Below, one piece after another: positions 1 to 64,000 of a stretch of 64,000 bases of DNA (position 1 is its first letter; every line of letters starts with the position of its first letter). The DNA is from Anaerocaecibacter muris. Its GTDB lineage: Bacteria; Bacillota; Clostridia; Christensenellales; Pumilibacteraceae. The DNA is taken from the NCBI RefSeq assembly GCF_943192945.1, contig NZ_CALPCE010000002.1, positions 124,001-188,000 on the forward strand, given 5' to 3'. The position numbers and the translations under genes were made by a program. The notes beneath the pieces are model-generated. The model ran no database searches. It was given only the letters and a program-made list of their open reading frames with translations, and was not told the origin of the DNA.

Positions 1-243
1 TTTCCGCACTCGGTAGGACAGTATCTGAAACGCTATGAACGAGAATGGAAAATGAAAGAAGTTACCTGTCATGGCTTACGGCATACATATTGCAGTTTGC
101 TTTTATCGCAGAATGTTCCGATACAAACGGTAAGCAAGTATATGGGACATAGCGATTCGACGGTAACGCTTAAAGTGTACAGCCACTTTATACCCGATAC
201 GCAAGATACGGCACTTAACGCGCTGAACAATATTACGGCATAG
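1..243 (+). CDS. Tyrosine recombinase/integrase, C-terminal end (5' part outside window)
   Basis: The frame is open from base 1 and ends at TAG 241-243, so about 80 residues of the catalytic domain are visible. The segment HGLRHTYCSLLL carries the Arg and His of the RxxH box, YMGHSD is the conserved GH motif, and the Tyr in KVYSH is the expected nucleophile. This is the core of phage and integrative-element integrases. Its stop lies 34 bp from the 3' end of a tRNA-Arg on the other strand, the usual arrangement when an element has inserted at a tRNA 3' end. The element would then extend left, beyond the window. The visible C-terminus looks intact; whether the whole protein is cannot be judged. 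Confidence 0.9.
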   Translation, partial: FPHSVGQYLKRYEREWKMKEVTCHGLRHTYCSLLLSQNVPIQTVSKYMGHSDSTVTLKVYSHFIPDTQDTALNALNNITA

Positions 244-246
244 AAA

Positions 247-273
247 AACGACCGAGAATTTATCTCGGTCGTT
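247..273 (-). terminator. Rho-independent terminator of the tRNA-Arg transcript
   Basis: A perfect 11-bp stem (247-257 with 263-273) closes a 5-nt loop. Read on the minus strand it is followed by a T run (complement of A244-A248), so it terminates the tRNA transcript. On the plus strand no T run follows. The hairpin sits directly against the integrase stop. Confidence 0.8.
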
Positions 274-277
274 GCCT

Positions 278-354
278 TGGCGTTCGCGGCGGGAATCGAA
301 CCCACAGTCTATCGCTTAGGAGGCGATTGCGTTATCCTATTACGCCACGCGAAC
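278..354 (-). tRNA. tRNA-Arg (anticodon CCT, reads AGG)
   Basis: The reverse complement folds as a standard cloverleaf. The acceptor stem is GTTCGCG paired with CGCGAAC. The anticodon arm has stem TCGC/GCGA and loop CTCCTAA, giving anticodon CCT. The T loop reads GGTTCGATTCC. Discriminator G and an encoded CCA (278-280) finish the 3' end. AGG is a rare Arg codon in this GC-rich coding style, and such tRNA genes are common integration targets. The adjoining integrase suggests that use here. Confidence 0.95.
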
Positions 355-379
355 ACACGCAAAATATTTTATACCGGAA

Positions 380-408
380 ATTATACCGATTCTGTATTCA
401 GTTGTAAA
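380..408 (-). promoter_or_regulatory. Promoter of tRNA-Arg
   Basis: On the minus strand a TTTACA -35 (403-408) and a TATAAT -10 (380-385) are separated by 17 nt. The expected start is near 373, about 19 nt before the mature tRNA. The rest of the 355-660 gap holds no ORF or RNA that I can support, apart from the hydrolase promoter. Confidence 0.7.
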
Positions 409-608
409 AAGTACGTCAAAACAGCCTTTTTTCTATCCAAAACTACCGTTTTTCTATGTTTCCGTTGGATATACCGCACACTTAGGAGGGGTTTATTATA
501 TCCATTTAACTACGGAAGCGCGGGGCTTTATCCTTAATAATATATCATGTTAAACGCGATAGGTCAAGCGAATTGCGGGCTCGCGCGCGGCGCGGTCGGA
601 TATTGCGC

Positions 609-638
609 TTGACAAGGTCGGGGAGGGTATGGTACAAT
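609..638 (+). promoter_or_regulatory. Sigma-A-type promoter of the hydrolase gene
   Basis: TTGACA at 609-614, an 18-nt spacer and TACAAT at 633-638. A GGAGG ribosome binding site (647-651) precedes the ATG at 661. Confidence 0.75.
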
Positions 639-660
639 ACCGTTACGGAGGCTTTGTGTA

Positions 661-1794
661 ATGCAGGGTTGGATGATTGCTTTGATTATTGCGGCGTGCG
701 TTGTTGCGGCGCTCGCCGTAGCGTTTTTGGTCGGCTCGCTCGCCGCGGTGCATATTATTCTCGGTAGGCGTAAGCCTCCCGTTGTCAAGCCTAACACGGT
801 AAATGATCCCGAACGTTACGGCGTGAACGGCGAGTGGTTTGCGGGCGTTTCGGATGTTACCGAAAAAGTCGGCTTGGTTGCTTACGACGGCGTCGCGCTC
901 TGCGCGTCGCTCATACGGCAAAAACAGTCGCAAGCGCGCGTCGCTATCTGCTGTCACGGTTACGGCGCGACGCAAAAGTCCATGCAGGTGCAAGCCAAAC
1001 TGTTTTACGACAGAGGGTTCGACGTTTTGCTCCCGTCCATGCGCGGGCACGGCGAGTCGGGCGGCAAAGTCGGCATGGCGTGGCTCGACCGCTTCGACCT
1101 GTTGCGCTGGATAGATAAAATTATCGACATGTTCGGTGCGAACGTGTCTATTGCGCTGTGCGGCGTTTCTATGGGCGGATCAACCGTCGTTGCCGCCGCC
1201 GGCATGAATCCTCCGCCGCAAGTCAAATGCGTTATCGACGATTGCGGGTTCTCCTCGCACGTGGATATTTACTCCGCGCACATCGGCAGAGTGCCCAAGT
1301 CTATCGGGTTGCTTCCGCTGTCCGTCGGCGTGCGGCTCGTTCACGGCTATGCGCTCGGCGACGCGGATATTGCCGCGCTTGCCAAAAACATGACCGTGCC
1401 CGCGCTGTTCATTCACGGCGAGGCGGACAAGTTTGTGCCCACCGCGCTCGGTCAAAAACTGTTCGACAGTTGCGGTTCTCAAAACAAGCAATTCTTTACC
1501 GTGCCCGACGCGGCGCACGCTTTGTCGTTCGCTACCGACCGAGAGGCGTACTCGCAGACTTTTAACGCGTTTATCGACGAAAACGTCGCGGGCAGTGCGT
1601 TCGTTTTCGACAGCAATTCGCTTATCCCCGAAAAGACGCCCGACGCGCCTGCTCCCGACGAAGATACTTCCGCAGACGCTTCTGCGCCCGCGCCGTCTGT
1701 CGATCTTCCCGCGGACGACGGTCAAGCGGACGGCGTGCCCGAAAACAGCGTTGCGGACGGTATTGACGGCGAAACCCCGACGGCGGGCGAGTAG
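661..1794 (+). CDS. Membrane-anchored alpha/beta hydrolase
   Basis: This is a 377-residue serine hydrolase with an N-terminal transmembrane anchor (residues about 5-34), a catalytic domain (about 60-300) and a C-terminal tail of about 65 residues rich in Asp, Pro and Ala. The catalytic triad is visible: nucleophile Ser170 in GVSMGG, acid Asp256 in HGEADKF and His286 in DAAHALSF. HGYGA (99-103) fits the oxyanion-hole position. Homologues of this fold act as esterases, lipases or peptidases (Hydrolase_4/S33 group); the substrate cannot be read from sequence. The gene has its own promoter, GGAGG site and terminator, so it is monocistronic. The acidic low-complexity tail is unusual for the family and may be a linker or wall-associated region. 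Confidence 0.85.
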   Translation: MQGWMIALIIAACVVAALAVAFLVGSLAAVHIILGRRKPPVVKPNTVNDPERYGVNGEWFAGVSDVTEKVGLVAYDGVALCASLIRQKQSQARVAICCHGYGATQKSMQVQAKLFYDRGFDVLLPSMRGHGESGGKVGMAWLDRFDLLRWIDKIIDMFGANVSIALCGVSMGGSTVVAAAGMNPPPQVKCVIDDCGFSSHVDIYSAHIGRVPKSIGLLPLSVGVRLVHGYALGDADIAALAKNMTVPALFIHGEADKFVPTALGQKLFDSCGSQNKQFFTVPDAAHALSFATDREAYSQTFNAFIDENVAGSAFVFDSNSLIPEKTPDAPAPDEDTSADASAPAPSVDLPADDGQADGVPENSVADGIDGETPTAGE

Positions 1795-1854
1795 TTTGTT
1801 ATGTTAGCCGTTCGTACACAAAAAATACAATAAAAAACAATCGCAAACAATTAT

Positions 1855-1882
1855 AAACAACGCTTTTCGGCGTTGTTTTTTT
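1855..1882 (+). terminator. Rho-independent terminator after the hydrolase gene
   Basis: A 9-bp stem (1855-1863 with 1870-1878), TTTTCG loop, then a continuing T run. Confidence 0.8.
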
Positions 1883-2002
1883 GTTGGGTTTTTATCGGCT
1901 TAAATATTTTGCAATTATTTATTCGAATTGCATATGTTGACATAATGCTGTCAGTAAATACGTGATAGACTGCGCGTGAAAATTGCGAAAGGAGATCGAG
2001 TT

Positions 2003-2434
2003 ATGCGCAGTGCGGAACGAAAAATAATAGAAAACATCATACTTATAAACCCGCTTATTTACGGGTTGCAGGACAGTATCGAAAAGGAGCAAGAGAGCGT
2101 TATTGCGGACATGACGTCGCCCGCCGACAAGGTGATAAAAAAGTTGTACGCGCTTGACGACAGGCGGATCGACCTGTGCAATCTTAAAGTGTTGTACGGG
2201 TTTATCGAGGACGGGTTGGGTGAAAAGTTTGATTTATTGCGGTCGTGCGCGGCATGCGGCGCGGCGTGCGATTATTACGAGCTTGCGGCGCGCCAGCTTG
2301 TGCGGGCGGGGTACACATTGCAAAAAGCGGAAAAGGAATTTTCGTACCTGTTTAAACTGATAAAGCGACCGCGCGCGGCGCGGCGGTATCTGCCTGCGCA
2401 TTCGGCGGCGGACGCGACGATTGGCGCGACGTGA
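2003..2434 (+). CDS. Hypothetical protein at the head of the phage-like block
   Basis: A 143-residue, mostly helical, charged protein. An upstream in-frame GTG exists at 1976, but AAAGGAG at 1988-1994 fits the ATG at 2003. A Cys pair (CAACGAAC) lies near the middle, and the C-terminal half looks like a helical DNA-binding segment ending in an Arg/Ala-rich tail. Its size and its place just before a terminase gene match phage late-gene activators (ArpU/RinA-like) or small terminase subunits. I see no diagnostic motif for either, so the function is left open. Confidence 0.6.
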   Translation: MRSAERKIIENIILINPLIYGLQDSIEKEQESVIADMTSPADKVIKKLYALDDRRIDLCNLKVLYGFIEDGLGEKFDLLRSCAACGAACDYYELAARQLVRAGYTLQKAEKEFSYLFKLIKRPRAARRYLPAHSAADATIGAT

Positions 2435-2516
2435 TTGTATTCGCATTGCGGCGCGACGTATAGCGGAGCGAGGGGGAGGCAAACAAAACGGGCAGCGAAT
2501 AAAAAGCCCGCGGGCG

Positions 2517-3161
2517 TTATTCGTCCTTGGGCTTGCGGAACAGGTAAAACATAATAAACGGCACGGGTATGCACAGCGCGACTATGAAAATAATCGCCGT
2601 TATGCGAGACATTGTTTGCGGCGGGGTTTCGTCCGTCGGCTCGGTCACGGTCGGTTCGTCGGGCGGCGGTTCTTTTTCGATAATATTCGGCGGTGTGGGC
2701 GGCACTTTGATATGCGCGTAATAGCAGTAGCCGCGCGTGCCGTTGACATTGACGTAGTACCACAGTTTGCCCGCGTCTGCGATTAGCGCGTCGCCTTCGA
2801 TAGAGCCGTAACAGTGTCCGACCGAATCGGGCGAGAGCACGGTAAGCACTTCTGCGGAACGCTTCGGTTCTTTGCGCAGGTTGACGGGTTGACCGTCGTT
2901 GTCGCAGTCGAACATCACGGTTTTTTCGTACTTGGTGACGGGGGTATAGTCCACTTGTTGCACGCTGTCCGCCTTGACGTAGCCCGTGAGATCGTCGTAA
3001 ATGACGGAAATAAACCCGTCGGGCGCGTCGTCGGAGTTTTGCAGTACGAAATACCCCGCGGGAAGCTCGACAATAGGGCTTGCGGTCGAATCGTAAAGCG
3101 TTGTTTGCGCGGGCATTATAAAAAACGTAAGCGCGGTTATTACCGAACAAATAGTTGCCAT
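2517..3161 (-). CDS. SH3-like domain membrane protein on the strand opposite the phage block
   Basis: A 214-residue protein with a hydrophobic signal-like N-terminus (residues 1-20), two SH3-type repeats (about 28-75, and 80-150, the second with VNLRKEP, typical of bacterial SH3 domains), a Pro/Glu/Thr-rich linker (150-180) and one C-terminal transmembrane helix (about 185-207) followed by positive residues. The layout predicts a surface-exposed, membrane-anchored protein whose SH3 modules could bind wall peptides. It is the only minus-strand gene among co-directional phage genes, as expected of a moron. No ribosome binding site precedes the ATG; instead an 18-bp palindrome lies at 3165-3182, so the mRNA may be leaderless or the start may be imperfectly placed. 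Confidence 0.75.
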   Translation of the reverse strand: MATICSVITALTFFIMPAQTTLYDSTASPIVELPAGYFVLQNSDDAPDGFISVIYDDLTGYVKADSVQQVDYTPVTKYEKTVMFDCDNDGQPVNLRKEPKRSAEVLTVLSPDSVGHCYGSIEGDALIADAGKLWYYVNVNGTRGYCYYAHIKVPPTPPNIIEKEPPPDEPTVTEPTDETPPQTMSRITAIIFIVALCIPVPFIMFYLFRKPKDE

Positions 3162-3164
3162 GGG

Positions 3165-3182
3165 TCTGTTAAGTTTAACAGA
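3165..3182. promoter_or_regulatory. 18-bp perfect palindrome between divergent genes (operator candidate)
   Basis: TCTGTTAA and its exact complement flank a GT centre. The site lies 3 bp from the minus-strand start codon and 17 bp before a TTGACT -35 of the rightward promoter, so one dimeric regulator bound here could affect both directions. Confidence 0.55.
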
Positions 3183-3198
3183 CGGGCGGTTGCGAGAG

Positions 3199-3227
3199 TT
3201 GACTTGTTTTGTCGTTTAGGGTGGAAT
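3199..3227 (+). promoter_or_regulatory. Candidate late promoter of the structural gene block
   Basis: TTGACT (3199-3204), 17-nt spacer, TGGAAT (3222-3227). The -10 is weak. The position, just downstream of a palindrome and 70 nt before the terminase start, supports it. Confidence 0.45.
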
Positions 3228-3296
3228 TTTTACGACGCGGCGGAATTGCGTATTCGGGGCGGCGCGGTTTTTTGTCTATGGGGGGAGGGGCAAAGG

Positions 3297-4718
3297 TTGC
3301 GGGATATTATTCGGCGAATTTTGGATATAGAGCGCGAGCAGAAACGCAGGTATAAAAACAACGCGTTGGCGCGGTACAACACGGACAGAGTGCACGTCAA
3401 GCAAATGGAATTCCACCGTTGCAAAAAGCGCAACCGCTGGGTGTTCGGCGGCAACCGCACGGGCAAGACGGAGTGCGGCGCGGCGGAAACGGTGTGGCTT
3501 GCGCGAGGCATACACCCGTACCGCGACAACAAGCGCACCGACGGTTGGGTGGTGTCGCTGTCGCGCGCGGTGCAACGCGAGGTCGCGCAAAAAAAGATAC
3601 TGCGCTATCTCAATCCCGACTGGATTGCGGACGTAGTTATGGAGAGCGGCAAGGCGCAAAATCCGTCGGGCGGCATTATCGATTATATAGCGGTGAAAAA
3701 CGTGTTCGGCACGATAAGCACGATATGTTTCAAAACGTGCGAGTCGGGGCGCGACAAGTTTGCGGGCGCGTCGCTCGACTATGTGTGGTTTGACGAGGAG
3801 CCGCCCGAAGATATTTACGACGAGTGCGCCATGCGCGTCGTCGATAAAAAGGGCTTGATATTCGGCACGATGACGCCCCTTTTGGGCTTGACATTCGTGT
3901 ACAAACGCATTTACCTCAACTGCAACGCCGACCCCGAAGTGTGGCATATTTTCATGGAGTGGTCGGACAATCCGTACTTGGACGGCGACGAAGTCGCGCG
4001 TATTTCCGCGGCTATGTCCGACGACGAGCTTAACGTCAGGCGATACGGGCGGTTTACCGAAGCCAAAGGCGCGGTGTATACGGAGTTTGACGAGCGCACG
4101 CACGTAATCCCGCCATTCGACATACCGCGCGACTGGCAGGACCGACTGTCTATCGACCCGGGGTTGAACAATCCGTTGTCCTGCCATTGGTACGCGGTGG
4201 ATTACGACGGAAACGTCTATGTCGTTGCCGAACACTTTGAGGCGGGCAAGCCCGTCGCGCACCACGCCGCGGCGATAAAAAATATAAGCGCACGGCTGGG
4301 CTGGCACACCGACGGGCGGGGCAGGCTGTACGCGCTTATCGACAGCGCGGCGGCGCAACACACGCTCAACGCCGACAAGTCGGTCGCGGAACTGTTTTGC
4401 GAAAACGGCATACTCGCCGACACGCGGGTCAATAAAGATTTGTTCAGCGGAATCAACCGCGTCAAGCAATATCTGTCGACCGACGGCAAGCCGCGAATCT
4501 TTATATTCGACACGTGCGTCAATCTTATCCGAGAGCTTAAAAGCTACCGCTGGGGCGACGGCGACCGTCCGGTAAAAACGGACGACCACTGTCTGGACGA
4601 ACTGCGATACTACCTGATGTCGCGCCCCGCGCCTCCGCGCCGCGCGGAAGTCAAAAGCGAAATCGCGCTCGACAAAGAACGGCTTATTCGCCGCGTTACG
4701 GGGAGGCGACGGGCATGA
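3297..4718 (+). CDS. terL: Phage terminase, large subunit
   Basis: The ATPase/nuclease motor that packages DNA into proheads. Walker A is GGNRTGKT (residues 51-58), Walker B is YVWFDEEP (162-169) and the coupling motif is GTMTPL (190-195). The C-terminal RNase H-like nuclease starts at SIDPGL (285-290, Asp287), with further acidic residues in DDHCLDELRY near the end. I chose TTG 3297 because a GGGGAGGGG site lies 6 nt upstream and because it gives 473 residues, the usual size for podovirus large terminases; the open frame reaches back to 2814 only as antisense to the SH3 gene. The stop overlaps the next start by 4 nt. Confidence 0.92.
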   Translation: MRDIIRRILDIEREQKRRYKNNALARYNTDRVHVKQMEFHRCKKRNRWVFGGNRTGKTECGAAETVWLARGIHPYRDNKRTDGWVVSLSRAVQREVAQKKILRYLNPDWIADVVMESGKAQNPSGGIIDYIAVKNVFGTISTICFKTCESGRDKFAGASLDYVWFDEEPPEDIYDECAMRVVDKKGLIFGTMTPLLGLTFVYKRIYLNCNADPEVWHIFMEWSDNPYLDGDEVARISAAMSDDELNVRRYGRFTEAKGAVYTEFDERTHVIPPFDIPRDWQDRLSIDPGLNNPLSCHWYAVDYDGNVYVVAEHFEAGKPVAHHAAAIKNISARLGWHTDGRGRLYALIDSAAAQHTLNADKSVAELFCENGILADTRVNKDLFSGINRVKQYLSTDGKPRIFIFDTCVNLIRELKSYRWGDGDRPVKTDDHCLDELRYYLMSRPAPPRRAEVKSEIALDKERLIRRVTGRRRA

Positions 4719-4996
4719 CGACCAAGGACGATATTTTGGACGCGGTGACAAAGCGCGCCTGCGGTTACGCCGCGCGCGAGGTGGTGGAGGAATACGCGCT
4801 TGTGGACGGTTCGCTCGAACTGGTCAAGCGAAAGATAACGACAAAGGACGTTCCGCCCGATATGACCGCCGCGAAAATGGCGCTCGACAACACCGACGCG
4901 CTCGATATTCCCGACGACGTGCTCCAAGCCGAAAAAGAGCGGTTGCTTAAAATGCTCATGGACGGGCGGCGCGGCAAGGCGGAAAAACAGACGTAG
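4715..4996 (+). CDS. Small phage protein, translationally coupled to the terminase
   Basis: A 93-residue charged protein beginning in an ATGA overlap with the terminase stop. It contains the segment VDGSLELVKRKITTKDVPPD followed by helix-forming Lys/Glu/Met-rich residues. Small proteins at this position occur between terminase and portal genes in Clostridia prophages, but I cannot assign a role. A small-terminase or packaging accessory function is possible from position only. Confidence 0.65.
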   Translation: MTTKDDILDAVTKRACGYAAREVVEEYALVDGSLELVKRKITTKDVPPDMTAAKMALDNTDALDIPDDVLQAEKERLLKMLMDGRRGKAEKQT

Positions 4997-5098
4997 CGCG
5001 GCGGCGTTGTGCACGATTGTATGACGTGGCTGTTGCGGCGGGCGGTGGGATTAACAGGCAGACAAACAATTATTCTTTATTATTTTACGGGAGGAATT

Positions 5099-5317
5099 AT
5101 GGAAGTAATCGAGTGCAAGCACAACGTAAAGTGCGAGCTGGGCGCGTGCAAGAACCGCGCGACGCGGGCGGTCAAGTTTGACCGCGTGGGAATACGCGGG
5201 CGGATATTCGCATGCGACAAGTGCCTCAACGAGCTGTACACGGCGATAGGCGCGGCGGTCGTGCCTAAATCGGTGGAAACGGCGCGCAAAAAACGCGCAA
5301 AGGACGGCGGGCAATGA
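5099..5317 (+). CDS. Small cysteine-rich (zinc-ribbon-like) phage protein
   Basis: A 72-residue protein with Cys residues in CKHNVKCELGACKNRA and FACDKC, which could form a zinc site. The ATG at 5099 has a good GGGAGG site; the upstream in-frame start at 5009 does not. The stop overlaps the portal start by 4 nt, so the two are coupled. It could be a DNA-binding or structural accessory protein; no function is assigned. Confidence 0.65.
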   Translation: MEVIECKHNVKCELGACKNRATRAVKFDRVGIRGRIFACDKCLNELYTAIGAAVVPKSVETARKKRAKDGGQ

Positions 5318-7176
5318 CGAGGGAATTTCGCGAGGATATTATAGCCGACGTCAAGCGCGACTTTGCGGCGCGAGTCGAGGCAAGGCGGCCTTACGAAACG
5401 CAGTGGCGGTTGAACATGAATTTTTACATGGGCAATCAGTATTGCACGGCGCTTCCCACGGGCGAAATAGCCGACGTCGAACGCGATTACTATTGGCAGG
5501 AACGCGAGGTGTTTAACCACATTTCCGCCATTGTCGAAACGCGCCAAGCCAAGCTGAACACCGTGCGCCCGTCGCTTACGGTACGCCCGTTCTCGTCGGA
5601 CGACGGCGACGTAAAGACGGCGAAAAACGCGACAAAGATACTCAATTCCGCTTGCGACAGACTGGACGTGGACGCGCTTTTGACGGACGGCACAATGTGG
5701 TCGGAAATATGCGGCACGGGTTTTTATTACATAGGCTGGGACGCGCGCGCGGGGCTGGAAATTTCGGACGGCGTGTTCGAGGGCGACGTTTGCGCGAGCG
5801 TAGTTCCGCCGTTTGAAATATATCCCGACAACATCTTTGCGCAAAACGTAAGCGATTGCCGATCGATTATCCGCGCCCGCGCGGTGGACGTGGACGAACT
5901 TAAACGCGTTTACGGCAAGACCGTTCAGCCCGAAACAAGCGACGTAATAGGTCTGTCGTCCGCGGCGGTCGGCGGGGGGCTTGTGGCAAACAGCGCGCTA
6001 AATAAGCTCGCGCCCACGGTCGCCGAGCACAGCGCGGTGCTTATAGAGCGGTACGTCGCGCCGTCGTCCGACAAGCCCGACGGCGAGCTTGCCGTCGTCG
6101 CCAACGGCGTGCTGTTGTATTACGGCGCGTTGCCGTATATCAACGGCGTGGACGGCAGGCGCGAGATTCCGTTTATAAAACAGGTGTCGTTGGTCAACGC
6201 GGGTTGCTTTTTCGGCGCGTCGGTGGTCGAGCGATCCATACCCGTTCAGCGCGCGTACAACGCTGTCAAAAACCGCAAGCACGAGTTTATGAACAGGCTG
6301 TCCATGGGCGTAATGGCGGTGGAGGACGGGTCGGTCGATATAGACAACCTCGAACAGGAAGGCATTTCCCCCGGCAAGATTTTGGTGTACAGACAGGGCG
6401 CGACCCCGCCGCGCATGGTGGACATGGGTTCGGTGCCGACCGCGTTCGATACGGAAGAAGCGCGCCTGCTCAACGAGTTCACCAAGATAAGCGGAGTAAG
6501 CGAAATCATGCGGTCGTCGGAAGCGGTGTCCGCCAATATGAGCGGCGTGGCGTTGCAACTGCTTATCGAGCAGGACGACACGCGCCTGTCGCTGTCCGCC
6601 GAGTACGTGCGTATCGCGGCGCGCGACATAGCGCGGCACATACTGCGCCTGTATAAGCAATTCGGGTCGGATTCGCGGCTCGCGCGCATTGCGGGGCAAA
6701 ACGGACAAGTCGAGCTTGTGCGGTGGTCGGCTTCCGACATATCGAGCGACGACGTAATATTCACGACCGACAACGAACTGCTGTCCACGCCCGCCATGCG
6801 GCAAAACATGATGATCGAACTGTTTAAAATGGGCTTGCTGTCCGACGCCGAGGGCAAGATGAGCGAAACGCAAAAGCACAGATTTTTGGAAGCGCTCGGC
6901 TACGGCGGTTGGGACAGCGACATAGACCTCGCGCAGGTCCATGTGTCGCGCGCAGAAACGGAAAACTTAAAGGACGCGTACAAAATAAACGAGTTCGACG
7001 ATCACGAACTGCACGCGGACGCGCACGTCAAATATCTGTTGTCGGAGTGCCCGACGGGCAAAAAAGCGGAACGGCTCAAAGCGCACATTAAAGAACACCG
7101 CGCCGCGATCGCGCTTACCGCCGCGCCCGAACAATCGACTGCGCCCGCCGCACGGCAATCGACGGCAACAGCGTAA
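5314..7176 (+). CDS. Phage portal protein (podovirus type)
   Basis: A 620-residue protein that would form the dodecameric DNA gateway at one capsid vertex and dock the terminase. The N-terminus (residues 1-110) has the pattern seen in P22-like portals: a helical, Arg-rich start, then YETQWRLNMNFYMGNQY and VFNHISAIVETRQAK. The middle holds the wing/stem-type alpha-beta region and the C-terminus is helical, ending in an Ala/Thr/Pro-rich tail. Length matches P22-like portals (about 600-725) rather than siphovirus portals (about 400-500). It lies between terminase and scaffold genes in standard order. Confidence 0.85.
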   Translation: MTREFREDIIADVKRDFAARVEARRPYETQWRLNMNFYMGNQYCTALPTGEIADVERDYYWQEREVFNHISAIVETRQAKLNTVRPSLTVRPFSSDDGDVKTAKNATKILNSACDRLDVDALLTDGTMWSEICGTGFYYIGWDARAGLEISDGVFEGDVCASVVPPFEIYPDNIFAQNVSDCRSIIRARAVDVDELKRVYGKTVQPETSDVIGLSSAAVGGGLVANSALNKLAPTVAEHSAVLIERYVAPSSDKPDGELAVVANGVLLYYGALPYINGVDGRREIPFIKQVSLVNAGCFFGASVVERSIPVQRAYNAVKNRKHEFMNRLSMGVMAVEDGSVDIDNLEQEGISPGKILVYRQGATPPRMVDMGSVPTAFDTEEARLLNEFTKISGVSEIMRSSEAVSANMSGVALQLLIEQDDTRLSLSAEYVRIAARDIARHILRLYKQFGSDSRLARIAGQNGQVELVRWSASDISSDDVIFTTDNELLSTPAMRQNMMIELFKMGLLSDAEGKMSETQKHRFLEALGYGGWDSDIDLAQVHVSRAETENLKDAYKINEFDDHELHADAHVKYLLSECPTGKKAERLKAHIKEHRAAIALTAAPEQSTAPAARQSTATA

Positions 7177-7188
7177 AAGGAGGATATC

Positions 7189-7863
7189 ATGAAAAACCAA
7201 ACAGACGGAAACTCCGTGCCGCCCGAAAACGCGGGCGAATACGGAAAGTTCAAAACGGCGGGCGACCTGCTCGCGGCTTATAACGCGCTCGAAAGCGAGT
7301 TTACCAAAAAGTGCCAATCGTTAAAACGGTTACAAGCGCAACTCGAACTTTTTAACGCGCAAGCCGAAGCGGACAAGCCGACGGGCGATCCGCCCTCGCC
7401 GCCGCCGAATAGCGATGCGGAACGGGACGGCGCGCCGCCGATCGCAACAGCGGTCGCTACGCCGCCGCCCGCCGAAAATTTTGCCCGCGCGGCGGATACG
7501 TCCGATCCGAACGACCCGTTCGACGATACTGCCGCGCCGCAGGACGCGACTGCCGAAGTCGCGGCGACGGCGAGTATGACGCAGTGCGGCGCATGCGCTG
7601 CGGACGGGGAGGACGACGCGCAAAGCGCGGCGAGGCGCGCGCTGGAAACGGTGGTGCAAAATGCGGCGGATTTTGCCGAAACGCTTGCGGCGTTGCCCGA
7701 AATCATGGACGCGTGCGTCGCGCGTTACAAGCAGAAGTTGTTGGGCGGCAGGGCGCATTGCGTTTCGCCCGCGGGCATGGCGGTTATTGCGCCCGTCAAG
7801 CGACCGCGCACGCTGTACGAAGCGAAGTTGCTCGCCGATGAGCTGTTAAACGAAAGACTTTAA
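7189..7863 (+). CDS. Putative scaffold/head-assembly protein
   Basis: A 224-residue, highly acidic protein placed exactly between portal and major capsid genes, where scaffold proteins are encoded. Residues about 22-60 form a short coiled coil (DLLAAYNALESEFTKKC and following). A long disordered, Pro/Ala/Asp-rich middle (about 60-145) follows, then a helical C-terminus with basic residues. That architecture fits a scaffold that binds capsid protein through its C-terminus. GGAGG precedes the ATG. The assignment rests on position and composition, not on a motif. Confidence 0.65.
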   Translation: MKNQTDGNSVPPENAGEYGKFKTAGDLLAAYNALESEFTKKCQSLKRLQAQLELFNAQAEADKPTGDPPSPPPNSDAERDGAPPIATAVATPPPAENFARAADTSDPNDPFDDTAAPQDATAEVAATASMTQCGACAADGEDDAQSAARRALETVVQNAADFAETLAALPEIMDACVARYKQKLLGGRAHCVSPAGMAVIAPVKRPRTLYEAKLLADELLNERL

Positions 7864-7886
7864 AATTTATTATCAAGGAGAAAAAC

Positions 7887-9041
7887 ATGGTAACATTGCA
7901 AAATGCGGAAAACGCGCTCAAATCGGTATACCTCGGAACGGTCACCGACCTTTTAAACACGCGGGTCAACCCGCTGTTGTCCAAGATAGAACAAACGTCC
8001 TCGGACGTGTGGGGTAAGGAAATACGCACCGCCGCCAAGTTCGGCATAAACGGCGGCGTGGGCGCGGGCGACGAAGACGGCGACTTGCCCGCGGCGTTCG
8101 GCAACAACTACTTGCAGTTTGTGACGACGCTCAAAAACCTGTACGGTCAAATCGAAATTTCGGACAAAGCTATTCGCGCGTCTGCGGACGGGCGCGGCGC
8201 GTTTACCGACCTTTTGAACGCCGAGCTCGAAGGCTTGCTCAACGCGTCCAAGTTCAACCTCGGGCGTATGCTTTACGGCGACGGCACGGGGCTGTTGGCG
8301 ACGTTCGCCGAAAAATCGACGAGCGACAACACGATCGTATGCGACACCGCGCGCAACCTTATAGAAGGGCTTGCCGTAGACGTATACGGCGCGAACGGAA
8401 CTAAAAAGGGCACGGCGCGTATTTCGTATGTGGACAGAGCGCAAAAAACCGTAACGCTCGACGGCGCGACGGTAACGCTCGCGGCGGGCGACAAAATGTA
8501 CGTTCAAGGCTCGAAAGACAAGGAAATAACCGGCATAGGCGCGCTGTTTAACGGATCGAGTATTTACGGCGTGCAAAAGTCGGCGCACCCCTTTTTAAAC
8601 CCGTACACAAAGAACGTCGGCGGCGCGATTGACGAAATCGTCATGCAGGAAGCTATCGACGCGCTCGAAAACGACGCGGGTTCTACCGTCGATTTCTTGG
8701 CGTGCTCGCAGGACGCAAAATATTCGTTTATAGAATACATGTCGTCATACAAACGAAATATCGACATAATGGAATTGGAGGGCGGGTTTAAAACGCTGTC
8801 GTACAACGGCTTGCCGCTCGTATATGACAGGTTTGTGCCCGACGGCAGTATGTATCTGCTCAACACAAAGGCGTTCAAACTTCATCAGCTTTGCGATTGG
8901 CGTTTCATCGAAACCGAAAACGGCAAGATTTTGCGCCAAAATCAGGGCAAACCGACGTACACCGCGACGCTCGTCAAGTATTGCGATCTCATCTGCCAAA
9001 AGCCCAACGGTCAGGCTGTTCTCACGGGGATAACGCGTTGA
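7887..9041 (+). CDS. Major capsid protein
   Basis: A 384-residue protein directly after the scaffold candidate, with an AAGGAG site. The N-terminal segment (residues 1-60) reads like an HK97-fold N-arm plus E-loop region (VTLQNAENALKSVYLGTV and the following PLLSKIEQTS), and NLYGQIEISDKAIRAS resembles the start of the P-domain in many Clostridia phage capsids. The GDGTG turn and the beta-rich second half also fit. Synteny (terminase, portal, scaffold, capsid) is the strongest support. The stop overlaps the next start (TTGA). Confidence 0.85.
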   Translation: MVTLQNAENALKSVYLGTVTDLLNTRVNPLLSKIEQTSSDVWGKEIRTAAKFGINGGVGAGDEDGDLPAAFGNNYLQFVTTLKNLYGQIEISDKAIRASADGRGAFTDLLNAELEGLLNASKFNLGRMLYGDGTGLLATFAEKSTSDNTIVCDTARNLIEGLAVDVYGANGTKKGTARISYVDRAQKTVTLDGATVTLAAGDKMYVQGSKDKEITGIGALFNGSSIYGVQKSAHPFLNPYTKNVGGAIDEIVMQEAIDALENDAGSTVDFLACSQDAKYSFIEYMSSYKRNIDIMELEGGFKTLSYNGLPLVYDRFVPDGSMYLLNTKAFKLHQLCDWRFIETENGKILRQNQGKPTYTATLVKYCDLICQKPNGQAVLTGITR

Positions 9042-9361
9042 CGGGTCGGGTTATAGACGACGATATGTTCGGCGTTTGCCGTCGGCTCAAAAGCATAGAC
9101 GACGGGTATTTCGTGTTCCTCAACTACAAGACCGGCAAGTTCGAGGTGCACAACAAAAAGGACGCGCACACGCTTTGCCTCGTCCTGCCTTACGACAGGC
9201 TGGACGAACGCACGGTAAGGCGCGTGCTCTATACCCGTGCCGAGCGCGTCGCGCAAATCACCGAACGCATGGAACGCGACAACGCGCGTATCGAAGCGCG
9301 GCGAATACGCGCCGCCGTTGACGGAGCGGTTGCCGCGTGCGCGGGAGGAGGCGCATTGTGA
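9038..9361 (+). CDS. Conserved-type small phage virion protein
   Basis: A 107-residue protein. TTG 9038 overlaps the capsid stop and has GGGGA upstream; ATG 9065 is an alternative start. The first half is a compact alpha-beta segment (FVFLNYKTGKFEVHN and LVLPYDRLDERTVRRVLYTR) and the rest is a charged helix with MERDNARIEARR. Proteins of this pattern follow capsid genes in Clostridia prophages. The exact role (capsid accessory or connector) is unknown. Confidence 0.6.
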   Translation: MTGRVIDDDMFGVCRRLKSIDDGYFVFLNYKTGKFEVHNKKDAHTLCLVLPYDRLDERTVRRVLYTRAERVAQITERMERDNARIEARRIRAAVDGAVAACAGGGAL

Positions 9362-9924
9362 CGGTTCGACAGATAGCGTTGTCCGCCGCGGCGATTTTGC
9401 AGGCGGACGACATTGCGGCAATATTATCGGGCGAAGCGGACGGCGAGAACGCGCAAGCATCCGAGATAACGGACGGCGACGCGCTCACGCTTATAAAGTG
9501 CGTAAACCTCGCCGCCGCGGAAGCCGCGGGTGATTTCCCCGTGCTGTCCGTCGTAAAGGCGGAGAGCCGAAACGGGGTTATCCCGCTTGCGGCAATCGGC
9601 GATGTAAGCGCGGTGCGCGAGGTGTCTGCGGGCGGACGCGCGGTGCATTTTACGTTTGACGGGCGCGGCGTAAAAACGCCGTTCGACGGAACGTTCGAGG
9701 TGACTTTTGCGCCGCAGTATAAGGACGCGGGCGCGGACGACGGTGTAGCCGTCGGCGCGGGCGCGGACAAAGAAATGCTTGCTTATCTCACGGCGCGCAA
9801 TTTCTGTCTTGTCACGGGCAGGACGGACGAAGCGAGCGTGTGGGATCAGCGGTATAACGCCGAGGCGGAAAACAAGCGCATACGGCGCAGAGCGGTTATG
9901 CCGCGGCGCGCGTGGCTTGCGTAA
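9358..9924 (+). CDS. Putative head-tail connector/adaptor protein
   Basis: A 188-residue protein starting at GTG 9358, which overlaps the previous stop and has GGGAGGAG 7 nt upstream. An N-terminal helical part (residues about 1-60) is followed by a beta-rich domain (FTFDGRGVKTPFDG, then VTFAPQYKD) and a basic C-terminal helix ending in RRRAVMPRRAWLA. The location after the capsid and before the large tail-hub-like gene is where podoviruses encode adaptor proteins. This is inference from order only. Confidence 0.55.
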   Translation: MTVRQIALSAAAILQADDIAAILSGEADGENAQASEITDGDALTLIKCVNLAAAEAAGDFPVLSVVKAESRNGVIPLAAIGDVSAVREVSAGGRAVHFTFDGRGVKTPFDGTFEVTFAPQYKDAGADDGVAVGAGADKEMLAYLTARNFCLVTGRTDEASVWDQRYNAEAENKRIRRRAVMPRRAWLA

Positions 9925-9955
9925 AGCGCGGCGGACGAAATGACGGGAGGATACG

Positions 9956-11356
9956 ATGTCAAGGCTTAAAATACCGACCGTGCCCAAATACCGCAAGCGG
10001 TTGGGCGGGTTCGGCGCAACGGACGTAAAAAGCAACGAGAGCGTGCTCGACTTCAACACCGCGGCGGAGTGTTACAACTTCGACTGTTCGTCGGGCGCGT
10101 TACGCCCCGCGTGCGGAATAAAGTCGCACGCCGTCGTGCCGAAAGACGCGGTGCGGTATTGGGTGTACAGATACTTTTCGGACAAGACGGGCGGGTACGT
10201 CGATCAGTACGTGTTTCAACTTAAAAACGGTATACTTCGCTATTACGATCCCGTCTTGGGCAAAACGCTGTACATTTCGGGCGTTGCGTACCCGCCCATA
10301 AACGCGCTCAATTACAGGCTCAATTCCAAAGACGTATTGCTTATGTCGGGCGAGGGCAGAAAGTTAATCGTGTGGGACGGCACGGCGATAAACGAATACC
10401 AAAACAGCCCGACCATTTCGTCAATGGCTATACATTACGAGCGGCTGTTCGTCACCAGCTCGGCAGAGCCGACAAAGGTGTTCTTTTCGGACGACCTCGA
10501 CCCGACCAACTGGAACGTCGGGGCGGACGGCGGCGGGTTCATAGAATTGTTGGACGAGCGCGGCGAACTTAACAAGGTCGTGTCGTTCGGCAGTTACCTG
10601 TACATATTCCGCGACCACGGCATAAGCCGAGTAACGGCGTTCGGCGACCAGCGCGAATTTTCGGTGCTCAACCTGTTCGTAACGACGGGGCGCATATACC
10701 CGTCGAGCATAGCGACGTGCGGCGCGGGCATAATGTTCCTCGCGTCCGACGGGCTGTATATGTTCGACGGGTACGAGTGCCGCCGCGCGCTTGCCAACCT
10801 CGACGGACTGATCGCGCCCAACGACGACTGCGCGTCCGCATATGCCGACGGAAAGTATTATCTTGCGTGCCGCATGAACTTCCGCGACGGCAAGCAAGTG
10901 GGGTGCGAGAGCGGCGAGTTCGTGACAAACGGACTGCTCGCGTTCGACCCCGTGACGGGCGAGTATTCGGTGACGCGCGGCATGGATGTGCGGTTCATGA
11001 ACAAGTGCGTGTACGACGGCGAGGACTTTTTGATGTGCCGCGACGGAACGGCGAGCGGCGTGCTGTGCGCCGACGGGTGCAGGTTCGGCGCGCCGTTGCC
11101 CAAACGCTGGCAAAGCCCCGCGTCGGACTTCGCAACGCCCGACCGCACAAAGGTGTTGCGAGAACTGTACATAAAAACAGATTGCGCGTGTAACGTAACG
11201 CTCGCGTCGGGGCAAAAGCAAAAGACGGTCGCGGTCAAATCGGGCGACAGGCGCGTGCGCCTTAACTTTAACGGCAAGCGCGTTTCGCTCGCAATAGACT
11301 GCGACGCGGGCTACTGCGAAATCCAAGCGCCGACGGTCGTATATTCGTCGTACTGA
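9956..11356 (+). CDS. Phage tail/stabilisation protein, beta-rich
   Basis: A 466-residue, almost entirely beta-strand protein. Repeated blade-like stretches such as LLMSGEGRKLIVWDG, LYIFRDHGISRVTAFG and IMFLASDGLYMFDGYE indicate a beta-propeller-like fold. Podovirus tail hub/stabilisation proteins (P22 gp10-like) and related virion proteins have this composition and size and follow the adaptor gene. GGGAGG precedes the ATG. It could instead be a receptor-binding tail component, since no separate tail fibre gene is seen in the block. Confidence 0.65.
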   Translation: MSRLKIPTVPKYRKRLGGFGATDVKSNESVLDFNTAAECYNFDCSSGALRPACGIKSHAVVPKDAVRYWVYRYFSDKTGGYVDQYVFQLKNGILRYYDPVLGKTLYISGVAYPPINALNYRLNSKDVLLMSGEGRKLIVWDGTAINEYQNSPTISSMAIHYERLFVTSSAEPTKVFFSDDLDPTNWNVGADGGGFIELLDERGELNKVVSFGSYLYIFRDHGISRVTAFGDQREFSVLNLFVTTGRIYPSSIATCGAGIMFLASDGLYMFDGYECRRALANLDGLIAPNDDCASAYADGKYYLACRMNFRDGKQVGCESGEFVTNGLLAFDPVTGEYSVTRGMDVRFMNKCVYDGEDFLMCRDGTASGVLCADGCRFGAPLPKRWQSPASDFATPDRTKVLRELYIKTDCACNVTLASGQKQKTVAVKSGDRRVRLNFNGKRVSLAIDCDAGYCEIQAPTVVYSSY

Positions 11357-11397
11357 CGGCGATAGAACACGGTAATAAAATATCGGAGGAAGATGTA

Positions 11398-11733
11398 ATG
11401 GATAAATCGGTGCGCGCGCTGTCCCTGGCGGAGGACGCGACGGCGGGCATGGAAATGTTGCGCTGCTATGTAAAAAGCAAAACCCGAATCACGGTTAAAA
11501 GCGTGCACACGGACGGGCAAAACAGACGCGTGTTCGGCAAGATCCGATCGGACGGAAGCGCGGCTGTAATAGTAAGGTTCGACGGCACGGCAAACGTAAA
11601 ATTCGGCGACCAAACGTTGGCGAGCGGCAGTACCGTCTGTTTCGCGGTATTGCCCGCGGGCGAAAACGACCTGTGGATTTCGGGCACGGACAACAACGCC
11701 AAGGTCATGGTTTTCGGCGGGGCGTGGCTGTAA
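11398..11733 (+). CDS. Small beta-rich phage structural protein
   Basis: A 111-residue protein with an eight- to nine-strand pattern (TVKSVHTDGQNRRVFGK, IVRFDGTANVKFGDQ, LWISGTDNNAKVMVFGGAW) and a good GGAGG site. It lies between the tail protein and the holin gene. It could be a decoration or tail accessory protein; no family is recognised. Confidence 0.6.
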   Translation: MDKSVRALSLAEDATAGMEMLRCYVKSKTRITVKSVHTDGQNRRVFGKIRSDGSAAVIVRFDGTANVKFGDQTLASGSTVCFAVLPAGENDLWISGTDNNAKVMVFGGAWL

Positions 11734-11759
11734 CGCAACAGTATAAGGGGGATAAAACA

Positions 11760-12077
11760 ATGGAGCAAATAGTGTCGCTCGTCGTTGCAAACGGGCTGTT
11801 CGCCGTGCTGTTTTGCGGTCTGCTCGTGTACGAACTGCGCGACAGCCGCAACCGCGAGCGCAAATATACGCAGACGATACGCGCGCTCACCGACAGGCTG
11901 GACGCGGTAAAAACAGTCAAGACCGACGTCGAACAAGTCAAGACCGACGTAAACAGACTGGCGGACGACCTGTCCGAACTGCGTTCGGACGTCGGCGAAA
12001 TAAAAAGCGCAACGGTGCCGCGCCGCGGCAAACCCAAGCGCGCGGGAGGTTGCGAGTGCGCGACGACGTCGGCGTAA
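11760..12077 (+). CDS. BhlA/UviB-type holin-like protein
   Basis: A 105-residue protein with one N-terminal transmembrane helix (residues about 4-25, IVSLVVANGLFAVLFCGLLVYE), then a charged stretch (RDSRNRERKY), a coiled coil (about 38-85) and a basic Cys-containing tail. This is the layout of BhlA/UviB holin-like proteins: the position of the FAVLF helix and the following DSRNRE are characteristic. ATG 11760 has AAGGGGG upstream; the open frame before it overlaps the preceding gene. These proteins permeabilise the membrane or assist lysis and bacteriocin release. Confidence 0.75.
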   Translation: MEQIVSLVVANGLFAVLFCGLLVYELRDSRNRERKYTQTIRALTDRLDAVKTVKTDVEQVKTDVNRLADDLSELRSDVGEIKSATVPRRGKPKRAGGCECATTSA

Positions 12078-12244
12078 GCGGCGGGGATAAGATCCGCCGC
12101 GCGGACAGCCCGTTAAAGGCGTTCGGACGGCTCGACACCTGTCGAAACGTCATGCGCGCTTACGACCTGTACCGCTACAATCTGTATAAGGAGAAGTACG
12201 AAACCCATGGAAAAATATCCAAACAACTCGGAAGAGCGGAATAA
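12056..12244 (+). CDS. Small basic phage protein overlapping its neighbours
   Basis: A 62-residue protein starting at GTG 12056 with GGGAGG 6 nt upstream. It overlaps the holin-like gene by 22 nt and the next gene by 38 nt in different frames. It is Arg/Lys/Tyr-rich with a helical middle (LDTCRNVMRAYDLYRYNLYKE). Good spacing and chained overlaps support translation. Function unknown. Confidence 0.5.
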   Translation: MRDDVGVSGGDKIRRADSPLKAFGRLDTCRNVMRAYDLYRYNLYKEKYETHGKISKQLGRAE

Positions 12245-13100
12245 GCTGGAAGAGGAAATCAAACGGTTGGAGTCGTCGGCGTTCGGTTCGGTCGGCAAAC
12301 CGACGCTGTCGCAAACCGCGCTTAACGAAATAGAGTACACTCCGCCCACCGACGAGTATTTGGCGGTCGAGGCGGAAAACAGCCTCGCAAACGATCGCGC
12401 CGACCAAATCCAAGCCATACGCGACAGGTCGGAAAACGAGGTCAAGCAAAACACCGCCGTGCGCGACGCGTATATTTCCGACCGCGACGGCGAGCGCGCG
12501 ACGCTTGCCGAAAATTACGAAGCCGCGGTGCGCGCCGTCGATAACGACGCAATCAAGCGCGGGCTTGCGCGATCGTCGGTGGCGGCGGTGGGTAGGAGCG
12601 AACTGGAAAGAGAGTATTTAAAGCGCAACGCCGACGTCGAAAAAAGTTACGGCAAAAAGATAGCCGAGCTCGACGGCGAAATAGCCGCGGCGGACGGCAA
12701 ACTGCGCGCCGCGCTGGACGACTTCAACCTGTCGTATGCGACGCGGCTCAACCAAAAAATAGCCGAGCTGAAAGCCGAGCGCGACCAAAAAATCGAGCGC
12801 GTGACGAGCTTTAACAACTCCGTGCGCGAAAAGCAAGCCAAGCTCGACGCGGACAAATTAAAGACGGAAAGCGATCTGTTTTCCGCCGCTATCGAGCAAA
12901 AGAAAAAGGCGAACAGCGCGGACGGCTTGTCCGCGTCCGAGCGCGACAAACTGTTCAAATCGGTTTACGACAGTATGGACAAATATCTCGCGTCGCTCGA
13001 CAAGCAGGAGGCAAAACTCGAAATTCGCAACCACACGCTGTACCGTCAGCATCTGTCAAACTACTATTATACCAAACTATACGACAAGTACGGACGGTAA
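12207..13100 (+). CDS. Coiled-coil phage protein (possible internal virion/ejection protein)
   Basis: A 297-residue protein that is mostly one long charged coiled coil. It has heptad-rich stretches from about residues 60-260, many Asp/Glu/Lys/Ala residues, and a short Tyr-rich end (HLSNYYYTKLYDKYGR). Podoviruses encode helical internal proteins that are ejected with DNA; size and composition are compatible, but the same features could describe a tail or chaperone protein. AAGGAG lies 13 nt before the ATG, longer than usual. Confidence 0.6.
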   Translation: MEKYPNNSEERNKLEEEIKRLESSAFGSVGKPTLSQTALNEIEYTPPTDEYLAVEAENSLANDRADQIQAIRDRSENEVKQNTAVRDAYISDRDGERATLAENYEAAVRAVDNDAIKRGLARSSVAAVGRSELEREYLKRNADVEKSYGKKIAELDGEIAAADGKLRAALDDFNLSYATRLNQKIAELKAERDQKIERVTSFNNSVREKQAKLDADKLKTESDLFSAAIEQKKKANSADGLSASERDKLFKSVYDSMDKYLASLDKQEAKLEIRNHTLYRQHLSNYYYTKLYDKYGR

Positions 13101-13166
13101 CAATCCGCGGGCGCGGCAAGCGATACCGCGCAACAGCGCGCGGCGCAAATAAAGGAGGAATTGCGG

Positions 13167-13487
13167 TTGAATATAAAAGACAGAATAAAAAGCAAAAGTT
13201 TTTGGGCGGGGCTTATCGGGTCGGTGTTCCTGATATTGAGCGCGTTCGGCGTGGACGTGGGCGACCAAACGGCAAGCGCGGTAATCAACGCCGTGTGCTC
13301 GCTGCTTGTGGTGCTGGGCATAGTCGCGTCGCCCGTAGCGGACGGCGCGCAGCTCGGCGACTCGAACGACCGGACGACGTGCGGCATGACTTTAACCGAC
13401 TTGACGGGCGATCGCGAGATCGCACCGATTATCGGCGACTGTGCGGAAAGCGACGGCGATAACGAATGTGACGGCAAAAGCGAGTAA
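13167..13487 (+). CDS. phiLC3-family phage holin
   Basis: A 106-residue protein. I chose TTG 13167 because AAAGGAGG (13151-13158) sits 8 nt upstream; TTG 13161 is too close. The start NIKDRIKSKSFWAGLIGSV matches the phiLC3 holin pattern (basic amphipathic start, KxFW, first transmembrane helix), and a second helix follows at about residues 36-56 (AVINAVCSLLVVLGIVA). The tail is hydrophilic and Asp-rich with DLTGD. It would form the lesion through which an endolysin acts, but no endolysin is present nearby. It is the last gene of the block. Confidence 0.8.
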   Translation: MNIKDRIKSKSFWAGLIGSVFLILSAFGVDVGDQTASAVINAVCSLLVVLGIVASPVADGAQLGDSNDRTTCGMTLTDLTGDREIAPIIGDCAESDGDNECDGKSE

Positions 13488-13513
13488 AGCGACGGTCGAG
13501 CGCAATATCGAGG

Positions 13514-13545
13514 CGGGAAGGACGAAAAACGTTCTTCCCGTTTTT
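13514..13545 (+). terminator. Terminator closing the phage-like block
   Basis: A 10-bp stem (13514-13523 with 13531-13540, one G-U pair), 7-nt loop, then TTTTT. It separates the holin gene from the kinase operon. Confidence 0.8.
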
Positions 13546-13631
13546 GCGTGCAAAAAAACGTCGGGGGAGAGTTTTGCGGACGGAAAAGATAATATTTTGC
13601 CGAGGTTGAGCGAAATATGCCCTTGCAGCCC

Positions 13632-13660
13632 TTGATCGTTGCGAAAAGTTGTGATATAAT
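13632..13660 (+). promoter_or_regulatory. Promoter of the kinase/phosphorelay operon
   Basis: TTGATC (13632-13637), 17-nt spacer, TATAAT (13655-13660). The kinase ATG is about 70 nt downstream. Confidence 0.75.
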
Positions 13661-13729
13661 AGCTACGGTACGCCGTTTTGCACATACAAATATATTACGG
13701 CAAGCGGCAAAGGTTAAGGAGTTTTTGTA

Positions 13730-16700
13730 ATGAATCACAGAAAGCTGCGGGACGGAATTATAATTGCGGTGTGTGCTGTCGCCGTTGTAATAACGGCGGT
13801 GCTGTATGCTATCTTTGCCTCGCATCATATTTTCAAGGAGAGTAAAGAACACCTTACGGAAATTTACGAACAAATCAATTCGTCGATGTCGCAGACGATT
13901 GAAAGCAACCGCAAACTTCTAAACGGGTGGAATCAGTACATAGACAACTCCGTAAATATAATAAACGGCAGTTCTGCGGGTTACGACGACGCCGACCGCG
14001 CCGCGCGCCGCGAGGAGTTCGGCAGTTTTATGAAACAGCAAAAGCAACTCTGGGGCTTTACCGATTTTTATTTTATCGGCAACGAACACACGGCGGAAAC
14101 CGCAGGCGAGGACGAGTTTAACAACGTCGTAGAGGTCAAACGCATTGACGGCGAGCCTATAAATATTCGCACGCGTCGCAAAATTCAAAATCTTATCGCC
14201 GCCGACGAGGGCGGAGTAGTCGGCAATATCGAGGATGGCGACGAAGGCTCGCAGTTCATGATGTTTGCGATGTCGCTCAAATCGGACGACAGCGAATACA
14301 AAAACATAATAGACGGATTCGAGTATTATGCGATTGGCATAAGTTACAGTTCCCAAGACATGAGCAACGCTCTCGCCATTAACGTGTTCAAAAATCAGGG
14401 CGTTTGCTATGTCGTTCTTCCCGACGGCAACGTGCTGTTGCAGTCCAATCTCGAACGCGATTTGCGCGATAACTATTTGGAGTTTTTGCGCGGAAGCAAC
14501 ATTACTATTTCCGACAAAAACGTATCGCAGATTGAGCAAGACTGGAAAGACCAAAAGTCGGATACTATGCTGATTACCGTCGGCGACGTGGAATATTACC
14601 TCACGTACATGCCCGTCGGGTTCGGCGGCTGGATGTTTATCGGCGCAGTGCCGAGTTCGGTTGTCAACAGTAGTATGGACTGGTTCCGCACCGTCACCAT
14701 AATGGTAATGGCGGTCATATTCGTAATACTCGCGGCTGTCGTCTTATGGCTGTACATAACGACGAGCCGTAGGCGATACAAGGAAAAGGCGCTCGAAGTC
14801 AAGTCGCGCGAGGGGCTGTTGGATATGCTCACCGAAAACACTCGCGATATGTTTATAGTGTTCTCGCCGGAGGATTTTAAGGCGGAATACGTAAGCGCAA
14901 ACGTCGAAAAACTGCTCGGGCTCAATCTCGACGAAGTGCGCGCCGACTTCCGCAAAATGCTGGACGCGGCGGTGGAAAAATATAGACCGTTCACAACAGA
15001 AGGGCTTAAAAAACTGGAAGACGGCGGTGTATGGGAACGCGATATTTGCATGCGCAACATAAACAGCGAGGACGAGCAAATATGGTTCCACATGTCGCTG
15101 TATCGTTCCAAGATCAACGGCAAGGACAGAATAGTTACCATGTTCTCCGACCGCACCAAGGAGCGGCAAATGTACGACAGGCTCGATCAGTTGCTCACGA
15201 TTGCCAAAAACGCAAACGCGGCAAAGAGCAACTTCCTGTCCAATATGTCGCACGATATTCGCACGCCTATGAATGCGATTATAGGCTACGCGACATTGCT
15301 TGCAAAGGACGCGGACAACGGCGAAAAGGTGCGCGAGTACACTCGGAAGATAACCTATTCGGGACAGCACCTGTTAAGCCTTATAAACGATATTCTCGAT
15401 ATGAGCAAGATAGAAAGCGGCAAAACGTCGCTCAATAAAGAGGAGTTCCGTTTGCCCGAATTTATCGAAGAACTTTATTCCATGATAATCGCGCAGACCA
15501 ACGCCAAAAATCAGACGCTGGACGTTCATACCAAGGGAAATATCCCCGAAATCGTCATGGGCGACAAACTGCGGCTCAATCAAATAATGCTCAATATCCT
15601 GTCCAACGCGGTCAAGTACACGCCGGAAGGCGGACAAATCGCGCTCAAAGTGGAAACAATGAAGCAGACCGTGCACAACCATGCGCACTTGCGTTTCACC
15701 GTTGCGGATAACGGCATAGGCATGAGCGAGGAATATGTAAAAACCATATTCGAGCCGTTTAGCCGCGAAACCACAGACAAGACCAAGAGCATACAGGGCA
15801 CGGGTCTGGGCATGGCTATAACCAAGAACATAGTCGATCTAATGGGCGGCGTCATAACCGTGGACAGCGAACCGGGCAAGGGCACTACGTTCACCGTCGA
15901 GCTGGAACTGGAAATCGCCGAGAGCGTGCCCGAGGACGCAGATTTCTGGGTGCACCACAACGTTACGCGCGTTCTGGTCGTGGACGACGAAGAAGACGTC
16001 TGTATGGACATCAAGGAACTTATGGCTGGCACGGGCGTGGACGTAGAGTATGCGATAACGGGTCAGGACGCCATAAAAGCCGTCGAAAAAGCGACAAACG
16101 ATAAAAAGGATTTTCACATCGTGCTTTTGGACTGGAAAATGCCGAGCATGGACGGCGTGGAAACGGCGCGCAGAATACGCGAAAAAGTGGGGCGCGACCT
16201 GCCTATCATGGTGCTCACGTCGTACAGCTTCGACGACATCGAGGCGGAAGCGCGCGCGGCGGGCATAGACCTTTTCATGTCCAAACCGTTCTTCGTGTCC
16301 AACTTCAAACGCGCGGTCATGGAAATTCGCAGCGACGGCGCGGCGGCGGAAGTCAATCCCGAACCCGAAAACATGTCGCTCAAAGGTCTTAAAGTGCTCG
16401 CGGCGGAGGACAACGAAATCAACGCCGAAATTCTTACCGAACTTTTGGATATAGAAGAAGTTTCGTGCGACATTGCGAGCAACGGACAGGAAGCTGTGGA
16501 TAAGTTCACCGCATCCAAGGTCGGGCAGTACGACATAATATTCATGGACATACAAATGCCCGTGATGAACGGTTACGAAGCGGCGCGCGCAATCCGTGCG
16601 AGCAAGCACAAGCGCGCCAAGACCATACCTATTATAGCAATGACGGCAAACGCGTTCGACGACGACGTAAAAGCCGCAATCGATTCGGGCATGAACGCGC

Positions 16701-16789
16701 ATCTTGCAAAGCCTATCGATATGGATAAACTCAAACAGCTTGTAATAAAAATACTCGACGAAACAAAGAGTTCAAAAGGTGCAAAATGA
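13730..16789 (+). CDS. Hybrid sensor histidine kinase with two receiver domains
   Basis: A 1019-residue membrane kinase. TM1 (about 9-30) and TM2 (about 322-345) enclose an extracytoplasmic sensor of about 290 residues (Cache-like by size). A PAS-type domain (about 365-475) follows, then HisKA with His508 in NMSHDIRTPMNAI, and a HATPase_c domain with DNGIGMS and GTGLGMAI. Two receiver domains come last: the first with phosphoacceptor Asp801 (VLLDWKMPS), the second with Asp940 (IFMDIQMPVMNG). It should autophosphorylate His508 and pass phosphate through its receivers to an Hpt protein; a candidate Hpt is encoded two genes downstream. The stop overlaps the next start (ATGA). Confidence 0.92.
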   Translation: MNHRKLRDGIIIAVCAVAVVITAVLYAIFASHHIFKESKEHLTEIYEQINSSMSQTIESNRKLLNGWNQYIDNSVNIINGSSAGYDDADRAARREEFGSFMKQQKQLWGFTDFYFIGNEHTAETAGEDEFNNVVEVKRIDGEPINIRTRRKIQNLIAADEGGVVGNIEDGDEGSQFMMFAMSLKSDDSEYKNIIDGFEYYAIGISYSSQDMSNALAINVFKNQGVCYVVLPDGNVLLQSNLERDLRDNYLEFLRGSNITISDKNVSQIEQDWKDQKSDTMLITVGDVEYYLTYMPVGFGGWMFIGAVPSSVVNSSMDWFRTVTIMVMAVIFVILAAVVLWLYITTSRRRYKEKALEVKSREGLLDMLTENTRDMFIVFSPEDFKAEYVSANVEKLLGLNLDEVRADFRKMLDAAVEKYRPFTTEGLKKLEDGGVWERDICMRNINSEDEQIWFHMSLYRSKINGKDRIVTMFSDRTKERQMYDRLDQLLTIAKNANAAKSNFLSNMSHDIRTPMNAIIGYATLLAKDADNGEKVREYTRKITYSGQHLLSLINDILDMSKIESGKTSLNKEEFRLPEFIEELYSMIIAQTNAKNQTLDVHTKGNIPEIVMGDKLRLNQIMLNILSNAVKYTPEGGQIALKVETMKQTVHNHAHLRFTVADNGIGMSEEYVKTIFEPFSRETTDKTKSIQGTGLGMAITKNIVDLMGGVITVDSEPGKGTTFTVELELEIAESVPEDADFWVHHNVTRVLVVDDEEDVCMDIKELMAGTGVDVEYAITGQDAIKAVEKATNDKKDFHIVLLDWKMPSMDGVETARRIREKVGRDLPIMVLTSYSFDDIEAEARAAGIDLFMSKPFFVSNFKRAVMEIRSDGAAAEVNPEPENMSLKGLKVLAAEDNEINAEILTELLDIEEVSCDIASNGQEAVDKFTASKVGQYDIIFMDIQMPVMNGYEAARAIRASKHKRAKTIPIIAMTANAFDDDVKAAIDSGMNAHLAKPIDMDKLKQLVIKILDETKSSKGAK

Positions 16790-18855
16790 AAATTCACGGC
16801 GGCGCGAAGTACGCGAACGACAAAAAGAAAATTCTGATAGTTGACGACTCCGAACTCAACCGTTCGTTGCTGTCGGATATGCTGGCGGGCGAATTCGACA
16901 TTATGGAAGCGGAAAACGGCATGGATGCCGTTGTCATGTTACAGGAGCACGAGCTGGAAATTTCGCTCATGCTGCTCGATATAGTCATGCCGCAAATGGA
17001 CGGGTTCGAAGTGCTTGCCATGATGAACAAAAAGGGCTGGATAAAAAATATCCCCGTCATCATGATTTCCGCGGAAACAAGTTCGTCGTACATAGACCGA
17101 GCTTACGACCTCGGCGCGGTAGATTACATCAGCCGTCCGTTCGACGAGCGCACCGTCAAGCACCGCGTAACAAGCAACTACATGCTGTCGGTCAAACAGC
17201 GCGAAATGGCGGAAATGCTGTCAACGCAGGTGTACGAGCACGAGCGCGACAACAGGCTTATGGTCGAAATTCTGTCGCACATTGTCGAGTTCCGCAACGG
17301 CGAAAGCGGCTTGCACATTTTGCACGTAAGCACGTTTACGGAAATGATATTAAAGCACCTGCTTACCATTACCGATAAATACCCGCTCACGCCAGCCGAA
17401 ATAAAAACTATATGCAACGCCTCGGCATTGCACGATATAGGCAAAATGTCCGTGCCCGAAGCCATACTCAATAAGCCCGGGCGGCTCACTCGCGAAGAGT
17501 TTGAAATAATGAAAAATCACGCCGCGGACGGCGAAAAACTGTTAAAAGATTTGCCGTATCGCCGCAACGAAATGCTGATAAAAATCAGTTGCGAAATTTG
17601 CCGTTGGCATCACGAGCGGTACGACGGAAGCGGCTATCCCGACGGCTTGAAAGGCGACGACATACCCATTTCGGCGCAGGTCGTCGCGCTCGCGGACGTG
17701 TACGACGCGCTCACGAGCAAACGCGTATATAAGGACAGCTTCACTCATGAAAAGGCTGTGCAAATGATTCAGAACGGCGAGTGCGGCGCGTTCAACCCGC
17801 TCTTATTAAAATGCCTCGACGACATAAAAGATAAGCTCGAAAAGGAATTGCACGAGGTTTCGCCCGAGCATAAAATGGAACAGAGCTTGCAAGTCAACGT
17901 CGAGCAAATGCTCAAATCGTCGGGGTCGGACTTGTCCGACAGAACGATACGCCTGTTGGAGCACGAGCGTATGAAGTACAGATTCTACGCCCAGCTCTCG
18001 CACGAAGTGCTGTTCGAGTATTTTTCGTCGCCGGAGATGATAAAGTTGTCGGAGTGGAGCGCGGAATATTTGGGCTTGCCCGAAAAGATAATCAACCCGC
18101 GCGAAAGCGATTTCGGCACTCGCGTGTTTTCCAAAGTCGATTTCAACAGGCTCATGACGCGCATGGCGGAAACCACGCCCGAAAACCCGATAGTAGAGGA
18201 AAAATATTTGCTCAATATCCGCGGTCAAAACAAGTGGAATAAGGTCATTGTCCAAACGCTGTGGAGCGACGACGAAAACCCCAAGTTCGACGGCGCGCTC
18301 GGCAAACTCGTGGACGTGAACAACGAAACGGAGGAAATGCAACAGCTCGAACAGCTTGCCGACCACGACGCGCTCACGGGTCTGCTGAACCACCAAGCCG
18401 CCAAGCGCAAAATATCCAAACTGCTGTCCGACGCGGGCGATAAAAAATACGCGCTGTTGTTTTTCGACCTCGACAATCTGAAAGTCGCCAACGACGTGCA
18501 CGGACATTTGTTCGGCGACACGCTGTTAAAAACGATAGCCGACAGAATGAAAAACAACACCCGTGCGTCCGACGTGTGCGCGCGCATGGGCGGCGACGAA
18601 TATATAATTTTCATGCAGTACAACGGCGATCCCGAACCGCAGGTCAAGCGTATTTTCAACTGCCTTACAAAACCGCTTGACGGGTTTGATGTTAGCATAA
18701 GCATGGGCATCGCGCTCGCCGAGCATTTTTGCGGCGATTACGACGCGCTGTTCCACATGGCGGACCAGGCGGCTTACGCCGTCAAGTACAGCGGCAAAAA
18801 TTCGTACAAGTATTACAATCAACTCGTAGGCGTATCCGACAAAACAGAAGCGTAA
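16786..18855 (+). CDS. Response regulator with HD-GYP and GGDEF domains
   Basis: A 689-residue protein combining a receiver domain (1-130, Asp65 in LLDIVMPQMDG), an HD-GYP phosphodiesterase domain (about 165-360, HD at 216-217 in ALHDIGKM, and HHERYDGSGYP at 275-285), a PAS-like segment (about 395-515) and a C-terminal GGDEF cyclase domain (about 525-680, signature GGDEY 602-606 with FFDLDNLK upstream). Both catalytic signatures look intact, so it may make and break c-di-GMP or a related dinucleotide, switched by phosphorylation. The order HD-GYP before GGDEF in one receiver protein is uncommon. It overlaps the kinase gene by 4 nt and is surely co-translated. Confidence 0.92.
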   Translation: MKIHGGAKYANDKKKILIVDDSELNRSLLSDMLAGEFDIMEAENGMDAVVMLQEHELEISLMLLDIVMPQMDGFEVLAMMNKKGWIKNIPVIMISAETSSSYIDRAYDLGAVDYISRPFDERTVKHRVTSNYMLSVKQREMAEMLSTQVYEHERDNRLMVEILSHIVEFRNGESGLHILHVSTFTEMILKHLLTITDKYPLTPAEIKTICNASALHDIGKMSVPEAILNKPGRLTREEFEIMKNHAADGEKLLKDLPYRRNEMLIKISCEICRWHHERYDGSGYPDGLKGDDIPISAQVVALADVYDALTSKRVYKDSFTHEKAVQMIQNGECGAFNPLLLKCLDDIKDKLEKELHEVSPEHKMEQSLQVNVEQMLKSSGSDLSDRTIRLLEHERMKYRFYAQLSHEVLFEYFSSPEMIKLSEWSAEYLGLPEKIINPRESDFGTRVFSKVDFNRLMTRMAETTPENPIVEEKYLLNIRGQNKWNKVIVQTLWSDDENPKFDGALGKLVDVNNETEEMQQLEQLADHDALTGLLNHQAAKRKISKLLSDAGDKKYALLFFDLDNLKVANDVHGHLFGDTLLKTIADRMKNNTRASDVCARMGGDEYIIFMQYNGDPEPQVKRIFNCLTKPLDGFDVSISMGIALAEHFCGDYDALFHMADQAAYAVKYSGKNSYKYYNQLVGVSDKTEA

Positions 18856-18888
18856 GCGGGCAAAAATAAAAATTAAAGGAAGTAAATT

Positions 18889-19242
18889 ATGGACGTAAAG
18901 CAATGTTACGAAAAAATGGGCGGCGATTACGACGACGTTATGAGCCGCTTGCGCACCGACGAGAGGATCAAAAAGTTTTTGTTAAAGGTCGCGGAGGACA
19001 AGAGCTTCGACAACCTTTGCGAAAATCTTAAAACTCGCAATATCGAGGAGGCGTTTCGCGCCGCGCATACGTTAAAAGGCGTGGGGTTAAATTTGTCGCT
19101 TACGCGATTGCACAAGTCGGCGAGCGCAATGACGGAAGCGTTGCGCGGCAAAACGGAATACTCCGCCGACTTCGAGCCGTTGTTCGACAAGGTCAAAGAG
19201 GACTACGAACTGACCGTGTCGTGCATACGCGAGGTAGAATAA
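18889..19242 (+). CDS. Stand-alone Hpt phosphotransfer protein
   Basis: A 117-residue four-helix-bundle protein with the Hpt signature AAHTLKGVG, phospho-His60. It is the third gene of the kinase operon (AAGGA site). It should shuttle phosphate between the receiver domains of the hybrid kinase and the receiver of the HD-GYP/GGDEF protein, completing a local relay. The final helices (AMTEALRGK) are as expected for the family. Confidence 0.88.
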   Translation: MDVKQCYEKMGGDYDDVMSRLRTDERIKKFLLKVAEDKSFDNLCENLKTRNIEEAFRAAHTLKGVGLNLSLTRLHKSASAMTEALRGKTEYSADFEPLFDKVKEDYELTVSCIREVE

Positions 19243-19269
19243 CCATAGCGATAAATGCGTGTAAAAAAC

Positions 19270-19298
19270 TTTACATTTTGTAATCTGCGTGATATAAT
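19270..19298 (+). promoter_or_regulatory. Promoter before the small coiled-coil gene
   Basis: TTTACA (19270-19275), 17-nt spacer, TATAAT (19293-19298). Confidence 0.75.
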
Positions 19299-19357
19299 AA
19301 AAAACACGTTTAAACAGCTTGCAATTTTTCGGTTTAACTAAACGGGAGAACGGGATT

Positions 19358-19588
19358 ATGTCCAGAAAAAGCGATTTGGAAAAGGCAATCAAAGAGAGCG
19401 AAAACGAGATCGACCTTTTGGAGCAAAAGCGCATACGATCGATGTCCGCTTTTATAGAAGCGCTTGTCAACCACGATACGCCCAGTCCGGAAGACGTGGA
19501 ATATTTTAAAACGTTTTCGGGTCTAATCGACCTCGAACGCGAAAACTTGCGCAGACTCAACGAAGAATTGGATAAGATAAAAAAATAA
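19358..19588 (+). CDS. Small coiled-coil protein, unknown function
   Basis: A 76-residue, almost fully helical, acidic protein (DLEKAIKESENEIDLLEQKR, then a Pro-containing break and LIDLERENLRRLNEELDK), likely an antiparallel coiled coil. ATG 19358 has GGGAGA 8 nt upstream; the in-frame start at 19319 lacks a site. It has its own promoter and may be read through into mscL 65 bp later. No family is recognised. Confidence 0.65.
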   Translation: MSRKSDLEKAIKESENEIDLLEQKRIRSMSAFIEALVNHDTPSPEDVEYFKTFSGLIDLERENLRRLNEELDKIKK

Positions 19589-19653
19589 CGGCGCGCGACG
19601 AAAATACGCACCGTAAAAAATCGTGCAATATAAATACATAAAAGGATAAGATT

Positions 19654-20274
19654 ATGAAAAAGTTTTTCGGCGAATTTAAAAAGTTCATAACCCGCGGAAA
19701 CGTGATCGACCTTGCCGTCGGCATGATAATCGGCGCGGCGTTCACGGCGATAGTCAACGCGCTTGTCAACAGCATATTCAAGCCGCTCATCAACACAATC
19801 CCCATGGGCGACCTCAACGGACTTATAACCATGCTCGTGCCCAAAGACGCCAACGGCGTGCAAGTGGCGTTCGGGTCGGCGGCAATCGACATGACCAAGT
19901 CGGTGTATATCGACTGGGGCGCGTTCATCATGGCGGTAATAAACTTCATACTCACGGCGTTTATCTTGTTCCTGATAATCAAAGCGATAAACTCTTTCCG
20001 CGACGGTGCGGAAAAATTCAAGGGCGTGGAAATAAGCAAGGAGCTCAAAGCCGAGCTTAAAGCGCAGGGCATGAACCGCAAGCAAATGCAAGAATACGTC
20101 AAAGCACAACAGGCGGAGGCGGCGGCAAAAGCGGCGGCGGAAGCCGAGGCAAACAAGCCCGAAACGACCGAACAAATCCTCAACGACATAAGAGAATTGC
20201 TTAAATCCCTCCAACCCGCGCAAGCGGCGGCAATCCAAAAATCCGTCGATAAAGCAACGGCAGACAAACAGTAA
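19654..20274 (+). CDS. mscL: Large-conductance mechanosensitive channel with extended C-terminus
   Basis: The pentameric channel that releases solutes under hypo-osmotic shock. The N-terminus FKKFITRGNVIDLAVGMIIG is the MscL signature; TM1 is about residues 15-40, TM2 about 88-113 (WGAFIMAVINFILTAFILFLIIKA), and the usual C-terminal helix appears as TEQILNDIRELLKSL. At 206 residues it is about 60 longer than typical MscL. The extra sequence is an Ala/Glu/Lys-rich coiled-coil-like stretch between TM2 and the C-terminal helix (about 124-165) plus a short tail. AAGGA precedes the ATG and a terminator follows. Confidence 0.93.
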   Translation: MKKFFGEFKKFITRGNVIDLAVGMIIGAAFTAIVNALVNSIFKPLINTIPMGDLNGLITMLVPKDANGVQVAFGSAAIDMTKSVYIDWGAFIMAVINFILTAFILFLIIKAINSFRDGAEKFKGVEISKELKAELKAQGMNRKQMQEYVKAQQAEAAAKAAAEAEANKPETTEQILNDIRELLKSLQPAQAAAIQKSVDKATADKQ

Positions 20275-20286
20275 TCAACCAATTAT

Positions 20287-20325
20287 AAAGAGCCACGCAA
20301 AAATACGGTTGCGCGGCTCTTTTTG
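20287..20325 (+). terminator. Terminator after mscL
   Basis: A 14-bp stem with one mismatch (20287-20300 with 20309-20322), 8-nt loop, then a T run. Confidence 0.8.
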
Positions 20326-20468
20326 TAATAACAACGGCAAAAAGCGGACGAAACAAAATTCATGTGCGCATGTTTTTGTCAATGTCGCCGCAAGATAGCG
20401 GAAAAGCCGCCGAATAGTGTTATAAGCTAACTAAAAATGCGAATTTTCACGGTTTTTGCGTTATTCCC

Positions 20469-20497
20469 TTGCAATTCTGCTAACAATATAGTAAAAT
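20469..20497 (+). promoter_or_regulatory. Promoter of the polysaccharide operon
   Basis: TTGCAA (20469-20474), 17-nt spacer, TAAAAT (20492-20497). It would produce a leader of about 220 nt before the first ATG at 20722. Between the mscL terminator and this promoter (20326-20468) I see nothing. Confidence 0.65.
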
Positions 20498-20503
20498 GAG
20501 ATT

Positions 20504-20721
20504 TGTAAGTGTGCGCCGTTTTCGCGGCGAACGCCGAAGGTCGAAGCGCGCTTTGCGCTCACTGCGAAATCCGAACAAATGCACGTAGGAAAAATTCTCG
20601 GCAGTAGTGCGGACGGATATAACCCGATCGATCTGAATTTATAATATAATTCGGATTGGCGAAGCACGCTTTAAAATCCGTAACGTAGATTAGACCTCAA
20701 TAAATTAGGCAATAGATAAAT
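20504..20721 (+). promoter_or_regulatory. Long structured 5' leader of the polysaccharide operon
   Basis: About 220 nt without an ORF. A short hairpin CGCCG-TTTTCG-CGGCG (20514-20529) and a second GCGCG/CGCGC-type hairpin at about 20545-20560 lie early in the leader. No T-run terminator is visible. Polysaccharide operons in Firmicutes are often controlled by processive antitermination (for example NusG-paralogue LoaP acting on a leader hairpin); this leader is a candidate for that, which is inference. Confidence 0.35.
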
Positions 20722-21972
20722 ATGGCATTTACGCAGAAAAACAAATTTACACCGTTTAAGAATAAAGTTTGGCTATCGTCGCCGACAATGCACGGCGAGG
20801 AATTAAGCTGGATTACCGACGCATATCATAAAAACTGGATGAGTACCGTCGGGGAAAACATCAACGAAGTCGAGCGCGTCGTCGCCGATAAAATCGGCGT
20901 AAAATGTGCCGTCGGCTTGTCTGCGGGCACGTCGGCGTTGCACCTAGCAATGAAACTTGCGGGCATTAAGCGCGGCGACAAAGTGTTCTGTTCGGACATG
21001 ACGTTCTCGGCAACTGTCAATCCCGTCGTATACGAAGGCGGCGTGCCCGTGTTTATCGATACCGAACGCGACACGTGGAACATGGATCCCGTCGTGCTCG
21101 AAAAAGCGTTTGAGCTTTATCCCGAAGTCAAACATATAGTGTTGGTCAACCTTTACGGCACCCCCGCTAAATTGGACGAAATACGCGCCGTCGCGGACAG
21201 GCACGGCGCAACGATAATCGAGGACGCCGCCGAGTCTATGGGCGCGACGTACAAAGGCAAGCAAACGGGCGCGTTCGGCGATATTGCCGTAATAAGTTTC
21301 AACGGCAACAAGATAATAACGGGTTCGTCGGGCGGCATGCTGCTTACAAACGACATAGCGCAGGCGAACAAAGCGCGCAAGTGGTCCACGCAAAGCCGCG
21401 AGGACGCGCCGTGGTATCAGCACGAGGAAGTAGGCTACAACTACCGAATGAGCAACGTTATTGCGGGTGTGGTCAGAGGTCAGCTTCCGCACTTGGAACA
21501 GCACATCGCGCAAAAGCGCGCTATCTATGAACGGTACAAAAACGGGTTTAAAGGCTTGCCCGTAAGCATGAATCCTTACGACGAAATAAATTCCGTACCT
21601 AACTTTTGGCTGTCGTGCATTATAATCGACGCAGATGCAATGTGCAAGCAGGTGCGCGGCGAGCGAGACGTTTGTTACATAAGCGAAAAGGGCAAATCGT
21701 GTCCGACCGAAATACTTGAAACTTTGGCAAAATGCAACGCCGAGGGCAGACCTATATGGAAGCCCATGCACATGCAACCCATATTCAGAATGAACGGGTT
21801 TGTAACGCGCGACGGCGACGGCAGAGGCACAACCAATGCATATATCGCAGGCGGCGTCGAGGACGTCGGCGTTGACATTTTCAACCGCGGTCTGTGCCTG
21901 CCGAGCGACAATAAAATGACCGAACAGGAACAGGACAGGATTATCGAAATAGTGCGAGCGTGCTTCGAGTAA
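20722..21972 (+). CDS. PLP-dependent sugar aminotransferase (DegT/DnrJ/EryC1/StrS family)
   Basis: A 416-residue fold-type I aminotransferase that would add an amino group to a keto-sugar nucleotide. GLSAGTSALHLAM (about residues 58-70) binds the PLP phosphate, IIEDAAESMGATY contains the ring-stacking Asp, and the Schiff-base Lys lies in SFNGNKIITGSSGGM. Family members in this context make 4-amino-4,6-dideoxy sugars such as bacillosamine precursors. No 4,6-dehydratase for that route is adjacent other than the CapE-like gene, so the substrate is uncertain. It is the first gene of the operon and its TAA overlaps the next ATG. Confidence 0.88.
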   Translation: MAFTQKNKFTPFKNKVWLSSPTMHGEELSWITDAYHKNWMSTVGENINEVERVVADKIGVKCAVGLSAGTSALHLAMKLAGIKRGDKVFCSDMTFSATVNPVVYEGGVPVFIDTERDTWNMDPVVLEKAFELYPEVKHIVLVNLYGTPAKLDEIRAVADRHGATIIEDAAESMGATYKGKQTGAFGDIAVISFNGNKIITGSSGGMLLTNDIAQANKARKWSTQSREDAPWYQHEEVGYNYRMSNVIAGVVRGQLPHLEQHIAQKRAIYERYKNGFKGLPVSMNPYDEINSVPNFWLSCIIIDADAMCKQVRGERDVCYISEKGKSCPTEILETLAKCNAEGRPIWKPMHMQPIFRMNGFVTRDGDGRGTTNAYIAGGVEDVGVDIFNRGLCLPSDNKMTEQEQDRIIEIVRACFE

Positions 21973-23696
21973 TGAAAGAGTTTTGGCATACGCTAACCGC
22001 CGAGTGGTGGGGAATAACGTTGCTGTGCGTCGTATGCGCGGCAGTGTGGGTAATTCTGTCTGCCGTGTTGTACAGGCAGTTCTTTAAACGCTTTTACGAC
22101 ATAGTGTTAAGCGCGATTGCCGTCGCCGTGTTCTCGCCGCTGTTGTTGCTGTTGACGGTAATCGGCGCGATAGCAATGAAAGGCAATCCGTTCTTTGCGC
22201 AAAAACGCCCGGGGCGGCGCAAAAAATTGAGCAAAAAGCAGTGCGAAAAGTGCGGCGTACCTTACGGAACATACGGCGAGGAAAGAATAATCAAGCTGTT
22301 GAAATTCCGCACAATGACCAATGCCAAAGACAAGGACGGCAATTTACTGCCCGACGAAAAGAGGCTCAACGGCTACGGCAAATTTTTGCGAAGTACGTCG
22401 CTCGACGAAATCCCGTCGCTGTTAAATATCTTGATAGGCAGTCTGTCTATTGTAGGTCCGCGTCCGCTGTTGGTAAAATATCTGCCGTTGTACAGCGCGG
22501 AACAACGTCGCCGTCACAACGTGCGTCCGGGGCTTACGGGGCTTGCGCAGGTCAACGGTCGCAACGCCATTACGTGGGAACAGAAGTTTGAATACGATAT
22601 AAAGTACGTTGATAATATTTCGCTGTGGCGCGACGTGGCAATTATATTCAAGACGGTGGGAAAAGTGTTTAAGCGCAGCGGTATCAGCCAGGACGGACAG
22701 GCGACAATGGAATTTTTTACGGGCAATAAAAAGTACAACGTCCTCGTGTTAAGCGCGGGGCGGCGCGTGGAGCTTGTCAACTGTTTCAAAGCCGCGCGCG
22801 ACAGATTAAAGTTGCACGGCAGTGTGTATGCCGCGGATATTTCGGAAACCGCGCCCGCGCTTCGGTTTGCCGACGGCAAGTTCATAATCCCGCATATAGG
22901 CGCGGACGGGTATATCGACGAAATAATAAGAGTGTGCAATGCCGCAGACATTGCCTTGATTGTGCCCACAATCGATACGGAGCTTGTTACGCTCGCCGAA
23001 AACAAGCAGCGGATAGAAAACGAAACAAACGCGCGCGTTTTGGTGTCCGATAAAGCGAGCGTGGAAGTTTGTTGCGACAAGATAAAAACCGCGGCGTATT
23101 TCGAGGCGCACGGCTTCGGCTATCCCAAAGTTATCGACGAAAAAGCGATAGCTAAAAAAGAATACGAATTTCCGCTGTTCATAAAGCCGACGGACGGCAG
23201 TTCGAGCATAAATGCGTTCAAGGTAAAAAATCAAAAAGAGCTTGACTTCTTTAAAGAATATATACAAAACCCTATCGTACAGGAGTGTGTGCAGGGTACG
23301 GAGTATACCGCGGACTGCTTTTCCGATTTGGAAGGGAATGTTATTACCGTCGTGCCGAGAATAAGATTGCAAACGCGCGGCGGCGAGATACTTAAAGGCA
23401 AAATCGACAAGAACAGACAGATTATCGACGACGTCAAAAAACTGGTGCAGTCGTTCGGGTTTATAGGACAAACGACGGTGCAGTTTTTTGTTACGGACGG
23501 CGGCGAAATAAAGTATATAGAAATCAACCCGCGCTTCGGCGGCGGCGCGCCCATGAGCATGGCGGTCGGCGCGGACAGTTGCGAAAACCTGTATAAATTG
23601 CTCCGCGGCGATAGACTTGAATACAACGAAGACTATCAAGACGGGGTCGTGTTCGCACGGTTCGACGGAAGCGTCAGGGTGAGCGATGCCGATTAA
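21972..23696 (+). CDS. Fusion of initiating sugar-phosphate transferase and ATP-grasp domain
   Basis: A 574-residue protein. Residues 1 to about 250 are a PglC/WcaJ-type phosphoglycosyl transferase: a membrane helix (about 13-36), a reentrant hydrophobic segment (about 40-65), KFRTM, RSTSLDEIPSLLN, VGPRPLL and RPGLTGLAQVNGRN. It would place the first sugar-1-phosphate on undecaprenyl phosphate. From about 257 a second module starts as if at a normal N-terminus (YNVLVLSAGRR) and runs through an ATP-grasp domain (FPLFIKPTDGSSS, VQECVQGTEY, IEINPRFGGG), the type that ligates a carboxylate to an amine. The join is in frame with no stop. ATG 21972 overlaps the previous stop; GTG 21960 is an alternative. 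Confidence 0.88.
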   Translation: MKEFWHTLTAEWWGITLLCVVCAAVWVILSAVLYRQFFKRFYDIVLSAIAVAVFSPLLLLLTVIGAIAMKGNPFFAQKRPGRRKKLSKKQCEKCGVPYGTYGEERIIKLLKFRTMTNAKDKDGNLLPDEKRLNGYGKFLRSTSLDEIPSLLNILIGSLSIVGPRPLLVKYLPLYSAEQRRRHNVRPGLTGLAQVNGRNAITWEQKFEYDIKYVDNISLWRDVAIIFKTVGKVFKRSGISQDGQATMEFFTGNKKYNVLVLSAGRRVELVNCFKAARDRLKLHGSVYAADISETAPALRFADGKFIIPHIGADGYIDEIIRVCNAADIALIVPTIDTELVTLAENKQRIENETNARVLVSDKASVEVCCDKIKTAAYFEAHGFGYPKVIDEKAIAKKEYEFPLFIKPTDGSSSINAFKVKNQKELDFFKEYIQNPIVQECVQGTEYTADCFSDLEGNVITVVPRIRLQTRGGEILKGKIDKNRQIIDDVKKLVQSFGFIGQTTVQFFVTDGGEIKYIEINPRFGGGAPMSMAVGADSCENLYKLLRGDRLEYNEDYQDGVVFARFDGSVRVSDAD

Positions 23697-24357
23697 AGCG
23701 GTTGTTTTCGACCTTGACGACACGCTCTATCCCGAAAAGGATTACGTCATGTCGGGTTTTTCGGCGGTTGCCGAATATGCGCAAGCCGCGTTGAAAATAG
23801 AGCGCGCAAAATCGGAGCTTGTAAAATTATTCGAGAATAGCAGAGCGGGCGTGTTCGATAGATTTGCAAAAGCGCACGGGTTTGACGAAGAAACGGCAAA
23901 GCGATTGACGGAGCTGTACCGCGAGCATATGCCGAAATTGCGCCTGTCGGACGAAGTAAAACAAACGCTTGTAAAACTGCGCGACGTCGGGTATAAGTTG
24001 GGAATAATCACCGACGGCAGACCGCAAGGACAGCGCAACAAAATCACCGCGCTGGGCTTAACCGAATTGACCGACGAAATAATAATTACGGACGAGCTGG
24101 GCGGAGCGGAGTTCCGCAAGCCCCATCCCAAAGCGTTCGAGCTGATGTGCGAACGTCTGAATATCACTCCCGAACAAATGCTGTACGTCGGCGACAACCC
24201 GCAAAAAGACTTTGCTATAAAACAGCGCCTGCCCGTGCTGACCGCGCGTGCGGAAGTAGATAACAACGGACTGTATGCGGATAGCGAATATCTATACGGC
24301 ATACGACCCGATTACGAAATACGTTCGGTCGGCGAACTCGATAAATTATTGAAGTGA
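23686..24357 (+). CDS. HAD-family hydrolase
   Basis: A 223-residue haloacid-dehalogenase phosphatase. Motif I is DLDDTLY (9-15), motif II is the Thr in IITDG (about 106-110), motif III the Lys in RKPHPKAF, and motif IV YVGDNPQKD. A helical cap lies between motifs I and II (C1-type, subfamily I). It overlaps the fusion gene by 11 nt. Genes pairing an ATP-grasp protein with a HAD phosphatase next to a sugar transferase suggest a joint step, such as making or attaching an amino-acyl or phosphoryl substituent; the substrate is unknown. Confidence 0.85.
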   Translation: MPIKAVVFDLDDTLYPEKDYVMSGFSAVAEYAQAALKIERAKSELVKLFENSRAGVFDRFAKAHGFDEETAKRLTELYREHMPKLRLSDEVKQTLVKLRDVGYKLGIITDGRPQGQRNKITALGLTELTDEIIITDELGGAEFRKPHPKAFELMCERLNITPEQMLYVGDNPQKDFAIKQRLPVLTARAEVDNNGLYADSEYLYGIRPDYEIRSVGELDKLLK

Positions 24358-24366
24358 ATTTAGATT

Positions 24367-25605
24367 ATGAACATACTTTTTTTGACAATGTTTAATTTTA
24401 AGTCGTTTTCCGACAGCGGCATATACGAGGATTTGGCGCGTGAGTTTGTAAACAATCGGCATAACGTTTATGTTGTCGCGCCGACGGAAAAGCGCAACAA
24501 TGCCGACACCGCGGTGACAGAATGTGGCGACAATTATGCGTTGCTTCGCGTTAAAACGGGCAACTTGCAAAAGACCGGTTTTATCAAAAAAGGTATTGCT
24601 ACCGTTCGCGTGTCCGCACAATTCAAAAAAGCTATTAAAAAGCATTTCCGCGGAATTAAGTTCGACGTAATATTGTACTCGACGCCGCCAATTACGCTGT
24701 ACGACGCAATAAAGTATTTTAAAAATCGCGACAACGCCAAGACGTATTTATTGCTGAAAGATATATTCCCGCAAAACGCAGTCGATTTGGGCGTGTTGAC
24801 CAAAAGCGGATTAAAGGGCGTAATATATAAATATTTCAGAGGCAAAGAGAAAAAGCTGTACGCTGTTTCGGATCGTATCGGTTGTATGAGCGAAGCCAAC
24901 AAGGCATATATAATCGAGCACAATTCGGGTATAGACGTCGGTAAAATTTCGGTAGTGTCTAACAGTATAGAGCCTCGCAACGTGGACTTGACTGCGGACG
25001 AAAAAATCGAAATGCGCAATAAGTACGGAATACCGCAGGACAAAAGAATTTTTGTATACGGCGGCAACTTGGGCAGACCGCAGGATATTCCGTTCATTAT
25101 AGAATGTTTAAAATCGTTAAAAGACAACAAGCAGGCTTATTTCGTTGTTGTGGGCGACGGTACGGAGTACGGCAAACTTCAAAACTTTGCGGAAACGGAA
25201 AAACCGACAAACCTTAAACTTTTAAAAAGATTGCCTCGCGACGACTTTGACAGAATGATCGCGGCGTGCGACGTGGGCTTGATATTCCTCGACCGTCGCT
25301 TTACTATACCCAACTATCCGTCGCGGTTGCTTTCGTATATGCAAGCGTGTATTCCCGTATTGGCTTGTACCGACAGCAATACCGACGTCGGCAACGACAT
25401 AGTAAACGACGGATACGGTTGGTGGTGCGAAAGTTCAGACCCTAAAGCGTTTGCTGCATTGACGGAAAAAATCTGTTCTATGAGCGGCGCGCAATTATCG
25501 GAAACGGGCGAAACCGCAAAGCGTGTGTTGTACGACAAATTCACCGTAAAAACATCTGTGCAAAAAATAACGGAAGATTTAGAGCATGAAAATACTGGTT
25601 TATGA
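24367..25605 (+). CDS. Glycosyltransferase family 4, WbuB-like
   Basis: A 412-residue GT-B enzyme. The N-terminal acceptor domain begins MNILFLTMFNFKSFSDSGIY. The C-terminal donor domain includes FVYGGNLGRPQDI and a GT4-type end (PNYPSRLLSYMQACIPVLA, with the conserved Pro/Ser/Lys-Glu region reduced). The pattern resembles WbuB, an L-fucosamine (L-FucNAc) transferase of E. coli O26. This agrees with the CapE/F/G genes downstream, which make UDP-L-FucNAc. It is probably the second transferase of repeat-unit assembly. Its stop overlaps the next start. Confidence 0.8.
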   Translation: MNILFLTMFNFKSFSDSGIYEDLAREFVNNRHNVYVVAPTEKRNNADTAVTECGDNYALLRVKTGNLQKTGFIKKGIATVRVSAQFKKAIKKHFRGIKFDVILYSTPPITLYDAIKYFKNRDNAKTYLLLKDIFPQNAVDLGVLTKSGLKGVIYKYFRGKEKKLYAVSDRIGCMSEANKAYIIEHNSGIDVGKISVVSNSIEPRNVDLTADEKIEMRNKYGIPQDKRIFVYGGNLGRPQDIPFIIECLKSLKDNKQAYFVVVGDGTEYGKLQNFAETEKPTNLKLLKRLPRDDFDRMIAACDVGLIFLDRRFTIPNYPSRLLSYMQACIPVLACTDSNTDVGNDIVNDGYGWWCESSDPKAFAALTEKICSMSGAQLSETGETAKRVLYDKFTVKTSVQKITEDLEHENTGL

Positions 25606-26572
25606 TGTTGCCGCGTCGAGCGGCGGCGCGCTTACTATATTGAAAAACGTATACGAATACGCCAAGAACAGCGAGTTCGAGTGGCTTTTCGTATTGTCGG
25701 TTGCCGATTTGCGGGAGACCGACAATATAAAAGTTTTAAAGTTCCCCGAGGTCAAACAGAGTTGGCGCAACAGATTGAATTTCGATAAAACCCAAGCGTT
25801 AAAATTGATAGAGGAGTACAAGCCCGATACGGTGCTCAATCTGCAAAATGTCGCACTTAAATGCTCTTGCGAGCAAGTTTTGTATCTGCACCAGCCATTA
25901 CCGTTTTGTAAACACAAGTTCCGTGTATGGCAGGGAGGGGGGCGCTACTGGATCTACCAAAATGTTATAGGGCGGATGATAAAAAAAGGATTGAAACGAG
26001 CGGACAAAATTATCGTTCAATCCGCATGGATGAAAGATGCCGTCCAAAGGTGCGGTGTCGCCGTGGATAAAATTACGGTAATGCCCCCGAACATAATTTT
26101 ACCGCGCGACGCCTTATATACGGACAGCGGTGAGAATGTATTTTTTTATCCCGCGAGTTCCACATTATACAAGAATCACGAAGTAATAGTCAAAGCGTGC
26201 GAACAGCTTAATAAAAACGGCGTTACCGATTATACCGTCGTTTTTACGCTTAACGGAAACGAAAGCAAGCGCATTTCAAAATTGTACGGCGTTTGCAAAA
26301 ATAAAAATCTTAACATAAATTGGATTGGAACGCTCGATTATGCAGAAGTTATCGGTATGTACGAAAAGAGCGTTCTGCTGTTCCCGAGTTATGTGGAAAC
26401 TTTTGGATTGCCGTTGAAAGAGGCAAGGACGGTCGGCGCGCCGATTTTGGCGGCGGACATGCCGTTCTCTCGCGAAATTTTAGACGGGTACGACAAAGTC
26501 AAATATTTTGGATACAAGGACCATAAACTTTTGAGCAAGTTGATGAGCGATTGTATTTTAAAAAGGAAATAG
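25586..26572 (+). CDS. Glycosyltransferase family 4
   Basis: A 328-residue GT-B enzyme with a short N-terminal domain (LYLHQPLPFCKHKFR resembles the family 1/4 acceptor loop) and a clear donor domain: FFYPASSTLYKNHEV, LNINWIGTLDYAEV and FPSYVETFGLPLKEARTVG, which holds the conserved E-x7-E motif. It adds one sugar to the repeat unit; donor and linkage are unknown. It overlaps the preceding gene by 20 nt. Confidence 0.8.
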   Translation: MKILVYDVAASSGGALTILKNVYEYAKNSEFEWLFVLSVADLRETDNIKVLKFPEVKQSWRNRLNFDKTQALKLIEEYKPDTVLNLQNVALKCSCEQVLYLHQPLPFCKHKFRVWQGGGRYWIYQNVIGRMIKKGLKRADKIIVQSAWMKDAVQRCGVAVDKITVMPPNIILPRDALYTDSGENVFFYPASSTLYKNHEVIVKACEQLNKNGVTDYTVVFTLNGNESKRISKLYGVCKNKNLNINWIGTLDYAEVIGMYEKSVLLFPSYVETFGLPLKEARTVGAPILAADMPFSREILDGYDKVKYFGYKDHKLLSKLMSDCILKRK

Positions 26573-26576
26573 AATT

Positions 26577-27620
26577 ATGGGCTTATTCACAGGAAAAACT
26601 CTTATGATAACGGGCGGAACCGGTAGTTTCGGTAACGCTGTACTCAATCGGTTTTTAAAGACCGACATAGGCGAAATTCGCATATTTTCGCGCGACGAAA
26701 AAAAGCAAGACGATATGCGCCACGAATTTCAGGCAAAGATGCCGGAAGCCGCCGAAAAAATTAAATTCTATATCGGCGACGTGCGCGATATTCAGTCCGT
26801 TAAAAACGCAATTCACGGTGTCGATTATATTTTCCACGCGGCGGCGCTTAAACAAGTTCCGTCGTGCGAGTTTTTTCCTATAGAGGCTGTAAAGACCAAC
26901 GTGCTCGGCACGGAAAACGTGTTGACAGCGGCTATTGACGAGGGTGTAAAAACGGTTATTTGTCTTTCTACAGATAAAGCCGCATATCCCGTCAACGCTA
27001 TGGGCACAAGTAAAGCCATGATGGAAAAAGTGATTGTCGCAAAATCGCGTACTTCGGCAAAAACAAAAATATGCTGTACGCGTTACGGCAACGTCATGTG
27101 TTCGCGCGGAAGCGTTATACCGTTATGGATTGATCAAATACGCAATAAACAGCCTATTACGCTTACCGAACCGTCAATGACGCGGTTTATAATGTCGCTC
27201 GAAGAAGCGGTTGACCTTGTGTTGTTTGCGTTCGAGCACGGCGAAAGCGGGGATATACTTGTGCAAAAGGCCCCCGCATGCACTATACAGGTTCAAGCGG
27301 AAGCGGTGTGCGAATTGTTTGGCGGCGACAAAAATGATATAAAAATAATCGGAATACGTCACGGCGAAAAGATTTACGAAACGTTATTGACTAACGAGGA
27401 GTGCGCTAACGCGATTGATATGGGCAACTTCTACCGCGTGCCTTGCGATAAGCGCGGTCTTAATTACGATAAATATTTCAAGCACGGCGATACCGAACGC
27501 AACACTCTGTCCGAATTCAATTCGCACAATACAAAACTTTTGAATATCGAGCAAGTAAAAGAGAAACTTTTGGAATTGCAGTATATCCGCGAAGAACTTG
27601 AAATTACGGAGCGCAAATAA
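26577..27620 (+). CDS. capE: UDP-GlcNAc 4,6-dehydratase/5-epimerase (CapE/FnlA type)
   Basis: A 347-residue extended short-chain dehydrogenase that starts the UDP-L-FucNAc route from UDP-GlcNAc. NAD-binding GGTGSFG is at 13-19. The active-site region reads STDKAAYPVNAMGTSK: a Met takes the place of the usual catalytic Tyr in M-x3-K (142-146), as reported for CapE-type enzymes. HAAALKQVPSCEFFP and RYGNVMCSRGSVIP are also typical. Adjacent CapF- and CapG-like genes in the same order make the assignment firm. AAGGAA precedes the ATG. Confidence 0.9.
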   Translation: MGLFTGKTLMITGGTGSFGNAVLNRFLKTDIGEIRIFSRDEKKQDDMRHEFQAKMPEAAEKIKFYIGDVRDIQSVKNAIHGVDYIFHAAALKQVPSCEFFPIEAVKTNVLGTENVLTAAIDEGVKTVICLSTDKAAYPVNAMGTSKAMMEKVIVAKSRTSAKTKICCTRYGNVMCSRGSVIPLWIDQIRNKQPITLTEPSMTRFIMSLEEAVDLVLFAFEHGESGDILVQKAPACTIQVQAEAVCELFGGDKNDIKIIGIRHGEKIYETLLTNEECANAIDMGNFYRVPCDKRGLNYDKYFKHGDTERNTLSEFNSHNTKLLNIEQVKEKLLELQYIREELEITERK

Positions 27621-27628
27621 CCGCCGTT

Positions 27629-28831
27629 ATGAAAATACTTGTTACGGGCGCAAACGGATTTATAGGCAAAAACCTTGTCGCGGCGTTGAATAATATTCGT
27701 TGCGGCAACGACAAAACGCGCGCTGTTTCGATTGCCGAAGTATATTCGTTCGATACGGACACTCCGCCCGAAAAACTGGTTGAATACTGTTCGCAAGCGG
27801 ACTTTGTATATAATCTTGCGGGGGTAAACCGCCCGCAAAACGCGGAGGAGTTTGCACTCGGAAATTTCGGGTTTGCGTCGAAACTGCTCGACTGTTTACG
27901 TAGTTGCGACAATGCTTGCCCCGTTATGCTGTCCTCGTCTGTACAGGCGTCGTTAAGCGGTCGTTTCGAAAACAGCGAGTACGGAAAGAGCAAACGCGAC
28001 GGCGAAAAATTGTTTTTCGATTATGCCGCTTCGGTCGGCGCAAAGGTTTATATATACCGTTTTCCCAACGTTTTCGGCAAGTGGTGCAGACCCAATTACA
28101 ACAGCGCGGTCGCTACTTTTTGTCATAATATCGCCAATGATTTACCGATACGGGTCAATGATAAAAACACCCGTCTCGAACTTGTGTATATAGACGACGT
28201 TGTCGATTCTCTTATCGGACTGCTGTGCGATAAAGCCTGTTATTGCGATTATGACGGACTTAATGTTCTGCCCGATAACAACGGCAAGTATTGTTATGTT
28301 CCCGTCACGCATACGGCAACACTGGGCGAAATCGTCGATTTGCTGGACGTTTTCGCAACCCAGCCCGCTACTTTGACAATGCCTAAAATAGCTGACGGAT
28401 CGTTTGCCAAAAAGCTGTATTCGACATACCTTTCGTACTTGCCCAAAAGCAAAGTAAAGTTTGCGCCCAAGACAAACGCGGACGCGCGCGGCAGTTTTAC
28501 GGAACTAATAAAAACCGCAGACTGCGGACAGTTTTCGGTAAACGTTTCCAACCCGAGCATAACAAAAGGCGAGCATTGGCACAACAGCAAGTGGGAGTTT
28601 TTTATCGTGGTGTCGGGACGCGCTCTCATACAGGAACGGAAGATAGGCACGGACGAGGTGTGGGAGTTTGAGGTGAGCGGCGAAAAAATTGAGATTGTTC
28701 ACATGCTCCCCGGATTCACTCACAACATAATCAATCTGTCAGATACCGAAAACCTGGTAACGCTGATGTGGGCGAACGAACGTTTTGACCCGACGCATCC
28801 AGACACGTATTATGAAAAGGTGGAACAGTAA
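27629..28831 (+). CDS. capF: Bifunctional UDP-sugar epimerase/reductase (CapF/FnlB type)
   Basis: A 400-residue two-domain protein, the hallmark of CapF: an N-terminal short-chain dehydrogenase (GANGFIGKN near residue 7-15, YGKSKRDGE as Y-x3-K, FPNVFGKW) and a C-terminal cupin (about 265-395) with metal-ligand pattern GEHWHNSKWEFFIV. The cupin epimerises C3 and the reductase reduces C4, giving UDP-L-6-deoxytalosamine. It sits 8 bp after capE. Confidence 0.9.
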   Translation: MKILVTGANGFIGKNLVAALNNIRCGNDKTRAVSIAEVYSFDTDTPPEKLVEYCSQADFVYNLAGVNRPQNAEEFALGNFGFASKLLDCLRSCDNACPVMLSSSVQASLSGRFENSEYGKSKRDGEKLFFDYAASVGAKVYIYRFPNVFGKWCRPNYNSAVATFCHNIANDLPIRVNDKNTRLELVYIDDVVDSLIGLLCDKACYCDYDGLNVLPDNNGKYCYVPVTHTATLGEIVDLLDVFATQPATLTMPKIADGSFAKKLYSTYLSYLPKSKVKFAPKTNADARGSFTELIKTADCGQFSVNVSNPSITKGEHWHNSKWEFFIVVSGRALIQERKIGTDEVWEFEVSGEKIEIVHMLPGFTHNIINLSDTENLVTLMWANERFDPTHPDTYYEKVEQ

Positions 28832-28833
28832 TA

Positions 28834-30015
28834 ATGGAAAAAAATACAGATTACGGCAGTATCGAATTTAAGAATAACGGCAAGCTGAAATTGCTTATTA
28901 TCGTCGGCACACGACCGGAAATCATACGCCTTTCGGAAGTCATAAAAAAATGCCGAAAGTATTTCGATTGCATATTGGCGCACACGGGTCAGAATTACGA
29001 TTACAATTTAAACGGCATATTTTTTAAGGATCTTAATCTTGCCGAACCCGAAGTTTATATGAACGCCGTGGGCGACGACCTCGGCGCTACCATAGGCAAT
29101 ATTATCGATTGCAGTTATAAGCTGATGAACAAGATACAGCCCGACGCACTGCTTATTCTCGGCGATACAAACAGTTGTCTTTCGGCTATACCCGCAAAGC
29201 GTTTGCATATTCCCATATTCCACATGGAGGCGGGCAACCGCTGTAAAGACGAGTGCTTGCCGGAAGAAACAAACCGCCGCATAGTCGATATTATATCAGA
29301 CGTTAATATGGCGTATAGCGAGCACGCAAGAAAATATCTTGCCGAGTGCGGTTTGCCCAAAGAGCGCACTTTCGTTACGGGATCGCCCATGGCGGAAGTT
29401 TTGCGCGCCAACTTAACCGCAATCGAAAAGTCGGACATACTGAAAAGACTAAATCTTACGCCGCACAAGTACATCTTGCTGTCCGCGCACCGCGAGGAGA
29501 ATATAGACACGGAAAAGAACTTCCTGTCGCTGTTCACCGCTATTAACGGATTGGCGGAAAAGTACGATATGCCTATTTTGTATTCGTGCCATCCGCGCAG
29601 TAAAAAACGTTTGGAACAGAGCGGATTCAAACTCGACGACAGAGTTATAAAGCATGAGCCGTTGGGATTTCACGACTATAACAATCTTCAAATGAATGCT
29701 TTTGCCGTTGTGTCTGATAGCGGAACGTTGCCCGAAGAAAGTTCGTTCTTCCTGTCAGTCGGCAAACCAATTTCCGCCGTGTGCATAAGGACAAGCACCG
29801 AGCGCCCCGAGGCTCTTGACAAAGCGTGTTTCGTCCTTGCGGGAATTGACGGCAATTCGCTTTTGCAAGCGGTGGACGCCGCCGTAAGCATGACCGAAAA
29901 CGGCGAGCGGGGTATACCCGTTCCCGATTATACGGACGAGAACGTATCTGTAAAAGTAGTCAAACTCATCCAGTCTTATACGAACACGGTTAATAAATTC
30001 GTGTGGAGAAAATAA
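28834..30015 (+). CDS. capG: UDP-N-acetyl sugar 2-epimerase (CapG/FnlC type)
   Basis: A 393-residue GT-B-fold epimerase. Family markers are VGTRPEIIRLSEVI (about 20-33), HTGQNYDYNL, FHMEAGNRCKDECLPEE, SAHREENID and SDSGTLPEESSF near the C-terminus. Following capE and capF it should produce UDP-N-acetyl-L-fucosamine by C2 epimerisation; alone it would resemble WecB. It starts 2 bp after the capF stop. Confidence 0.9.
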   Translation: MEKNTDYGSIEFKNNGKLKLLIIVGTRPEIIRLSEVIKKCRKYFDCILAHTGQNYDYNLNGIFFKDLNLAEPEVYMNAVGDDLGATIGNIIDCSYKLMNKIQPDALLILGDTNSCLSAIPAKRLHIPIFHMEAGNRCKDECLPEETNRRIVDIISDVNMAYSEHARKYLAECGLPKERTFVTGSPMAEVLRANLTAIEKSDILKRLNLTPHKYILLSAHREENIDTEKNFLSLFTAINGLAEKYDMPILYSCHPRSKKRLEQSGFKLDDRVIKHEPLGFHDYNNLQMNAFAVVSDSGTLPEESSFFLSVGKPISAVCIRTSTERPEALDKACFVLAGIDGNSLLQAVDAAVSMTENGERGIPVPDYTDENVSVKVVKLIQSYTNTVNKFVWRK

Positions 30016-30113
30016 CCCGCCGATAATAATCGGTAATGTTATTTTACCACGGCTTGCGCATACTGATAGCGTGTAACAGTTTAACAATACAGGTCGAAAA
30101 AAGAGGAAACAAT

Positions 30114-31043
30114 ATGAAATTCAAATCTGCCAAAAGCGTCCTATCAAAATATACCGAATATAAACTCGACGACGAAAAAATCGAGCAGTTGCATAGGGTG
30201 TTGTTGCACATGCTCAAAGATTTTAAGGCGTGTTGCGAAAAATACGGGTTTATGTATATGCTGGGCGGCGGAACGTGTTTGGGCGCAGTGCGGCACAAGG
30301 GTTTTATTCCTTGGGACGACGACGTGGATATAATGATGCCGCGCGAAGATTTTGAAAAAATCGGACAGGCAATGAAGGAGTGTTACGGCGATAAGTATTC
30401 CGTTACCGATCCGCGCGAGTGCCATTTGCTCAATATATTGTTAAACGGTACTGTGTACGAAGAAATCTGGAACGGCGATCCCAGTCGTCGTATGTCGATA
30501 TTTTTGGACGTATATCCCATAGATAATATGCCAAAGGGAAAACGCAGGCTACGTTCCGCGCGCTTCTATTGGGCAAAGCATGCGCACGCATTTATTTTGG
30601 AATATAAATACCCGTCCGAATATGTTAAAAAAATAGAGCAGACCGACAAGGAAGTTAAATCATACTACAAAAAAAGACGGTTTTTGGGTCGGCTGTTTAA
30701 CTTTTTCGGCGGATACAATCATTACAATAAAGTGGTATATAAGTTGGCGCGGTACAAAAAGAAAACGGGGTATTTGGGTATTCCGTGTGCTATAGCGTAC
30801 AATCGAGAAAAGTTCCGCGCGGAAGTATTGACAGATTCCGTTGACGCGGAGTTCTGCGGCGAAAACTTTAAAATTCCCAAGTTTTACGACGAATATCTGA
30901 CAAATCTTTACGGAAGCGATTATATGACCCCGCCTCCGCCCGAAAAACGGGAAATCCATGTGTCCGCAAGAGTGGAATTCGGCAAGTACGCAGATCTAAA
31001 CGAACACGGCGAATTCGAATTCGCGGACGGTGAAAACAAATGA
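30114..31043 (+). CDS. licD: LicD-family phosphotransferase
   Basis: A 309-residue protein with the LicD nucleotidyltransferase-fold core: GGGTCLGAVRHKG (51-63) and WDDDVDI (67-73), the metal-binding acidic cluster. LicD proteins move a phospho-alcohol (phosphocholine, or polyol phosphate) from a CDP donor to a glycan. Here the next three genes look like a CDP-pentitol pathway, so a pentitol phosphate is the likely cargo. ATG 30114 has AAGAGG; the earlier in-frame start at 30036 has none. The stop overlaps the next start by 4 nt. Confidence 0.85.
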   Translation: MKFKSAKSVLSKYTEYKLDDEKIEQLHRVLLHMLKDFKACCEKYGFMYMLGGGTCLGAVRHKGFIPWDDDVDIMMPREDFEKIGQAMKECYGDKYSVTDPRECHLLNILLNGTVYEEIWNGDPSRRMSIFLDVYPIDNMPKGKRRLRSARFYWAKHAHAFILEYKYPSEYVKKIEQTDKEVKSYYKKRRFLGRLFNFFGGYNHYNKVVYKLARYKKKTGYLGIPCAIAYNREKFRAEVLTDSVDAEFCGENFKIPKFYDEYLTNLYGSDYMTPPPPEKREIHVSARVEFGKYADLNEHGEFEFADGENK

Positions 31044-31747
31044 ACTACGCCATTATATTGTCGGGCGGCGTCGGAAACAGATTCGGCGCGGATATTCCCA
31101 AACAATACCTGGACGCATGCGGAAAACCAATTATACGGTATACGTTGGAACGTTTTTTTTCTGCATCGTGCATAGACAAAATTGTCGTCGTCGCAAGCGC
31201 GACGTGGCACGAGTTTATAGGCGAAATAATTTCGACATTGCCGCAAAAGCCTTTTGACTTTGCGGACGCGGGCGCATCGCGGCAAGGTTCTATATTCAAC
31301 GGGTTAAAAAAATGCGTGGAAAGCGGCATTGAGGACGGCGACAGAGTAATAATTCACGACGCGGTGCGCCCGTTGGTTAGCGGCGCGCTTATAAATAAAT
31401 GTATGGATGCGCTTGACGAAAATGATGCGGTTATGCCCGTTTTGCACGTCAACGATACGGTGTACGTAAGCGACGACGGAACGCACGTGAGCGGACTTCT
31501 CGACCGCGACAAACTGTATGCGGGGCAAGCGCCCGAGGCGTTTAAACTGAAAAAATATTATGAATTGAATAACGCGCTTACCGCTGATGCGCTGGACTCG
31601 ATACGCGGGTCGAGCGAGCTCGCTTTCAAAAACGGGTTAGCAATTAAACTTATCGACGGAGATTTGCGCAACTTTAAAATTACAACGGTTGCGGATTTGG
31701 AACGGTTTAAGCAGATTTTGGAACAAGGAAATTATGAAAGCATATAA
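31040..31747 (+). CDS. IspD/TarI-family cytidylyltransferase
   Basis: A 235-residue CTP-dependent nucleotidyltransferase. The N-terminal loop ILSGGVGNRFGADIPKQYL binds CTP, DAGASRQGSIFNGL and HDAVRPLVSG follow the family pattern, and LYAGQAPEAFKLK lines the alcohol-phosphate site. IspD (isoprenoid) and TarI (ribitol 5-phosphate) share these features. The loop SGG in place of AGG, and the position between licD and a dehydrogenase, favour a TarI-like role making a CDP-polyol for surface glycan. Confidence 0.85.
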   Translation: MNYAIILSGGVGNRFGADIPKQYLDACGKPIIRYTLERFFSASCIDKIVVVASATWHEFIGEIISTLPQKPFDFADAGASRQGSIFNGLKKCVESGIEDGDRVIIHDAVRPLVSGALINKCMDALDENDAVMPVLHVNDTVYVSDDGTHVSGLLDRDKLYAGQAPEAFKLKKYYELNNALTADALDSIRGSSELAFKNGLAIKLIDGDLRNFKITTVADLERFKQILEQGNYESI

Positions 31748-32756
31748 CTTATACGGAGTAAACGATTTAAGATACGAAAACGTGCAAATGCCCGAACTGC
31801 CGAGCGGTTGGGCGCTTGTTAAAGTGGGCGCGTGCGGGATATGCAGTTCCGACATACCCAGAATTTACAAGAACGGAACGTACCATTTCCCTACGGTAGT
31901 CGGTCACGAATTTTCGGGCGTGGTGGAAAAAACGGCAAACGCCGCTGATTCACATTGGGTGGGTAAGCGTGTTGCTGTTTTTCCGCTTATCCCTTGCAAA
32001 AAGTGCGAGCAGTGCAAAAACAAGCATTACGAAATGTGTTCCGATTACAACTACTTGGGTTCGCGCTGTGACGGCGGGTTTTCGGAATATGTCGCTGTGC
32101 CCGTGTGGAATCTCATCGAACTGGGCGACAGTATAAGTTACGAAGAGGGCGCATTGTTCGAGCCTTTGGCTGTGGCTTTGCATTGCGTAAATCAAGCGCA
32201 GTTGCGCGGCGGCGAAACTGTCGCCGTTATAGGCAGCGGCGCGATTGCTTTTGCGGTCGGGCAGTGGGCTAAAATTAAGGGCGCGGCACAAGTAAGCATT
32301 GTTGCGCGCAGTAAGAATAAGGAGTTTATAGCGGAGCGCACGGGTTTGGAGTTTGTGACAGGCGAGAATATAGAGGGCAAGTTTTATGACGTGGTTGTCG
32401 AAGCTGTCGGAACGCAAGAGTCTTTGATTTCAGCAATCGAGCACGCGCGCGCAGGCGGAAAAATAGTCGCAATGGGCAACCCTGCCGGCGATATGAATTT
32501 ACCGCAAGCCGTTTATTGGAAAATTTTGCGAAAACAACTTACCGTAATAGGCACGTGGAATTCGTTTTACGACGGCGCAAATATGTCGGACTGGATAGAG
32601 GTGCGCGACGCTTTAATAAATAAAACGATTGACGCAAAAAGTTTAATCACGCATTATTTCAATAAAGACAACGTGGTTGACGGACTGGAACTTATGAAAA
32701 ACCATAAGGCGCCGTACTGCAAGGTTATGACGGTGTGGGAGGACAAAACAAAATGA
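31734..32756 (+). CDS. Zinc-dependent medium-chain dehydrogenase (polyol-phosphate/TarJ-like)
   Basis: A 340-residue MDR enzyme. The catalytic zinc set is visible in GACGICSSDIPR and GHEFSG; the structural zinc loop is CKKCEQCKNKHYEMC; the nucleotide fold is VAVIGSGAIAFAVGQ. It resembles galactitol-phosphate and ribulose 5-phosphate reductases. Next to the TarI-like gene it most likely reduces a pentulose 5-phosphate to a pentitol phosphate. ATG 31734 overlaps the cytidylyltransferase stop by 14 nt, and its TGA overlaps the next ATG. Confidence 0.85.
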   Translation: MKAYNLYGVNDLRYENVQMPELPSGWALVKVGACGICSSDIPRIYKNGTYHFPTVVGHEFSGVVEKTANAADSHWVGKRVAVFPLIPCKKCEQCKNKHYEMCSDYNYLGSRCDGGFSEYVAVPVWNLIELGDSISYEEGALFEPLAVALHCVNQAQLRGGETVAVIGSGAIAFAVGQWAKIKGAAQVSIVARSKNKEFIAERTGLEFVTGENIEGKFYDVVVEAVGTQESLISAIEHARAGGKIVAMGNPAGDMNLPQAVYWKILRKQLTVIGTWNSFYDGANMSDWIEVRDALINKTIDAKSLITHYFNKDNVVDGLELMKNHKAPYCKVMTVWEDKTK

Positions 32757-33433
32757 TAAGTTCGGGCGCGGGCGCAATTTCCGCTTCGATGATGTGTTCA
32801 AATCTCGTAGATTTGAGCGAAGCTATAAGCATTTTCGAGCGGAATAAAATCGAATACTTGCATATAGACGTAATGGACGGCGACTTTGTACCGAATTACG
32901 GCTTGGGTGTGGACTATATCCGCGGTCTGCGCGAGCTGACTAAAATCCCGCTCGATATTCATTTAATGGTCAATAACCCCGAATATAAGCTCGGGTATTT
33001 GGATTTAAAAAATACCGATATAGTATCTATACATTACGAAAGCACAAGACAACTTCAACGGGCGATTGACAACACAAAAAAATACGGGTGTAAATGCTTT
33101 TTGGCAATAAACCCCTCGACCCCGATAAGCGTATTGGAAGAAGTGCTCGATTATATCGACGGCATAAATATGTTAATGGTCAATCCCGGGTTTGCGGGAC
33201 AAAAAATAGTGCCCAGCACAATCAAAAAAATAGACAAGCTCGCGGCGTTTTTGGAAGAAAACGGAAAGCCGAATATTAAGATTGAAGTGGACGGCAATAT
33301 AACATTCGATTATGCGCGACTGTTAAAAGCCAAAGGCGCGTCGATATTCGTCGCGGGTACGTCGAGCATATTTAACGGAAACGTAAAAAATTACGAAGCT
33401 AACATCAAAAATTTCAGGAGTGCGATAGCATGA
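32753..33433 (+). CDS. Ribulose-phosphate 3-epimerase family protein
   Basis: A 226-residue TIM barrel of the Rpe family. Markers are SASMMCSNLVDL (start), YLHIDVMDGDFVPNYGLG, IHLMVNNPE, LMVNPGFAGQK and IEVDGN, giving the paired His/Asp metal and acid-base residues. In a polysaccharide operon this is likely a dedicated copy interconverting D-ribulose 5-phosphate and D-xylulose 5-phosphate (or an allulose-phosphate analogue). It starts in an ATGA overlap with the dehydrogenase and its stop overlaps the next gene, so all four genes are coupled. Confidence 0.85.
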   Translation: MISSGAGAISASMMCSNLVDLSEAISIFERNKIEYLHIDVMDGDFVPNYGLGVDYIRGLRELTKIPLDIHLMVNNPEYKLGYLDLKNTDIVSIHYESTRQLQRAIDNTKKYGCKCFLAINPSTPISVLEEVLDYIDGINMLMVNPGFAGQKIVPSTIKKIDKLAAFLEENGKPNIKIEVDGNITFDYARLLKAKGASIFVAGTSSIFNGNVKNYEANIKNFRSAIA

Positions 33434-34434
33434 GCGAAATAGATATAAGCGTGGTTATACCCGTATACAATGTGGAGAAATATTTGCCCAAATGTTTGGA
33501 TAGTGTGTGCGCCCAAGCCGATTGCGTAAAGGAAATTATACTCATAAACGACGGAAGTACCGACGGCAGTTTGGATATTTGCAAGCGGTATGCGGAAAAG
33601 GACTCGCGAATAAAAATTATCGAGCAGGAAAATAAAGGTTTGTCCGCAACCGTTCGCGTCGGCGTGCGTGCCGCAACATGCGATTATGTCGGATTTGTTG
33701 ACAGCGACGATTATATCGAACCCGATATGTATCAAATACTGTCGGAAGAACTTGTCAACGCTCAAGCCCAGATAGCATGGTGCGAATATAATCGGGTCAA
33801 TGAAGCGGGGAAAAATCTTGATATTGAATTGACCGAATCGGGGGAAGTAGAAGCGTTTGAAAAACGTGACGGGAAGTTCCCTATACCCGTATATCCGTTG
33901 CCGTTTGTGTCCGGATTATCCATATCGGGATCGCGTTGTAATAAGCTGATAAAAAAAGACTTGTTAATAAATAATATTTCTTTTGAAGATTTCGGTATAA
34001 GTTTCGGAGAAGATTTGGCGCTGATTGCGCCTGTAATGTTTACCGCCGACAAAATCGTGTACGTAAGGCAGTATTTGTATCATTATCTCCAACGCGACAC
34101 GTCGATAGTTCACGTGTATAAACGCAGTTGCTTTGACGATTATATAAAGATAATAGATATTATTGATCGCGCGCGCAATAAGTACGATTATCAGTTCGAT
34201 AAGTTTGACGAATTTAAAATACGCACGTTGTATTCGAACTGCCTGACTAAAATAAGAATATCTAATCTTGATTATGAGGGAAGAAAGCGAGAATTAAAAT
34301 TCATAGGAAGCAACACCGAAGTGCGAGCGTTGCTTAAAAGAACTAAAATAAAGGGAGATAAACGGTTCGGATTGCTTTTATGGTTGTTAAAGCATAATAT
34401 GTACGGTTTGCTCGCGCGATTGATCAATAAGTAA
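33430..34434 (+). CDS. Family 2 glycosyltransferase
   Basis: A 334-residue GT-A inverting transferase. SVVIPVYNVEKYLPKCLDSV (N-terminus), INDGSTDGS and VDSDDYIEPD give the nucleotide-binding and DxD-type metal sites. The C-terminal third is helical, with LGIDWLGLLLW-like hydrophobic stretches seen in GT2 enzymes of capsule loci. The gene is more AT-rich than those before it. It is coupled to the epimerase gene by an ATGA overlap. Confidence 0.85.
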   Translation: MSEIDISVVIPVYNVEKYLPKCLDSVCAQADCVKEIILINDGSTDGSLDICKRYAEKDSRIKIIEQENKGLSATVRVGVRAATCDYVGFVDSDDYIEPDMYQILSEELVNAQAQIAWCEYNRVNEAGKNLDIELTESGEVEAFEKRDGKFPIPVYPLPFVSGLSISGSRCNKLIKKDLLINNISFEDFGISFGEDLALIAPVMFTADKIVYVRQYLYHYLQRDTSIVHVYKRSCFDDYIKIIDIIDRARNKYDYQFDKFDEFKIRTLYSNCLTKIRISNLDYEGRKRELKFIGSNTEVRALLKRTKIKGDKRFGLLLWLLKHNMYGLLARLINK

Positions 34435-34470
34435 AGATTATAACTGCAATTTTTGCAGTGAGTGAATACA

Positions 34471-35712
34471 ATGTTAAATACAGCAGCAATTAAAAATAAT
34501 TATTTCATGCAATACAGTCAAACGAAAAAGCGAAAGCACAGCAAGTCGTTTGTTTGTTTAAACGTGCTTAATATATATTTGTTTGCGGTTTTCGCCTTGC
34601 GGATTGAAGCGATAGAAATTATATATAAATATATAATTATGGCGATGCTTATAGCTTTACTGTTTTTTTTAATACTTAATCAATTATTTTCGATCAAGTA
34701 TATGTCATACAAAGGCGTTTTGCTGTTGTCATTTATTTTTTTCGGAACGTTGTCGTATCTGTATAATTTTTATGGCTTGGAACGTTTAATCGGACTTATC
34801 GATATACTGTTGATGCTAATGCTTTTCAATAAATATCCGCTTTATCGACACGAGAGGCGGGTGGCATGCAATTTGTTTAACGTTACAGCAATCATCGTTT
34901 TGTTATTCTGCGGGATTTTTAATTATTATGGCATTATTTCTACAAATACAAATACGTTGGGTTTATTGGCTGCTATGATTATATGCGTTAATTTAATCGC
35001 AATAAAACGCAGGCGCAGTTTTTTCTCGTTAATTTTGGTTGCAGTCAGTTTGCTTTTGTTGTTGTTTGTATATCAATCGAGAAATGCTTTATTAGGCGTA
35101 ATAATGTTTGTTGTATTAAGTATACTTTTACGCGCGAAAAATAAAACGTTTTCGCCTAAAACGGTATTTATAACTGTTATAATATTAGTTGCAGGCGCTA
35201 TAATCTTTACTTATATTTACTCTGTCGTTTTATTTCCAAAAATAGGACGCGGTAAAATAATAATATTTGGAAAAGATATATTCAGCGGACGACAGGGAAT
35301 ATGGCTGTTTGCTTACGATTTATTAAAAGGACGTTTGATATGGGGAGTAGGCGACAATATTGTTGCCGAAGTAGAGAGATTGGGCTTGGCAAGCGTGTTT
35401 ACGGAAATGCACAATCAGCCGTTGGGTATAATTGTCGGCTTCGGTCTTATGGTTTTTATTTTATTTTATTTGGCATTTGCCGCAATATTGAATTCTTATT
35501 ATAATGGTAACAAACGTTATAACAGAATCCCTGCTGTGTTTATGTTCGTAATTATGACTATAAGTTATTTCGAAGTTTATTTTTTTTCAACGTATACATG
35601 GATACCAATTATTATAGCGTTTGCGTTGATTTGCAGTTTGAATAAACGCGATAAAGTGTCTGTCGGATCGGGTTATGCTAAAAACTTTATTAACAAAGGA
35701 GTAATCAAATAA
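34471..35712 (+). CDS. O-antigen/capsule polymerase-like membrane protein (Wzy candidate)
   Basis: A 413-residue integral membrane protein with about 10-12 hydrophobic helices and a large external loop in the second half (around IFSGRQGIWLFAYDLLKGRLIWGVGDN), with an Arg-rich start as found in Wzy/Wzx-dependent loci. The pattern GRxxIW..A..L and HNQPLGIIVGFGL matches the O-antigen ligase/polymerase (Wzy_C) signature. It would join lipid-linked repeat units outside the membrane. ATG 34471 is preferred; GTG 34462 is possible, and neither has a strong ribosome site. Low GC. Confidence 0.8.
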   Translation: MLNTAAIKNNYFMQYSQTKKRKHSKSFVCLNVLNIYLFAVFALRIEAIEIIYKYIIMAMLIALLFFLILNQLFSIKYMSYKGVLLLSFIFFGTLSYLYNFYGLERLIGLIDILLMLMLFNKYPLYRHERRVACNLFNVTAIIVLLFCGIFNYYGIISTNTNTLGLLAAMIICVNLIAIKRRRSFFSLILVAVSLLLLLFVYQSRNALLGVIMFVVLSILLRAKNKTFSPKTVFITVIILVAGAIIFTYIYSVVLFPKIGRGKIIIFGKDIFSGRQGIWLFAYDLLKGRLIWGVGDNIVAEVERLGLASVFTEMHNQPLGIIVGFGLMVFILFYLAFAAILNSYYNGNKRYNRIPAVFMFVIMTISYFEVYFFSTYTWIPIIIAFALICSLNKRDKVSVGSGYAKNFINKGVIK

Positions 35713-35719
35713 GTTTCGT

Positions 35720-36460
35720 ATGGCAATAAAAACGTTGCATTATTGCTGGTTCGGCGGAAACCCGTTGCCGGAAAGCGCCGTCAAATACATGAAGTCGTGG
35801 CAAAAGTTCTGTCCCGATTTCGCTATTAAGCGTTGGGACGAAACCAACTTCGACGTAAATTCCGTGGCTTTCGTAAGAGAAGCGTATGCGGCAAAAAAGT
35901 ATGCGTTTGTTTCCGATTATGTGCGCACTTATGCGCTTTATATGGAGGGCGGACTGTATGTCGATACGGACGTCGAATTTGTCAAATCGATAGACGATTT
36001 ATTGAACACATCGTTCATGGGGTTTGAAAATCCGCATATTGTAAACCCCGGTCTTATTTTATACGCAAATTCTCCCCAACAGGAAATTTACGGCAAGATT
36101 TTACAGTATTACGATAAAATGCATTATGACGACAGAGTAAATAGCAGTATTTCGTCGCCTAACATTTATACTAAAATTTTGGGGGATTACGGACTGAATA
36201 AGAGTAATGAGTTGCAAACGGTTGGAGAAATCACTGTTTATCCGACTGAATATTTCCAACCTCTCGGCGACAAGCGTTTCGGTATTAAAAAGAAAATAAC
36301 GGACAACACTCGGACAATTCATCATTACGACGCGAGCTGGTTAGATAGACGAGAAAAACAATTGTATTTACTCAAAATGAAACACGGTAATTTTTGCGGC
36401 AAACTAATATTTGTTTTCAAACATCCAATATACTCATTAAAAAGACAAATAAAAAAATAA
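35720..36460 (+). CDS. Family 32-type glycosyltransferase (capsular sugar transferase)
   Basis: A 246-residue enzyme. IKTLHYCWFGGNPLPE is the typical start, followed by IKRWDETNFD, the FVSDYVRTYALYMEGGLYVD region and the DTDVE metal site. This is the GT32/DXD sugar-binding pattern of capsule loci, using a retaining GT-A mechanism. The donor is unknown. It is 7 bp after the polymerase gene. Confidence 0.85.
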   Translation: MAIKTLHYCWFGGNPLPESAVKYMKSWQKFCPDFAIKRWDETNFDVNSVAFVREAYAAKKYAFVSDYVRTYALYMEGGLYVDTDVEFVKSIDDLLNTSFMGFENPHIVNPGLILYANSPQQEIYGKILQYYDKMHYDDRVNSSISSPNIYTKILGDYGLNKSNELQTVGEITVYPTEYFQPLGDKRFGIKKKITDNTRTIHHYDASWLDRREKQLYLLKMKHGNFCGKLIFVFKHPIYSLKRQIKK

Positions 36461-36536
36461 TAAAAACAACGGCAAAAATATCGAAAAATATATTTGTAAA
36501 ATATGCAAATCCAAAACGCAGAACAAGGAAAATATT

Positions 36537-37415
36537 ATGTTCGTAACCGTTTTTACGCCCACATATAATCGAGCGCATTTGTTGGAACGGCTTTATAATT
36601 CGTTGCTTGCTCAAACCGATTATAACTTCGAGTGGCTTATCGTTGACGACGGAAGCACAGACAATACTGTCGAAATATTAGAAAAAATATCGGCAAATAG
36701 CAACCCGTTCGAAATTAGGTATATTAAACAGCAAAACGGCGGGAAACACCGCGCTATAAATAGGGCCGTGCCGCTCGCTAAAGGCGATTTGTTTTTTATA
36801 GTAGACTCGGATGATTATCTTTTGCCTGATGCGGTGGAAAAACTGTGTAAATGGAGTACTTCTTTGGATGGCAAAAAGAAATATGCGGGAATTTCCGGGT
36901 TGCGTGGGCACGAAGACGGAAGTGTAATAGGGGGAAGCGGTCAAGCGGAAGCGGAATATATCGACGCAAAGAATACGGACAGAAAAGAATGTAATCTGTT
37001 AGGCGATAAAGCCGAGGCGTATTTTACGGATATATTGCGTAAATATCCGTTTCCGGAATTTGACGGAGAGAATTTCATTACGGAAGAAGTTGTATGGAAT
37101 GCGATAGCTGCCGACGGGTATTATATTCGATGGTATAATACTGTAATTTATATTTGCGAATATTTGGAAGGCGGCTTGACACAATCGGGAAATAAAAAGA
37201 ATATCGATAATCCGCAAGGTTTACTATATTGGGCAAAGCAACAGTTGTCCGTTTATTCCGATCGTGTTGTTCGGCTTAAAACTATCTATACTTATTATAC
37301 TGCCGTGCGCGACAGCAAAAGTGTAAGGGAAACCGCAAAAGAGTTGGGCGTGTCTGTTTTTACGGTAAGACTGTCATGTTTATTGGCTAAAATAAAGAGA
37401 GCGTTCCGAAAATAA
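36537..37415 (+). CDS. Family 2 glycosyltransferase
   Basis: A 292-residue GT-A enzyme: TVFTPTYNRAHLLERLYNSL at the N-terminus, IVDDGSTDNT and IVDSDDYLLPDAV for nucleotide and metal binding, and ITEEVVWNAIA as the acidic general-base region. The C-terminus ends in a helix with basic residues. It is one of at least five transferases in the operon, consistent with a repeat unit of five or six sugars. AAGGA precedes the ATG; 76 bp of AT-rich sequence separate it from the previous gene. Confidence 0.85.
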   Translation: MFVTVFTPTYNRAHLLERLYNSLLAQTDYNFEWLIVDDGSTDNTVEILEKISANSNPFEIRYIKQQNGGKHRAINRAVPLAKGDLFFIVDSDDYLLPDAVEKLCKWSTSLDGKKKYAGISGLRGHEDGSVIGGSGQAEAEYIDAKNTDRKECNLLGDKAEAYFTDILRKYPFPEFDGENFITEEVVWNAIAADGYYIRWYNTVIYICEYLEGGLTQSGNKKNIDNPQGLLYWAKQQLSVYSDRVVRLKTIYTYYTAVRDSKSVRETAKELGVSVFTVRLSCLLAKIKRAFRK

Positions 37416-37424
37416 TTCAAAAAT

Positions 37425-39110
37425 ATGGATAAGCAACGCAGTATAAAAAATATATCGGTATCTATTGCGTTTAGAATATTGATTCTAATCGGCAATATTT
37501 TGGTGCGTAGATATTTAATTCGTTATATCGGAAACGATGTAAACGGATTAAATGCGCTTTTTTTAAGTATAATAGGATTTCTATCGGTGGCTGAATTGGG
37601 AATAGGCACAGCCATAACGTTCTGCATGTATAAGCCGATAGTCGAGGGTAATAACGATAAAGTTTCGGCGTTATACTGTTTATTTAAAAAGATATATTTA
37701 ATAATAGGCGCGATAATAGCAGTAAGCGGTTGCGCTATATTGCCGTTGTTACCGTATTTTGCCAAAAATTATCAAGCTATTGACGTAAATCTATATTTAA
37801 CGTTTGCGTTGATGTTGTTCTCGGTTGTGTTGACATATGCTTTCAGTGCAAAAATATCGCTGGTAAATGCTTATAAAAATAATTATATTACAACCACAAT
37901 CAATTCGGGCGGGTTGTTATTGCAGTATGTTTTGCAAATAGTTTTGTTGATACTGACAAGCTCATTTGTGTGGTATTTGGTATGCCGCAGTGTAGCTGTG
38001 ATTTTTCAATGGACGATTACGGAAATTATTACTCGTAAAAAATATAAGGCGATCATAATAAATAAACAAAAGATTGATCAAGAAACAAAAGCCGAAGTAG
38101 TCAAAAATGTCAAAGCAATGTTTATGCATAAAATCGGCAACGTGCTTGTGAATACGGCTGACAGCATAATCATATCATCGTTTATCGGCGTTGCGATTTT
38201 AGGCAAATATTCCAATTACACTACGATTATGGCGGCTATGACGGGTACTATCGTTTTGTTCTTTACACCTCTAACGTCTATCATAGGACATTTGTTTATA
38301 GAAGAAAACGCCGATGCTTCAAATAGGTATTGTAACTTTTTTTATGTATTTAATTATATTATAGGTTGTGTGTTTTTCCTCGGATATTATTCGGTGATTG
38401 ATAACCTTATAACATTATTTTTCGGCGGGGAATTGCTACTGCGAAAATCCGTATCGTTCGTTATTACATTGAATTACTTTGTTCAGTTTATGAAGTCTAC
38501 GGTAGGACTGTTTAGAGATGCGAGCGGCACTTTCTATTATGACCGTTGGAAACCGATAGTTGAAGGAATTATAAATATTGGATTATCGATAGGCTTTGTT
38601 TATTTATTTAAATATTTATGGGGCGACGATTTTGCTGTCGTCGGAGTAATCGTTGCGACCATAATAACAAATCTCTTGATTTGTCACGTCGTGGAACCGC
38701 ATGTGCTATATAAATACGCGTTCAAAAAAAGCCCTAAAAATTACTATATCCGCAATTATATGTGTATAGTGATATTCGCGGGCGCGCTTACCGCGCTTCA
38801 TTTTTCACTGTTAAATATAAACAACACATGGGGCGAACTGTTTGCCAACGGCGCAATATCGCTCGCATTTTCATTCGGTATAGCGGCGGCGGTCGTTGCG
38901 CTCAATAAGGATTTTCGGCATTATATTCACAATATTACGTCAAAATTATTCGGGCGTAAACGCCATAATCAACAACAGGAAGTCGCCGAAACAACCGCAG
39001 AAACCGAAACCGTCGAAGCGTCCGAACCGTTTGCACAATCCTCGGTGCAAGAGCCTGTCGCACCGACTGTTACGGATAACGATAAACCGGAACCTACAAT
39101 TCCCGAATAA
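37425..39110 (+). CDS. Polysaccharide flippase (Wzx/MATE-like) with charged C-terminal tail
   Basis: A 561-residue membrane protein with about 12-14 transmembrane helices of the polysaccharide-transporter family. The N-terminal SVSIAFRILILIGNILVRRY and the loop FLSVAELGIGTAITFCMYKP are typical of Clostridia flippases. It should turn the lipid-linked repeat unit to the outer face. The last 55 residues are hydrophilic, rich in Glu, Thr and Pro (EVAETTAETETVEASEP), unlike most family members. It is the last gene of the operon. Confidence 0.85.
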   Translation: MDKQRSIKNISVSIAFRILILIGNILVRRYLIRYIGNDVNGLNALFLSIIGFLSVAELGIGTAITFCMYKPIVEGNNDKVSALYCLFKKIYLIIGAIIAVSGCAILPLLPYFAKNYQAIDVNLYLTFALMLFSVVLTYAFSAKISLVNAYKNNYITTTINSGGLLLQYVLQIVLLILTSSFVWYLVCRSVAVIFQWTITEIITRKKYKAIIINKQKIDQETKAEVVKNVKAMFMHKIGNVLVNTADSIIISSFIGVAILGKYSNYTTIMAAMTGTIVLFFTPLTSIIGHLFIEENADASNRYCNFFYVFNYIIGCVFFLGYYSVIDNLITLFFGGELLLRKSVSFVITLNYFVQFMKSTVGLFRDASGTFYYDRWKPIVEGIINIGLSIGFVYLFKYLWGDDFAVVGVIVATIITNLLICHVVEPHVLYKYAFKKSPKNYYIRNYMCIVIFAGALTALHFSLLNINNTWGELFANGAISLAFSFGIAAAVVALNKDFRHYIHNITSKLFGRKRHNQQQEVAETTAETETVEASEPFAQSSVQEPVAPTVTDNDKPEPTIPE

Positions 39111-39171
39111 AGTTTTACTTATATCGTAAAGCTGTGTATTTTCAATAGTTAAGTACGCGACATAAGCAATA

Positions 39172-39205
39172 TAAAAACGCGCGGGGCGGTTGTGCCTCGC
39201 GCGTT
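39172..39205 (-). terminator. Terminator of the kinase/phosphatase operon (minus strand)
   Basis: An 11-bp stem (39176-39186 with 39195-39205, one G-U pair), followed on the minus strand by TTTTTAT. It may also stop plus-strand transcription from the flippase gene. Confidence 0.7.
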
Positions 39206-39224
39206 GCGCTTTACGGTTATTCTA

Positions 39225-40655
39225 TTACTTTTTGAACAGTTTGGAGAATATGCTGCCCGTCGTTTTCTGTTTGGTTGTTGCGACGGGCGATTGCTTTGCC
39301 GCGGGCGGTTGTTTTTCCGTCGCCGTCGATTTGGCGGTCGGGGTTTTGACTATTACTTTGCGTCCGCTCTGTTCGGGGGCGGTCGCTTCCGTCGCGCTTT
39401 TGGCGGTTGCTTTTCGGGTCGAGGCTTGCGCCGTCGGCGTTTCCGCTTTTGGCGGGACGGCTACGCGCGTGCCCGTTACTATATGCTTTTGCGTTTCTGT
39501 CGCGGGCGGCTTTGTCGCGGTCGTCGCCGTTGCCCGTGCGTCGCGTTTTGCGGGCTCGGCTTTTGCCGTCGGCTTGTCTGTCGAAACCATAGCAACTGTG
39601 CGCGCGACTACCGTCTTTTTGGGCGCGGCGGACGGGGGAGCGGTGACTGCGCTGACTGCTTTTCGCGGCGCGCGCGGGTTATAAAGCCCGTTCATCATGC
39701 TCTGAACGTCCTGATACCGCTTTTTCTTATCGACGGCGAGCGACTTCATAAGCGCGTTCTCCACGCCCAAGTCGATGGCGATGCCCAGCTCCGACGGGCG
39801 TTTGATGGCTTCCTTGCCCATGACGACGCGTATCGATTCGGGCGGAAGCGTGCCGGTAATAGCGTAATACACGGTCACGCCCAGCGCGTACACGTCCGTC
39901 CACGGACCTTGGTCGCCGTGCGTGTCGTACTGTTCGGGCGGGGCGAAGCCCTGTTTTAAAACAATGGAAAGCGATCTGCCGTCGGGGTTGGAATACTTGG
40001 CGGCGCCGAAGTCTATCAGTTTGACTTCGTTCTGTTTGGTGATGAGTATATTGTCGGGCGAAATATCGCGGTGGATAAGCCCGAGCTTATGTACTTGCGT
40101 AAGCGAATCCATGACGGGGCGCATAATGGTAAGCACTTCGTCAACGCTTATTTTTCCGCCTTTGCGTTGCAAATACTTTTTGAGCGACACGCCGTCGAGA
40201 AATTCCATGACGATATAAGCCGTGCCGTTCGCCGAAAAGAAGTCGCGGACATTGACCACGCCCGCAAGGTTTTTAATCTTGGCGAGCGCGCGCGCTTCCT
40301 CTACAAACCGTTTAAGACCGCGGTTGCTCGCGGCTTGGTTCTGCTTGGAGTTGATAATGACCTGATTGTTGCCCGCGACACGCGTAACATAGCCCGACGG
40401 AAAGTATTCTTTTAGCGCGACTTTAATACCTTGCTGTAAATCCCACGCAAGGTAAGTAATGCCGAACCCGCCTTCGCCGAGCGCTTTGCCGACGAGGTAT
40501 CTGTTTTGCGTGCCGATAACGGTGCGCTGGGGCAGGTGGTGCGGCGGCGACGGCGTGTCGTCCGCCTTGTGATGACAGTTCATGCACACGCGGTTGGAAT
40601 CGAGGTCGCCGAAGCAGTACATGCAAATGTTTTTGTTAGTGCGAATTCTTGCCAT
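39225..40655 (-). CDS. Serine/threonine protein kinase with N-terminal zinc ribbon
   Basis: A 476-residue Hanks-type kinase. Residues 11-27 hold a CxxC-x9-CxxC zinc ribbon. The kinase domain (about 52-315) has a glycine loop GEGGFGITY (60-68), ATP Lys82, catalytic HRDISPDN (195-202) and DFG (215-217). The last 150 residues are disordered, rich in Thr, Ala and Lys, ending SIFSKLFKK. There is no transmembrane helix and no PASTA domain, so it is a soluble kinase and not a PrkC-type wall sensor. It lies 7 bp after the PP2C gene, its likely antagonist. Confidence 0.9.
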   Translation of the reverse strand: MARIRTNKNICMYCFGDLDSNRVCMNCHHKADDTPSPPHHLPQRTVIGTQNRYLVGKALGEGGFGITYLAWDLQQGIKVALKEYFPSGYVTRVAGNNQVIINSKQNQAASNRGLKRFVEEARALAKIKNLAGVVNVRDFFSANGTAYIVMEFLDGVSLKKYLQRKGGKISVDEVLTIMRPVMDSLTQVHKLGLIHRDISPDNILITKQNEVKLIDFGAAKYSNPDGRSLSIVLKQGFAPPEQYDTHGDQGPWTDVYALGVTVYYAITGTLPPESIRVVMGKEAIKRPSELGIAIDLGVENALMKSLAVDKKKRYQDVQSMMNGLYNPRAPRKAVSAVTAPPSAAPKKTVVARTVAMVSTDKPTAKAEPAKRDARATATTATKPPATETQKHIVTGTRVAVPPKAETPTAQASTRKATAKSATEATAPEQSGRKVIVKTPTAKSTATEKQPPAAKQSPVATTKQKTTGSIFSKLFKK

Positions 40656-40662
40656 GGGTAAA

Positions 40663-41412
40663 TCAGTCGCGAACCATTGCGACTATAGCGGAATAGTTGT
40701 CGTTGTATTTGGTCACGCGCGCGAGCAAACGCTGTTCCATTTTGACCAGCGCCTCTTCGGGCGTGGACGAGGACGCCAAATCCTCTTCCATTTCCTCTTC
40801 GTACACGTATTCCCAAAACCCGTCCGTGCACAGGATAAACGCGTCGCCTACGGCGAGCGGGGTATTGTAAATATCGCAGTCGGGCGGAATATAGTAATCC
40901 GAGCCGAGCACGCGCGTCAGTTTGTTCTGGTCCTTATCCGACCGAATATCGCGCAACGGGATTCTGCCCATTTCGACGGCAATCTGCGACAGAGAGTGAT
41001 CCTTGGTCTGGAAATGCAGTTTGTTGTTTTTAAACAGATAAACGCGAGTGTCGCCTATGTGCGAAATAACCGTTGTTTTGTAGTCGGTGGTTACGCAAGC
41101 GACGGTCGTGCAAGACGAGCGAATTTTGGGGTTGCGTTCCTTTTCGTCAACGACGCGGTTGTGCGCGGACTGAACGTAACTTTGGCAGTATTCGGGTTTT
41201 ACGGCGCGTTCGGGGTCGAGCTGTTTGACCTGCGAGTACGCCTCTATGATTTTTGTCGAGCAAATACGGCTTGCGACCTCGCTGCCGTAATACGAGCCGA
41301 GCCCGTCGCACACGACGAGGCATGCGCCGTCGCTCGCAACGGCGAGGTCGAGATAATCCTGATTGTATTCGCGACCGCCCTGCTTGCAAATAGAACTTGT
41401 AAGTAACTGCAT
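40663..41412 (-). CDS. PP2C-family protein phosphatase
   Basis: A 249-residue metal-dependent phosphatase: GGREYNQDY (Asp19), VVCDGLGSYYGSE (Asp36), SHIGDTRVYLF, DHSLSQIAVEMG, LTRVLGSD and LCTDGFWEYV, then a final DNYSAIV. These are the manganese-binding Asp residues of the family. ATG 41412 has GGAG 7 nt upstream and a strong promoter; the frame upstream of it has no start context. It is the first gene of the minus-strand operon and should reverse phosphorylation by the kinase encoded next. Confidence 0.9.
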   Translation of the reverse strand: MQLLTSSICKQGGREYNQDYLDLAVASDGACLVVCDGLGSYYGSEVASRICSTKIIEAYSQVKQLDPERAVKPEYCQSYVQSAHNRVVDEKERNPKIRSSCTTVACVTTDYKTTVISHIGDTRVYLFKNNKLHFQTKDHSLSQIAVEMGRIPLRDIRSDKDQNKLTRVLGSDYYIPPDCDIYNTPLAVGDAFILCTDGFWEYVYEEEMEEDLASSSTPEEALVKMEQRLLARVTKYNDNYSAIVAMVRD

Positions 41413-41445
41413 AAATACTCCGTTTGACAGGCATTGATACTTTAT

Positions 41446-41474
41446 ATTATATATTATGCGCGAAGCATAGTCAA
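41446..41474 (-). promoter_or_regulatory. Promoter of the PP2C-kinase operon
   Basis: On the minus strand TTGACT (41469-41474), 17-nt spacer, TATAAT (41446-41451). Confidence 0.85.
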
Positions 41475-41559
41475 GAGTTTTGGCACAATGCAATATGGTT
41501 TTGCGCGAATTGCGCGGACAATAGGCGTTATCAAATACGGTCAAAATGCGCTTGTACGA

Positions 41560-41588
41560 TTGACAACAGTCGGCGGAAGTAGTATAAT
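41560..41588 (+). promoter_or_regulatory. Promoter of the purine operon
   Basis: A full consensus: TTGACA (41560-41565), 17-nt spacer, TATAAT (41583-41588). Transcription would start near 41595. Confidence 0.9.
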
Positions 41589-41599
41589 TAAACAGGCGA

Positions 41600-41643
41600 A
41601 AGAGCCGTAAGCATTGCGCGGCGCGCGCGGTCGCGGCTTTTTT
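41600..41643 (+). terminator. Terminator-like hairpin in the purE leader (attenuator candidate)
   Basis: AAGAGCCG (41600-41607) pairs with CGGCTTTT (41634-41641, one G-U), enclosing a GCGC-rich inner hairpin and followed by a run of six T (41638-41643). It lies between the promoter and the purE ribosome site, so it could attenuate the operon. I see no purine, ppGpp or PRPP aptamer in the 70-nt leader. Confidence 0.5.
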
Positions 41644-41661
41644 GCAAGCGAGGATAATCGT

Positions 41662-42156
41662 ATGCGCAAGATAGCAGTAGTAATGGGGTCGAAGTCCGAC
41701 TTCGACAAAGTAAAGCCCGTATTGGATACGCTCGATAAATTCGGCGTGGAATATACCGCGCGTGTACTTTCCGCGCACCGCACGCCCGACGAGGCGATAG
41801 GTTTCGCGCGCGACGCGCGTAAAAACGGTTACGGCGCGATAATAGCGGTGGCGGGTAAAGCCGCGCACCTCGGCGGTGTGCTCGCGGCGGCGACGACGTT
41901 GCCCGTAGTCGCGTTGCCCGTATCGACGTCTTTTCTCGACGGACTGGACAGCGTGCTGTCCATACTGCCCATGCCGAGCGGCGTGCCCGTCGCGGTTATG
42001 GGCGTAAACGCAGGCGTAAACGCCGCGCTGTTCTGCGTGCGCATGCTCGCGGCAACCGACGACGCGCTCGCTGAAAAGTACGAAAAATACGTCGAGGACA
42101 TGCGCGTAAAAACGCTTGCCGACGACGCGGACTTACAAAAACAACTCGATAAATAA
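41662..42156 (+). CDS. purE: N5-carboxyaminoimidazole ribonucleotide mutase
   Basis: A 164-residue PurE catalysing carboxylation chemistry at the AIR/CAIR step of IMP synthesis. GSKSDFDKV (about 9-17), SAHRTPDEA and the substrate loop AHLGGVLAAATTLPVVALPV are visible; the loop reads AHLGG where class I enzymes usually read AHLPG. No purK lies in the window, so it is unclear whether it uses N5-CAIR or CO2 directly. GAGGA precedes ATG 41662; upstream in-frame codons fall in the leader hairpin. Confidence 0.92.
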   Translation: MRKIAVVMGSKSDFDKVKPVLDTLDKFGVEYTARVLSAHRTPDEAIGFARDARKNGYGAIIAVAGKAAHLGGVLAAATTLPVVALPVSTSFLDGLDSVLSILPMPSGVPVAVMGVNAGVNAALFCVRMLAATDDALAEKYEKYVEDMRVKTLADDADLQKQLDK

Positions 42157-42180
42157 CCTGCATTTCAAGGAGATACATAA

Positions 42181-42894
42181 ATGAAAGCGGAGCAAAAAGA
42201 ACAGCTTTACGAGGGCAAAGCCAAAAAGGTGTTTGCAACGAGCGATCCCGACTTGGTCATCGTCAGCTACAAGGACGACGCGACGGCGTTCAACGGTCTT
42301 AAAAAAGGCACTATCGTCGGCAAGGGCGTAATAAACAACCGCATGAGCAACTACCTCATGGGCTTGCTCGCCAAAGAGGGAATAGAAACGCATTACGTCG
42401 AGGAGCTGTCGGACAGCGACACGCTTGTCAAGCACGTGCAAATAGTTCCGCTCGAAGTCATAATGCGCAACGTGGTCGCGGGTTCTCTGTCCAAGCGCAC
42501 GGGCTTGCCGGAGGGCGCAATCCCGTCCATGCCGATTTTGGAACTGTACTACAAATCGGACGAACTGGGCGACCCCATGATAAACTCCGATCATGCGCTT
42601 GCGTTCGGCTGGGCGACCCAAGCCGAGCTCGAACAGATAGAGAGCATGGCGCGCAAAATAAACGAAATACTCAAAAAATTCTTTGCGGGCGTGGGCGTTG
42701 ACCTCGTCGATTTCAAGATAGAATTCGGCAGATACAAAGGCAAGATAATACTCGCCGACGAAATCAGCCCCGACACGTGCAGGTTCTGGGACAGCAAGAC
42801 AAAAGAAAAGCTGGATAAAGACAGATTCCGCCGCGACATGGGCGGCGTCGAGGGCGCATACCACGAAATGATGCGCCGCATAGGACTGAAATAA
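42181..42894 (+). CDS. purC: SAICAR synthase
   Basis: A 237-residue phosphoribosylaminoimidazole-succinocarboxamide synthase joining CAIR and aspartate with ATP. LYEGKAKKVF, FNGLKKG, RNVVAGSLSKRTGLPEG (the signature), ADEISPDTCRFWD and DKDRFRRDMG are all present, and the length is standard. AAGGAG precedes the ATG, 24 bp after purE. Confidence 0.95.
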   Translation: MKAEQKEQLYEGKAKKVFATSDPDLVIVSYKDDATAFNGLKKGTIVGKGVINNRMSNYLMGLLAKEGIETHYVEELSDSDTLVKHVQIVPLEVIMRNVVAGSLSKRTGLPEGAIPSMPILELYYKSDELGDPMINSDHALAFGWATQAELEQIESMARKINEILKKFFAGVGVDLVDFKIEFGRYKGKIILADEISPDTCRFWDSKTKEKLDKDRFRRDMGGVEGAYHEMMRRIGLK

Positions 42895-42901
42895 TCTTTT
42901 T

Positions 42902-42928
42902 AAGCGCGTAGTGTACGATTACGCGCTT
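42902..42928 (+). other. Hairpin in the purC-purM gap
   Basis: A 9-bp stem (42902-42910 with 42920-42928) followed by an AT stretch but no clear T run. The 215-nt gap 42895-43109 has no ORF that I can support; in many Firmicutes operons purF lies at this point. Confidence 0.5.
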
Positions 42929-43109
42929 TATAAATTTACAGGCGAACGCGCCGTCGCGGACGCGTCGAGGCAAACCGCGTTGCGGCGCACGGATAAGCGC
43001 AACCGCGGAAAACGCATTGAGATTAAACATTGCAAAAATATCGCGCGCGATAGCGCGGCGACAGCCGTTAAAACAAAAAAAAGCAAATAACCACTACAAG
43101 GATACTTAT

Positions 43110-44132
43110 ATGGACGACAACAAGAAAATCACTTACGCCGATGCGGGCGTGGACGTAAACCGCGGCTATCAGTCGGTTGCAAAGATAAAAGCGCATGCCG
43201 CTTCGACTTTCAACAAGAACGTGTTGCAAGGACTGGGCAGTTTCGGCGGGTTCTACTCGCTCGACGGCGAGAACGGCGACGTGCTCGTCGCGGGCACTGA
43301 CGGCGTGGGCACAAAGCTCAAATACGCGTTTTTGTCGGGGCGCAACGACACTGTCGGCATCGACTGTGTGGCGATGTGCGTCAACGACATCGTTTGTCAG
43401 GGCGCAAAGCCGCTGTTGTTTTTGGACTACATAGCGACGGGACGGATAAACCCCGACGTGGTGGCGGACGTTGTAAAGGGCGTTGCCGACGGTTGCAACC
43501 AAGCGGGTTGCGCGCTTGTCGGCGGCGAAACGGCGGAAATGCCGTCCATGTACGGCGCGGGCGAATACGACCTCGCGGGCTTTTCGGTCGGCATAGTCAA
43601 GCGCGACAAAATAATCAACGGGCAAACAATCACGCCCGGTTGCGCGCTTGTGGGGCTTGCGTCGAGCGGGCTTCACTCCAACGGATTCTCGCTTGTGCGC
43701 AGGCTGTTGGGCGAGGACGTGGAAAAATTGGACGCGGACAAGTCGCTCGGCAGATCGTTGCTCGACGCAATACTCACGCCCACGCGCATATATGTCAAAA
43801 ACGTGCTTGCGCTCGCGGCGGAGTTCGATATTTTGGGACTTGCCAACATCACGGGCGGCGGGTTTATAGAAAATATCCCGCGCATATTCCCCGACGGCGT
43901 GGGTTGCAAAGTGGACGTCAAGTCTTTCCCGCGCCCCGATATTTTCGGTCTTTTGGCGGAAAAATCCCGCCTCTCGGACGCGGAGCTTTACAACACGTTC
44001 AACATGGGTATCGGCATGGTCGCGGCGGTGCGCGCGGACGCGGCGGACTCGTTTGTCAAGCGTGCCAACGCGATAGGCGAAAAAGCGTACATTATCGGCG
44101 AAACGGTAAGCGGCAACGGCGTTATACTTTAA
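43110..44132 (+). CDS. purM: AIR synthase
   Basis: A 340-residue phosphoribosylformylglycinamidine cyclo-ligase. Markers are YADAGVDVNRG (start), GTDGVGTKLKYAF, MCVNDIVCQGAKPLLFLDY, GGETAEMPSMY, SSGLHSNGFSLVR and NITGGGFIENIPR. ATG 43110 has CAAGGA; the longer frame to 43017 starts within spacer. Normal length. Confidence 0.95.
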   Translation: MDDNKKITYADAGVDVNRGYQSVAKIKAHAASTFNKNVLQGLGSFGGFYSLDGENGDVLVAGTDGVGTKLKYAFLSGRNDTVGIDCVAMCVNDIVCQGAKPLLFLDYIATGRINPDVVADVVKGVADGCNQAGCALVGGETAEMPSMYGAGEYDLAGFSVGIVKRDKIINGQTITPGCALVGLASSGLHSNGFSLVRRLLGEDVEKLDADKSLGRSLLDAILTPTRIYVKNVLALAAEFDILGLANITGGGFIENIPRIFPDGVGCKVDVKSFPRPDIFGLLAEKSRLSDAELYNTFNMGIGMVAAVRADAADSFVKRANAIGEKAYIIGETVSGNGVIL

Positions 44133-44195
44133 CGTCGCGGCGAGCAATCGCATAACGGAACAGACAAACAAACACGGCATAACGCAAGGAAAAAA

Positions 44196-44813
44196 ATGAA
44201 AAATATAGCTGTAATGTTTTCGGGCAACGGCACCGATTTTCAGGCGCTGATTGACGGGCAAAAGAACGGCGCGTTCGACGGACGTATCGTCGTTGCGATA
44301 GCGAGCAACGACAGGGCGTTCGGCATTGAGCGCGCGCGGCAAGCGGGCATAGACTGTTACGTGTGCGCAAAGTACGCGTACAGAACGGAAGAGGCTCGCG
44401 ACACGGCGGTGCGCGAAATCTGCGTAAGGTACGGCGTGGACTTGATAGTGCTTGCGGGCTACCTCGGCATACTCACCGACCCGCTGTTGGACTGGTACGC
44501 GGGCAAGATAATAAACATACATCCCGCGCTGTTGCCAAAGTTCGGCGGCAAAGGCATGTACGGGCTAAACGTGCATAAAGCGGTAATCGAAGCGGGCGAA
44601 ACGGTTAGCGGCGCGACGGTGCATTATTCGGTCAAGGAGATCGACGCGGGCGCGATTATTTTACAGCGGTCGCTGGACGTCCTGCCCGACGACACGCCCG
44701 AAAGCCTGCAAAAGCGCATACTCGAACAGATAGAGCACCCGCTGTTGGTGGAGGCTGTCGCAATGCTATGCGCGCAAGAGGACGAACCTGTCGTCGAGGA
44801 AGACGAAGAATAA
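44196..44813 (+). CDS. purN: Glycinamide ribonucleotide formyltransferase
   Basis: A 205-residue folate-dependent GAR transformylase. GNGTDFQALID stands where family members usually read GNGSNLQA. NIHPALLPKF carries the catalytic Asn-x-His, and the substrate Asp is in KEIDAGAIILQ. The C-terminus has an acidic extension (EDEPVVEEDEE) not needed for catalysis. AAGGA precedes the ATG. Confidence 0.93.
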   Translation: MKNIAVMFSGNGTDFQALIDGQKNGAFDGRIVVAIASNDRAFGIERARQAGIDCYVCAKYAYRTEEARDTAVREICVRYGVDLIVLAGYLGILTDPLLDWYAGKIINIHPALLPKFGGKGMYGLNVHKAVIEAGETVSGATVHYSVKEIDAGAIILQRSLDVLPDDTPESLQKRILEQIEHPLLVEAVAMLCAQEDEPVVEEDEE

Positions 44814-44832
44814 CAATCGGGAGCGAATAATT

Positions 44833-45135
44833 ATGGAACGCGAAACGCTTACGGCGTTGATAGAAAACGGCTATGCCGACGAAGCGGGCTTGGCGGCGGA
44901 AGTCGCTTGCTCGGACGGCGTAAAATATTTGTGCGTAAACGGCGAAGTGGTCACGCTCGCCGCGGGCAATCCGCCGACGAAGGTCTTTTCGGATTCGATA
45001 GACAAGCTGGAAAATCTTACGGTCAAAAGCGGACTTTTTAAAAAGCGCGTGTGCTTTACGCACAACGGCGAAAACTACGACCTTGCCGTCAAGAGCGGCA
45101 AGAACGTCGTCGAGTATTTTAAACTCATAGGATAA
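44833..45135 (+). CDS. Hypothetical protein within the purine operon
   Basis: A 100-residue alpha/beta protein: an N-terminal helix, then about six strands (KYLCVNGEVVTLAAG, KRVCFTHNGENYDLAVKSG). It lies between purN and purH with a GGGAG site and short spacers (19 and 23 bp), so it is surely transcribed and probably translated with them. No family is recognised. Confidence 0.65.
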   Translation: MERETLTALIENGYADEAGLAAEVACSDGVKYLCVNGEVVTLAAGNPPTKVFSDSIDKLENLTVKSGLFKKRVCFTHNGENYDLAVKSGKNVVEYFKLIG

Positions 45136-45158
45136 TAACCATTACGGGAGATATAAAA

Positions 45159-46787
45159 ATGGCAGTAAAAGCGACAAAGCGCGCGCTTGTCAGCGTGAGC
45201 GACAAAACGGGAGTAGTCGAGTTTTGCAAAAAGCTCGAAACGCTCGGTTACGAAGTGGTTTCGACGGGCGGAACGCTCAAAGCGTTGTTGGACAACGGCG
45301 TAAAGGCGATTTCCATATCGGACGTGACGGGTTTTAAAGAGTGCCTCGACGGACGCGTTAAAACCCTGCACCCCGCAGTGCACGCGGGTTTGCTTGCGCG
45401 CCGCGACGAAAAAGAGCACATGGACAGCCTCAAAGAAATGGGCTATCGCACAATAGACCTCGTTGCGGTCAACCTGTATCCGTTCAAGCAGACTATCGAA
45501 AAGCCTAACGTCACACTCGAAGAAGCTATCGAAAACATAGACATAGGCGGACCGACCATGCTGCGCAGCGCGGCAAAGAACTACCGCGACGTGCTTGTCG
45601 TGTGCGAACCCGCCGACTATGCGGAAGTGCTTGACCGCATAGAAAAGGGCACGGACGATCAGACGTTCAGATTGAGCCTGTCGTACAAAGTTTACCGCCA
45701 TACCGCGGCATACGACTCGCTTATTTCGTCGTACATGCAACGGCTTTTGGGCATAGAATTCCCCGAGCACATCACCTTTGCATACGACAAGGCGCAGGAA
45801 TTGCGATACGGCGAAAACCCGCAACAAACGGCGGTGTTCTACAAGGAACAGACCGCGCGCGCGGGTGCGCTCACCGCGGCTAAACAGCTTTGGGGTAAGG
45901 AACTGTCGTACAACAACATCAACGACGCAAACGGCGCGTTGGAACTGTTAAAAGAATACGCGGGCACGCCTGCGGTCGTCGCGTGCAAGCACGCCAACCC
46001 TTGCGGCGTGGGTACGGGCAAGTCCGTTTACGAAGCGTATATGCGCGCATACAACTCCGACCCCGTGTCTGTGTTCGGAGGAATACTCGCAATAAACGGC
46101 ACGGTGGACAAGGACACCGCGACCGAAATCAACAAAATATTTATCGAGATTGTCATGGCGTCCGACTACACGAAAGAGGCGCTTGAAATCCTTGAAAGCA
46201 AAAAGAATATACGCCTGTTACAGATTGACAACATCACGGCGAAGCGCGACAACACGGCTTACGACATGAAAAAAGTGTACGGCGGCTTGCTTGTTCAGCA
46301 GTACGACGAAACGCTTATAGCGGGCGAGGACAGGAAGCTGTTTGAAACCCCCGCCGAGGTCAAGACCGAAACGCTGTCGAGCGGCAAGACAAAAACGGTG
46401 TACGGCAACGGCGTAGTCACCGACCGCAAACCCACCGCGGAAGAAGTGGAAGCAATGCTGTTCGCGTGGAAGGTAGTAAAGCACACCAAATCCAACGCCA
46501 TAGTCATAGGCAAAGACGGCAGAACGACGGGCATAGGCATGGGGCAGACCAACCGTATTTGGGCGGCGAAACAGGCGATAGAACACGCGGCGGACGAAGC
46601 CAAAGGCTCGGTAATGGCGAGCGACGCGTTCTTCCCGTTCGACGACTGCGTAACGGTCGCGGCGGAAGCGGGCATTACCGCCATAATCCAACCAGGCGGC
46701 AGTCTGCGTGACGAAGACTCCGTAAAAGCCGCGAACGCCGCGGGGATTGCGATGGTGTTTGTGGGCGATCGACATTTCAAACACTAA
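45159..46787 (+). CDS. purH: Bifunctional AICAR transformylase/IMP cyclohydrolase
   Basis: A 542-residue enzyme doing the last two steps to IMP. The N-terminal cyclohydrolase (1 to about 195) shows ALVSVSDKTGVVEF, STGGTLKAL and GRVKTLHPAVHAGLL. The transformylase part has LRYGENPQQTA, KHANPCGVG, SNAIVIGKDG and the ending FPFDDCV ... IIQPGGSLRDED. A conserved GDRHFKH end shows it is complete. GGGAG precedes the ATG. Confidence 0.95.
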   Translation: MAVKATKRALVSVSDKTGVVEFCKKLETLGYEVVSTGGTLKALLDNGVKAISISDVTGFKECLDGRVKTLHPAVHAGLLARRDEKEHMDSLKEMGYRTIDLVAVNLYPFKQTIEKPNVTLEEAIENIDIGGPTMLRSAAKNYRDVLVVCEPADYAEVLDRIEKGTDDQTFRLSLSYKVYRHTAAYDSLISSYMQRLLGIEFPEHITFAYDKAQELRYGENPQQTAVFYKEQTARAGALTAAKQLWGKELSYNNINDANGALELLKEYAGTPAVVACKHANPCGVGTGKSVYEAYMRAYNSDPVSVFGGILAINGTVDKDTATEINKIFIEIVMASDYTKEALEILESKKNIRLLQIDNITAKRDNTAYDMKKVYGGLLVQQYDETLIAGEDRKLFETPAEVKTETLSSGKTKTVYGNGVVTDRKPTAEEVEAMLFAWKVVKHTKSNAIVIGKDGRTTGIGMGQTNRIWAAKQAIEHAADEAKGSVMASDAFFPFDDCVTVAAEAGITAIIQPGGSLRDEDSVKAANAAGIAMVFVGDRHFKH

Positions 46788-47010
46788 TTCGAGCGCGTTT
46801 GCATTAACGAGCGCGTGTAGCTCGCGTGATACGCGCTACGTTCGGTTCGCCGCCTCGGTCATGTAGGTGGGTCTACACTCCCTTCGGCGGCTCGCCGACT
46901 GTTGCGCGTCTGACGCGGCTCTCCGCACTCTTATTTGCGACATATAAAATTCGCAATCAAATTTACACATTATTTTAAAACCTGAAAACTTGACTTATTC
47001 GGAGGAACAA
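46788..47010 (+). repeat. GC-rich structured spacer between purH and purD (possible extragenic repeat)
   Basis: The 222-bp gap contains several self-complementary pieces: GTAG...CTAC pairs near 46817-46842 and 46865-46882, and GCCGCC...GGCGGC (46849-46890). The style differs from the short AT-rich spacers elsewhere in the operon, which suggests an inserted extragenic palindrome. No T-run terminator is seen, and purD has its own GGAGG at 47001-47005. Confidence 0.4.
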
Positions 47011-48339
47011 ATGTCCGAAAATTCAGTAAAGACGACTGCGCGGTACGTGGACTTGCGCGAACTCGAATACGACGGCGACGACGTTTTGGTCGTAGGCGGC
47101 GGCGGGCGCGAACATGCGATAGTAGCCAAACTGCGCGAGAGCAAGCGCGTCGGCAAGATTTACGGCGCGCCGTGCAACGCGGGTACAAACGTCATAGAAA
47201 CGGGCTTGTCCGCGACGGATATAGACGGAATCGTCGAATATGTCGCGGCGCACGACAATATAAAAATGACCGTCGTCGCGCCGGATGACCCGCTGTCTAT
47301 GGGGCTTGTCGATAGGCTTACCGAGCGCGGTTTTCGCGCGTTCGGACCTACCAAATCCGCCGCCCGTCTCGAATGGTCCAAGGCTTATGCCAAGGACGTT
47401 ATGCGGCGCTACGGCGTTCCTACCGCGGCATACGGCGCGTTTACCGATACGGAACAGGCAAAAGCGTTTGTAAAATCGGGCAAATACCCCGTAGTCGTCA
47501 AGGCGGACGGGCTTGCGCTCGGCAAGGGCGTTATTATATGCCAAAACGAAGCCGAGGCGCTTGCCGCGGTCGATGAAATCATGCTCGACAAAAAGTTCGG
47601 CGCGGCAGGCAACGAGGTGGTTATAGAACAGTTTTTGACCGGTTACGAAGTGTCGCTGTTGACTTTTGTAGACGGCGTCAATTACAAACTCATGCCCACG
47701 TCTTGCGATCACAAGCGCGCGCTCGACGGCGACAAAGGTCTTAACACGGGCGGCATGGGCGCATATTCGCCGTGCCCGATATTCACAAAAGAATTGCTTG
47801 ACAAAACGGTCAAGACGGTAGTCGAGCCGACAATCGCCGCCATGATAAAAGAGGGCGCGCCCTTTAAAGGCGTGCTGTATTTCGGACTGATGGTGGACGG
47901 CGACGACGTGCGCGTGCTCGAATACAACGCGCGATTCGGCGACCCCGAAACGCAAAGCGTATTGCCGCTGTTAAAGTCCGACCTTTACGAAATATTTAAC
48001 GCCGTAATCGACGGCACGCTCGACCGCATGCGGGTCGAGTGGTCGGACAAAAAGTCGATAAACGTCGTGCTTGCGAGCGGCGGCTATCCGCTCGGCTACA
48101 AAAAAGGTTGCCCCATAAGCGGGCTTACCGAGGTCGATAACGACGTAAACGTATTTTTTGCGGGCGTCAAGCGCGGCGACGACGGGCTTGTCACGAGCGG
48201 AGGCAGAGTGTTGTGCGTTCAGGCGGCGGCGGACGACTTTGCTACCGCGCGCAAAAAGGTTTACGACAATATCCGAAAAATCAAGTTCGAGGATTGCTAT
48301 TACCGCAAGGACATAGGCGCAAAGCTCGCCGAACGGTAA
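47011..48339 (+). CDS. purD: Glycinamide ribonucleotide synthetase
   Basis: A 442-residue ATP-grasp ligase joining phosphoribosylamine and glycine. VLVVGGGGREHAI (about 25-37), APDDPLSMGLVDRL, FGPTKSAARLEWSKAYAK, VVKADGLALGKGV, EVSLLTFVDG, NTGGMGAYSP and EYNARFGDPETQ are visible. It begins with about 20 residues before the usual start, which family members often lack. ATG 47011 has GGAGG; TTG 46990 is further upstream. Confidence 0.95.
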   Translation: MSENSVKTTARYVDLRELEYDGDDVLVVGGGGREHAIVAKLRESKRVGKIYGAPCNAGTNVIETGLSATDIDGIVEYVAAHDNIKMTVVAPDDPLSMGLVDRLTERGFRAFGPTKSAARLEWSKAYAKDVMRRYGVPTAAYGAFTDTEQAKAFVKSGKYPVVVKADGLALGKGVIICQNEAEALAAVDEIMLDKKFGAAGNEVVIEQFLTGYEVSLLTFVDGVNYKLMPTSCDHKRALDGDKGLNTGGMGAYSPCPIFTKELLDKTVKTVVEPTIAAMIKEGAPFKGVLYFGLMVDGDDVRVLEYNARFGDPETQSVLPLLKSDLYEIFNAVIDGTLDRMRVEWSDKKSINVVLASGGYPLGYKKGCPISGLTEVDNDVNVFFAGVKRGDDGLVTSGGRVLCVQAAADDFATARKKVYDNIRKIKFEDCYYRKDIGAKLAER

Positions 48340-48560
48340 AACGCAATTGTATAAATGCGTGCTTTTAATTACATAAGCACAATCCATAAAGATAACTTCC
48401 CGTCGTTCGACCGACGGGCACAGCCATTTCCACCCATCCTTATTCGGGTGAAACGTAAAACAACCAATTAAAGCCGACACACGAAAAAAATCCAATCTGT
48501 GATTGGCGAACCGCCGCAAAACGATAAAGCGGTAAAACGTACTCAATAAAAAGGTCAATC
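48340..48560 (+). other. Spacer between purD and purL with two hairpins
   Basis: A 221-nt gap without an ORF. CCCGTCG/CGACGGG (48400-48419) and CACCC/GGGTG (48435-48454) can form hairpins; no T run follows either. I see no aptamer. Confidence 0.4.
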
Positions 48561-51500
48561 ATGATTAAAAGAATTTACACCGAAAGACAAGCAAGCAACG
48601 CCGCGCTAATCGCGGACATTAAAGAAACGTTGGGCATAACGGTTGCCGCGCGCGCGTTCATACGTTACGACGTGGAGGGGCTTACAAACGAGCAGTTTGC
48701 CGCGGCTGTGCCCGTCGTGTTTTCCACGCCCGCGACCGACGACGTGTATATCGAGGACTTGCCGACGACGGACGGCGAGCTGTTTGCGATAGAATATCTT
48801 GCGGGGCAGTTCGACCAGCGCGCGGACTCGGCGAGCAGTTGCGTGCAGTTGCTTTTGGGCTGCGACAGACCGCAAGTGCGTTGCGCCACGGTGTACGCCG
48901 TGCGCGCGAGCGAAAAAAAGATTGACGCGATTAAAAACTATCTTGTCAATCCCGTGGAAAGCCGTCTCGCGTCGCTCGACAAACCGACGACGTTGGAACA
49001 AAAAATCACCCCGCCCGAACCCGCAAAAATGGTGGAGGGCTTTACGACCAAGCCGTATATCGCGCTCAACATGTTCTACAAGGAGCAGGGCTTTGCAATG
49101 AGCCTCGACGACCTTGTGTTCGTGCAGTCGTACTTCCGCAGTCTGCGGCGCGACCCGACGTATACCGAACTCAAAGTCATAGACACGTATTGGTCGGATC
49201 ACTGTCGGCACACGACGTTCCTGACTGCGTTAAAAACAAAAATCAAATCGGACAACCCGCATATAGAAAAGGCTTACGCCGACTATACGGATATGTTCAA
49301 TCTCATGTATAACGGCAGGGACGACAAGTATCCGTCGCTTATGGACGTTGCGACAATCGGCGCAAAGGTGTTGCGCAAAAACGGTTACGCGGCGGCGGTG
49401 GACATTTCGCCCGAAATCAACGCGTGCACGATCAAGCAGGACGTTGTAATGAAAGACGGGTCTGTCGAACCGTGGTACGTGCTGTTTAAAAACGAAACGC
49501 ACAACCACCCGACTGAAATCGAGCCGTTCGGCGGCGCGGCGACGTGCTTGGGCGGCGCGATACGCGACCCGCTGTCGGGCAGGGCGTATGTGTATCAGGC
49601 AATGCGCATTACGGGCGCGGCGGACATCAACGCGCCGTTCGATAAAACGCTCGAAGGCAAACTGCCGCAACGCGTAATAAGCAAGCGCGCGGCAAAAGGC
49701 TATTCGTCTTACGGCAATCAGATAGGGCTTGCGACGGGCGAAGTGCGCGAATACTACCATGCGGGCTATGCGGCAAAGCGGCTGGAAACGGGCTTTGTAG
49801 TAGGCGCGACCCCCGCGCAAAACGTCGTGCGCGAAGTGCCGCAAGCGGGCGATATAGTCGTGCTTATCGGCGGGGAAACGGGCAGAGACGGTTGCGGCGG
49901 CGCAACGGGTTCGTCCAAACCCCACGACGCGCACTCCATAGAAACTTGCGGCGCGGAAGTACAAAAAGGCAATGCGCCGATAGAACGCAAACTGCAACGG
50001 CTCATGCGCAACGGCGAGTTTACTCGGCTTATAAAGCGTTGCAACGACTTCGGCGCGGGCGGCGTGGCTGTCGCCGTGGGCGAGCTTGCGGCGGGACTGG
50101 ATATAGAGCTGGGCGCAGTGCCCAAAAAGTACGCGGGTCTGTCCGCGACCGAGCTTGCCATATCCGAAAGTCAAGAGCGCATGGCGGTGGTCATCAAAGC
50201 GGAGGACTTGGACAAGTTTACCGCGCTCTGTCACAAGGAAAACACGGACGCGACGGTTATCGCCAAAGTCACCGACACCGACAGAATGAGAATGTATCTC
50301 GACGGCAATCTTATCGTCGATCTCGAACGCAAATTTTTGGACAGCAATGGCGTGCGGCAGGAAGCCACCGCGCTTATAAAAGACCCCAAGGTCGGATATT
50401 TCGGATCGCTCAACGCCAAGCGCGCCGCGCTTTACAACAAGGGCGACTATACGTCGCTCATGTGCGACATACTGTCGGACTATAACGTGTGCTCGCAGAA
50501 AGGTTTGGGCGAAATGTTTGACTCGACTATCGGCGCGAACAGCGTGTTCATGCCGTTCGGCGGCAAGCGTCAGCTTACGCCCACCGAGATAATGGCGGCA
50601 AAATTGCCCGCGGACACCGATTTTTGCACGGTTTGCTCGCACGGGTTATCGGCGGTATTGCCCGAATCCCCGTTCGTAGGCGGTATGTACTCGGTAATCC
50701 TCGCGGTGGAAAAACTTGCCGCGGCGGGCGTGCGACCGGAAAACATTTACTTGACGATGCAGGAATTTTTTGCGCGGTGCACGGACTCCGAAAAATGGGG
50801 CGCGCCCATGTCCGCGCTGCTCGGCGCGTTGACGGCGCAAATAAAACTCAAACGCGCGGCGATAGGCGGCAAGGACTCCATGTCGGGCACGTTTGAAAAA
50901 ATTTCCGTGCCGCCCACGCTCATAGCGTTCGGGTGCGGCGTTGCGGACAGCGCGGTCGTCGCGGACAATACGTTCAAAGCGGGCGGCGAGCGCGTGTACA
51001 GATACAAACTAAAACGCGACGAGTACGGCGTGCCGGACTTCGACAACCTCAACGACTTTTTGATGTTGCTCGCGGGCGAAATCGGCAGGCAAAACGTAAC
51101 CGCTGCGGCGGTCGTGGAACGCGGCGGCGCGGCGGCGACTGTAATAAAATCGTGTTTCGGCAACGGCTTGGGCTTTGCGTTCGCGTCCGCGGACAGGGAT
51201 CTGTTCGAGGAGAGCGAGGGCGATATAGTGTTCGCGGCGCGCACGGGCGACGACTTTTTCGGTTACGACCTCGCGTTCTTGGGCGTGACGACGGACGACG
51301 GAAAATTCCTGTTCGGCGCGAATATTACGCGCACGGCGGACGACAGCGACATAATTTTCGACGGCAAGGAAGCGGACGGCGCAAAGCTGTCGGCGAGCTT
51401 TACCGACGTGTTCGAGGGCGTGTATCCCACAACCGCGCCCGCAAGCGGCGAGGCGACCGACGTGTCGTATACGCAAGGCGTTAAACTTCCCGCCAAAAAA

Positions 51501-52346
51501 CAGACGGGCAAGGGCAAGTGCGCCGCGGGCAAAAAAGCCAAAGTCAAAGTGTTTATTCCCGTGTTCCCGGGCACCAACTGCGAAATAGACACAGCGCGCA
51601 AGTTCGAGGCGGCGGGCGCGCAAGCGGAAATTTTTGTTGTGCGCAATCGCACTCCGCAGGACGTGGAAGAGTGCGTCAAAGCAATGGCAAAGTCGCTCGG
51701 CACGAGCAAAATTCTCGCGCTCCCCGGCGGATTCTCGGGCGGCGACGAGCCGGACGGAAGCGCGAAATTTATCGCCGCGTTCCTGTCCAATCCCGCGGTA
51801 GCCGAAGCGATAGAAAAAATGCTGTACGAGCGCGACGGACTGGCTATGGGCATTTGCAACGGGTTCCAAGCACTTGTCAAGCTCGGACTGTTGCCGAGCG
51901 GACATATCCACGCGCCGCGCAAGACCGACCCCGTACTCACGTTTAATAATATAGGCAGACACGTGTCCACGCTTGCGGATATTCGCGTGTGTTCAAATTT
52001 AAGCCCGTGGCTGTGCGGACTTAACGTCGGCGACGTGTATCAAGTTCCCGTGTCGCACGGCGAGGGCAAGTTCTTTGCGGATAGCACGGTAATCGACGAG
52101 TTGGTGCGCAACGGGCAAGTAGCGACGCAGTATTGCGACCCCGACGGGCATGCAACCATGATAAGCCCGTACAACCCCAACGGATCGGTGCTCGCCATCG
52201 AGGGCATAACAAGTCCCGACGGCAGGGTGTTCGGCAAAATGGGTCACAGCGAGCGTGTCGGCGAATTTGTGCTCAAAAACACCGCGGAATGTTACGCCAA
52301 AACGGATATGCGGCTGTTTGAATCGGGCGTCAAGTATTTCAAATAA
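48561..52346 (+). CDS. purL: FGAM synthase (single-chain PurL)
   Basis: A 1261-residue enzyme converting FGAR and glutamine to FGAM. The synthase part has YWSDHCRHTTF (about residues 213-223), KNETHNHPTEIEPFGGAAT, GGETGRDGCGGAT, NDFGAGGVAVAVGEL and GGKDSMSGT. The glutaminase domain begins at VFIPVFPGTNCEID and has nucleophile Cys1099 in GICNGFQ, with the His/Glu ends SHGEGKF and GHSERV. This undivided form is typical of Clostridia and proteobacteria and does not need PurS or PurQ. It is the last gene of the purine operon. Confidence 0.95.
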   Translation: MIKRIYTERQASNAALIADIKETLGITVAARAFIRYDVEGLTNEQFAAAVPVVFSTPATDDVYIEDLPTTDGELFAIEYLAGQFDQRADSASSCVQLLLGCDRPQVRCATVYAVRASEKKIDAIKNYLVNPVESRLASLDKPTTLEQKITPPEPAKMVEGFTTKPYIALNMFYKEQGFAMSLDDLVFVQSYFRSLRRDPTYTELKVIDTYWSDHCRHTTFLTALKTKIKSDNPHIEKAYADYTDMFNLMYNGRDDKYPSLMDVATIGAKVLRKNGYAAAVDISPEINACTIKQDVVMKDGSVEPWYVLFKNETHNHPTEIEPFGGAATCLGGAIRDPLSGRAYVYQAMRITGAADINAPFDKTLEGKLPQRVISKRAAKGYSSYGNQIGLATGEVREYYHAGYAAKRLETGFVVGATPAQNVVREVPQAGDIVVLIGGETGRDGCGGATGSSKPHDAHSIETCGAEVQKGNAPIERKLQRLMRNGEFTRLIKRCNDFGAGGVAVAVGELAAGLDIELGAVPKKYAGLSATELAISESQERMAVVIKAEDLDKFTALCHKENTDATVIAKVTDTDRMRMYLDGNLIVDLERKFLDSNGVRQEATALIKDPKVGYFGSLNAKRAALYNKGDYTSLMCDILSDYNVCSQKGLGEMFDSTIGANSVFMPFGGKRQLTPTEIMAAKLPADTDFCTVCSHGLSAVLPESPFVGGMYSVILAVEKLAAAGVRPENIYLTMQEFFARCTDSEKWGAPMSALLGALTAQIKLKRAAIGGKDSMSGTFEKISVPPTLIAFGCGVADSAVVADNTFKAGGERVYRYKLKRDEYGVPDFDNLNDFLMLLAGEIGRQNVTAAAVVERGGAAATVIKSCFGNGLGFAFASADRDLFEESEGDIVFAARTGDDFFGYDLAFLGVTTDDGKFLFGANITRTADDSDIIFDGKEADGAKLSASFTDVFEGVYPTTAPASGEATDVSYTQGVKLPAKKQTGKGKCAAGKKAKVKVFIPVFPGTNCEIDTARKFEAAGAQAEIFVVRNRTPQDVEECVKAMAKSLGTSKILALPGGFSGGDEPDGSAKFIAAFLSNPAVAEAIEKMLYERDGLAMGICNGFQALVKLGLLPSGHIHAPRKTDPVLTFNNIGRHVSTLADIRVCSNLSPWLCGLNVGDVYQVPVSHGEGKFFADSTVIDELVRNGQVATQYCDPDGHATMISPYNPNGSVLAIEGITSPDGRVFGKMGHSERVGEFVLKNTAECYAKTDMRLFESGVKYFK

Positions 52347-52376
52347 CGCGTAAAATACAATAGCGATAATCGACAG

Positions 52377-52417
52377 AAAAAGCGGCGAGCGGCATAAACA
52401 ACCGACCGCCGCTTTTT
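52377..52417 (+). terminator. Terminator of the purine operon
   Basis: A perfect 11-bp outer stem (52377-52387 with 52407-52417) ending in TTTTT. Confidence 0.88.
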
Positions 52418-52423
52418 CACCGC

Positions 52424-52452
52424 TTGACAATTCGGCGAATATGCTATATAAT
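52424..52452 (+). promoter_or_regulatory. Promoter directly abutting a start codon
   Basis: TTGACA (52424-52429), 17-nt spacer, TATAAT (52447-52452). The ATG begins at 52460, where transcription should start, so the mRNA is predicted to be leaderless. Confidence 0.8.
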
Positions 52453-52459
52453 AATCGGC

Positions 52460-53077
52460 ATGACGAGATATTTGGTCACGGTGATTGTCACCGCAATAAT
52501 CGCGTGCGGCTGTTCGGCGGTGCTTATAGAAAAGTCCGTCAAGCTGATTATTCGCCAGATAAAGCTGTATCACTCGATTACGCTTGTCGAGCTTAAAACG
52601 CGCAAGATTTTCTATTGGGTGTTCGCGGTGATTATCGGTTTTCTCATATTCTACACCGTCATGCAAATGGCGGATCCCGCCGCGCCCAGCGTGACCGAGT
52701 TTAATAAAATTTTCGGCGTGGGTCGGTTGCACACGAATATCGCGCTCATGTTCGCGCTTATTGTATTGATAGCTTCGGAAGCGTTTATAATAACGCTCGG
52801 CGTCAGTAAAAATGCGGTAGTCGATAAGGGCGTGTATACCAACTTCGACATGCTCGACTGGCATCAGGTGCGCGACTATATAATAGACGAGGAGCAGGGC
52901 ATTTTGGTGCTGTCGTCCGATAAGAACACGTTTTCCACGCTTCGGCGGCTCACGACGCCGTTTAAGGTCGCCAAGTCGGACGTGCAAAAACTAAAATTCA
53001 TACTCAACAAAAACAAAAACAAGTTTTCGGACTTCGACGCGCCTATCGCGTCGGACTCCGCGCAACAACCGCTTTAA
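52460..53077 (+). CDS. Membrane protein of unknown function, probably leaderless mRNA
   Basis: A 205-residue protein with three hydrophobic helices (about 3-24, 49-69 and 91-115) and a cytosolic domain of about 85 residues (TNFDMLDWHQVRDYII, ILVLSSDKNTFSTLRR) with a PH-like/DUF5673-like pattern. The ATG lies 7 nt after the -10 box with no ribosome site, so it is likely a leaderless message. The earlier in-frame TTG at 52424 is part of the promoter. Function unknown. Confidence 0.75.
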   Translation: MTRYLVTVIVTAIIACGCSAVLIEKSVKLIIRQIKLYHSITLVELKTRKIFYWVFAVIIGFLIFYTVMQMADPAAPSVTEFNKIFGVGRLHTNIALMFALIVLIASEAFIITLGVSKNAVVDKGVYTNFDMLDWHQVRDYIIDEEQGILVLSSDKNTFSTLRRLTTPFKVAKSDVQKLKFILNKNKNKFSDFDAPIASDSAQQPL

Positions 53078-53142
53078 CGGTTTTAATCTTTTTAGCTGTT
53101 GTAAAAGCCGTCGCCCTGTAACCGCTTTTGTCCGAGGAATAA

Positions 53143-53655
53143 ATGGCAAAGACTATCGATCAGATTTTGGACGATTTGGTTGTGCCGGAAATGGAGTACG
53201 AACCCAAGTACGACGTAGGCAAAACAAAATCGAAAACGCAACAACGGGTAGCCGTCACAATCGACGAAATACCCGAGGTCGTGTTGCCCAAAACCAAAGC
53301 CGAAATGTACAGGGAAGCCAAGGGCAGACTGAAAGAAAAAACTTCCGCCGCGAGCAAGCGCGACGGCGCGCCGCGCCGCACAGCCAAGACATCGGCAAAG
53401 GTAAAAACCGTCGAGCTGGAAATCGCCGCGGTGTCCGAAACGGCGGAACGCGCCGAGAGCGAAAGCATAAAGCTGATGTTGGAGCAGTTAAAACGCCCGC
53501 TCGACGAGCCTATTTGGGTGGGCGGCGCGGAGGAGCTTGTGCCGTTTGCATGGCGCAACCCGCTTGTCGCCGACATCAAAAAGCCCAACAAGTACTATCG
53601 TCAAGCCGTGCGCGAAGCGCGATCCGCAATGTTGCCCGCGCTCCGCGATAAATAG
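53143..53655 (+). CDS. Hypothetical basic protein
   Basis: A 170-residue protein: an acidic N-terminal helix (MAKTIDQILDDLVVPEMEYE), a Lys/Arg/Ala-rich, probably disordered middle (about 55-100), a helix at ESESIKLMLEQLKRP and a compact end (PIWVGGAEELVPFAWRNP). GAGGA lies 8 nt before the ATG. It may be co-transcribed with the membrane protein 65 bp upstream. No family is recognised. Confidence 0.65.
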   Translation: MAKTIDQILDDLVVPEMEYEPKYDVGKTKSKTQQRVAVTIDEIPEVVLPKTKAEMYREAKGRLKEKTSAASKRDGAPRRTAKTSAKVKTVELEIAAVSETAERAESESIKLMLEQLKRPLDEPIWVGGAEELVPFAWRNPLVADIKKPNKYYRQAVREARSAMLPALRDK

Positions 53656-53675
53656 AATAAACAGTTCGCAATTTG

Positions 53676-53698
53676 CGCCGCGCCCGTCGCGGCGTTTT
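53676..53698 (+). terminator. Terminator after the hypothetical gene
   Basis: A 7-bp GC stem (53676-53682 with 53688-53694), 5-nt loop, then TTTT. Confidence 0.75.
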
Positions 53699-53811
53699 AT
53701 GTTGCGGAAAAAATCGTTGCACCGCAAAAATTGACTGATTTTGCGCCGACAAACTCAACCGCGTGCGCGTGTGCTACAATGCGTATATAAACGCAAAAAA
53801 GGTGAACGGGT

Positions 53812-55143
53812 ATGCGGTTGAACAAGAGGCAGATTGCCGTAATAACTGTTTTAAACGTGGTAATAGCCGCGCTTGTCGCGGCGATATTTCTGTTGCCCGC
53901 GGTCGCGTCGGCTAACGGCGGAGGCGGCGGCAACGGCGGAAACACGGACGTAATAACTCCGCCGACCGACGAGCACGAAAAACTACGCGAGCCGACGGCG
54001 GGGCGCGTGCCGCAAATACAGCGCGAAACTCGACTGATGGGCACGGGCGACGAAACCGTCGAGGCGGTGCATTTCGTGGACGGAATAGCGTTTATCTTCG
54101 GCAACGCGACGGTGAGCGGACTGGACTTCGACAGCTACGGCGGCTTTTTGTGCATGGTCGGGTCGAAGGGCAATATTTTGGGCTTTACATACTTCGACGG
54201 TAGGCTTACCGCGGTCGGCGTTGCCGAGGGCGGGTTTGCCGCGGCGACGATTGTGCGCGGCGGCACGGACGAGGCGGTCGCTCGGCTGTACTCGGTCGAT
54301 TACGACGGCAAGGCGGAGGAGGTCGCAACGCTCGACGGCGCGGCGTCCGACATCATTGCGATAGGCGGCACGCGCGTCGCCGTCGTCACAAAGCCCAACG
54401 TCAATTCGTTCAAGCTCACCGAATATGCGGTGACGGGCGACGGCTGGGCGGCGGAACACAACACCCGCATAACGAGCGGCTACACCCTCGATTATTTCGA
54501 CTGTTACCGCTTGGGCGACGGGTATATACTCGCGGCGCGCGCGTACAGCCTGCCGCGATACGATTCGATAGTGTTTTACACATTCGAAGCGGGCGGCGAC
54601 GCGACGGCGCACTTTTACGGCGGGAGCGGCGACAGCATTATGCAACCTTATGCGGTCATGCCGTACCCCGAAGGTTACGTCGCGCTGTGTCGGCGCAACG
54701 GCGTAGCGGCTATTGTTACCGTCGATTATACGTTTATGAGCTACCGCAGGGATTTGCTCGGCTTTGCGTTTGACGGCGCGCGCCTGTTGTATTGCAACGA
54801 CCTGTATTACGCCTGTTTCGATAGCGCGGACGGATCGACCGTGTACGAGCTCGACGAAAAACTGAACCGCAGAACGTTGAGCGCGGCGGACGGCATGTCT
54901 CCGAGCTGCGCTATTAAGTCCGCGGGCGCGATAATAGTCGGCGCGACCGACGACGGCAAAGCGAAATTGACAGACGCGTCGGGCAGTCGCGCGCTGTCGC
55001 TCGATATTCAAAGCGGCGTATTCTACGGCGGGTATCGCACTACCGACGGAAACACCGTAATAGTTCTGTCCGCAACGGGCGGCGACGCATTGACCGCGCC
55101 GTCGGGCGGCAGGGACGTGTACGTCATTTGCGTAAAAATATAA
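53812..55143 (+). CDS. Exported beta-rich protein (propeller-like)
   Basis: A 443-residue protein with a Lys/Arg-rich start and one hydrophobic segment (about 8-36), a Gly/Asn-rich linker (about 37-50), and then about 390 residues of short beta strands with Gly-Asp turns. Repeated patterns such as FVDGIAFIFGNATVSG, LCMVGSKGNILGFTYFDG and GVFYGGYRTTDGN suggest a seven-bladed propeller. It is likely exported or membrane-anchored. AAAGGTG precedes the ATG. No catalytic motif or family is recognised. Confidence 0.7.
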   Translation: MRLNKRQIAVITVLNVVIAALVAAIFLLPAVASANGGGGGNGGNTDVITPPTDEHEKLREPTAGRVPQIQRETRLMGTGDETVEAVHFVDGIAFIFGNATVSGLDFDSYGGFLCMVGSKGNILGFTYFDGRLTAVGVAEGGFAAATIVRGGTDEAVARLYSVDYDGKAEEVATLDGAASDIIAIGGTRVAVVTKPNVNSFKLTEYAVTGDGWAAEHNTRITSGYTLDYFDCYRLGDGYILAARAYSLPRYDSIVFYTFEAGGDATAHFYGGSGDSIMQPYAVMPYPEGYVALCRRNGVAAIVTVDYTFMSYRRDLLGFAFDGARLLYCNDLYYACFDSADGSTVYELDEKLNRRTLSAADGMSPSCAIKSAGAIIVGATDDGKAKLTDASGSRALSLDIQSGVFYGGYRTTDGNTVIVLSATGGDALTAPSGGRDVYVICVKI

Positions 55144-55220
55144 GGTAATCGAGCAAACGGGATTTTATATAAAAACGAAAAAACAATCTATCATTTCGAG
55201 CGAAATTGCTTTACGCCTTT

Positions 55221-55264
55221 GCGGCGGTTCGCCTAGATCCCTCGACTGCGCTCGGGATGATGGG
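55221..55264 (+). repeat. Extragenic repeat, A orientation
   Basis: A 44-nt unit starting GCGGCGGTTCGCC and ending CTCGGGATGATGGG. The same unit recurs at 58621, 58832, 58901, 59112, 59180 and 59249, and inverted at the right edge. Confidence 0.85.
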
Positions 55265-55317
55265 TGTATAAGCATTTCTTTTCTATATATTATACCGAAG
55301 CGACCGAGCCTTTTCAC

Positions 55318-55377
55318 TCATCATTTCGACCGAAGCGAGGAACGAGCGAAGCGGAGAAATCAAGGCGTTAGCCGCAC
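55318..55377 (+). repeat. Extragenic repeat, B orientation (inverted relative of A)
   Basis: A 60-nt unit starting TCATCATTTCGACC and ending GCGTTAGCCGCAC. Its two ends are the reverse complement of the A unit ends, so A and B face each other. The same unit recurs at about 58727-58784 and 59006-59063. Confidence 0.8.
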
Positions 55378-55421
55378 TTATCATAATACCGCCGCAATGA
55401 TGTAAAGCTGTCATTAAATAC

Positions 55422-55733
55422 TTACTTCAAAAACGCGAGTATCAAAAACTTGACTGCGTTGCGCTGTTCGGCGGTCAGCCGCTTTATCATCTTGGACAGA
55501 ATAAGCGTTTCTTGCGCGTCGCCGCTCGCCGAGGCAGGGTAGTGATCTCTCCCGAAAAGTTCGTCGATACTCACGTCGAATATTTCCGCAAGCCGCAGTA
55601 TCGTGTCGCAGTCGGGTTCGCTCGTTCCGTTTTCCCAGTTGCTCACGTTGCGCTGTACGTTGTCTATGCGTTGCGCAAGTTCCTTTTGCGTCATGCGACA
55701 CTCCTCGCGCAACTCCTTTATTTTGAGTTTCAT
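55422..55733 (-). CDS. XRE-family HTH transcriptional regulator
   Basis: A 103-residue protein. Residues about 6-60 form a Cro/CI-type helix-turn-helix (CRMTQKELAQRIDNVQRNVSNWENG, shown here as its key residues T15, Q16, W-E-N-G-T), then IDELFGRD, and a short C-terminal helical segment (LTAEQRNAVKFLILAF) for dimerisation. It is divergent from a strong promoter that drives a candidate small RNA, with a 25-bp palindrome between. It is probably the regulator of that RNA and perhaps of itself. GGAG-like sequence upstream is weak. Confidence 0.88.
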   Translation of the reverse strand: MKLKIKELREECRMTQKELAQRIDNVQRNVSNWENGTSEPDCDTILRLAEIFDVSIDELFGRDHYPASASGDAQETLILSKMIKRLTAEQRNAVKFLILAFLK

Positions 55734-55790
55734 AATCGACCCCGTTATGTATATTTTTTACTACAATACCAAAAAAATTACTTAAAATGC

Positions 55791-55819
55791 TTGACAAAGT
55801 AAAAAATATGCTATATAAT
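55791..55819 (+). promoter_or_regulatory. Strong promoter divergent from the XRE gene
   Basis: A full consensus: TTGACA (55791-55796), 17-nt spacer, TATAAT (55814-55819). Transcription should begin near 55826 and no gene-sized ORF follows on this strand. Confidence 0.9.
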
Positions 55820-55824
55820 GTCGA

Positions 55825-55849
55825 TAAATAGTAAATTATTTACTATTTA
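55825..55849. promoter_or_regulatory. 25-bp palindromic operator candidate at the small-RNA start
   Basis: An 11-bp half-site TAAATAGTAAA and its exact inverse flank TTA. It covers the predicted start site, so a dimer such as the neighbouring XRE protein could block transcription. In the RNA it would also form a 5' hairpin. Confidence 0.75.
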
Positions 55850-55987
55850 TGGGAATTAACGCTATAAAATTTCTATAAGCGGCAATAATTCCCGAGTGAA
55901 ACGGGGTACGCGCAAGAAATTGCGTTACCTATAAATTTTCCCCCATAATATGAGAGTGTCGTCCTTCGGGGCGGCACTCTCATTTTT
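55826..55987 (+). ncRNA. Candidate structured small RNA, about 160 nt
   Basis: The unit is bounded by a consensus promoter and a strong terminator, and lacks a convincing ORF (one 9-codon frame at 55849 without a ribosome site). Predicted elements in order: the 5' palindrome; a stem 55851-55858 with 55886-55893 enclosing a CGCT/AGCG hairpin; a stem GGTA/TACC (55905-55908 with 55926-55929) capped by CGCAA-GAAA-TTGCG, a GNRA tetraloop; a C-rich single strand (55940-55944) that could pair with GGGG at 55903-55906; and the terminator. It matches no class I can recognise (not 6S, SRP, tmRNA, RNase P or a common riboswitch). It ends against murG, which is convergent. Confidence 0.6.
55952..55987 (+). 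terminator. Terminator of the candidate small RNA
   Basis: A 14-bp stem (55952-55965 region with 55968-55981) with a C(UUCG)G tetraloop and two G-U pairs, then ATTTTT. It overlaps the murG stop codon on the other strand. Confidence 0.88.
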
Positions 55988-57032
55988 AAGCGTTTTGGGT
56001 CGGCTGTTGCGCGATTGTTTCGCGTATGATTTTGCAAATGCGCGCCGTGCCGTCAACTGCTATGCCCGACATTGTCGAAACGTACTTGAACTTATTTTTG
56101 TACATGTCGCGCGCGGTTGCAACAAGGCTGTCCGCGGTCATGTCGGCTTCGCGCAGCAATTTTATCGCGCCCTTGTTTTTAAAGTGTTCGGCGTTTTGGA
56201 GTTGGTCGCCGCGCGACGCTTTTTCGAGCGGGATTGCGACGGTGGGTACTTTAAGCGCAATGCACTCGGCAAGCGCGTTTGCGCCCGCGCGGGTGATAAT
56301 CACGTCGCAAGTCGCGTAAAGGTCTTTCATGTTGTTTTCAAACTCGACGGGGCAGTAGCCTGTCTGCTTGGGCGCGCCCGACTTATTTTTGCCCGTGACG
56401 TGAATAACGTCGAAAGTCTTTAACAGTTCGGGCAGGGCGGCGACGGTGCAGTCGTTTATAGCCGTCGCGCCCGACGAGCCGCCTATGACGGCGAGCACGG
56501 GCTTGTTGCCGTTAAGCCCGTAAGCGGCTTTTTTGCTCGCGCCGCGGTACAGTTCCTGATTAAGCGGGGTGCCGACGTACAGACCGTTTTTGAACTTTTG
56601 CGCGCAGTCCTCGAACGCGCAAAGCACGTATTTGCTTTTGCGCTTTGCGAGCTTTGTTGCAAGCCCCGCCGAAAAATCGCTTTCGTGGCTCAACACGGGT
56701 ATGTTCTTTGCAGCGAGCACGGCGGGGAGCGCGGCGTAACCGCCCTTGCTGAAAATGAGTTGAGGGTTGATTTCCGCGAGCGCGGCTTTGGCGGACTTGA
56801 CGCACGAAGTCAGTTTAAAGGGCACGGCTATGTTTTTAAACATGGCGTCGCGGCGGAACTTAACCGTTTTTATGGAGTAAAAGGGAATACCGCGTTCGCG
56901 GCAGATGTTTTTTTCCATGCCGTCGCCGCCGACGTACACGCAGTTGTATTCCGATTTAAGTTCGTTTATAAGCGCAATGTTGGGCATGACGTGTCCCGCC
57001 GTGCCGCCGCCTGCGAATACTATGGTTTGCAT
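55986..57032 (-). CDS. murG: MurG, lipid II-forming GlcNAc transferase
   Basis: A 348-residue GT28 enzyme transferring GlcNAc to lipid I at the inner membrane face. The N-terminal G loop is GGGTAGHVMPNIALI (8-22). KGGYAALPAVLAA and HESDFSAGLATKL follow, with the C-domain loop VIGGSSGATAIN and donor-site TRAGANALAECIALKVP. GGAG precedes the ATG. It stands apart from the division/wall cluster where murG usually lies, although several Clostridia carry dispersed murG-like copies. Confidence 0.92.
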   Translation of the reverse strand: MQTIVFAGGGTAGHVMPNIALINELKSEYNCVYVGGDGMEKNICRERGIPFYSIKTVKFRRDAMFKNIAVPFKLTSCVKSAKAALAEINPQLIFSKGGYAALPAVLAAKNIPVLSHESDFSAGLATKLAKRKSKYVLCAFEDCAQKFKNGLYVGTPLNQELYRGASKKAAYGLNGNKPVLAVIGGSSGATAINDCTVAALPELLKTFDVIHVTGKNKSGAPKQTGYCPVEFENNMKDLYATCDVIITRAGANALAECIALKVPTVAIPLEKASRGDQLQNAEHFKNKGAIKLLREADMTADSLVATARDMYKNKFKYVSTMSGIAVDGTARICKIIRETIAQQPTQNA

Positions 57033-57145
57033 AACTACTCCTTTTTTTTCGCCGACCTAATAGCGCGGGCGGCGTTTGTTTGATATTCGTTTGTCGGTAG
57101 ACGTTGCGCGCCGCCATGCGCGGTAAAAACCGCGCCGCAACGCTA

Positions 57146-57174
57146 TTGACAAGTTCAATCTTTCATTGTATAAT
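57146..57174 (+). promoter_or_regulatory. Promoter of the hydrolase-trmL pair
   Basis: TTGACA (57146-57151), 17-nt spacer, TATAAT (57169-57174). Confidence 0.88.
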
Positions 57175-57211
57175 ATATATCCGTAAGCATGCTTTTATGA
57201 GTGGAGGTATT

Positions 57212-58138
57212 ATGACAACCGAGTATGTTACTATGCGCGACGGCAAGAACGTCGCGGTTACTTATTGGGATAACGTAAAGTCGCCGCGCGCGGCGGTGGT
57301 GATGGTGCACGGCATGTGCGAATATATTGCGCGGTATAACGATTTCTGCGAGTTTTTGGGTCAGAGCGGTTACAATGTTATCGGCATGGACAATCGCGGG
57401 TTCGGCGATACCGACGCGGACGCGCGCGGTAAAGGCTATGCGGGCATGTTCGAGGCGACGGTGGACGACATTGCGCGCGAGGTGGAAATTGCCAAGGCGC
57501 GCTGGAACGTCGAGCGCGTGTATGTGATTGGTCACAGCTACGGCAGTATTTTAACGCAGCGTTTTATAGAGCGGTATTATTCGGAAGTATCGGGCGCGAT
57601 ACTGTGCGGCACGACCATGCAAAGCGGCGTAATGCTGTCGCTCGGCAAGCGCATCGCCGCAAAAAAGGTCAAAAAGAACCCCGACGCCGATGGCAAGTTT
57701 TTTGCGAAAATGACGTTCGAGGCGTATGACAAAAAACTCAAAGACGGCGTCAACGGTTGGATCAACCGCGACAAAGCCGAGGTCGAAAAGTACAACGCCG
57801 ACGAGAAATGCGCGGGCGTGGGTATTTGCTCTGTCATGTTCTATAAAGAAATGTTCGGCGGGCTGGACAGTATAAACAAGGAGCGCGGCAACACGCCCGG
57901 CGCGTTCCCTTTAATGATAGCTTCGGGCACGGACGACGGCGTGGGCGGGTACGGCAAGCTGATTAAAAAACTGGTAAAGGATTACCGCAAGCACGGGCTT
58001 TATCCCGTCGTCAAGATGTACGAGGGCGGGCGGCACGAGCTGTTGAACGAAATTAACAAGGGCGTTGTTTACGAGGATATTGTAGGCTTCCTCGACGACT
58101 GCGAACAGACGACGGAAAGAGATACGGCGCATGTTTAA
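57212..58138 (+). CDS. Alpha/beta hydrolase, monoacylglycerol lipase-like
   Basis: A 308-residue cytosolic hydrolase of the Hydrolase_4 group. Oxyanion HGMCEY, MDNRGFGDTDAD (conserved RG-G pattern), nucleophile Ser in GHSYGS, acid Asp in SGTDDGVGGYG and His in GGRHELLNE make a full triad. It may cleave monoacylglycerols or other esters. ATG 57212 has GGAGG at 57203-57207; the earlier in-frame start lies within the promoter. Its end overlaps trmL by 8 nt. Confidence 0.88.
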   Translation: MTTEYVTMRDGKNVAVTYWDNVKSPRAAVVMVHGMCEYIARYNDFCEFLGQSGYNVIGMDNRGFGDTDADARGKGYAGMFEATVDDIAREVEIAKARWNVERVYVIGHSYGSILTQRFIERYYSEVSGAILCGTTMQSGVMLSLGKRIAAKKVKKNPDADGKFFAKMTFEAYDKKLKDGVNGWINRDKAEVEKYNADEKCAGVGICSVMFYKEMFGGLDSINKERGNTPGAFPLMIASGTDDGVGGYGKLIKKLVKDYRKHGLYPVVKMYEGGRHELLNEINKGVVYEDIVGFLDDCEQTTERDTAHV

Positions 58139-58592
58139 CATAGTTTTGGTAGAGCCCGAAATTCCGCAGAACACGGGCAATATTTCGCGCACCTGCGCTT
58201 GTACGGGCGCGGCTTTGCACATAGTAAAGCCCATGGGGTTCGAGATTACCGACGCAAAGCTCAAACGCGCGGGGCTCGATTATTGGGACAAGCTCGACTT
58301 GACCTATTACGAAAATATCGACGAATTTTTTGAAAAAACTCGCGGCGGGCGGTATTTCTATCTGTCCAAAAAGGCGAACAAGCGTTATTGCGACGTCAAG
58401 TTTGCCGACGGGGATTATTTGGTGTTCGGCAAGGAAACGAAAGGCTTGCCCGAACATATCGTGTTCGACAATCCCGAAACGGCGTTGCGCATACCCATGG
58501 CTAACGGCTTGCGGTCGCTCAATCTGTCCAACACCGTCGCGCTTGTTCTGTACGAGGCTTTGCGCCAAACGGGTTTCGACAATTTAGTTTAG
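58131..58592 (+). CDS. trmL: tRNA (cytidine/uridine-34-2'-O)-methyltransferase
   Basis: A 153-residue SPOUT methyltransferase that modifies the wobble ribose of certain tRNAs. VEPEIPQNTGNISRTCA (start), KPMGFEITDAKLKRAGLDYW, LVFGKETKGLP (first knot motif) and RIPMANGLRSLNLSNTVALVLYEALRQ (knot, split here by key residues N, R, S, L, N) define the TrmL family. Length is exactly that of the minimal TrmL. No terminator is seen after it; the repeat array follows. Confidence 0.93.
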   Translation: MFNIVLVEPEIPQNTGNISRTCACTGAALHIVKPMGFEITDAKLKRAGLDYWDKLDLTYYENIDEFFEKTRGGRYFYLSKKANKRYCDVKFADGDYLVFGKETKGLPEHIVFDNPETALRIPMANGLRSLNLSNTVALVLYEALRQTGFDNLV

Positions 58593-58620
58593 ATATAGTT
58601 AGTAAGTGCTGTTCTTCTTT

Positions 58621-59304
58621 GCGGCGGTTCGCCTTGATTCCTCGACAAGCTCGGAATGATGGGTAGCGGGCATTACACTCCTATCATTTGACAAAACACA
58701 TAATAGCGTGTCAAGCCTTTTCTCCCATCATTTCGACCGAAGCGAGGAACGAGCGAAGCGGATAAATCAAGGCGTAGCCGCACTATGGAATAGTTGTGGG
58801 TGTCGGTTGTTGGTAATAGCCGCGCTACAATGCGGCGGTTCGCCTGGATTCCTCGGCTGCGCTCGGGATGATGGGGAGCGTGTAAGGGCTGTTACTCTTT
58901 GCGGCGGTTCGTCTTGATTCCTCGGCAAGCTCGGAATGACGGGTAGCGGGCATTACACTCCTATCATTTGACAAAACACATAATAGCGTGCCAAGCCTTT
59001 TCTCCCATCATTTAGACCGAAGCGAGGAACGAGCGAAGCGGAGAAATCAAGGCGTAGCCGCACTATGGAATAGTTGTGGGTGTCGGTTGTTGGTAATAGC
59101 CGCGCTACAATGCGGCGGTTCGCCTTGATCCCTCGACAAGCTCGGAATGATGGGGCGCGTGTAAGGGCTGTTACTCTTTGCGGCGGTTCGCCTAGATCCC
59201 TCGACTGCGCTCGGGATGATGGGGAGCGTGTAAGGGCTGTTACTCTCTGCGGCGGTTCGCCTTGATTCCTCGACTGCGCTCGGGATGATGGGGAGCGTGT
59301 AAGG
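58621..59304 (+). repeat. Tandem array of extragenic repeats
   Basis: Two near-identical 280-bp units (58621-58900 and 58901-59179) each contain an A unit, a spacer with TAATAGCGTG, a B unit, a spacer and a second A unit 69 bp before the next. Two further A units at 59180 and 59249 extend the 69-bp period. Copies differ by a few substitutions and single-base gaps. There is no credible gene in the 58593-59418 gap; short frames across it follow the repeats. Confidence 0.9.
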
Positions 59305-59360
59305 TCGGTATTGCGTTATCATATATTGTTTATTCTTAATTTTGAATTGTTTTAATTTTC

Positions 59361-59389
59361 TTGCAAAAAAAATTCAATTATGTTACAAT
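59361..59389 (+). promoter_or_regulatory. Promoter of the topoisomerase genes
   Basis: TTGCAA (59361-59366), 17-nt spacer, TACAAT (59384-59389), with GGAGGA (59408-59413) before the ATG at 59419. Confidence 0.82.
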
Positions 59390-59418
59390 GAACTGTATGC
59401 ACATTTCGGAGGACTGTT

Positions 59419-61371
59419 ATGTCGGATTATAGTGCCGGTAATATTCGGGTATTGGAAGGTCTTGACGCGGTGCGGCTTCGCCCCGGTATGTATATCGGAA
59501 CGACGGGCGTTAAGGGCTTGCATCATATATTGTGGGAAATAGTGGACAACTCTATCGACGAGGTGTCCAACGGCTTTGCGACGGGCGTAACCGTCACTAT
59601 TCACGCGGACGGAAGCGCGTCGGTCGAGGACGACGGGCGCGGTATTCCCGTCGATATACATCCGAAACTGGGCGTTTCCGGCGTCGAGGTCGTTTTTACG
59701 CAACTGCACGCGGGCGGCAAGTTCGACAGCAGTAACTACGCGCACTCGGGCGGACTTCACGGCGTGGGCGCGTCCGTCACCAACGCTTTGTCCGAGTGGC
59801 TCAAAGTCGAAGTGTTTAAAAACGGCACGACTTATCGCATGGAGTTCGAGTCGCGCACGGTCAACGGCGAGGTCAAGGGCGGTCTGCCCAAGTACAGCCT
59901 TATCGACACGGGCGAAAAAACGGACAAGCACGGGTCATACGTGCGCTTTTTGCCCGACAAACGCATATTCGAAACGGTAATTTTTCAGTTTGAAACAATC
60001 GCGCGCAGGCTCAAAGAACTCGCGTTCCTCAACAAAGGTTTGCGCGTCAAACTCATTGACGAGCGCGTGCGCGTGGGCGAGGGGTATCGCTCGCTCGAAT
60101 ACTGCTACGACGGCGGTATCGTTGACTTTGTCAAGTACATCAACGAGGCGCGCAATACGCTGTACGACGAGCCTATTACGGTGAGCGGCGAGCGCGACGG
60201 CATTGCCATGGAAGTGGCGTTCCAGCACACCGACGCGTATACGGAGAACTTATTTTCATACGTCAACAATATTCCGACGACCGAGGGCGGCACGCACGAA
60301 ACGGGCTTTAAGGCGGCGTACACCAAGGTAATGAACGACTTTGCGCGCAGGGTCGGCATGCTCAAAGAAAAGGACGCCAATCTTTTGGGCGACGATTACC
60401 GCGAGGGTTTGACTGCGGTGCTGTCGGTGCAAATGACCAACGTTCAGTTCGAGGGACAGACCAAAACCAAGCTCGGCAACCCTGCGGCGCGCATTGCGAT
60501 CGAGGGGCTTACTTCTCAACTTTTGGGCGACTATTTCGCCGATCCGAAAAATGCCGCCGTCGGCGAAGCGATACTCAAAAAAGGCTTGCTCGCGGCAAAG
60601 GTGCGCGAGGCGGCGCGCAAGGAAAAGGAAATCACTCGCGCCAAAAACGCGATTGACAACTTTAATCTTGTCGGCAAACTCACGCCGTGCACGGGTAAAA
60701 AACCGGAGAATAACGAGTTGTTTATAGTCGAGGGCGACAGTGCGGGCGGCACGTGCAAACAGGCGCGCGCGCGGTCGTATCAGGCGATATTGCCGTTGCG
60801 CGGCAAACCGCTTAACGCCGAGAAAAAGCGTATAGACCAAGTTCTTGCCAACGAGGAAATCCGCACGCTTATTTCCGCACTGGGTTCGGGCATAGGCGAG
60901 GACTTTAACGTGGACAATCTAAATTACCACAAGGTCATTATTTTGTCCGACGCGGACGTTGACGGATATCATATCCGCGCGATACTTTTGACTTTCTTCT
61001 TCCGCTACATGAAGGACTTGATAAACGAGGGACATGTCTATATCGGACTGCCGCCGCTGTACAAGATAGAAAAGGGCAATCAGGTGGAATACGCTTACGA
61101 CGACGACGCGCTCGCGGAGGCAAAGTCGCGGTTCGGCAAGGGCGCGCAGGTTCAACGATATAAGGGCTTGGGCGAAATGAACGCCGATCAGCTTTGGGAA
61201 ACGACCATGGATCCCAAAAACCGCGCGCTTATGCAGGTGTCCATAGAGGACGCGGCGGAAGCGGAAAAATTGGTATCCGTGCTCATGGGCGATGCTGTCG
61301 AGCTTCGCCGCGAATACATTATCGAGCACGCGGACTTTAACAAAGTAGATTCTTTTAACCCCAACAAATAA
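59419..61371 (+). CDS. Type IIA DNA topoisomerase subunit B (ParE/GyrB)
   Basis: A 650-residue ATPase subunit. The GHKL ATPase domain has EIVDNSIDEVSNG, EDDGRGIPVDIHP and SGGLHGVGASVTNALS; the transducer follows; the Toprim domain has VEGDSAGGTCKQA, PLRGKPLN and DADVDGYHIRAILL; the end is YKGLGEMNADQLWETTMDP. The Toprim motif reads GGTCKQARARS where most enzymes have GGSAKQGRDR. Sequence alone does not fully separate GyrB from ParE. The partner A subunit lacks a GyrA box, which favours topoisomerase IV (chromosome decatenation). It is 45 bp before the A subunit gene, and no dnaA/recF neighbours are seen. Confidence 0.93.
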   Translation: MSDYSAGNIRVLEGLDAVRLRPGMYIGTTGVKGLHHILWEIVDNSIDEVSNGFATGVTVTIHADGSASVEDDGRGIPVDIHPKLGVSGVEVVFTQLHAGGKFDSSNYAHSGGLHGVGASVTNALSEWLKVEVFKNGTTYRMEFESRTVNGEVKGGLPKYSLIDTGEKTDKHGSYVRFLPDKRIFETVIFQFETIARRLKELAFLNKGLRVKLIDERVRVGEGYRSLEYCYDGGIVDFVKYINEARNTLYDEPITVSGERDGIAMEVAFQHTDAYTENLFSYVNNIPTTEGGTHETGFKAAYTKVMNDFARRVGMLKEKDANLLGDDYREGLTAVLSVQMTNVQFEGQTKTKLGNPAARIAIEGLTSQLLGDYFADPKNAAVGEAILKKGLLAAKVREAARKEKEITRAKNAIDNFNLVGKLTPCTGKKPENNELFIVEGDSAGGTCKQARARSYQAILPLRGKPLNAEKKRIDQVLANEEIRTLISALGSGIGEDFNVDNLNYHKVIILSDADVDGYHIRAILLTFFFRYMKDLINEGHVYIGLPPLYKIEKGNQVEYAYDDDALAEAKSRFGKGAQVQRYKGLGEMNADQLWETTMDPKNRALMQVSIEDAAEAEKLVSVLMGDAVELRREYIIEHADFNKVDSFNPNK

Positions 61372-61416
61372 TTAGTCGGCGAACCGACGGCAAATCAAAC
61401 TAATTCGAGGACTGTT

Positions 61417-63876
61417 ATGGCGCAGGGAAACGAACAAGATAACAATCAGGCGGTAGGCAAGTTGATAGTGCAGACCATGGAGGACGTAATGCGCGACTCC
61501 ATGATTCCTTATTCGGAATCGGTCATACTCGACAGAGCCTTGCCGCGCGTCGAGGACGGACTTAAACCCGTTCAGCGGCGCATACTGTACACAATGCATC
61601 AGCTCGGCATTACGCCCGATAAACCGTACCGCAAGAGCGCGCGTATCGTCGGCGACTGCTTGGGTAAACTCCACCCGCACGGCGACTCGTCCATTTATCA
61701 GGCAATGGTGCGCATGGCGCAACCGTTTAACATGGGCGCGCCGCTCGTTGACGGGCACGGCAACTTCGGGTCGGTGGACGGCGACGGCGCGGCGGCTATG
61801 CGTTATACCGAGGCGCGGCTCACTCCGCTCGCTTTGGAGCTGTTGCGCGACATCGACAAAAACACCGTTAAATGGTCGTGGAACTTCGACGATACTATCC
61901 TCGAACCGGACATACTCCCCGGGCGGTTTCCCAATCTTTTGGTGAACGGCGCGACGGGTATAGCCGTCGGGCTTGCAACCAATATCCCGCCGCACAACCT
62001 TATGGAGTCCATCGACGGCGTTATTGCGTATATCGACAATCCCAGAATTACGCTTAAAGAAATTATGAAGATTGTTAAGGGTCCCGACTTCCCGACGGGC
62101 GGCGTGATTATCCCGACGGAGCTTGCGCACGCTTACGAAACGGGCAAGGGCAAAGTCGCCATCCGCGCCAAACTCCATATCGAAAACGACAACGACAAAA
62201 AGATTATCGTTATAGACGAAATACCTTACGGCGTAAACAAATCGCAGCTTTTGGAAAGCATAATAAAAGTGCGCGAGGACAAGAAAGGCGTGCTGTCGGG
62301 CATTACCGACGTAGTGGACGAATCCGACCGCGTGGGCATGCGCGCCGTCATAAAAATCAAGCGCGACAGCGACCCCAAAGAGATTATCAACGCGCTGTTT
62401 AAGTATACCAACCTCGCCACAAACTTCTCGTTCAACATGGTCGCAATCGCCGACGGCAAACCCCAGCTCATGGGCTTGCTCGACATAATCGCGTACTATG
62501 TCAACTATCAACGCGAAGTCGTTCTGCGCCGAACGAAGTACGAACTGGACGCGGCAAGAAAGCGCGAGCATATTTTGGAAGGGCTTGTCATAGCCGTTCG
62601 CAATATAGACGAAGTTATAAAAATCATCAAGGCAAGCCCTAATACGACCGCCGCGAAAGAAGCGTTGCGCAAGCGGTTCGAGCTGTCGGAAGTACAGGCG
62701 CAAGCCGTTTTGGACATGCGCCTCGCGCGGCTTACGCACTTGGAAATATTTAAGCTCGAAAAGGAGCTTGCGGACGTCAGAAGCGAAATAGCGCGGCTTG
62801 AAGCGATTATCGCGTCCAAGAAACTGCAAATGGAGCTTGTAAAAACCGAGCTTTTGGGCATAAGAAAGCAGTACCGTGAAAACCGCAAATCGGCTATCGT
62901 TCAGTCCGTCGAACAGTACGTTATTCCGAGCGACGACGAAAAACCGACGTTCGAGTACGTCGTTGCCGCCAATGCGAATAAACAGCTCAAAAAGATGCTT
63001 GTCAAAAACTTTACAATGGCGACAAAGGACTTTACCGACACTTCCACGCTCAACGAAATTTGCAACTGTATTGTGCGCGCGAAGTCCACGGACAGGGTTT
63101 TCTGCTTTACCAACCTCGGCAACTGCTACAAGATAGACGTAGAGGCTATACCCGACGGCAAGTGGCGCGAAAAGGGCGCGGACCTCAAAAAGATTGTCGC
63201 GGACGCGGTGGACGGCGAATATCCCGTGTACATGCGCCTCGTCGAGGAAAAACTGCCCAAGGGCAATATCCTGTTCTATACCAAACTCGGCATGGTCAAA
63301 AAGTCGCCGTGGAGCGAATACGGCGTGGTCAAGTCGGCGTTTGCCGCGACCAAACTGCGCGACGGCGACTGCGTCATAGCCATGGAGGACGAGGCGGAAG
63401 GCGCGTCGCTTATGATAGTCACCAAGTACGGCATGTGTCTTAACGCCGATATGTCGGACGTGCCCGCGCAAAACCGTATCGCTACGGGCGTAAGGTGCAT
63501 GTCGCTCGGCGAGGGCGACGAGTGCGTGCTCATTAAGCAGGTCAACGGCGACGGCGAAATCGCGCTGTGTACCGACCGCGGTTTTGCAAAACGCATACTC
63601 GTCAGTCAAATCGATGTAATGGGCAGATACCGCAAGGGCATTAAGATTATCGACTTTGCCAAGGGCAAGACCGATAACGGCAAGTGTATCGCCTATGCCG
63701 CGATAGTCACCGTTCCGTTCAAAGTCGTGCTCAACGTGGACGACGAATATCTGACCGCGTATTCGACCGAGAACTTTACGATAGAAAACCGCACGCACGG
63801 CGGCAAGCCGTTGCTTAAAGGCAGACACAGCGTCGCCGCGGGCTATGCTTATAACGATAAACTGATTAACGGATAA
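61417..63876 (+). CDS. Type IIA DNA topoisomerase subunit A (ParC/GyrA)
   Basis: An 819-residue breakage-reunion subunit. [53 protein letters not shown] (catalytic Tyr in RYTEAR) and a six-blade-type C-terminal domain are present. The C-terminal domain has no QRRGGKG GyrA box, and its first blade ends [12 protein letters not shown], similar to Gram-positive ParC (PD..W.D.G). The N-terminal part, with [14 protein letters not shown], is more GyrA-like, so the type is mixed; I favour a decatenating ParC-like role. The quinolone-site segment reads GDSSIYQ, with Gln in place of the usual acidic residue. GAGGA precedes the ATG. Confidence 0.92.
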
Positions 63877-63924
63877 ATAATAAACAAAAATAAAAAGATA
63901 ATAGATAAGAGATAAAAATTGAGG

Positions 63925-63955
63925 AAGGCTTGCGCACAGCGCAAGCCTTGATTTT
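63925..63955 (+). terminator. Terminator after the topoisomerase genes
   Basis: A perfect 11-bp stem (63925-63935 with 63939-63949), 3-nt loop, then GATTTTATT. Confidence 0.85.
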
Positions 63956-63976
63956 ATTAGAAAAGGAATGCTTATA

Positions 63977-64000
63977 CCCCCCATCATTCCGAGCCTGTCG
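63977..64000 (-). repeat. Extragenic repeat at the window edge (A unit on minus strand, partial)
   Basis: Read on the minus strand it is CGACAGGCTCGGAATGATGG followed by G residues, the last part of an A unit. The rest lies outside the window. Confidence 0.8.

Follow-up and report, generated by a model that had tools for sequence, protein, structure and literature searches.

An RstR-like repressor gene divergent from a predicted ORF-less RNA beside murG in Anaerocaecibacter muris

The window examined here is a 64,000-nucleotide stretch of the Anaerocaecibacter muris genome (contig NZ_CALPCE010000002.1, positions 124,001 to 188,000). Between murG and the gene for a 443-aa protein lies a small XRE regulator gene, and divergent from it on the plus strand is a promoter followed by a predicted transcript without an open reading frame (ORF). 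The features are given below in window coordinates, and counts of regions refer to the xre upstream regions compared further on.

53812..55143, plus strand: gene for a 443-aa uncharacterized protein, the usual convergent neighbor of murG in the genus
55422..55733, minus strand: xre, encoding a 103-aa Cro/CI-type (RstR-like) repressor by Pfam HTH_3, NCBIfam RstR and PDB sequence match
55768..55782, no strand: operator-like site O3, ACCAAAAAAATTACT, between the promoter and xre; one mismatch or none in 34 of 47 regions
55791..55819, plus strand: sigma-70 promoter TTGACA-17-TATAAT of the RNA, 12/12 match
55798..55812, no strand: putative operator O1, AGTAAAAAATATGCT, in the promoter spacer; fixed offset, one mismatch or none in 42 of 47 regions
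55826..55990, plus strand: predicted ORF-less transcript of about 160 nt, its start inferred from the -10 box and its end from the terminator
55830..55844, no strand: putative operator O2, AGTAAATTATTTACT, core of a 25-bp palindrome (55825-55849) at the start site; no mismatches in 47 of 47 regions
55950..55983, plus strand: predicted terminator hairpin with 15 pairs and a UUCG loop, from folds; tail TTTTAAGCGT on the plus side and ATTATGGGGGA on the murG side
55986..57032, minus strand: murG, the convergent neighbor (TIGR01133, E 1.2e-69)

The murG product scores 235 bits against TIGR01133, slightly under the cut-off of 250, and the 443-aa protein had no match in Pfam and NCBIfam searches. 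Between the -35 box and the xre start codon lie 57 bases, in good agreement with the initial annotation, which had placed a Cro/CI-type regulator about 60 bp away on the other strand; the gene encodes a 103-aa helix-turn-helix (HTH) protein. On the plus strand, the next plausible gene is a hydrolase from approximately 57212. With murG on the opposite strand and no plausible co-directional gene before the hydrolase, a cis-acting leader is not supported, and the earlier preference for an RNA gene over a leader holds. The terminator hairpin ends at 55983, adjoining the murG stop codon at 55986. At 55180-55410 lie intergenic, repeat-like elements whose arms are inverted, and stretches that resemble them by eye are found downstream of murG in genomes G004 and G009.

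The XRE protein matches Pfam HTH_3 (1.2e-14) and consists of the HTH plus about 40 residues. Against the NCBIfam RstR family NF041951 it scores 59.4 bits, with residues 2-101 aligned on 4-99 of 108, which falls short of the curated cut-off of 80 bits; by sequence, the protein is RstR-like, and by curated score it is not an RstR. Its best PDB sequence match is 7t8i, an Xre-family regulator of ICEBs1 (residues 4-62, E 3.3e-10), and the NCBIfam DicA model gives 31.7 bits against a cut-off of 101. Models of XRE antitoxins match the HTH weakly and far under their cut-offs, and PHROGs and PADLOC models match mainly the HTH part. According to PMC12565409, XRE regulators are often autoregulatory, dimeric, and palindrome-recognizing. 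The viral contigs searched contained no relative, and the relatives of the XRE protein in 17 phage and 53 plasmid records all share less than 60% identity; a phage origin was rejected. A 36-bp part of the promoter stretch is common to one phage record.

The promoter consists of TTGACA (55791-55796) and TATAAT (55814-55819) on the plus strand, separated by 17 bp, a 12/12 match that bears out the earlier call of a consensus promoter. The 25-bp palindrome that had been noted at the start site is likewise present. For comparison, upstream regions were collected from 89 loci with the same XRE protein, the window counted, and 53 of these are distinct over the first 140 nt; the weaker XRE relatives L036-L063, as well as L098, L107, and L108, were excluded ahead of this count. 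By script, 47 of the 53 regions have a promoter at our criterion of at least 10/12, with a 17-bp spacer in all, and 26 of the 47 are 12/12. The six regions under the cut are L072, L083, L093, and L147 (8, 8, 9, and 9 of 12, respectively), L132, which lacks the promoter and the start of xre, and L171. On re-reading, L171 turns out to have a protein ORF behind a 12/12 promoter, together with both O1 and O2, and including it changes the promoter count to 48/53 and the count of protein ORFs behind the promoter from 42/47 to 43/48.

At a fixed offset in the promoter spacer, the motif AGNA-N7-TNCT (O1) is present with one mismatch or none in 42 of the 47, compared with 0.8% of shuffles. The same motif at the start site (O2) is found without mismatch in all 47 as the best of 18 offsets, lying at offsets 38-40 in 38 regions and at 29 in nine; with 18 offsets searched, 11% of shuffles have a start-site match of at most one mismatch. 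In 34 of the 47, an O3-type site with one mismatch or none is present on the xre side, a count that is the best of eight offsets and has no shuffle baseline. In the window, the operator-like sites O3, O1, and O2 are spaced 30 and 32 bp; support is good for O1 and O2, which overlap the RNA promoter, and weaker for O3. The 25-bp palindrome is best read as DNA, namely as a probable start-site operator of a repressor module. The suggestion that the XRE protein binds near 55825-55849 also gains support, as a prediction, from an operator-like site standing there in register in every region with a promoter of at least 10/12.

The RNA would contain, in order, an inner stem-loop that forms an interrupted stem (55851-55893), a GAAA-capped hairpin (55904-55930), a C-rich and mostly unpaired stretch (55931-55948), and the terminator. 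The GNRA-capped hairpin and nested stem described initially are recovered in the folds as the GAAA-capped hairpin and the interrupted stem preceding it. None of 200 shuffles is as stable as the whole transcript (z = -6.9), and z is -6.2 with the palindrome removed, but this stability is due mainly to the terminator hairpin. The inner 100 nt, with palindrome and terminator removed, fold only slightly better than shuffles (z -2.2, 6/200 as stable; in a repeat, z -2.4, 9/300). As to the C(UUCG)G terminator of the initial annotation, the 15-pair UUCG hairpin and its tail stand, yet the T run after the hairpin is short and a simple terminator scan did not list 55950-55983, listing a weaker site at 56008-56026. 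The T run faces the RNA, not murG. The 12-mer ACGCGCAAGAAA occurs in both the xre mRNA (55508-55519, minus strand) and the GNRA hairpin of the RNA (55908-55919, plus strand); by a rough estimate, about 0.05 exact 12-mer pairs are expected in the xre/RNA stretch.

No ORF of at least 60 codons with a ribosome-binding-like site starts within 150 nt of the -10 box in the window, using a script with a loose list of ribosome-binding motifs that reports ORFs of at least 60 codons or running off the contig. This agrees with the proposed unit of about 160 nt without an ORF, as no ORF with such a site was found between promoter and terminator. At gathering thresholds, the only Rfam match in the whole window is a tRNA at 281-354; below threshold, manA-II scores highest in the region, at 24.2 bits against 100 and on the opposite strand. 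A known RNA family was rejected, given no Rfam match at or above the gathering threshold, and likewise for loci L003, L085, L168, and L179. The overall initial picture is supported by the sequence: divergent from the regulator lies a predicted regulated unit that is ORF-less, ends in a terminator, and matches no Rfam family.

Relatives of the RNA were sought by DNA and covariance searches. Among 20 genus genomes, the DNA search found it only in its own genome. A covariance model built on the inner 100 nt returned itself and one chance-level match from 74 family genomes; the only outside match at E <1 was in G019 (22.1 bits, E 0.17), where no such promoter or operator is seen by eye. Against 74 sources (the window and 73 relatives' loci), the model returned itself and three matches of 14-15 bits. 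The reach of these covariance searches is limited because the model (R1) is a single-sequence one, the window sequence entered twice, and because stricter filters were used in the family-genome search. A looser DNA search with promoter plus RNA gave matches at E 0.1 or lower in 52 of 151 genomes; of the matches listed, those from other genomes are approximately 50 bases or shorter, and the top one among them (G009, E 2.7e-4) falls on the promoter. With no homologue from either approach, conservation of the RNA in the genus, the family, or the relatives' loci was rejected. Covarying homologues, which the initial annotation had looked to, were not found in the 20 genus genomes, 74 family genomes, or 73 relatives' loci, and a covariation test is impossible because there is no homologue to align; of the two findings that the initial annotation named as jointly refuting it, no covarying homologues and no transcript, the first is thus observed. 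A decayed protein gene inside the RNA was also rejected, as 40 divergent protein sequences gave weak matches only (best E 0.024). No direct repeat with both copies inside the RNA was found, and a literature search on XRE regulators paired with divergent sRNAs yielded nothing on point among the matches listed.

In 17 of the 19 other genus genomes, the convergent gene lying no more than 1.5 kb from the 3' end of murG encodes the 443-aa protein, and in the remaining two it is purL; neither xre nor such an RNA was found beside murG in any of the 19. By this comparison, the xre-RNA islet is an insertion. The only other genus member with the XRE protein is G009 (2/20 counting the own genome), where xre and murG are on different contigs and the xre module fronts a 155-aa protein gene. 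The protein is present in 4 of 74 family genomes and in at least 8 of 396 genomes sampled from the order, the own genome counted in both and two of the eight being weak. With the L085 protein as the query, it is present in at least 45 of 398 genomes of another family of the order. At most 12 candidates per genome were scored in the order and other-family samples, making these counts lower bounds. The distribution of the XRE cassette in relatives is patchy.

In 42 of the 47 regions, a protein ORF with a ribosome-binding-like site starts within 150 nt of the -10 box. L066 has a 169-aa ORF without a clear ribosome-binding site, L170 has a zinc-ribbon ORF broken by a stop, and in L132, from outside the 47, a zinc-ribbon-type ORF ends after about 40 codons and is followed by a terminator-like hairpin. 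The 40 divergent protein sequences fall into 13 groups unlinked by BLAST at 1e-4 (largest n=12), and the payload of the cassette therefore varies. The commonest repressor partner is a group of proteins of approximately 105-160 aa (L035, L070, L073-L075, L087, L089, L102, L156, L157, L166, and L172), an uncharacterized recurrent pair; the protein fragments taken from L035 and L073 gave no Pfam match.

An intact promoter with no such ORF ahead of the terminator is found in the window, L085, and L168. The inner 120 nt of L085 fold with z +0.45 and the inner 89 nt of L168 with z -1.65. TTG-started frames without a ribosome-binding-like site run for 52 codons in L085 and 75 codons in L168, and the L168 hairpin could belong to a gene on the opposite strand. 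In L085, a zinc-ribbon gene lies beyond the terminator behind a second promoter-like sequence, and it resembles the gene that immediately follows the promoter in L094 and L096. Sequence kinship of the three ORF-less transcripts was rejected, with their scores reached by 104/300 shuffles for window-L085, 47/300 for window-L168, and 116/300 for L085-L168. L072, L083, L093, and L147 have neither an ORF with a ribosome-binding site nor a good promoter. A promoter seems to decay once its product is lost. This makes a mild argument that the window transcript is used, although a recent loss would give the same picture.

The own genome has two further small XRE loci. In L003 (contig C2 near 245228, positions 1287-1795), a 66-aa XRE gene diverges from TTGACA-17-TAATAT with a AAGAAGATAACTTCTT site in the spacer; approximately 230 nt without a ribosome-binding-site ORF by eye are followed by a terminator-like hairpin, and the fold hardly beats shuffles (z -1.2, 22/200 as good). 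This is possibly another repressor with a non-coding target. In L179 (contig C3 near 62594, positions 854-1953), the gene for a related XRE protein of 109 aa is divergent from one for a 203-aa protein that is membrane-like by eye. L179 shares the promoter/operator layout, its GAGTAAATTATTACTC is close to the window operator, and cross-talk between the two repressor systems is possible.

We tentatively favor, at somewhat short of an even chance, an RstR/DicA-like autorepressor that targets a lineage-specific, possibly trans-acting sRNA. From the elements that sequence comparison supports as predictions (the promoter, the O1 and O2 sites, the module, the lack of an ORF, and the terminator), we infer a scheme of repression, O3 autoregulation, and base pairing by an RNA made in the cell. 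The XRE repressor would bind AGNA-N7-TNCT operators, keeping the divergent consensus promoter off through O1 and O2 and limiting its own synthesis through O3. Some signal would relieve repression, and the ORF-less RNA of about 160 nt, with its two internal hairpins, C-rich stretch UUUUCCCCCA, and terminator, would be made. It may then act in trans by base pairing, for example at G-rich ribosome-binding sites. C-rich seed regions of Firmicutes small RNAs pair with ribosome-binding sites, and the unpaired UUUUCCCCCA ahead of the terminator resembles such seeds.

The sRNA reading is preferred because operator-like sites are in register (start site 47/47, spacer 42/47), because a 12/12 promoter is kept without a protein gene whereas L072, L083, L093, and L147 reach only 8-9/12, because the terminator T run faces the RNA and not murG, because L085 and L168 share the layout with different ORF-less transcripts and terminators, and because none of the 40 divergent protein sequences convincingly matches the RNA region. 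Against it, no homologue was found in the other genomes searched, the inner structure is modest, L085 has a z of +0.45, the three ORF-less transcripts are alike no more than by chance, and the T run is short and the terminator scan silent. There is a somewhat smaller but substantial probability that the locus is instead a relic, a reading that the initial annotation did not raise, in which the original protein gene was lost and the promoter was left joined to unrelated sequence and to a terminator that shields murG by blocking read-through. The transcript may then exist without a function of its own. This fits the protein ORF that 42 of the 47 regions at or above the 10/12 promoter cut have at the position of the RNA, the other decay states in L170 (zinc-ribbon ORF with a stop) and L132, the RNA homologues not found, and the weak inner structure. 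It does not fit the perfect promoter, given 8-9/12 in the four other regions without a ribosome-binding-site ORF, although a recent loss would look alike, and no trace of the relatives' protein genes is seen in the RNA region.

An effect mainly on the end formation or stability of the murG mRNA, whose 3' end the transcript overlaps as antisense or insulator, is improbable. The hairpin end at 55983 is beside the stop codon at 55986 and a read-through murG mRNA would be antisense to the RNA, but overlapping convergent 3' ends are ordinary, the 19 other genus genomes have no such RNA or xre at murG, and the G009 module is on a different contig from murG. Of the antisense to murG proposed initially, the possibility through 3'-end overlap stands and nothing else does. 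A tiny peptide encoded by the transcript, in parallel to the proteins that relatives have at this place, is quite improbable: 9 codons from ATG 55849 and a basic 12 codons from a later GTG are readable, yet neither frame has a ribosome-binding-like site by eye, a relative for comparison is absent, and the ORF script covered frames of at least 60 codons. We give very little credence to the idea, also proposed initially, that the RNA is an antitoxin or otherwise forms a toxin-antitoxin-like pair together with the XRE protein. The antitoxin models do match the HTH, but weakly and far under cut-offs, in a protein that is HTH plus about 40 residues; the flanks are murG and the 443-aa protein without a family match, and relatives carry many protein groups in place of the RNA. 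A type III system was rejected on the same flanks and on the lack of a direct repeat with both copies inside the RNA.

A broader and more speculative view, which we consider unlikely as it stands, is that repressor, operators, and promoter form an exchangeable cassette at varying sites that swaps its payload, usually carrying small proteins of unrelated groups and sometimes brand-new sRNAs. Regulated sRNA genes would then be born by capturing a ready-made, tightly controlled promoter, with the window, L085, and L168 as independent births and L003 as maybe a further case with a different XRE protein.

Known systems resemble the sRNA reading in part. GcvA is a LysR-type protein and an activator, whereas a small XRE repressor is inferred for the window. 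In layout, GcvA/GcvB is like the locus in the window: the regulator gene stands back to back with a gene for a short, terminated RNA, which it controls in GcvA/GcvB and would control in the window, and GcvB-like RNAs are reported in many genera, according to PMC1557403. Unlike GcvB, the window RNA turned up in a single genome, and in most relatives a protein gene takes its place; it fails the conservation expected of an established sRNA family. RstR repressors (NF041951) share nearly full-length similarity with the XRE protein and its length of about 100 aa. They belong to filamentous phages, whereas the window flanks tested are murG, the hydrolase, and proteins of unknown function. The DicA/dicBF/DicF system of the E. 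coli Qin prophage combines a CI-like repressor of small size with an sRNA under its control and with three operators lying between divergent genes (a layout of the dicA region and of lambda), as predicted for the window, and PMC10448788 describes DicF as processed from a polycistronic mRNA with protein genes. Unlike DicF, the window RNA would be a stand-alone unit.

In the lineage of the window, the named relatives are mostly metagenome assemblies. A functional RNA at this locus would add a regulated sRNA to that lineage, one for which the regulator and probable binding sites have already been pinpointed. The 53 distinct upstream regions with one operator code may also provide a tractable system for target replacement in a repressor cassette, including the replacement of a protein by an RNA.
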